A DNA stretch of 20,004 bases from a virus (IMGVR_UViG_3300025132_004496:1-20004); one strand, 5' to 3'; counted from the stretch's first letter, positions 1-20,004 are shown. Notes: a model not told the origin generated them from the sequence alone. Translations and numbers: made by a program.

Positions 1-256
1 TATCTGCATCATTAGTGGTGATGATAAGTTGACCACCTGCACCACTGGTAATCTGAATTACTTCACCAGAATCGCCACCACCATCTGTTGATGTGATGGT
101 CCAGTCACCTGAGTTATAACTCATAAAATCATTAAAGTACCCATAATACGTCTGATCTGACGGATATGGTTGAAACATAGGTAAGTCTTTTTTAGACTTC
201 GAAGCGACAGTATTACCTGCCCATAAAATTAAATTTTGAAAATGTGGATTAGACAT
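1..256 (-). CDS. Unknown structural-looking phage protein, N-terminal part
   Basis: This gene runs off the left edge; only its first 85 codons are visible. It starts at the ATG at 256-254, preceded on the minus strand by AGGAG about six bases upstream, a good ribosome binding site. The visible part begins MSNPHFQNLILW and continues with a polar, Gly/Ser/Thr-rich stretch (DGGGDSGE, TSGAGGQL) of the kind common in beta-rich virion proteins. It lies beyond the capsid gene in the late direction, so a head-completion, decoration or tail role is likely, but the family is not recognised. It has no promoter or terminator of its own that I can see, and is probably read from the promoter upstream of the DUF1289 gene and/or by read-through from the head operon. 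Confidence 0.75.
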   Translation of the reverse strand, partial: MSNPHFQNLILWAGNTVASKSKKDLPMFQPYPSDQTYYGYFNDFMSYNSGDWTITSTDGGGDSGEVIQITSGAGGQLIITTNDAD

Positions 257-331
257 AAGAACTCCTATTCTTTAAATGGAACACACCATGTGCCTCATTA
301 TGCTAACTATTAAATTCTATATTACAGAAAT

Positions 332-718
332 CTATATATCAATAGGTAAATTACTTTTGCTTTCTTTTAGAAGTTTAGCCGCTTCGTACAAATTTTTATA
401 AGATTTTTCTATTTTAGGATTTTTGCCATAAAGGTCTATTAATTCAGAACCCACCATTTCAACTAAACATTGAGCGCCTAGTATCTTTTCATCTATTCTT
501 TTTAAAGGGTGTTCTTTTCCGTTAATCTTTTTCATTGCATGAAATTTTTTTGCGATTGATAAGTTTATCAGTTTTTTTTCTAAGTTGGTATAACCATGCC
601 ATTCTCTTATTTGTTTTTCAGATCTACCACAACCCTTACAAATTATATCTCCCCAGGTGGTGCTACACCTGCCTATACATGGACTATCTGCTAAAGATGT
701 TTTTTCTAAATTATTCAT
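332..718 (-). CDS. DUF1289 family small cysteine protein
   Basis: The N-terminal half (about residues 11-58) matches the DUF1289 pattern: SPCIGRC, then CKGCGR, then a helix with REW. Four cysteines (C14, C18, C27, C30) are spaced as in that family and probably bind a metal or Fe-S centre. Bacterial DUF1289 proteins are usually shorter; here about 65 further residues form a helical, charged C-terminal extension (LGAQCLVEMVG, LYEAAKLLKES) that I do not recognise. The function of the family is unknown. The ATG at 718 has only a weak ribosome binding site (GCGAG). The gene sits between the late-operon terminator (770-799) and the next structural gene and has its own near-consensus promoter at 743-771, so it looks like a separately expressed accessory gene (moron). 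Confidence 0.82.
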   Translation of the reverse strand: MNNLEKTSLADSPCIGRCSTTWGDIICKGCGRSEKQIREWHGYTNLEKKLINLSIAKKFHAMKKINGKEHPLKRIDEKILGAQCLVEMVGSELIDLYGKNPKIEKSYKNLYEAAKLLKESKSNLPIDI

Positions 719-742
719 CTCGCTACTTTAGGTAACAAGAAA

Positions 743-771
743 AATATACTATAAGTAAAAAATTAAGTCAA
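743..771 (-). promoter_or_regulatory. Sigma70-type promoter upstream of the DUF1289 gene
   Basis: On the minus strand TTGACT (771-766) is followed by a 17-base AT-rich spacer and TATATT (748-743). Both hexamers are close to consensus and the spacing is optimal. The -35 box overlaps the T-run of the terminator just upstream, so transcription restarts where the capsid operon stops. The predicted start near 736 leaves a leader of about 18 bases before the ATG at 718. Confidence 0.65.
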
Positions 772-799
772 AAAAATAGGGGTCCAAAAAGGACCCCTA
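766..799 (-). terminator. Intrinsic terminator after the major capsid gene
   Basis: On the minus strand a perfect 9-bp stem TAGGGGTCC / GGACCCCTA (799-777) with a TTTTT loop is followed by seven T residues (776-770). It lies 25 bases past the stop codon of the capsid gene and marks the end of the packaging/head operon. Confidence 0.88.
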
Positions 800-823
800 A
801 ACATCGATTAAATCGACTAGGTG

Positions 824-1732
824 TTACGCACCTTTAGAACCAAACACACATCTTGGATTTGAGAATCCAAATGAGTATCTCTCTCTAGCTTTGAATCTGA
901 CGTTGCCAGTATCAAAGTCACCTTCCATAGAAGTTTGGAGAGGAGATCTCTCATAGTGTTTGAAACCATCAGGAACATCTGATAATACAAAGAATGCGTC
1001 TGGGTCTGTTAAGAAATGGTTAACAACGTAACCTTCTGGAATAGATCCCATGTTATTGATAGCATTAATATCATTATCTGAAGTTCCAACCCTTCCTGGA
1101 GATTGTAACAATCTATCAGCCACAAACTGTAACTGAGGTGGTACAACCAACTTTCTAGGTTGAAGTGCGACAATAAGACCTCTGTCATCTACAAATGTTG
1201 AAATCTTAATGATTGCATCTTCTAAAGATGTTTCATTTAAGTCAGCATCTGTTGATGGCTCATTGGCAAATGTTCCGCCACCTGTTAATGGGTGTGCAGT
1301 TGAGCAAAGCTCTACGCCATCACCACCAGGGAAACTGGAACTGAAAGCATTGTTAAGAACATTTGCTGCTTTTACTTGCTTAGTATGAGACATAGATCTT
1401 GCAAGTGCTTTTGTATATCTAGCACCTAATCTGTCATACAGGTTATCTTCGATTGCTTCCTCTGAAAGTGCGAAAGCTAAAGCGACTGTTTCGTGTGAGT
1501 AACGAGCAGTAAATCCTTCAGAAGCGTTGTCAAATGAGACACCTTCTCCTTCAGGTTTAACTGGTGCATTACCAAAACCAACAATCATTACTTCTTCTTC
1601 AAACGCTCTATCTGATGAAACAGTTTCAAAGATTTCTGCATGCTCATTTTCGTACCTGTTATATTCCTGCCCAAAAAGTGCAGCTAATCCAGGTTCGAGT
1701 TCTTTTGCTAATTGCGCTCTATTTATAGCCAT
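824..1732 (-). CDS. Major capsid protein, HK97-fold type (Mu gpT-like)
   Basis: This 302-residue protein is the expected length for an HK97-fold head subunit. It has an Ala/Glu-rich N-terminal part, a long helical segment around residues 85-130 (ALSEEAIEDNLYDRLGARYTK, the likely spine region), a Gly-rich turn (STAHPLTGGG) and a C-terminal beta region ending FSNPRCVFGS. The order scaffold-like, unknown, decoration-like, capsid also supports the call. The resemblance to Mu-type major head subunits is by eye. The ATG at 1732 has an excellent ribosome binding site (AGGAGGTG) lying inside the end of the preceding gene, only three bases away, so the two genes are coupled. A strong terminator follows. 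No N-terminal prohead protease target can be assigned. Confidence 0.87.
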   Translation of the reverse strand: MAINRAQLAKELEPGLAALFGQEYNRYENEHAEIFETVSSDRAFEEEVMIVGFGNAPVKPEGEGVSFDNASEGFTARYSHETVALAFALSEEAIEDNLYDRLGARYTKALARSMSHTKQVKAANVLNNAFSSSFPGGDGVELCSTAHPLTGGGTFANEPSTDADLNETSLEDAIIKISTFVDDRGLIVALQPRKLVVPPQLQFVADRLLQSPGRVGTSDNDINAINNMGSIPEGYVVNHFLTDPDAFFVLSDVPDGFKHYERSPLQTSMEGDFDTGNVRFKARERYSFGFSNPRCVFGSKGA

Positions 1733-1735
1733 GAC

Positions 1736-2308
1736 TTATACACCTCCTGCTAACTGATCATAAGCATGTTCGTTAATCTTAACAATCATGTTGACGTTAG
1801 CTGAACCTAATTCATTGTTTTCTGAATCTTTTGAAACACCAACTAATCTGTAGTTAGCTGTTCCTGAACCAGATGAAGAAGCAATTTCTGCTTTTGATTG
1901 GCCACTAACTGTTGATCCTGCTGTGTAAGCAATATCTACGTTAGCACCAATGTCTGTTCTAGCTAAAGAACCAGTACACTGAACTTCGTATAGGTTATTA
2001 GGGTTATCCTCAACAAAGGCTACTATATCTCCTGTTGCTGTTTTAGCAGCAGGGAAATGGGCGGAATAGACAACTTCTTTGCTATTCGCATCGACATATT
2101 GGCATCCTCTAAAGATTCCTAGTATTTTAACGTCACCTGCGGCATCAGCTACGTCTATGAAACCGCCTGTTAACATTTTTACTGGGTCTCCTGAGAAGAT
2201 CCCTTGGGTTGAGCCAGATTCAATATTGTATTCGTTAACTCTATGGTTGTTTACACCAGACAAGTTACCTACTAGCTTAAACCCAAATGGTTTATCTTGG
2301 TTTGCCAT
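1736..2308 (-). CDS. Putative head decoration or stabilisation protein
   Basis: This 190-residue protein is rich in Gly, Ser, Val and Asp with alternating hydrophobic residues, typical of a compact beta-barrel virion protein. It begins MANQDKPFGFKLVGNL and has no membrane segment. Its position directly before the major capsid gene, separated by three bases, is where many phages carry a capsid decoration or stabilising protein; the role is inferred from place and composition. Its leader is unusual: AGGAG (2340-2336) is separated from the ATG by a hairpin with a GAAA loop (2335-2320), and a second purine-rich AAGGA lies in the 3' arm of that hairpin, so its expression may depend on folding of the leader. 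Confidence 0.72.
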   Translation of the reverse strand: MANQDKPFGFKLVGNLSGVNNHRVNEYNIESGSTQGIFSGDPVKMLTGGFIDVADAAGDVKILGIFRGCQYVDANSKEVVYSAHFPAAKTATGDIVAFVEDNPNNLYEVQCTGSLARTDIGANVDIAYTAGSTVSGQSKAEIASSSGSGTANYRLVGVSKDSENNELGSANVNMIVKINEHAYDQLAGGV

Positions 2309-2340
2309 TTTTATTAAATCCTTGTTTTCACAAGGCTCCT
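2309..2340 (-). promoter_or_regulatory. Structured leader: SD, GAAA-loop hairpin, start codon
   Basis: On the minus strand the order is AGGAG (2340-2336), hairpin CCTTGT-GAAA-ACAAGG (2335-2320), eleven AT-rich bases, then ATG at 2308. Unfolded, AGGAG is about 27 bases from the ATG; folded, about 11. The second possible SD, AAGGA, overlaps the 3' arm and would be hidden by folding. Three leaders in the right arm have the same layout. Confidence 0.6.
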
Positions 2341-2372
2341 ATATTAAAAAATTAAATAACGGAAAAAAGAAC

Positions 2373-2840
2373 CTACTCTTTTCCGAATGTGACCCTTGTT
2401 TTTAACTCTCTAGTTATAGGCATTGCAGGGTTTTCCTCACGCATAAGGTCATTCTCAATAGCTCTCATTTGGTTGTCGGTCATATTTTTATAATAATTTC
2501 TTCTTTGCTCTAAGATTTTATTATCTATTTCACAAAGAATTAAACCGCCAACACCGATTACTCCTGAGTGACGACCTTCATCGACTACAGGTAAACCATG
2601 GCCATTTGGAAAAGATTCTGCCGTTACGGGTTTAAAACCCTCGTTAAATCTTTTTGATATATTAGTTTTGTCTGGTTGACCTAATATATCGGATCTAATC
2701 CATCTAAAAGTTTTTCCAGGAGGTGGGTCTATTGAAATATCCAGCGCTGCTGGTGGTTTCCAAACTTGATCACGTTCCTCGAACTTTCTGTTTTCTACTT
2801 CTCTAGTAGATCTCGATTGTTTTAAATCTTTATCGCTCAT
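2373..2840 (-). CDS. Unknown protein of the head gene cluster
   Basis: This 155-residue soluble protein is charged and Arg/Glu-rich at both ends, with a central Pro/Gly part (DIDPPPGK-like region, then GHGLPVVDEG and GVIGVGGLILCEI). It has no signal peptide or membrane helix. Its start overlaps the stop of the scaffold-like gene as ATGA (2840-2837), and GAGG lies upstream, so it is translationally coupled to it. It sits between scaffold-like and decoration-like genes, suggesting a head assembly role, but no family is recognised. A 64-base gap follows, holding the structured leader of the next gene. Confidence 0.7.
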   Translation of the reverse strand: MSDKDLKQSRSTREVENRKFEERDQVWKPPAALDISIDPPPGKTFRWIRSDILGQPDKTNISKRFNEGFKPVTAESFPNGHGLPVVDEGRHSGVIGVGGLILCEIDNKILEQRRNYYKNMTDNQMRAIENDLMREENPAMPITRELKTRVTFGKE

Positions 2841-3826
2841 GATTTTTGTAACCTCGCTTTTTGTATTGCGTAATCTTTAAATGACACTCCAAGTTTCTTA
2901 GCTAGTTGCTGTTCGCTCGGTGTCAATTCGATACGATTTTTTTTGCGTCCTGTCGATGTGTTGCGTGATGGTGAAGCAACTGTCTGGACGGGTTTGTTTG
3001 CTTCCACGTTATTAAACTTATTAGGGAGTTCTTCCCTTAATCTTCTATCTATCTCATGATAATATTCATCACTCTCGGTGTCAAAGCCTTTCTGCACCAA
3101 ATCTGCATGAATAGTATAAGCAACATTAGTTGCTACAGGGTCTTTATTAAACCAACTATCATTTTTTGCTGCCCAATCTTGAGCTTTAGCAGATGGTTCA
3201 TTGAACTCTTGAACCTGTTGTGGTTGATAATTCTGTAAATTTTGATCAGGGTTAGCTTCATAGTATTGTTGATACTGAGCTAGACTTTGCTTGTATTGAT
3301 CTATTCTAGACTTATCAGCACTTGCTAATGTTAAAGCCTCAGTAGCTTTCGCTACAGCATCGCTATCACCAGCTTCGGTGGCTTGTTTTAAAGCCTGTTT
3401 AGCTAAAGTAATTTGACTATCTATTCTAGCAGAAGCCTCCTCACTATAGTTGTTAGCGAAACTTTGCTGATGGTTAGTAAGCTGTTCGTTTTGTTGCTTT
3501 AACTCTTTAGCATATTGCAAAGCCATAAGTTCTCTTCTTTGATATTCTTTGGCTTGAGCAACAGCTTTGTTAATTCTATTCTGAGCATAAGCTGCTCTTC
3601 TTTCAACCTCAGAAAGATCTTTTGATTCATGCTCTACTTTTTTAGAGACATCAAAGTCTTCCTGAACTTCATCTTCAGTGACAGGTGTAACATTTTCATC
3701 AATGCCAACCTCAACGCTTGAGTCTGAGATTTCCTCTTCAACTCTTTTATTTTCAGGCAAAGCTGCTTTTTCTATCTTTTCTTCAGATATATCAACATCT
3801 ATTACCTTTTCTGCTTCTTGCGACAT
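2837..3826 (-). CDS. Putative capsid scaffold protein
   Basis: The protein (329 residues) is very hydrophilic. An acidic N-terminus of about 70 residues is followed by a long Ala/Gln/Lys/Glu-rich coiled-coil region (about residues 75-195, with AVAQAKEYQRRELMAL and ITLAKQALKQATE) and a Gln/Asn/Pro-rich part. It closes with a basic helical tail (RKKNRIELT, LAKKLGVSFKDYAIQKAR), the usual layout of a phage scaffold with a capsid-binding C-terminus. I chose the ATG at 3826 because GAGG lies seven bases upstream; an earlier in-frame ATG at 3853 would lie inside the preceding gene and has no ribosome binding site. It lies between the co-chaperonin-like gene and the capsid genes. No protease domain is visible. 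Confidence 0.8.
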   Translation of the reverse strand: MSQEAEKVIDVDISEEKIEKAALPENKRVEEEISDSSVEVGIDENVTPVTEDEVQEDFDVSKKVEHESKDLSEVERRAAYAQNRINKAVAQAKEYQRRELMALQYAKELKQQNEQLTNHQQSFANNYSEEASARIDSQITLAKQALKQATEAGDSDAVAKATEALTLASADKSRIDQYKQSLAQYQQYYEANPDQNLQNYQPQQVQEFNEPSAKAQDWAAKNDSWFNKDPVATNVAYTIHADLVQKGFDTESDEYYHEIDRRLREELPNKFNNVEANKPVQTVASPSRNTSTGRKKNRIELTPSEQQLAKKLGVSFKDYAIQKARLQKS

Positions 3827-3833
3827 ATTTTCC

Positions 3834-4403
3834 TCACAAAGTTTTAATATCATCAGGATTTAAAATTTTTCCGATGATTTCATCGTCATTTATAATCCTT
3901 ACTTCATGATCATCTTCCAATAGGAATCTGGCACCCGAATATTTGCCGATTAGTACCCAATCCCCTTTTTTACACCAAGCGCTACCACCAAATCTATTTT
4001 TGTCTTTATAGGCTAATGGTCCTGTTTTTAAAACATAACAAACCATAGTCCCATGAGACTCCCTATCTAAGGTGGATTTTATTAATTGAATACCGCCATC
4101 GGTTGTGCTTTTACCTTGATAGGGCAAAACCAAAACACGCCAACCTGTAGGGTCGGGCATTCTATCAATTAATGATTTTTTAAGTAAAGTTGGGTCTAGA
4201 ACTCTTTGGTCTTCCTCAACGAAAGCCATGTCTAGTTCAGACCTTTCTTCTTGTTGTTCTTGTTTTTCTTTTGGTTGACTCTGCTCTTGAGGTTTTTGAT
4301 TCTTTAATCTTTCTTCAAATCTTTTGATGGAACTATCAGTATCTGAACTAACAGTTTTTTTACTCTCTATATTTTCTTTTGCGATTTCACTCATCGATGT
4401 CAT
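3834..4403 (-). CDS. GroES-like co-chaperonin with charged N-terminal extension
   Basis: Residues about 84-184 read as a Cpn10/GroES fold: PTGWRVLVLPY at the start, TDGGIQLIKS where GroES has its mobile-loop strand, GTMVCYVLKTGP, then WCKKGDWVLIGKYSGARF matching the GroES VGDxVLFxKYxG motif, and DDEIIGKIL at the end. GroES caps the GroEL folding cage; T4 gp31 is the known phage version, needed to fold its capsid protein. Here the gene lies just before the scaffold-like and capsid genes, so a role in capsid folding is a sensible inference. About 80 residues of Lys/Glu/Gln-rich, probably disordered sequence precede the domain, which ordinary GroES lacks. The start is uncertain: ATG 4403 or 4394, both with weak ribosome binding sites and overlapping the preceding gene. 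Confidence 0.82.
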   Translation of the reverse strand: MTSMSEIAKENIESKKTVSSDTDSSIKRFEERLKNQKPQEQSQPKEKQEQQEERSELDMAFVEEDQRVLDPTLLKKSLIDRMPDPTGWRVLVLPYQGKSTTDGGIQLIKSTLDRESHGTMVCYVLKTGPLAYKDKNRFGGSAWCKKGDWVLIGKYSGARFLLEDDHEVRIINDDEIIGKILNPDDIKTL

Positions 4404-4581
4404 ATCTTTGCAGAGTTTCTTTTAAATCTTGTTCTAAGGATCTTAACTCTGATAAAGCCCCAATAGAATATTTGTATTCTTCCATGGATTTTACATTGCC
4501 AGAAGATATGCTGTCAACAATCTGAGACTCTCTTTGCCTAATAATTTTTAAAACATATTCGGCTAATTTTATGCCGTCCAT
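4387..4581 (-). CDS. Small helical unknown protein
   Basis: A 64-residue, probably all-helical protein, opening MDGIKLAEYVLKIIRQRE and ending in a Leu-heptad-like stretch (LSELRSLEQDLKETLQRY). The ATG at 4581 follows a clear AGGAG. Its end overlaps the start of the co-chaperonin-like gene by 17 bases, indicating coupled translation. Short coiled-coil proteins of this kind occur in head gene clusters, but I recognise no family and assign no role. Confidence 0.72.
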   Translation of the reverse strand: MDGIKLAEYVLKIIRQRESQIVDSISSGNVKSMEEYKYSIGALSELRSLEQDLKETLQRYDIDE

Positions 4582-4607
4582 TTAAACTCTCCTAAAAAAT
4601 TAACGTC

Positions 4608-5828
4608 TTATCTACCAAAAGGTCCTCTACCCATACCTGGCATACCAGACATAGAACCTATTGGTCCTAAGTCTTGAACAGGCAATGGTAGAGATACTGG
4701 TGGTCTTGGTCTGATAGGTTTTACATCACCTATAATAGGTTTTACATCACCTATAATTTGATTTATTGGACTAGGCATTTTACCAGGCATTATTGGTGCT
4801 GGTGGCACAGGCATTGTTCTTGCAGGTGGTAATGGCATAAATGGTGATCTCTTCGGTGCTGGTCCAACAATACCCATCGGTCCTTCTCTGCCACTAAAAT
4901 CTGGAACAGGGAATGGTACTTGATCTATATTTATTACTCCAGGCAATACAGGATTTAAGTCTCCTGGCTGCACCCCTGGTATTGATGGCACTTCAACTGG
5001 ACCTCTAAAAGGATCGTTTAGTATTGGTGCTGGTGGCACTTCTACTGGTGGCATTGGCATAGGTTTATCTATTGGTTGTGGCTCTTGCAATACGGGCATA
5101 GGTGGTCCTAATGGTGAGGCATCTACTGATATTCTAGGATCATTTATCGCACCACCAACTGGCATTCCATCATCAACTGGCATTCCACTTTGTGCGCCTC
5201 CTGGGAAACCTCCGCCTGCATCCATGATAGGTGGGTCTAGAGGAACGGCTTCATCTCTAACAGGTCCACCAACCATAGGTGGCATCATTAAATCTTCTGA
5301 ACTACCTGCTGGTCCAATAATCTGTCCATCTGGCCCAAAGATTTCGGTTGGTCTAACACCTTCTCTGAATGGATCAATAGGTGCTGGTCGTCCTTGAGGT
5401 GGTGGTAGTGGTATATCACTTCCTTCGCCTGATGATCCTCGCAGTTCTGCAAGCTGTCTTTGTAAATCTTCTATCTGAGAAGTGAAAGGTGATAGTAAAG
5501 ATTGAAAATCAAATTGTGGTTGAGGTCTTGGCATTGGTCTAGCGAACTGACCAAACTGACTTAATAGTGGTGATAATCCAGGCTGAAAACCGCCTAGTCC
5601 ACCAAAACCGCCAAAGCCACCGAATGGACTACCAAAGCCCATTGGTCCCATAGCTGATGGAAACTGCATGCCAAAACTTGGTGGCATAAAGAATGATGGT
5701 CCACCCTCTATTAATCTTGGGCTTGATTGAAACCCAAAAGGATTACCAAACCCTTGTGGCATACCAAATGGTAGTCTACTTCTGAAACCACCAAAGCCAC
5801 CTAGTCCGCCAAACAATCTAGGAAACAT
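4608..5828 (-). CDS. Gly/Pro/Met-rich low-complexity protein
   Basis: This 406-residue protein is of low complexity. Its first 100 residues are rich in Gly, Phe, Pro and Met (GGLGGFGGF, GFGSPFGGFGGFGGLGG). A short helix (IEDLQRQLAELRG) follows near residue 120, and the rest is Pro/Gly/Met-rich with many PPxP and PMP turns. A perfect 21-bp tandem duplication near the C-terminus gives IGDVKPI twice. It is unlikely to be an enzyme; an extended or disordered virion-associated protein is plausible from the head-cluster position. The ATG at 5828 shares a base with the stop of the previous gene (TAATG) and has AAGGA nine bases upstream. Confidence 0.75.
   Translation of the reverse strand: MFPRLFGGLGGFGGFRSRLPFGMPQGFGNPFGFQSSPRLIEGGPSFFMPPSFGMQFPSAMGPMGFGSPFGGFGGFGGLGGFQPGLSPLLSQFGQFARPMPRPQPQFDFQSLLSPFTSQIEDLQRQLAELRGSSGEGSDIPLPPPQGRPAPIDPFREGVRPTEIFGPDGQIIGPAGSSEDLMMPPMVGGPVRDEAVPLDPPIMDAGGGFPGGAQSGMPVDDGMPVGGAINDPRISVDASPLGPPMPVLQEPQPIDKPMPMPPVEVPPAPILNDPFRGPVEVPSIPGVQPGDLNPVLPGVINIDQVPFPVPDFSGREGPMGIVGPAPKRSPFMPLPPARTMPVPPAPIMPGKMPSPINQIIGDVKPIIGDVKPIRPRPPVSLPLPVQDLGPIGSMSGMPGMGRGPFGR
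4714..4755. repeat. Perfect 21-bp tandem repeat, two copies
   Basis: Two exact copies of a 21-bp unit (4714-4734 and 4735-4755) lie head to tail inside the Gly/Pro-rich gene, keeping frame and duplicating the heptapeptide IGDVKPI. Probably a recent slippage event. Confidence 0.9.
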
Positions 5829-5995
5829 TAAAATATTCCTTGAAACTTTTTACCCCTCAAAGCGATACCACCGCCTCTTGCCTCTCCAGAGCCAAAAGGT
5901 TTTGGTGCGCCAGGGTTAGGTATTACTTCCTGTTTTTTTAAAGGAACACTACCTTGATCTTTTATTTCGACTTCGTTTTTTGCTTCTTTTGCCAT
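5828..5995 (-). CDS. Small protein with Gly-rich basic C-terminus (55 aa)
   Basis: A 55-residue protein from ATG 5995. The first half is charged ([15 protein letters not shown]), then comes a Pro/Gly part ([17 protein letters not shown]) and a C-terminus [12 protein letters not shown]. The last part resembles the end of the basic protein at 9467-9934 (SGVALKGFGKEI), possibly a shared tail motif. An AGGCAGG lies about ten bases upstream. Its first 47 bases overlap, in another frame, the end of the basic gene at 5949-6119, and its stop shares a base with the next start (TAATG). Function unknown. Confidence 0.68.
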
Positions 5996-6119
5996 TTTTA
6001 TTTTTACCTGCCTTACTCAGTGCAATCGCCACAGCTTGTTTTTGTGGACGACCTTCTTTTATTAATTTCTTTATATTAGCAGAAACTACCTTTCTACCGC
6101 TACCTTTTTTTAAAGGCAT
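5949..6119 (-). CDS. Basic small protein, DUF6496-like
   Basis: A 56-residue protein from ATG 6119 beginning [19 protein letters not shown] with [16 protein letters not shown] at residues 24-39. This resembles short phage proteins of the DUF6496 type (PKQAIAIALSEAG pattern), recalled from memory. The C-terminus is almost pure Lys/Arg/Ser/Asn ([11 protein letters not shown]). The start shares a base with the preceding stop (TAATG); the ribosome binding site is weak (AGAAG). The final 47 bases overlap the next gene in another frame. Function unknown; the charge suggests nucleic acid binding. Confidence 0.66.
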
Positions 6120-6304
6120 TATCTACTTCTTTTCTTTACAGATTTTTTCTTAGAGTTTTTCTTCATACGCATAGAGTTTCTTCTAGCAGAGAGACCTGAT
6201 TTTTTAGATCCGCCTTTAAGCTTTTTGATACCCATAACAACGCCTGATTTTTTAGATCCACCTTTAAGTTTCTTAACTCCTGATTTCTTAGATCCGTTTT
6301 TCAT
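6119..6304 (-). CDS. Lys/Arg-rich protein with KKSG repeats
   Basis: About 61-65 residues, with nearly half Lys or Arg and almost no acidic residues. The motif [11 protein letters not shown] occurs twice and GSKKSG a third time, encoded by direct DNA repeats at 6195-6295. The C-terminus is [11 protein letters not shown]. Its composition is like histone tails or protamines, so binding to nucleic acid is likely. I list the ATG at 6304, which overlaps the previous stop as ATGA; an in-frame ATG at 6316 with GGA upstream is equally possible and would add four residues. It lies in a group of small basic proteins between portal and scaffold. Confidence 0.68.
6195..6295. repeat. Direct repeats within the basic KKSG gene
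   Basis: A unit of about 30 bases beginning CCTGATTTTTTAGATCC occurs at 6195 and 6243 (48 bases apart) with a few mismatches, and its first 17 bases recur at 6279 with one change. They encode the [11 protein letters not shown] repeats on the minus strand, so the gene probably grew by duplication. Confidence 0.8.
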
Positions 6305-6825
6305 TTTTTGTCGCATTTTAGTTTCCTTTTAGTTATAAATTCGTTAAATACTTCTTTTGGCCAATTAGAGTAATACCCTAACTGCTTTATTTTATCAGAT
6401 GCGTCCACTAACTCTTTATGTTTTTGAACGAAAACCATATACATGGAATCATGCGGATCTAAGTCTTCATTGTTTTCAAACCCAGGTTTATCCTCATGGT
6501 TTGGATGTGAAGACATGACCCACAAATCTAATTTTATACCTAGAGCATTGATAATGTCCACCCTAGCATCAAATTCAGTATCAGTAATATGATTCCAATT
6601 ATTATTAACGTAAATTAAAACATCAGTGTTGTCATCAAACTTTACAATAGAATCTGTTAAGTCTGACCAATCATCCTCTTGACAAACTTGTATTTTAACT
6701 CTTTTGTTTTGCCAAGACTTTTTAGCAAAAGGACAGGCTGGTAAGCCATTATGAAAATCTGATTTAGGTTCTAAAACTTCTTTAGACCAAGCTCTTATTA
6801 TTTTTTTTGGATTAAATTTTTTCAC
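6301..6825 (-). CDS. Unknown 174-residue protein with CPFAKK motif
   Basis: A soluble, mixed alpha/beta protein. The N-terminal part has a basic stretch (MKKFNPKKII) then LPACPFAKKSW, where C31PFA may be a functional cysteine motif. The middle (VLIYVNNNWNHITDTEFDARVD) and end (DDSMYMVF-like and GYYSNWPKEVFNEFI) look like a folded domain. I cannot name the family. Translation appears to begin at GTG 6825; no in-frame ATG lies near and no strong ribosome binding site is seen. The stop overlaps a possible start of the next gene as ATGA. Its place between portal and scaffold says little, since neighbouring genes are also unknown. Confidence 0.68.
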   Translation of the reverse strand: MKKFNPKKIIRAWSKEVLEPKSDFHNGLPACPFAKKSWQNKRVKIQVCQEDDWSDLTDSIVKFDDNTDVLIYVNNNWNHITDTEFDARVDIINALGIKLDLWVMSSHPNHEDKPGFENNEDLDPHDSMYMVFVQKHKELVDASDKIKQLGYYSNWPKEVFNEFITKRKLKCDKK

Positions 6826-6831
6826 CCAAGT

Positions 6832-7005
6832 TTATTTTCTTGTGCCTTTAAATCTTCTTATTTTTAGTTTTTTAATTTTAGGCTTCATCATAGCTCTAGA
6901 ACCTTTGAGTCCTTTTAAGCTAGATTTTTTTAAACGTAATTTTGATGATCTTTTTCTTGGCGACTTTGATATTTGTTTGCCCATCGAGGCTCTATTCATT
7001 GCCAT
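6832..7005 (-). CDS. Highly basic 57-residue protein
   Basis: Starting at ATG 7005, which shares a base with the portal stop codon (TAATG), this 57-residue protein has no Asp or Glu and more than one third Lys or Arg (KSPRKRSSKLRLKKSS, KIKKLKIRRFKGTRK). It is strictly coupled to portal translation. An in-frame ATG two codons later is also possible. Such a basic, small protein beside the portal could bind DNA or RNA, but this is inferred from charge alone; I do not recognise a family. Confidence 0.68.
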   Translation of the reverse strand: MAMNRASMGKQISKSPRKRSSKLRLKKSSLKGLKGSRAMMKPKIKKLKIRRFKGTRK

Positions 7006-9467
7006 TATCTGTCTTTGAAAAATTCTAAAGATTTGAATTGTGTCGATTGATCCAACCTATCTCTTGCTATGTCGTCTTTCATTTGTGCAATATCACGCTG
7101 TAGATTTAATCTTTCCTCTGCTAACTGACCAGATTGCATTAACTTCATAGCATCAAACTCTTGTTTCTGCACAAACTCTTCACGTTTTCTTTGCACATCA
7201 TCAGCTTTAATATCTAGCTCTTTACTTCTTAACTCAACTAATGGGTCAGGGGCAGCTGGTGGTGGCATAAATATTTGATTGATTTGTTGCATAAGTTGTG
7301 AAGATGTTTGAGCAATACTTTTTGCTACCGAATCTTGTAATTGTTGTTGATACTGTTGTGCCTGTTCTGGTGGCAACTGTTGAAGTTGTTGAATAAAACT
7401 TTGAAACTCTGGGTCTTGTTGGTTTTGTAAATCAACTATCTCTGAAGCTCTAAATGATATGTGTTGATAAATGTGAGCTTGAATAAGTGATAGCACCTGT
7501 GGATTGCTTTGAGCAGTAACAGTGTTATACAAAGACAAATGAGTTTGAATGTGTGCATCATGATCTTGTCCTGGAAAGGCTTGAGCAGGTACTCCCGAAA
7601 TCAAACTTGCATTCTCACTTGCAGGGTCGATTGGTTGAGGTGGTTGTGGTGGTGGGAGCAACTGCTCGATATTTTGAACTCCCATGGCCGCATACATTCT
7701 ACGATATGCCTCATACAAACCGCTAGGACCATGAATTTGTGGATTAGATTGTACTGTTCTTAACATTTCCTGTGCCAACATAACCCTTTGACTCATGGAA
7801 AATACGTTTGGGTCTGATACAGGCATGACATCAACACGCTCATCAAAGTCTAGTGCCTTGATTTGTTGATTGCCATTAGCTGTTAAATATGGATATTCTG
7901 GTGGTAAATATTCAGAAAATACTTTTGCTAATAAATTAAACTCAATTTTTTGACTGGCATGTAATCTTTTGTGAATAGAACTCATAACTCTAGTACCTCT
8001 TTCTAACAGAGCTACTGTAGTCCCTACTGGTGCATTTTGGTTAGCATCGCCAACCTGCATATCTGTAATAGATGCGAAACGCCTACCACTATCTACCAAG
8101 ATGCCTAAGAGAGAGAGGAGAGTTTGACTCGGCTCCTTGAAAGGCAATGGCACAAAGGCGTCTCGCAAACTTCCACCTGGAGCGTCCATGTCTCTGAACT
8201 CTCCTGGTTGTAATGGTTGATCGTCATTACGGATGCGAATGCCTCTAGCCTTAAAGCCTGCGGGCAGATTCGATAAAGTTCCAGCGTCTATTAGCTGTCT
8301 TAAAATAGAAGTTGATGCTTTTGATAACCCACCTATCATGTGAGTTAGACCAAAACCATAAAAGCCCAAACCTGGTAAAAATTTATATTGAACGAAATAG
8401 TTTATCTTAGCTTTTAATGGGTCTTGTTGTTTGTAGTTTCTTCTAATAGATAAAATGTCATTGTTAGTTTTTGATATGGTTACAATATAAGGTAGCTTTA
8501 TACCTGTTTCTTCACCATTTTGGTCTTTATCTTCAAAGCCTGGTAAGTCTAGTTCTGTATGAACTTCAAATATTTCACACCTATCATCTTCAGAGTAACT
8601 TGGCTCAACACCTTGTATTTCATCTATTTCTTCTTGTACTTGGTCATAGTCCTCTGGGCTGTAGTCACCAGACATATCTATCATCTTGTAGAAACCAATT
8701 TGTTGTAGTTTTTTGACATCGTTCTTTGACATGTCAATAACATGAGTAACTCTAGTAGCGTTATATAGATCTGTTGCTGAGTAAGGAACTATTAAGTCTT
8801 CACTAGGAATAAATTTAGAAACTGCTCGACCTAAATTTTGATCGTAATAAACTTTACGGAAAGCCGAGCCTGAGAGGGGTAAATAGAACAGTAGCTGATC
8901 TGTTTCAGGCTCGTACTCTTTCATAACGTGCATGAGTTGATAGTTCATAAACTCTTGCACTCTTGATGCTTGTTGATCTGATTGTGGATTAGCTTGACCT
9001 AATACTTGAGTTTTAACTGGACCTTGTGTAGGAAGTAGCTCGTTATAAGCTTGTGATTGAAACTGTGTAACTGACTCTGCTAATAGTGGGTGCATAACAC
9101 CAGACGCACCTTCAAAGGGTTGAGTTCTATCCTCATACTTCATGCCGAGATACTCTAGACCATCTCTGTATGTTTTTTCCCAATCTTCTCTAGAGGCTTT
9201 ATCAGATTCAACGCCATCTAAAATATCTATCTTAACTCTAGCAAGATCATCATCATCCATAATCTCAGCTAAGTTGGCATAAAAATCAGTATTTTCTGGG
9301 GGTGGTAAAGCACCGCCAAAAATTAGAGTACCATCCTCTAACTGTTCAAACTGTTCAATATCTTGAATTTCTTCTTCAGGGACTTCAACCTCCATTGACT
9401 TATCTCTATCCCTAACTTCTAGGTCTATCTGTTCGTCAACGCTTATAGCTTTGTCAATGTCAGCCAT
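7005..9467 (-). CDS. Portal protein
   Basis: This 820-residue protein reads as a large portal of the type found in podovirus-like phages: an acidic N-terminus, then a core with EGASGVMHPLLAESV (about residues 120-135), LPLSGSAFRKVYYD, SEDLIVPYSATDL, the GLGFYGFGLTHMIG segment, QLIDAGTLSNLPAGF and GTTVALLERGTRVMSS. The C-terminal 200 residues are Gln/Pro-rich and then a long charged coiled coil, fitting the barrel and crown extension of long portals. Portals form the dodecameric ring through which the terminase packs DNA. The gene lies one small gene after the terminase. The start at ATG 9467 shares a base with the previous stop (TAATG) with little ribosome binding site, so coupling is expected. 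Confidence 0.9.
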   Translation of the reverse strand: MADIDKAISVDEQIDLEVRDRDKSMEVEVPEEEIQDIEQFEQLEDGTLIFGGALPPPENTDFYANLAEIMDDDDLARVKIDILDGVESDKASREDWEKTYRDGLEYLGMKYEDRTQPFEGASGVMHPLLAESVTQFQSQAYNELLPTQGPVKTQVLGQANPQSDQQASRVQEFMNYQLMHVMKEYEPETDQLLFYLPLSGSAFRKVYYDQNLGRAVSKFIPSEDLIVPYSATDLYNATRVTHVIDMSKNDVKKLQQIGFYKMIDMSGDYSPEDYDQVQEEIDEIQGVEPSYSEDDRCEIFEVHTELDLPGFEDKDQNGEETGIKLPYIVTISKTNNDILSIRRNYKQQDPLKAKINYFVQYKFLPGLGFYGFGLTHMIGGLSKASTSILRQLIDAGTLSNLPAGFKARGIRIRNDDQPLQPGEFRDMDAPGGSLRDAFVPLPFKEPSQTLLSLLGILVDSGRRFASITDMQVGDANQNAPVGTTVALLERGTRVMSSIHKRLHASQKIEFNLLAKVFSEYLPPEYPYLTANGNQQIKALDFDERVDVMPVSDPNVFSMSQRVMLAQEMLRTVQSNPQIHGPSGLYEAYRRMYAAMGVQNIEQLLPPPQPPQPIDPASENASLISGVPAQAFPGQDHDAHIQTHLSLYNTVTAQSNPQVLSLIQAHIYQHISFRASEIVDLQNQQDPEFQSFIQQLQQLPPEQAQQYQQQLQDSVAKSIAQTSSQLMQQINQIFMPPPAAPDPLVELRSKELDIKADDVQRKREEFVQKQEFDAMKLMQSGQLAEERLNLQRDIAQMKDDIARDRLDQSTQFKSLEFFKDR

Positions 9468-9934
9468 TATTTTATTTCTTTACCAAAACCTTTAAGAGCG
9501 ACTCCTGAAGATTTTGATTTTGAAGAGGCTACTCCGCCTTTCTTAAAAGGTTTTGCTGCTTTATTTAAAGCTGCTGTTAATTTAGAGCTTGGAGCTATTG
9601 CACTAGAAATTGCTGAAGCCACTTGTAGAGGTCCAGTTTTTGCTCTGTAAAGTCCTCTTGCTGCCGCCTTTGCACCTTTACCAACTCCTTTTGCGAAATT
9701 TCCTGCTACACCGCCACCTTTCATTGCTTGTGCTTGGCTTGCCCCAACACTTATACCTAATGCGCCTGCAAGAGCAGGTGAAATGTTTTTTCTCATCTGA
9801 TCGGTTGAAGCAGGTATAGGCTTCGCTAACTTACTTAGATCTTGTTGGTCTAGCAACTCATTTTTCTTTCTTATTTTATTTTGTTTAGATTTGACACTTT
9901 TTAAAATTTTTTTGATTCCTTTTGCTATTGCCAT
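9467..9934 (-). CDS. Basic Ala/Gly/Lys-rich protein between terminase and portal
   Basis: A 155-residue protein with a Lys-rich N-terminus (KGIKKILKSVKSKQNKIRKK), a middle rich in Ala and Gly (ISPALAGALGISVGASQAQA, GNFAKGVGKGAKAAARG) and a Lys/Ser C-terminus (SSKSKSSGVALKGFGKEIK). The Ala/Gly part is moderately hydrophobic but broken by Lys and Gln, so a membrane role is possible yet weak. It shares single bases with both neighbours (TAATG), so all three genes are read as one coupled block. Position suggests a packaging or connector accessory protein; the family is unknown. Confidence 0.7.
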   Translation of the reverse strand: MAIAKGIKKILKSVKSKQNKIRKKNELLDQQDLSKLAKPIPASTDQMRKNISPALAGALGISVGASQAQAMKGGGVAGNFAKGVGKGAKAAARGLYRAKTGPLQVASAISSAIAPSSKLTAALNKAAKPFKKGGVASSKSKSSGVALKGFGKEIK

Positions 9935-11394
9935 TAGTAATATATCCTCGGTTGTGGTTCTATTTCTTCATCCTCTAAATCTGAATAGAGGCTTATAAAG
10001 TTCCCTTGCCTAAATCTTAATACAGCTTGAGTCATAGAGTCAACGAAATCATCATTCTCTCCGTAAGGAAAAGCTGCACATTCTTCTATCACTTCTTCGG
10101 CAAAAATGGTATCAGGCGCCCAAACCAATCCAGACTCAAACACTGGAGCGACAGAATGCACACGAGTTGTCTTGTCTTTGCCTCTGGTAGGCCTGTAATT
10201 AACTACAGGTATTCCCGCCATGCGCAACTCGTGAGTCAAAGGCGTGCCGCTTGCTTGTGATTCTATCAAAACTGCGTCAGGTTGCCAATAATGATATTCT
10301 TCATTAGCGATAGCTTTTAGTTCTGGAAAGTCCCAACGCCCACGTTTAGCGTCTAATAAGAATATAGACTCAGGAGCATCAGAGTTGGGGCGAAACACTC
10401 CCCATGTTGTTATGGCTGAGTAGTCAGCAGTTTCTTTTTTAGAAAAAGCAGTATCATAAGACTGTAAAACATAGCTTGGTTCTGGTGGATGATCTTTGCC
10501 CCAAACACGCCACCACTCTCTTTTAATGATAGCACCCTCTTCAGAGGTTGGGTTTTGCATGTATTGTGAGTTCCATTTAGCAATCGGCAAAGATGCTTTC
10601 ACAGCTTCGAGTTCTTCTAACTTCCAAAACTCTGGCCATAAAGGTTCACCGCTATCAAGTATGGCTGGCAACTCAACCACTTCCCATTGATCAGCGTGAG
10701 CCTCACCCATACGCCTAATTAATTTTTCAGTTAAGTCTAGTGTTGACCAACGAGTCATGACTACAACGATAGAACCGCCAGGCTGTAAACGCTGTCGAGG
10801 TCCAGAGGTGTACCACTCGTAAGCCGACTCAAGTGCCGAGGGCGACAGTGCATCTTGCTCAGAATGTGGATCGTCTATGATTAATAAATCAGCACCTCGA
10901 CCTGTAATGGCTCCACCCACACCCGCTGCAAAGTATTCGCCACCTGCACTGGTTTCCCAACGACCTGCTGACTTGGAATCAGCCGATAGAGTCACATTGT
11001 CAAAAACTCTTTTGTATTCTTCGGTGTCCATAAGGTTTCTTACCTTACGCCCAAACCTTTGCGAGAGTTCTGCCGTGTGTGTGGTTTGCATAATTTTCAT
11101 GTCAGGTTTCAAGCCCATCATGTAAGACGGAAAATAAACTGAAGCAAATTCTGACTTGGTGTGACGTGGGGGCATGTTTACTATTAGACGTTTTATTTTG
11201 CCACGAGCTACATCTTCAAGCTTACGGGCAAAAAGTTTATGGTGTTCGCCCTCAACAAAGCCGTCCCAGACTGCTTTGATATAACTCAAAAAATCCTTTT
11301 TGGCTCGGGTTTTGTTATCTATTTGTTGTAAGCGTTCCTTGATCATTAAGATCTCACGCAATTTATCGTCAGCTACATGCTCAAAGTTTTTCAT
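9934..11394 (-). CDS. terL: Terminase large subunit (packaging ATPase and nuclease)
   Basis: The 486-residue protein has both domains of a large terminase. The ATPase domain carries a Walker A-like MPPRHTKSE (residues 74-82), Walker B LLIIDDP (170-176) and the coupling motif MTRW (213-216). The C-terminal RNase H-like nuclease shows SYDTAFS (D314), VLIESQASG (E378) and DDFVDSM (D449/D452) as its acidic residues. Length is usual for the family. It cuts concatemeric DNA and drives it through the portal. No small terminase is obvious in the window; none of the adjacent genes has a clear DNA-binding small-subunit look. Its start overlaps the methyltransferase stop as ATGA (11394-11391), with a weak GGTG upstream. 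Confidence 0.95.
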   Translation of the reverse strand: MKNFEHVADDKLREILMIKERLQQIDNKTRAKKDFLSYIKAVWDGFVEGEHHKLFARKLEDVARGKIKRLIVNMPPRHTKSEFASVYFPSYMMGLKPDMKIMQTTHTAELSQRFGRKVRNLMDTEEYKRVFDNVTLSADSKSAGRWETSAGGEYFAAGVGGAITGRGADLLIIDDPHSEQDALSPSALESAYEWYTSGPRQRLQPGGSIVVVMTRWSTLDLTEKLIRRMGEAHADQWEVVELPAILDSGEPLWPEFWKLEELEAVKASLPIAKWNSQYMQNPTSEEGAIIKREWWRVWGKDHPPEPSYVLQSYDTAFSKKETADYSAITTWGVFRPNSDAPESIFLLDAKRGRWDFPELKAIANEEYHYWQPDAVLIESQASGTPLTHELRMAGIPVVNYRPTRGKDKTTRVHSVAPVFESGLVWAPDTIFAEEVIEECAAFPYGENDDFVDSMTQAVLRFRQGNFISLYSDLEDEEIEPQPRIYY

Positions 11395-12002
11395 TGTCTA
11401 CACCAAGAATCTATACACATTACATAAGCTTTTACTTTTCTAGGCTTATTTAATTGTATCTCTACAATTTCTGGATTACAAAAAGCATTGCAATATTGTT
11501 CTAGTTTCCAAAAAGTTTCTCTACCTGGGTCAGCTATTAAAATCTCAGCTACGCCAGATTCAAGTGCTGTTCTTATCATCTTGACGTACATTTGTATTTG
11601 TTCATCCCAAAAACAAATATCTGAACCAACAATCCAATCAATATTTGCAAAATCTCTTTCTTCTAAGTTTGCTATGTCAGCTATTCTTAACATTGAACTT
11701 GTATTGTTTAGTTCTTTTATCAATTGATAGTAAGGCTGTATGCTTTTATCACAATCAACCGATTGCACATTGGCGCCTTTTTTTGCCAAAAAACTAGAAA
11801 GCACACCCCAACCACAACCAACATCCATAACTTCTAGGTCTTTTATGTCTACCTCAGATAGATAATCCATCAAAGCCAAGCAAGAGTTCCAAACCTTATT
11901 ACCATGAGCGTCATGATCATAATTTTTTTGTTTGATGTCTCTTACTAAGACATGGGCGCTAGTTGGAATATTTATATTATGAAAGTCAAAGCTCCATCTC
12001 AT
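11391..12002 (-). CDS. Class I SAM-dependent methyltransferase, possibly protein-lysine type
   Basis: A 203-residue protein with the class I motif I VMDVGCGWGVLSS (residues 58-70), an acidic residue at the end of strand 2 (VQSVDCD, about 79-85) and VGSDICFWDE (125-134) in the motif IV region. The pattern around NKVWNSCLALMDYL and SDICFWDE resembles the small NNT1/METTL-type enzymes, many of which methylate lysines in proteins, but the substrate cannot be read. It is the first gene of the late operon, overlapping terL. The ATG at 12002 has no ribosome binding site; a TATACT (12012-12007) only four bases upstream hints at a leaderless transcript. Confidence 0.85.
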   Translation of the reverse strand: MRWSFDFHNINIPTSAHVLVRDIKQKNYDHDAHGNKVWNSCLALMDYLSEVDIKDLEVMDVGCGWGVLSSFLAKKGANVQSVDCDKSIQPYYQLIKELNNTSSMLRIADIANLEERDFANIDWIVGSDICFWDEQIQMYVKMIRTALESGVAEILIADPGRETFWKLEQYCNAFCNPEIVEIQLNKPRKVKAYVMCIDSWCRQ

Positions 12003-12199
12003 TGTTAGTATAGTATCTGAATAGGGGTCCCAAATCTATTTTTTTGGTAATTGTATGTGGTTATTGTTATTTACATGTGCGTGCGTATAGCATACACCAC
12101 TTTTTTTTGGGGTGTCCCCCTTAAAAAAAAACTTTCTAGATAATTTGCCCTGGCGTCCAAAAGAGTCCCAAAAAAAAAGTAGTATTTATTTTTAATATA

Positions 12200-12217
12200 C
12201 TATACAAATTGTATAAT
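12200..12217 (+). promoter_or_regulatory. Promoter/operator box P1 with palindrome TATACAA-A-TTGTATA
   Basis: CTATACAAATTGTATAAT contains a perfect 7+1+7 palindrome (12201-12215) overlapping TATAAT (12212-12217), 58 bases before the first rightward ATG. A related box stands before two other rightward units (13614, 15430). No good -35 box is seen, so an activator or an unusual sigma factor may be needed. Confidence 0.55.
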
Positions 12218-12224
12218 TAATATG

Positions 12225-12266
12225 TTAAGATTACTGTAAGTAATCAATTAAGGTTACTGTTAATTG
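12225..12266 (+). promoter_or_regulatory. Operator-like repeats downstream of P1
   Basis: TTAAG(A/G)TTACTGT(A/T)A occurs twice, at 12225 and 12248, 23 bases apart. Overlapping them are two inverted repeats: GATTACT-gta-AGTAATC (12229-12245) and CAATTAA-8-TTAATTG (12245-12266). This lies between the -10 box and the first start codon, a place where a bound repressor would block transcription. Confidence 0.55.
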
Positions 12267-12274
12267 GAGAAACT

Positions 12275-12625
12275 ATGAAAGACTTAGTTTTAAGAAAAAG
12301 GTTAGCAAATAAAATTGCTAAACTTGAAAGGGATAAATCTGTGATGGATTATCTCGAATGTAAAAAGCAACTTAACTCTGCTGAAAGTAGAATTAAGAAT
12401 GCTGTAAAGTCTAACTTAATTGTTAGACCAAACTCAATACTTGTTGGCAAAGGTTGGAAGACTTGGACCAATGAAACCAATACTATTGAGCCTGTTAGAA
12501 ATTCAGTTTCTATTGATGGCATGATAGGAGATAGTAAGAATGAAATTCACTATCATGTAAGACATAGACAAGGCTATGAAGTTAAGCCAACTATGGTTGT
12601 AACTCTAAGGGATAGGGTAGCGTAA
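12275..12625 (+). CDS. Unknown 116-residue protein, first gene of the right arm
   Basis: The first half is helical and charged (LRKRLANKIAKLERDKSVMDYLE), the second half more beta-like with aromatic and charged residues (GKGWKTWTNETN, NEIHYHVRHRQG). No membrane segment or known motif is seen. The ATG has GGAGA five bases upstream. Being the first gene after the divergent control region, it would be among the earliest expressed rightward genes. Its stop shares a base with the next start (TAATG). No family is recognised. Confidence 0.75.
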   Translation: MKDLVLRKRLANKIAKLERDKSVMDYLECKKQLNSAESRIKNAVKSNLIVRPNSILVGKGWKTWTNETNTIEPVRNSVSIDGMIGDSKNEIHYHVRHRQGYEVKPTMVVTLRDRVA

Positions 12626-12957
12626 TGGAAAGATTACCTAATAATCTAATGCCTAACTTTGCTGATCGAGAGGTCAGCAAAGAACAGGCAGCCGAGGAAC
12701 TTTACAAAGCTTTATGTGAAGTTGCCAAACTCAATGGGCATGATCCAAAATGCGAAGTCTCAATAATGAAAGACCACAATAAATTTGGGGAAATTAATGA
12801 GGGTGACATTTGGGTTACTTATGAAGCTGGACCATTTGATTGGGGCGTAGGCTATTCTTTAGGATCTCATCCTGAAAGTTATACTTGGCCTAAGACCAAT
12901 CAAGACTGGTATCTTGAAACCTATTATGGATTTGATGTCATTTTTACAGACATCTAA
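12625..12957 (+). CDS. Unknown acidic 110-residue protein
   Basis: An acidic, aromatic-rich protein. The N-terminus is helical (SKEQAAEELYKALCEVAKL), followed by a probable beta-sheet part with many Trp and Tyr residues (GDIWVTYEAGPFDWGVGYS, WYLETYYGFDVIF). Small acidic phage proteins of this kind often bind host proteins, but no family is recognised here. It is coupled to the preceding gene (TAATG) and followed directly by a hairpin leader. Confidence 0.75.
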   Translation: MERLPNNLMPNFADREVSKEQAAEELYKALCEVAKLNGHDPKCEVSIMKDHNKFGEINEGDIWVTYEAGPFDWGVGYSLGSHPESYTWPKTNQDWYLETYYGFDVIFTDI

Positions 12958-12958
12958 T

Positions 12959-12993
12959 AGGAGTGCCAGGGCAGAAATGCCCTGGCTTTTATT
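12959..12993 (+). promoter_or_regulatory. SD, GAAA-loop hairpin and start codon (copy 1); possible terminator
   Basis: AGGAG (12959-12963), one base, then a perfect 9-bp stem GCCAGGGCA / TGCCCTGGC with GAAA loop (12965-12986), then TTTTATT and the ATG at 12994. If folded, SD and ATG are effectively eight bases apart. The stem followed by four T residues could also act as a weak terminator; both functions may coexist. Confidence 0.62.
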
Positions 12994-13152
12994 ATGAAAA
13001 ATACAAAAGAAATAAAAATGCCGTCTTTTCATAAGACTGTTAATGTAGATAAAATTAATACTTTTTCACTAAAAGAACTTAAAGCACTTGATAGACTTTT
13101 AGATGGTAAAGCAACCAAGAAAGACTATAAAACTTTAAGGGGGAGAAAATGA
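12994..13152 (+). CDS. Small unknown protein (52 aa)
   Basis: ATG 12994 opens a 52-residue, Lys-rich protein with a helical segment (FSLKELKALDRLLDGKATKKDY). Its only upstream SD is AGGAG on the far side of the hairpin at 12965-12986. An alternative ATG eight codons later has no SD. It overlaps the next gene as ATGA. Function unknown. Confidence 0.6.
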   Translation: MKNTKEIKMPSFHKTVNVDKINTFSLKELKALDRLLDGKATKKDYKTLRGRK

Positions 13153-13271
13153 AAAATAATAAATGGAATTGTTACGAGATAGATTTTTGGAATAAGACAA
13201 GACCAAAAAGAAATAGAAACTATTTGATCTGTTTGATGATAGGTATTGTAATTGGAATTTTTATAAATTAA
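13149..13271 (+). CDS. One-helix membrane microprotein (40 aa)
   Basis: A 40-residue protein with an aromatic and basic N-terminal half (NKWNCYEIDFWNKTRPKRNRN) and a hydrophobic C-terminal helix (YLICLMIGIVIGIFIN). It is expected to sit in the inner membrane with the basic part in the cytoplasm. ATG 13149 overlaps the preceding stop as ATGA with GGGGGAG just upstream, a strong site. Confidence 0.62.
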   Translation: MKNNKWNCYEIDFWNKTRPKRNRNYLICLMIGIVIGIFIN

Positions 13272-13282
13272 GAGAGGTTAAA

Positions 13283-13405
13283 ATGCTACATGAAATATTT
13301 ATACTCTTAGCTATGTTGTTATCTCTATCTTCACTAATAGCATTAGTGATAGCTACAGCAATATACCTGGGAGCATTCAAAGGTTATCTAGAAGAAGAAG
13401 ACTAG
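13283..13405 (+). CDS. One-helix membrane microprotein (40 aa)
   Basis: A 40-residue protein that is almost entirely one hydrophobic helix (residues 5-32, FILLAMLLSLSSLIALVIAT then AIYLG) with an acidic tail ending EEED. AGAGAGG precedes the ATG at 13283 at good spacing. It is the last gene before the terminator at 13424. Together with the preceding gene it forms a pair of tiny membrane proteins; a role at the host envelope is possible but unproven. Confidence 0.62.
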   Translation: MLHEIFILLAMLLSLSSLIALVIATAIYLGAFKGYLEEED

Positions 13406-13423
13406 ATAGCAAAGACTTAAAGA

Positions 13424-13449
13424 GCCAGGACTTGTGCCTGGCTTTTTTT
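13424..13449 (+). terminator. Intrinsic terminator of the first rightward unit
   Basis: Stem GCCAGG / CCTGGC (13424-13429 and 13437-13442) with a seven-base loop, followed by seven T residues (13443-13449). It lies 18 bases after the stop of the second membrane microprotein. Confidence 0.85.
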
Positions 13450-13456
13450 GTGTATG

Positions 13457-13486
13457 CAAATAGATCTATATCAAATAGATCTATAT
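13457..13486. repeat. Tandem 15-bp repeat, each with the palindrome ATAGATCTAT
   Basis: CAAATAGATCTATAT occurs twice head to tail (13457-13471, 13472-13486). Each copy contains the perfect 10-bp palindrome ATAGATCTAT, so two identical symmetric sites lie 15 bp apart, typical of cooperative dimer binding. Confidence 0.85.
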
Positions 13487-13497
13487 CTAAAATATTC

Positions 13498-13566
13498 TAT
13501 GCACTCGCTCGCAGAAATATTTTTATGCACTAGCTCGCACAAAATATAAACGGATCGGATCGCAGA
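13498..13566 (+). repeat. GCTCGCA motif cluster 1 (three copies)
   Basis: The motif appears at 13507-13515 (GCTCGCAGA), 13533-13541 (GCTCGCACA) and 13558-13566 (GATCGCAGA), 26 and 25 bases apart. The first two units share a longer core, TATGCACT-n-GCTCGCA followed by A-rich sequence. All lie in one orientation in the gap 13406-13691. The remainder of this gap holds a tandem palindrome, CGGATCGGATCG at 13551-13562, and promoter box P2. Confidence 0.75.
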
Positions 13567-13613
13567 AACTTTGTTATGGTCTTACCTTCCTATTTTGCCA
13601 CCTGCTTTTTTTA

Positions 13614-13633
13614 CTTTACATTTTGTATATAAT
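13614..13633 (+). promoter_or_regulatory. Promoter/operator box P2
   Basis: CTTTACATTTTGTATATAAT carries TATAAT at 13628-13633 and matches the box at 15430 in 14 of its first 16 positions. It precedes the second rightward unit, whose first start is ATG 13692. A clear -35 box is not seen. Confidence 0.5.
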
Positions 13634-13691
13634 ATCTGATAATAATACTATCAATTGCAATTATGTAATTGTGTTATGGAGAAAATTTATT

Positions 13692-14132
13692 ATGGGAAAT
13701 AGAGCCGTAATATCTACGAAAGTTGAGGGCGTGCCAAAAAAGTATAGCCCATCAATTTATTTACATTGGAATGGTGGACGCCCTAGCGTTGAAGCTTTTC
13801 TAAAATGTGCCAAGATACTTGGCGTCAGGTTAGGGGATGACCAATATTCACTAGCTAGACTTTGCCAAGTTATCTCAAACTTTCTTGGAGGAACTCTATC
13901 CATTGGCGTGGGTGTTTATGCAAACATGGACACAGACAATGGCGACAATGGAGTTTACTGGGTCAAGAATGGAAAAATTGTTAAGCGAGAATTTGACGGA
14001 GGTCATGAGCAAACTGCGACCGATGAAGAATTTAACGAGCTAGTGGATTATATACTGGAAAAAAACAAATCACATTTTCCAGTGAAATTTACGGGGAAAG
14101 AATATCAACTTAAAAATGAGTGGGAGGAATAA
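13692..14132 (+). CDS. Conserved phage protein of the MGNRAVI type
   Basis: The 146-residue protein begins MGNRAVIS and has IYLHWNGGRPSVEAFLKCAK, a combination I recognise from a widespread phage and plasmid family of unknown function, followed by LARLCQVISNFLGGTLSIGVG, also typical. The C-terminus is acidic and helical. I set the start at ATG 13692 because the family begins at MGNRAV and GGAGA lies ten bases upstream; a longer reading from 13623 would add 23 unrelated residues. It is the first gene after promoter box P2. It is probably a soluble cytoplasmic protein. Confidence 0.82.
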   Translation: MGNRAVISTKVEGVPKKYSPSIYLHWNGGRPSVEAFLKCAKILGVRLGDDQYSLARLCQVISNFLGGTLSIGVGVYANMDTDNGDNGVYWVKNGKIVKREFDGGHEQTATDEEFNELVDYILEKNKSHFPVKFTGKEYQLKNEWEE

Positions 14133-14136
14133 AACC

Positions 14137-14394
14137 ATGAGTTTAGTTAGATACGAAACAGCCCAAGAATATTTAGATGATGACAACATTACAAGTTCAA
14201 ACCAAGTGGCATGGTCAACTTTAGAACTTGAAGAATTATCTAACGGCTGTTCTGCTTACGATATGTTATACCATATACCAGAAGGCGACCCAAGAGAATT
14301 TTTTCTTATGAGAAGAGAACTTGAGTTGACAAGAGAAGATGCAATCAAAGTGTTTAACCTTTGGTTGTTGGGTAATAAATTTCCAAACGAATAA
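14137..14394 (+). CDS. Unknown acidic 85-residue protein
   Basis: An acidic, mostly helical protein (YETAQEYLDDDN, LELEELSNGCSAYDML, RRELELTREDAIKVFNLWLL). The start at ATG 14137 is chosen because GGAGGA lies eleven bases upstream; a start at 14116 would lie inside the preceding gene. It begins four bases after the MGNRAVI-type gene. The next hairpin leader begins directly at its stop codon. No family is recognised. Confidence 0.74.
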   Translation: MSLVRYETAQEYLDDDNITSSNQVAWSTLELEELSNGCSAYDMLYHIPEGDPREFFLMRRELELTREDAIKVFNLWLLGNKFPNE

Positions 14395-14429
14395 GGGAGG
14401 GGGGTGTAGAAATACACCCCTAGTTTATT
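14394..14429 (+). promoter_or_regulatory. SD, GAAA-loop hairpin and start codon (copy 2)
   Basis: AGGGAGG (14394-14400) runs straight into a perfect 8-bp stem GGGGTGTA / TACACCCC with GAAA loop (14401-14420), then TAGTTTATT and the ATG at 14430. Folding brings SD and ATG to an effective nine bases. There is no proper T-run, so it does not look like a terminator. The same hairpin recurs at 14737. Confidence 0.68.
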
Positions 14430-14729
14430 ATGGAAAAAGTATATTTAGGTCATGTGGCAGTAGATAGTGGACAGCTAATGGTCACTGATCCATCTTATGT
14501 GCGTGATTTTGATAACAACAACTTCGAAGACGCTGAACCCGATAATTCCTACAGCTACAATGGCTCCTGCCACACTACCTTAAACGAAGATGGCGGTGGC
14601 ATGTTGCAACACAATGGTATTTATTTAGGAGTAGCATTTTCTAGTGGCTATGGTGATGGTAGGTATCCTGTTTATGGTTACATGAATAAGGATCAACGCA
14701 TCACTAAAGTTGAAATTTTAATGGACTAA
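14430..14729 (+). CDS. DUF4241-like phage protein
   Basis: A 99-residue protein with VGHVAVDSGQ-like opening (GHVAVDSGQLMVTDPSYV), a central SYSYNGSCHTT and a C-terminal FSSGYGDGRYPVYGYMN. These fit the DUF4241 group of small beta-rich proteins found in phages and bacteria; function unknown, family recalled from memory. The only SD is on the far side of the hairpin at 14401-14420. It is flanked on both sides by nearly identical hairpin repeats, so it may be a movable cassette. Confidence 0.72.
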   Translation: MEKVYLGHVAVDSGQLMVTDPSYVRDFDNNNFEDAEPDNSYSYNGSCHTTLNEDGGGMLQHNGIYLGVAFSSGYGDGRYPVYGYMNKDQRITKVEILMD

Positions 14730-14730
14730 A

Positions 14731-14765
14731 GGAGGGGGGGTGTAGAAATACACCCCTGATTGATT
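14731..14765 (+). promoter_or_regulatory. SD, GAAA-loop hairpin and start codon (copy 3)
   Basis: AAGGAGG (14729-14735) and the stem GGGGTGTA / TACACCCC with GAAA loop (14737-14756) are followed by TGATTGATT and the ATG at 14766. It matches copy 2 base for base through the hairpin apart from one extra G. Effective SD-ATG distance when folded is about ten bases. Confidence 0.68.
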
Positions 14766-14933
14766 ATGACTAGAAAAATAAATAGATCTAAGAAATACAT
14801 AACAGAAGATGGTTATGTTTTTAAATTAGAAAAAGATGGAACTTTAACTGATGGCGATATGACTTTTAATTCTTTAGAAGATTTAAAAAAAGTAGTTGAT
14901 GTAAAACTTTATCGTGGATCAAAAATAAAGTGA
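14766..14933 (+). CDS. Small unknown basic protein (55 aa)
   Basis: A 55-residue protein with a basic N-terminus (MTRKINRSKKYI), a likely beta-hairpin (DGYVFKLEKDGTLTDGD) and a helical end (FNSLEDLKKVVDVKLY). It depends on the SD placed before the hairpin at 14737-14756, since no other SD is near. It is the last gene before the terminator at 14941-14994. No family is recognised. Confidence 0.66.
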   Translation: MTRKINRSKKYITEDGYVFKLEKDGTLTDGDMTFNSLEDLKKVVDVKLYRGSKIK

Positions 14934-14940
14934 AAGTAAT

Positions 14941-14994
14941 AAAAACCTGGTGGTGTTCTCCCCTCAAAAATATTTAGACACTGCCAGGTTTTTT
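14941..14994 (+). terminator. Intrinsic terminator of the second rightward unit
   Basis: AAAAACCTGG (14941-14950) pairs with CCAGG followed by T6 (14984-14994). An inner GTGT / ACAC helix (14953-14956, 14978-14981) is separated by a TG/TG internal loop. It begins eight bases after a stop codon. Confidence 0.75.
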
Positions 14995-15011
14995 CATGTT
15001 CGCACATTAAA

Positions 15012-15117
15012 TTTGCAAAAGCTCGCAGTTTTGATTTAGAATTGGAACTGTTCACTTTCATAAGTTTTCTCCAAGTGTGTGAATGTGTAGCCCGATGTAA
15101 AAGTCGGGCTTTTTTTT
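15012..15117 (+). ncRNA. Candidate small RNA with own promoter and terminator
   Basis: TTGCAA (15012-15017), an 18-base spacer containing a GCTCGCAG motif, and TAGAAT (15036-15041) form a possible promoter. An intrinsic terminator follows at 15089-15117 with no open frame between. The product would be about 65-70 bases. The promoter is only moderately convincing, and the terminator could instead be a back-up for the one at 14941. Confidence 0.3.
15089..15117 (+). terminator. Intrinsic terminator in the non-coding gap
   Basis: Stem AGCCCGA / TCGGGCT (15089-15095, 15104-15110) with an eight-base loop and eight T residues (15110-15117). It stands 95 bases after another terminator with no gene in between, so what it terminates is unclear. 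Confidence 0.82.
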
Positions 15118-15232
15118 ACCTATCGGCTCGCAGATTTCCTGGACGCACAAGCTCGCAGATTTATAAACAACTCGGCTCGCACATGGGAAGTGTCAGGGCG
15201 CAGATTAATTTACCTGGTCGCAGATTAATCGG

Positions 15233-15261
15233 CAGACCTGAATAAAAATTTTTGAGGTCTG
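15233..15261. repeat. Inverted repeat CAGACCT / AGGTCTG around AAAAATTTTT
   Basis: CAGACCT (15233-15239) and AGGTCTG (15255-15261) flank a 15-base loop that contains the palindrome AAAAATTTTT. It directly follows the last GCTCGCA-type copy. It lacks a clear T-run on either strand, so it is not an obvious terminator. Confidence 0.6.
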
Positions 15262-15419
15262 TAATTTTACGGGTCCTTAAATCTTAAAAGAAAGGTCCTT
15301 ATTCTCAAAAATGCTCAAAAATTTTCCGAACTTCTGTCTGAGAGGGGGGAAGTGAGATTAAATATTGTCGTTTCGATTTTCTTTTTTATTTTCCATTATC
15401 ATTTACTTTTGTATAAACA

Positions 15420-15447
15420 TTGTATGAAACTATACATTTGGTATAAT
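15420..15447 (+). promoter_or_regulatory. Promoter/operator box P3
   Basis: CTATACATTTGGTATAAT (15430-15447) matches the P1 box in 15 of 18 positions and ends in TATAAT (15442-15447). TTGTAT (15420-15425) at 16 bases gives a weak -35. A partial further copy, TTTACTTTTGTATA, lies at 15402-15415. It drives the gene at 15480, whose SD is AAGGAGGA. Confidence 0.55.
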
Positions 15448-15479
15448 AAACTATGTTTTTGATTAAGGAGGAAACTAAA

Positions 15480-15740
15480 ATGAGAAAACTGAAAAATGAT
15501 GTAAAAGACTATGGTGTAGCAAGTGGAGATAAATTTGCTATGCACTTAGTGGATAAAGGTATGGTAGATACTAGAGCTAAACCATTATCTAAAGCTATGG
15601 CAGATTTATACAATGCTGTTTGTTGTTGTGATAATTCACAAAGAAGAAGATTAACTAATGATAATCTTTGGATATTACAGACTGCTCAAAAGTATGCTGA
15701 GATTGTAGGCAACTGTGAGACTTTAAAAGGGGAAAACTAA
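15480..15740 (+). CDS. Unknown 86-residue protein with Cys cluster
   Basis: A basic, helical protein with CCCDNSQRRRL in the middle; the three adjacent cysteines plus one near the C-terminus (GNCETL) are unusual in so short a protein. The start at ATG 15480 follows the excellent SD AAGGAGGA; a reading from 15453 would begin upstream of that SD. It is the first gene after promoter box P3. Its stop shares a base with the next start (TAATG). No family is recognised. Confidence 0.74.
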   Translation: MRKLKNDVKDYGVASGDKFAMHLVDKGMVDTRAKPLSKAMADLYNAVCCCDNSQRRRLTNDNLWILQTAQKYAEIVGNCETLKGEN

Positions 15741-15988
15741 TGAAAGATAAAAAAGTATTAAATAACTTTACTAATCCATTAGTAAAGGAGATTAACGAAA
15801 AAATTGCTAAACTTTTAGAAGAGTATGGTGATGAATATTATAAACTTTATGTCTTTGAAAATCGTTGGGAAAATGACAGATTTTTACAAGACGAAGAGGT
15901 AGCAATAAATAAAAGAGAAAACAAATATCTATTTTGTTTAGTAGATAAAAGTATTTTTGAAAGGAGAATGAATAAGAGAGAGGGGTAA
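15740..15988 (+). CDS. Unknown 82-residue charged protein
   Basis: A highly charged, probably helical protein (LVKEINEKIAKLLEEYGDEYYKLY, then DDEEVAINKRENKY-like and ERRMNKREG). It is coupled to the preceding gene through TAATG, with AAGGGGA upstream. Its stop codon lies inside the hairpin of the following terminator. No known motif is seen. Confidence 0.72.
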   Translation: MKDKKVLNNFTNPLVKEINEKIAKLLEEYGDEYYKLYVFENRWENDRFLQDEEVAINKRENKYLFCLVDKSIFERRMNKREG

Positions 15989-16007
15989 TACCCTTTCTCT
16001 TTTTTTT
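15973..16007 (+). terminator. Intrinsic terminator overlapping a stop codon
   Basis: An 11-bp stem with one G-U pair, AAGAGAGAGGG (15973-15983) against CCCTTTCTCTT (15990-16000), loop GTAATA, followed by a run of T residues to about 16006. The TAA of the preceding gene is in the loop, so ribosomes finishing that gene would cover the stem and could favour read-through. Confidence 0.82.
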
Positions 16008-16014
16008 AAGACCT

Positions 16015-16503
16015 ATGAAAATGAAAAATATTAAAGAACGAATAAAGTTCACATACAAAGAAAAGTATGAGGACTATGTAGAAACTTGGGCAGTCTTGTC
16101 TGAGCCATTTCATGAGAACGCAGTTGATACTTGGGTAACTTATAGAATTGATTGTTTGTTAAGCAGAATTAATAAAGATAATTCTAATCGACTTTCAAAT
16201 AACTACGAGCCATATCCTAAAATTATGTTCAACGAATTTAATTACTACGAGGGAGAATATGAGGATACTGTTTCTCTTGAAACAGGAAAAAAATACACTC
16301 CCTTTTTTGAAATAGAATGTTTTGATGGTTTTTCTACTGCTGATTTAAAAATGTTAGAAGAAAAATTTAATATTGATTTAGATATAGAAACATTTGTAGA
16401 AGATTATGGCATAGAGGTTTCAAATAATCCTATCTCATTTAAAGGAGGAATAAAGATAGGAGAACACGCTAAGCCTTTCAAAAGAAATAAGGGGGAAAAA
16501 TAA
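16015..16503 (+). CDS. Unknown acidic 162-residue protein
   Basis: The largest gene in this part of the right arm. It is acidic and aromatic-rich (EKYEDYVETWAVLSEPFHENAVDTW, then FNYYEGEYEDTVSL and FEIECFDGFSTADLKMLEEKFN), with a basic tail (KPFKRNKGEK). It starts at ATG 16015, or 16021 six bases later; neither has an SD, and a strong terminator lies just upstream, so its expression must rely on read-through or an unseen promoter. Its stop shares a base with the next start (TAATG). No family is recognised. Confidence 0.73.
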   Translation: MKMKNIKERIKFTYKEKYEDYVETWAVLSEPFHENAVDTWVTYRIDCLLSRINKDNSNRLSNNYEPYPKIMFNEFNYYEGEYEDTVSLETGKKYTPFFEIECFDGFSTADLKMLEEKFNIDLDIETFVEDYGIEVSNNPISFKGGIKIGEHAKPFKRNKGEK

Positions 16504-16718
16504 TGGAAAAGCCAATAAAAAAGGCAAAAGAAATATTAGACAGATACATTGAGTTGCGACACAACGGCACTTATGTTGAGTTTGAAAATTATAAATATGA
16601 CATATTTGAAAAATATGAAATAGATGACGCTGATTGGGATAAGGTATTTATGTGGGATAAAAACCCTAGAAATACTTTATTGAAACAAATTACATATCAA
16701 TTAAAGGAGGAAAAATGA
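16503..16718 (+). CDS. Unknown 71-residue protein
   Basis: A helical, charged protein (KPIKKAKEILDRYIELRHNG, YKYDIFEKYEIDDADWDKVFMW). GGGGGA stands upstream of ATG 16503, which shares a base with the preceding stop. The end overlaps the zinc-ribbon gene as ATGA. No motif is recognised. Confidence 0.72.
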   Translation: MEKPIKKAKEILDRYIELRHNGTYVEFENYKYDIFEKYEIDDADWDKVFMWDKNPRNTLLKQITYQLKEEK

Positions 16719-17005
16719 GTGGTTATTCTGATAGTGGAACTTGTCCAAATTGTAATAGCGACAAATACGAGATAGTGGTTGATTGGAAACCATTTAATTT
16801 AGAAAGCACCTATTGTTATGATTGTGGTTTTAATACTCACACTCATGTTCAAATAGATAGTTTAGAAGATTTAAACCTAGAGAGAGAGGAATGTGGAGAG
16901 TGGGATGGGAAGGCTCTAAGATCTCTAAAAAATAAAAGACCTCAAACTCAATGGGCGAAAGATAATATGAAATATTATTTAGATTTTGATGAGGAGAAAG
17001 AATGA
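16715..17005 (+). CDS. Zinc-ribbon protein (96 aa)
   Basis: Two CxxC pairs, C10-PN-C13 and C34-YD-C37, 21 residues apart, form a classical zinc-ribbon knuckle in the N-terminal 40 residues; the rest is acidic and helical (LEDLNLEREECGEWDG, ending DFDEEKE). Such small ribbons often bind nucleic acid or the host RNA polymerase, but no partner can be named. AAAGGAGG precedes the ATG. It overlaps both neighbours as ATGA. A second ribbon with similar spacing is encoded at 18772. Confidence 0.76.
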   Translation: MSGYSDSGTCPNCNSDKYEIVVDWKPFNLESTYCYDCGFNTHTHVQIDSLEDLNLEREECGEWDGKALRSLKNKRPQTQWAKDNMKYYLDFDEEKE

Positions 17006-17196
17006 TTATATTTACCAAAGAAGAAATGGAGTTGTTAGAAATTTCTTTTGACATGGATAGTGGTGACGACACTATGAGAAACGATTATATGCCTGAGTGG
17101 TTGCAACAAGATTATGGCTACTCAAGAAAGAAAGTAGAAAAACTGTTTAAAAGCATTGAAAAAAAATTTAGAAAATTTCATAAGGAGAAAAAGTGA
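17002..17196 (+). CDS. Short helical protein, tandem group member 1
   Basis: Sixty-four residues opening MIIFTKEEMELLEISFDMD and closing with a Lys-rich helix (VEKLFKSIEKKFRKF). The opening pattern, F/L-T/S-K-E/K-E/K-M/L followed by hydrophobics, recurs in the next two genes, suggesting paralogues. GAGGAG lies upstream of the ATG, which overlaps the previous stop (ATGA). Function unknown. Confidence 0.72.
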   Translation: MIIFTKEEMELLEISFDMDSGDDTMRNDYMPEWLQQDYGYSRKKVEKLFKSIEKKFRKFHKEKK

Positions 17197-17369
17197 AACT
17201 TAGCAAAGAAGAATTAGAAATGGTGAGATTTGCTTTGAGTAGGGTTAAGAAAAATGATTGCCCTACCCAAGCAGATGAACGCAGATACGCAGATTTAATT
17301 GACAAGATTGATATAGCAAATCATGTCAATATGATTTATGACAAAGTTTTAGGTAAGGAGAAAAAATGA
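17193..17369 (+). CDS. Short helical protein, tandem group member 2 (GTG start)
   Basis: A 58-residue protein read from GTG 17193, with AAGGAG eight bases upstream. It begins KLSKEELEMVRFALSRV and ends with ADLIDKIDIANHV and a Lys-rich tail. The GTG start is chosen from the SD and from the match of the first residues to the neighbouring paralogues; the first in-frame ATG lies nine codons further on. It overlaps both neighbours. Confidence 0.66.
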   Translation: MKLSKEELEMVRFALSRVKKNDCPTQADERRYADLIDKIDIANHVNMIYDKVLGKEKK

Positions 17370-17593
17370 CTTTAGAATTTACCAAAAAAGAATTAGCGAT
17401 TATCCAAGAACTTATAGATTTACATGATATGTATTACTGTAAGGAACTGTCTAACAACCCACCAAAAAATCCGATACTTGAAACTATCAATGACAATCCT
17501 GAATGTTTTAATGGTCAAAATGTGACACATAAAGACTTCAATAATTTAGTTGATAAGTTAGCCAAGTATCACAACAGAGGGGGAGTTGAATGA
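17366..17593 (+). CDS. Short helical protein, tandem group member 3
   Basis: Seventy-five residues beginning MTLEFTKKELAIIQELIDL, with a longer central loop (NNPPKNPILETINDNPE) and a closing helix (FNNLVDKLAKYHN) that parallels LIDKI of member 2 and LFKSI of member 1. AAGGAG stands upstream of the ATG. It overlaps the next gene as ATGA. Function unknown. Confidence 0.72.
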   Translation: MTLEFTKKELAIIQELIDLHDMYYCKELSNNPPKNPILETINDNPECFNGQNVTHKDFNNLVDKLAKYHNRGGVE

Positions 17594-17736
17594 TAATTAA
17601 AAAGTTTATTCGTGAAGTGAAATCTTTTTTGTTTAGGAGAAAGATGGAACTGAAGTATAAGAAACCATACAAGGAAATCTTGTGTGTGGAAATAAGAGAT
17701 GAAGATTGGGATGAGTTTAACAATCTTATTAACTGA
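17590..17736 (+). CDS. Small unknown protein (48 aa)
   Basis: A 48-residue protein with a basic N-terminus (MIIKKFIREVKSFLFRRKM) and an acidic C-terminus (EIRDEDWDEFNNL). ATG 17590 overlaps the preceding stop and has GGGGGAG upstream. A second in-frame ATG at 17644 with its own AGGAG would give a 30-residue acidic form; either or both may be made. Confidence 0.6.
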   Translation: MIIKKFIREVKSFLFRRKMELKYKKPYKEILCVEIRDEDWDEFNNLIN

Positions 17737-17745
17737 GGAAACATT

Positions 17746-17976
17746 ATGGGAAAAACATTTAATGTGCCTTACTTTAACTTCTTAGAACGCAAGGACTTTG
17801 ACGATAAAGTTAAGGCTTTCGAGAAAGCTTTTGAACAGGGTTTTGAAACTGAGCAAGAGTTGAATAGTATTTACCAGAAAGAGCATAAAGATCTTTTGGG
17901 TTATGAAGGTGGCGATTGTGATGTCACATATCTTTTGGCAGACCTAGATTTGTCACCCTTTGATTATGGGGTTTAA
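17746..17976 (+). CDS. Unknown acidic 76-residue protein
   Basis: An acidic protein (MGKTFNVPYFNFLERKDF, helical AFEKAFEQGFETEQELNSIY, then GGDCDVTYLLADLDLSPFD). GAGGA stands nine bases before ATG 17746. A small inverted repeat, ACTATC-cag-GATAGT, follows its stop (about 17976-17990) just before the SD of the next gene. No family is recognised. Confidence 0.73.
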   Translation: MGKTFNVPYFNFLERKDFDDKVKAFEKAFEQGFETEQELNSIYQKEHKDLLGYEGGDCDVTYLLADLDLSPFDYGV

Positions 17977-18000
17977 CTATCCAGGATAGTGAGGAGAATT

Positions 18001-18306
18001 ATGTCGACTGAAGATAAAAAGTTATTGAGAAAACTTTTAAAAGAAAACGAAATTTTAAATCAAAAGCTCGCAGATTATGAGAATAACTCTGAGAGAAAAG
18101 ATTTGAGAAAATACGCACTTACTGTGGAACATACAGGCACTTGGTTTTCTACCTATGTTGTGCAAGCTGAAACAGAAGAACAGGCTCGCAGTTTAGTAGA
18201 TGAATACAAAGGCACTCGTGTAAATAGTTATGCGTTCTTACCTCAAAGTAACAAAGTGCATTTAGCAGAAATTATTAAGTTTAGTCCAACAGACTACATA
18301 ACATAG
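18001..18306 (+). CDS. Unknown 101-residue protein with coiled-coil N-terminus
   Basis: The first 35 residues form a likely coiled coil (KKLLRKLLKENEILNQKL); residues 40-90 look like a small beta-alpha domain (ALTVEHTGTWFSTYVVQAETEEQARSL without the leading residues) resembling DpnD/PcfM-like proteins. ATG 18001 is chosen because GAGGAG lies just upstream; a GTG at 17989 would start before that SD. Two GCTCGCAG motifs (18066, 18184) lie in the gene in different reading frames. Confidence 0.72.
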   Translation: MSTEDKKLLRKLLKENEILNQKLADYENNSERKDLRKYALTVEHTGTWFSTYVVQAETEEQARSLVDEYKGTRVNSYAFLPQSNKVHLAEIIKFSPTDYIT

Positions 18307-18316
18307 GGGGTGAATG

Positions 18317-18490
18317 ATGAAAAAGTATAAAGTTATAGTTGATGTAGTTGAAAGTCATGTATTGACCATTACAGCTAAAGATGAATATGAAGCAGAAGAT
18401 TTAGCTGAAAGTGATGGTTGCGATAATGAGCCACATCATACAGAAGTTAAAGTTGTTTCTATTAAAGAGGTGAATAATGATGAGTGCTGA
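18317..18490 (+). CDS. Small DpnD/PcfM-like protein (57 aa)
   Basis: Fifty-seven residues: MKKYKVIVDVVESHVLTITA, then a helix KDEYEAEDLAES and a closing strand (TEVKVVSIKEV). The strand-helix-strand layout with an 'A-x-x-x-x-E-A' helix start resembles the DpnD/PcfM family; this is a by-eye call. An in-frame ATG at 18314 is also possible; GGGGG lies upstream. The end overlaps the next gene. Confidence 0.62.
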   Translation: MKKYKVIVDVVESHVLTITAKDEYEAEDLAESDGCDNEPHHTEVKVVSIKEVNNDEC

Positions 18491-18569
18491 GATAGTAGTA
18501 TTGTTCTTACTGTTTGTATCAATGGCAGTAGGTTTTGCAGTTTGGTTTAATAGTGAGGGGGAAGAATAA
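18477..18569 (+). CDS. One-helix membrane microprotein (30 aa)
   Basis: About 29-30 residues, nearly all one hydrophobic helix (IVVLFLLFVSMAVGFAVWF) with an acidic tail (NSEGEE). ATG 18477 or 18480, with AGAGG at good spacing inside the previous gene. Probably an inner-membrane peptide. Confidence 0.55.
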   Translation: MMSAEIVVLFLLFVSMAVGFAVWFNSEGEE

Positions 18570-18571
18570 AT

Positions 18572-18763
18572 ATGATCATGTTTAGTTCAAACGAAGTTAA
18601 AGATTGGCTTGATACTTTTGATGGTAATGATACAGAAGTATTACTAACATCAATAGCCAATAATAAAATCAAGCATGAAATTATGGTTGATAGTATTCAT
18701 TCTTTTGTTAATGGGGAAACCAAATTAGCTAAAAGACTTTATAAAGATATGTGGAAAAAATAG
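18572..18763 (+). CDS. Unknown 63-residue protein
   Basis: A mostly helical protein (SSNEVKDWLDTFDGND, TSIANNKIKHEIMVDSIHSF without spacing, KLAKRLYKDMWKK). ATG 18572 or the in-frame ATG at 18578; GGGGGAAG lies upstream. It begins three bases after the membrane microprotein. No motif is recognised. Confidence 0.7.
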   Translation: MIMFSSNEVKDWLDTFDGNDTEVLLTSIANNKIKHEIMVDSIHSFVNGETKLAKRLYKDMWKK

Positions 18764-18771
18764 GAGGAGAA

Positions 18772-18972
18772 ATGAGCAATCCATTTATAGACGGAGATAG
18801 TAATAAGGTAGAGTGTAAAAGTTGTGGCTCTACTGCATATTTTACAGAAAATACAGATGAAGGAAGTGGTTTTGGACAAGATTACTATTTCTGTTCAGAT
18901 TGTAATAAGAATACAGTTCTTCACTATCAAAAGGTTTATGAAGAGCCTTATTGTATAGAGGACGAACTATAG
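18772..18972 (+). CDS. Second zinc-ribbon protein (66 aa)
   Basis: C15-KS-C18 and C41-SD-C44 make a zinc ribbon with a 22-residue intervening loop rich in Gly and acidic residues; the C-terminus is acidic. ATG 18772 follows AGGAGGAG, an excellent SD; a reading from the GTG at 18751 would lie inside the preceding gene. It resembles the ribbon at 16715 in layout, so the two may be paralogues. Confidence 0.76.
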   Translation: MSNPFIDGDSNKVECKSCGSTAYFTENTDEGSGFGQDYYFCSDCNKNTVLHYQKVYEEPYCIEDEL

Positions 18973-19004
18973 GAGCAGTCAGCTAGATAATAGGAGAATA
19001 TTTC

Positions 19005-19202
19005 ATGGACAGTCCAACAAAATACATAATGTTAGTTGAGTATGGAGATCCTAACTCACATCGACCTCTTGTCACATCTTTTGGTTTATTTGATTCTTAC
19101 GAGGAAGCTGATGAGTTTAGAATAGACACTTACCAAGATGGTAATTTTATAATAAACATTTATCCTATAAACTTATTGGATAAAACAAATACTCATGAGT
19201 AA
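19005..19202 (+). CDS. Unknown 65-residue protein
   Basis: A small, probably beta-alpha-beta protein (KYIMLVEYGDPNSH, helix SYEEADEFRIDTY, strand FIINIYPINLL). The strand-helix-strand layout is similar to the proteins at 18317 and 19195. AGGAGA lies nine bases before ATG 19005. It overlaps the next gene by eight bases. No family is assigned. Confidence 0.7.
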   Translation: MDSPTKYIMLVEYGDPNSHRPLVTSFGLFDSYEEADEFRIDTYQDGNFIINIYPINLLDKTNTHE

Positions 19203-19413
19203 GTTTGAAATTAAAATAAAACAAACTTTCGTTGCGAATTTTTGTGTGGACGCAGATGGTGATGAACAAGCTATCAGGTCTGCGTCTAGATTGTTAAATA
19301 AAAATATAAGAGAGGGCAACATCTGTGCTATAGCTTGTGATGAGCATGAAGAAGTTTTGTCCTGTCAAGAAATAAAAAAGGGAGAGAGAAATGAAAATAA
19401 CCCAAAAAAATAA
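19195..19413 (+). CDS. Unknown 72-residue beta-alpha protein
   Basis: Begins MSKFEIKIKQTFVANFCVDA, then a helix (DEQAIRSASRLLNKNI) and a strand with C-A-I-A-C, ending in a charged tail. The layout is again like small DpnD/PcfM-type proteins. No SD is visible before ATG 19195; it overlaps the previous gene by eight bases, so coupling is likely. Confidence 0.68.
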   Translation: MSKFEIKIKQTFVANFCVDADGDEQAIRSASRLLNKNIREGNICAIACDEHEEVLSCQEIKKGERNENNPKK

Positions 19414-19525
19414 AGACAAATTATTAGAGTGGGGAATTATCTTAGTGCCTTTAGTAGCCCTAATACTTTACAAGTATTTTACTTGGGGTTGTCTTTTTGT
19501 CTGTGGAGATTGGTATGATGAATAA
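19391..19525 (+). CDS. One-helix membrane microprotein (44 aa)
   Basis: Forty-four residues: a Lys-rich start (MKITQKNKDKLLEW), a hydrophobic helix (GIILVPLVALILYKYF) and a Trp/Cys-containing end (TWGCLFVCGDWYDE). GGGAGAG precedes ATG 19391. It overlaps the previous gene by 23 bases and the next by 11. Confidence 0.6.
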   Translation: MKITQKNKDKLLEWGIILVPLVALILYKYFTWGCLFVCGDWYDE

Positions 19526-19712
19526 GGCAATTAGATTTGGGCATACAGAAGACTATAGTTTTGATCCAAGCCAAACAATACTAAGAAACTTTAGCTATTG
19601 GTTATGGGCAGTTAATACTGAACGCAGTTATAATGGCGAGGAAAAATTATCTAAAAGAAACGCCTGGCTATGTTTCAAAGAACAGTATAGTGAAAAAATT
19701 CAAAGTAGATAA
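19515..19712 (+). CDS. Unknown 65-residue protein
   Basis: An aromatic-rich protein (NKAIRFGHTEDYSFDPSQ, LRNFSYWLWAVNTERSY, WLCFKEQYSEKI). I choose ATG 19515 because GGAG lies seven bases upstream; an ATG at 19518 is in frame. The last 80 bases overlap the gene starting at 19633 in another frame, unless that gene begins later. No family is recognised. Confidence 0.66.
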   Translation: MMNKAIRFGHTEDYSFDPSQTILRNFSYWLWAVNTERSYNGEEKLSKRNAWLCFKEQYSEKIQSR

Positions 19713-19911
19713 ATACATTCCTATGCCTAGATTTTATTCTCCATTCGTGCAGACTTTATACAATCTAGGTGTAGGTGAAAGTATAGGTGACTTGTCTAAG
19801 AAACAAGCCTACAAATACAGACAACATTTTTACAGGTCTGAGTTCAAGCCTAAAAAATTTAGAATGAGAAGGGACGCAAATTCTAGATACAGGATATGGC
19901 GAATAGAATAA
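19633..19911 (+). CDS. Basic protein, possibly nucleic acid binding; start uncertain
   Basis: Up to 92 residues, strongly basic at the C-terminus (KPKKFRMRRDANSRYRIWRI) after a helical part (VGESIGDLSKKQAYKYRQHF). The charge and arginine pattern suggest nucleic acid binding. Starts at ATG 19633, GTG 19690 or ATG 19723 are possible; none has a clear SD. With the first, the gene overlaps its neighbour by 80 bases; with the last, not at all. It is followed 20 bases later by the XseB-like gene. Confidence 0.6.
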   Translation: MARKNYLKETPGYVSKNSIVKKFKVDKYIPMPRFYSPFVQTLYNLGVGESIGDLSKKQAYKYRQHFYRSEFKPKKFRMRRDANSRYRIWRIE

Positions 19912-19931
19912 AGTCATGTTAGTATCTCGGA

Positions 19932-20004
19932 ATGAGTTTCGAGAGAGGTATCAAAGAAGTTCAAGAGATTGTTGATAAACTAGAGGGCAACGAGATAGAC
20001 CTGG
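19932..20004 (+). CDS. xseB: Exodeoxyribonuclease VII small subunit-like protein, N-terminal part
   Basis: Only 24 residues are visible before the right edge: SFERGIKEVQEIVDKLEGNE and then IDL. They match the N-terminal helix pattern of XseB, where SFE, a spaced E, IV, LE and a closing L are conserved (for example SFEKALSELEQIVTRLESG in Escherichia coli). XseB pairs with XseA to degrade single-stranded DNA to oligonucleotides. The ATG at 19932 is the first in frame after a stop; the SD is weak (CGGA). No XseA is in the window. Certainty is limited by the short visible part. Confidence 0.6.
   Translation, partial: MSFERGIKEVQEIVDKLEGNEIDL

Follow-up and report, generated by a model that had tools for sequence, protein, structure and literature searches.

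Three small genes in a marine phage genome are preceded by leaders in which a perfect hairpin with a GAAA loop lies between the Shine-Dalgarno (SD) sequence and the start codon. It is likely, with a probability of roughly three in four, that each of them works as an accommodated (split) ribosome-binding site like those of T4 genes 38 and 25. This reading is supported by a layout beyond chance expectation, by covariation of the stem, by homologues with an ordinary SD and no hairpin, and by the same layout in the T4 gene 38 leader. As comparison of related leaders indicates, evolution has maintained the fold, which probably pulls the SD and the start codon to working distance.

The phage and its relatives

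The window, i.e. the whole stretch of DNA that was analysed, is a 20,004-base virus record from IMG/VR (IMGVR_UViG_3300025132_004496:1-20004). Head and packaging genes (terminase, SU10-like portal, capsid) are on the minus strand, and from position 12275 the plus strand carries many small genes. Terminase identity is 62% with Pelagibacter phage HTVC027P and 58% with HTVC023P, which identifies the window, judged by this kinship, as a pelagiphage-type marine phage; its host would then be the SAR11 bacterium Pelagibacter. Five IMG/VR records have the same region: L013/L020 (99.9% alike to the window), L018/L021, L019 and L022 (about 95%) and L023 (91%, terminase). The clade with the leader is small and consists of the window, these five records and one fragment that matches the L023 leader. 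Rfam gives no match at gathering score anywhere in the window.

Layout of the three leaders

The order of elements is common to all three leaders: stop codon, SD, perfect GAAA-loop hairpin, 7 to 9 AT-rich bases and ATG. The elements and the genes behind them are the following.

12955-12957, plus strand: stop codon TAA upstream of copy 1, ending gene 12625-12957
12959..12963, plus strand: SD of copy 1, AGGAG, two bases past the stop of gene 12625-12957
12965..12986, plus strand: hairpin of copy 1, 9 bp, loop GAAA at 12974-12977; compensatory changes in L022 and L023
12994..13152, plus strand: gene behind copy 1, 52 aa; homologue in L018 with the same start
14394..14400, plus strand: SD of copy 2, AGGGAGG, overlapping the stop TAA (14392-14394) of gene 14137-14394
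14401..14420, plus strand: hairpin of copy 2, 8 bp, loop GAAA at 14409-14412; a ninth G.U pair is possible
14430..14729, plus strand: gene behind copy 2, 99 aa, DUF4241 (Pfam PF14025, E 1.7e-8; phrog_5209)
14729..14735, plus strand: SD of copy 3, AAGGAGG, overlapping the stop TAA (14727-14729) of gene 14430-14729
14737..14756, plus strand: hairpin of copy 3, 8 bp, loop GAAA at 14745-14748; double change in L019
14766..14933, plus strand: gene behind copy 3, 55 aa; codon-level identical in L019

The arms of copy 1, GCCAGGGCA (12965-12973) and TGCCCTGGC (12978-12986), are followed by TTTTATT and the ATG at 12994. In copy 2 the arms are GGGGTGTA (14401-14408) and TACACCCC (14413-14420), and the tail TAGTTTATT leads to the ATG at 14430; in copy 3 the arms occupy 14737-14744 and 14749-14756, with the tail TGATTGATT before the ATG at 14766. 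All three hairpins begin 7-8 nt past the end of the upstream stop codon. The linear distance from the SD core to the ATG is 29-30 nt in each leader, and looping out the hairpin reduces it to 8, 9 and 10 nt in copies 1, 2 and 3, respectively. The first-pass annotation had claimed precisely this, namely that at 12994, 14430 and 14766 the SD is too far from the ATG, that a perfect 8-9 bp GAAA hairpin fills the gap and that folding leaves 8, 9 and 10 nt; the elements can be read directly in the sequence and the coordinates agree. It had also stated that the stems differ between copy 1 and copies 2-3 while the layout is kept, which holds. Copies 2 and 3 are not independent of each other: they are one duplicated sequence of 40 nt with 88% identity, therefore there are two sequence types and not three independent ones. 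The two types may in turn be related by duplication.

Pairing energies were calculated with an anti-SD that may not be that of the real host. Specifically, they are −6.8, −10.9 and −11.2 kcal/mol at the far SD of copies 1, 2 and 3 and −1.5, 0 and 0 kcal/mol near the ATG, i.e. none of the three leaders has a usable SD at normal spacing. Most other plus-strand genes in the window have a good SD at about 3-10 nt. To estimate chance expectation, the 43 leaders of the window were shuffled 1000 times with their dinucleotides preserved, and stems of 8 bp or longer were counted. The shuffles gave a mean of 0.007 SD-hairpin-ATG leaders and a maximum of 1, as compared to 3 observed.

A candidate fourth leader is located among the minus-strand genes.

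2309..2340, minus strand: AGGAG, 6-bp stem CCTTGT/ACAAGG, GAAA loop and 11-nt tail, before the 190-aa capsid-adjacent gene 2308-1736

Its status is ambiguous because the 3' arm of the hairpin holds AAGGA 10 nt from the ATG. Among the matches listed, an ordinary SD precedes most homologues of the 190-aa gene that lie outside the closest records, and this type of hairpin was seen in none of them. A mini-ORF in the hairpin of copy 1, starting at an ATG in the stem and with a frame ending as ATGA on the real start, was rejected, as L022 and L023 have other frames or immediate stops there. Two further kinds of element were noticed in the region. An 11-bp perfect hairpin, conserved in L023, is present at 12657-12682 inside the coding gene 12625-12957 (CTTTGCTGATCGAGAGGTCAGCAAAG), and many short repeats around GCTCGCA(G/C) occur in the non-coding gaps 13495-13560 and 15015-15260 and also in L023.

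Covariation of the stem in related phages

The five related records contain eleven further leaders of the SD-hairpin-ATG kind, seven of which differ from the three in the window. The SD, the layout and the folded spacing are kept in all of them, and the loop is always GNRA, either GAAA or GCAA. The copy 1 stem is GCCAGGGCA-GAAA-TGCCCTGGC in the window, GCTGGGGCA-GAAA-TGCCCTAGC in L022 and CCTGGGGCA-GCAA-TGCCCCAGG in L023. For copy 2, the stem GGGGTGTA-GAAA-TACACCCC of the window corresponds to GGGGTATA-GAAA-TATACCCC in L019 and to GGGGCGTA-GCAA-TGCGCCCC in L023, with compensatory changes in both (a G-C to A-U double change in L019 and T-A to C-G in L023). In L019 (minus strand) the leaders of the 55-aa gene and of a gene whose product begins with MELLTID have an identical double change, GTGTA/TACAC to GTATA/TATAC. 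Since both rearranged copies carry it, the sequences suggest conversion between the copies.

The covariation set comprises seven distinct stems. In these, 96.8% of the stem cells are paired and 7 of the 9 stem pairs have changed on both sides. The covariation score is 0.815 compared with 0.307 ± 0.072 in shuffles, and 0 of 500 shuffles reached it. Every slid register of the stem alignment is much worse than the true one, and RNAalifold, unprompted, predicts the same 9 pairs and the inner stem only. The search for covariation in related phage genomes that the first-pass annotation had proposed thus came out in favour of its argument that the structure itself is kept: compensatory changes retain the stem while its sequence varies. 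It is important to note that the stem changes represent few evolutionary events, the clade being as small as it is. Judged from these stems the hairpin matters, and covariation does not give the reason why.

Genes behind the leaders

The genes following the leaders are exchanged between relatives. Behind copy 1, the 52-aa gene of the window differs from its L018 homologue by 7 synonymous and 5 non-synonymous codons; in L022 the gene corresponding to 13149 is joined directly to the leader, and L023 has another gene. Behind copy 2, the window has the DUF4241 gene and L018, L019 and L023 have the unrelated MELLTID gene. The window and L019 match through the sixth base of the gene (14435) and again from 14730, with the copy 3 SD; they differ only in the gene between copies 2 and 3 (DUF4241 vs MELLTID). 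By these comparisons the leaders look like joints for the exchange of small genes, copies 2 and 3 would have served as boundaries for the exchange of the gene between them, and the leader belongs to the junction and not to the gene behind it. The gene just before copy 1 in the window (12625-12957) is absent from L018 and L019.

The same genes are also found without the hairpin. The MELLTID gene has the hairpin leader in L018, L019 and L023 and an ordinary SD in L102-L106 (aaggagataaat-ATG or similar), and its homologues start at the same codon. An ordinary SD precedes the DUF4241 homologue in L005 (aaggagaataag-ATG) and the homologue of the 55-aa gene in L025 (ggagaaagacta-ATG). In the window, gene 13149 follows an SD of its own (aagggggagaaa-ATG); in L022 it follows a hairpin leader. 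Homologous leaders that lack the hairpin and keep the long distance, which the first-pass annotation had named as evidence against a role of the fold, were looked for and none was found; the homologues without the hairpin have a normally spaced SD. Regarding the start codon, alignments with close relatives begin at residue 1 for DUF4241 and for the small genes, as does the DUF4241 alignment with L005, and by such alignments the AUG behind the hairpin should be the real start. A TTG in frame upstream of the ATG at 14766 was considered as an alternative start and discarded. It is absent in L019, therefore the ATG is the likely start.

Distribution of the layout

A survey was made of 6915 distinct leaders, derived from ORFs of at least 40 aa in the fetched loci, spurious ORFs included. 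Of these leaders, 64 contain a hairpin with a stem of 7 bp or more that ends 4-12 nt before the ATG, and in 15 of the 64 an SD lies directly upstream of it. Ten of the 15 are in the window's clade and the other five look spurious, i.e. among the 6915 leaders there is no convincing SD-hairpin-ATG layout outside this clade. A previous version of the scan gave AGGAG directly before such hairpins 10 times and other permutations of 3G+2A 0-6 times, the most frequent of these (AAGGG and AGGGA) being SD-like themselves. Two IUPAC scans of all IMG/VR returned the same clade only, plus fragment L280 (the record of L101). The scan of hairpins before ATG picks out T4 gene 38 as well, which served as a positive control. 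Several other candidates were rejected. L054, L061, L124 and L132/L133 look like spurious ORFs or terminators, exact IMG/VR matches to the palindrome of copies 2 and 3, located in the five unrelated contigs L012 and L014-L017, are without the SD-hairpin-ATG layout and represent chance or terminators, and weak covariance-model matches (G019, G027, G029, G009, G040) are likewise terminators or chance.

The opposite order, stop-hairpin-SD-ATG, was found in 55 cases, including genes of HTVC027P and HTVC023P. GC-rich intergenic hairpins that lack a T-run and have a GNRA or UUCG loop are common between stop codon and SD in the phage family (L041, L043, L045, L048, L060, L064, L071, L154 and L175; HTVC027P 36113-36167; HTVC023P 27377-27427), where possible roles are those of insulators or of processing or 3'-end stabilising elements. 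At the end of L022 a hairpin identical to one at the end of L019 precedes another gene, with the SD after the hairpin.

Alternative readings

A possible, tentatively held alternative, overlapping with the reading as an accommodated ribosome-binding site, is that the leaders are dual elements, which in addition act as attenuators or as insulators like the ribosome termination structure (PMC7518266). The hairpins begin 7-8 nt past the stop, near the peak of the ribosome termination signal (PMC7518266), post-stop hairpins are common in the wider phage family, and copy 1 combines a U-rich tail with the SD layout. On the other hand, termination structures are reported to be depleted in operons and to inhibit re-initiation (PMC7518266), and such a structure alone does not predict the spacing of SD, hairpin and ATG.

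An unlikely alternative is that the hairpins act on the upstream gene by weak intrinsic termination or attenuation, the next gene being expressed by read-through from an SD-less start. Terminator scores (d'Aubenton-Carafa-type) are +36 for copy 1, which ends in TTTTATT, and −16 and −22 for copies 2 and 3. The scores are mixed in relatives too, with +26 for copy 1 of L022 and +20 for copy 2 of L023, and they are −16 to −28 for copies 2 and 3 together with the two rearranged L019 leaders, therefore plain termination cannot explain the set. The first-pass annotation had dismissed plain terminators on the ground that two of the three leaders lack a T-run; this is right for copies 2 and 3, which are below the threshold. 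The third leader, copy 1, has a T-rich tail and a terminator-like score. Copy 1 may also attenuate transcription. A terminator would be expected to covary as well, and one gene of the window, 16015, has a terminator-like hairpin with T8 directly before its start (15974-16014) and no SD after it. However, the U-tract of the leaders is not conserved while the SD and the spacing are, typical terminators of the window end in 7-8 T, and relatives usually place hairpins before the SD. Moreover, termination does not predict an SD upstream of the hairpin and none after it in every copy.

A translational coupling switch, in which a larger fold would hide SD and AUG until upstream ribosomes open it, is quite improbable. 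The predicted minimum-energy folds of copies 1 and 2 do extend the stem by AU pairing of the stop/SD region with the tail, and when longer stretches are folded parts of the SD or AUG are predicted to pair with the flanks in some leaders, but these outer pairs are weak (A-U, G.U) and vary between leaders and relatives, SD and AUG are mostly open in the predicted folds of L019_3 and L023_1, and the inner stem alone is predicted by RNAalifold. Finally, a repeated sequence left by recombination and having no RNA role is hardly credible: copies 2 and 3 are a direct repeat flanking an exchanged gene, but compensatory changes keep the stem as its sequence changes.

Proposed mechanism

For an accommodated ribosome-binding site, the following events can be envisaged. 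The 30S subunit would bind the SD just past the upstream stop codon, and the GNRA-capped hairpin would fold and be looped out, placing the AUG 8-10 nt from the SD, i.e. within the roughly 3-10 nt of the window's other genes. Translation would then start at the AUG behind the hairpin. As in T4 genes 25 and 38, ribosomes would presumably use the far SD, translation would be raised by the fold, and the leader would work whatever gene follows. A more speculative extension, which we put forward as doubtful, is that the leader is a portable gene-independent translation module: its copies in the operon would act as homologous joints for start-codon swaps of accessory genes, and the hairpin would shield the upstream stop and guarantee a ribosome-binding site for any gene.

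The leaders belong to a lineage independent of T4; each genome has several copies, the stems evolve by compensatory change, and the same gene occurs with and without the hairpin. These natural controls and the compensatory evolution allow the mechanism to be tested through sequence evolution in addition to reporters. Our results are also a warning for gene finders, and for start prediction based on the SD, where nothing but the linear spacing is scored, and they suggest a route for phages to exchange small genes without rebuilding ribosome-binding sites.

Comparison with known systems

As far as we have searched, the repeated, gene-independent and covarying use of such leaders in a pelagiphage-like lineage is new, and so is the gene swap exactly between two leaders; the kind itself is known. 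In the openly searchable literature, no natural cases of a hairpin rescuing a distant SD were found beyond two T4 genes. In T4 gene 38 an SD-AUG distance of 22 nt is reported to be cut to 5 nt by the structure, and in gene 25 one of 27 nt to 11 nt; destabilising mutations are reported to lower initiation (PMC3014915). The gene 25 leader lies at the gene 26-25 junction (Nivinskas 1999; Malys and Nivinskas 2009, as cited in PMC3014915), and the arrangement is confined to close T-even relatives (PMC3014915).

Two other classes of hairpin share single features with the window leaders. Ribosome termination structures are stable hairpins described just after stop codons (PMC7518266), and the window hairpins resemble them in lying a few nt past the stop, within about 10 nt; ribosome termination structures differ in that they are reported to insulate, to be depleted inside operons and to inhibit re-initiation, and in having no SD-hairpin-AUG geometry. 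Intrinsic terminators have a GC-rich hairpin in common with the leaders and, for copy 1, a U-rich tail, whereas copies 2 and 3 and the relatives have no conserved U-tract and the SD is conserved upstream, with none downstream.

Gene 25 is similar in that a hairpin brings a distant SD to working distance and is conserved in close relatives only, and it differs by a weaker hairpin, a non-GNRA loop and a single junction. To our knowledge, the gene 25 leader is not re-used before other genes. Gene 25 had been suggested as precedent by the first-pass annotation, which agrees with what is reported for it (PMC3014915), and the gene 38 sequence has the same layout as the window leaders: TAAGGAG, a hairpin with UUCG loop, an AU-rich tail and AUG (TAAGGAGAGGGGCTTCGGCCCTTCTAAATATG). 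In both, the SD overlaps the upstream stop, a perfect GC-rich hairpin with a stable tetraloop follows right after the SD, and a short AU-rich tail leads to the AUG. Gene 38 differs in its UUCG loop, in being present in one copy, in the reported folded spacing of 5 nt and in its product, a tail-fibre assembly factor. At the level of sequence, the window leaders have every feature of the T4 gene 38/25 kind.
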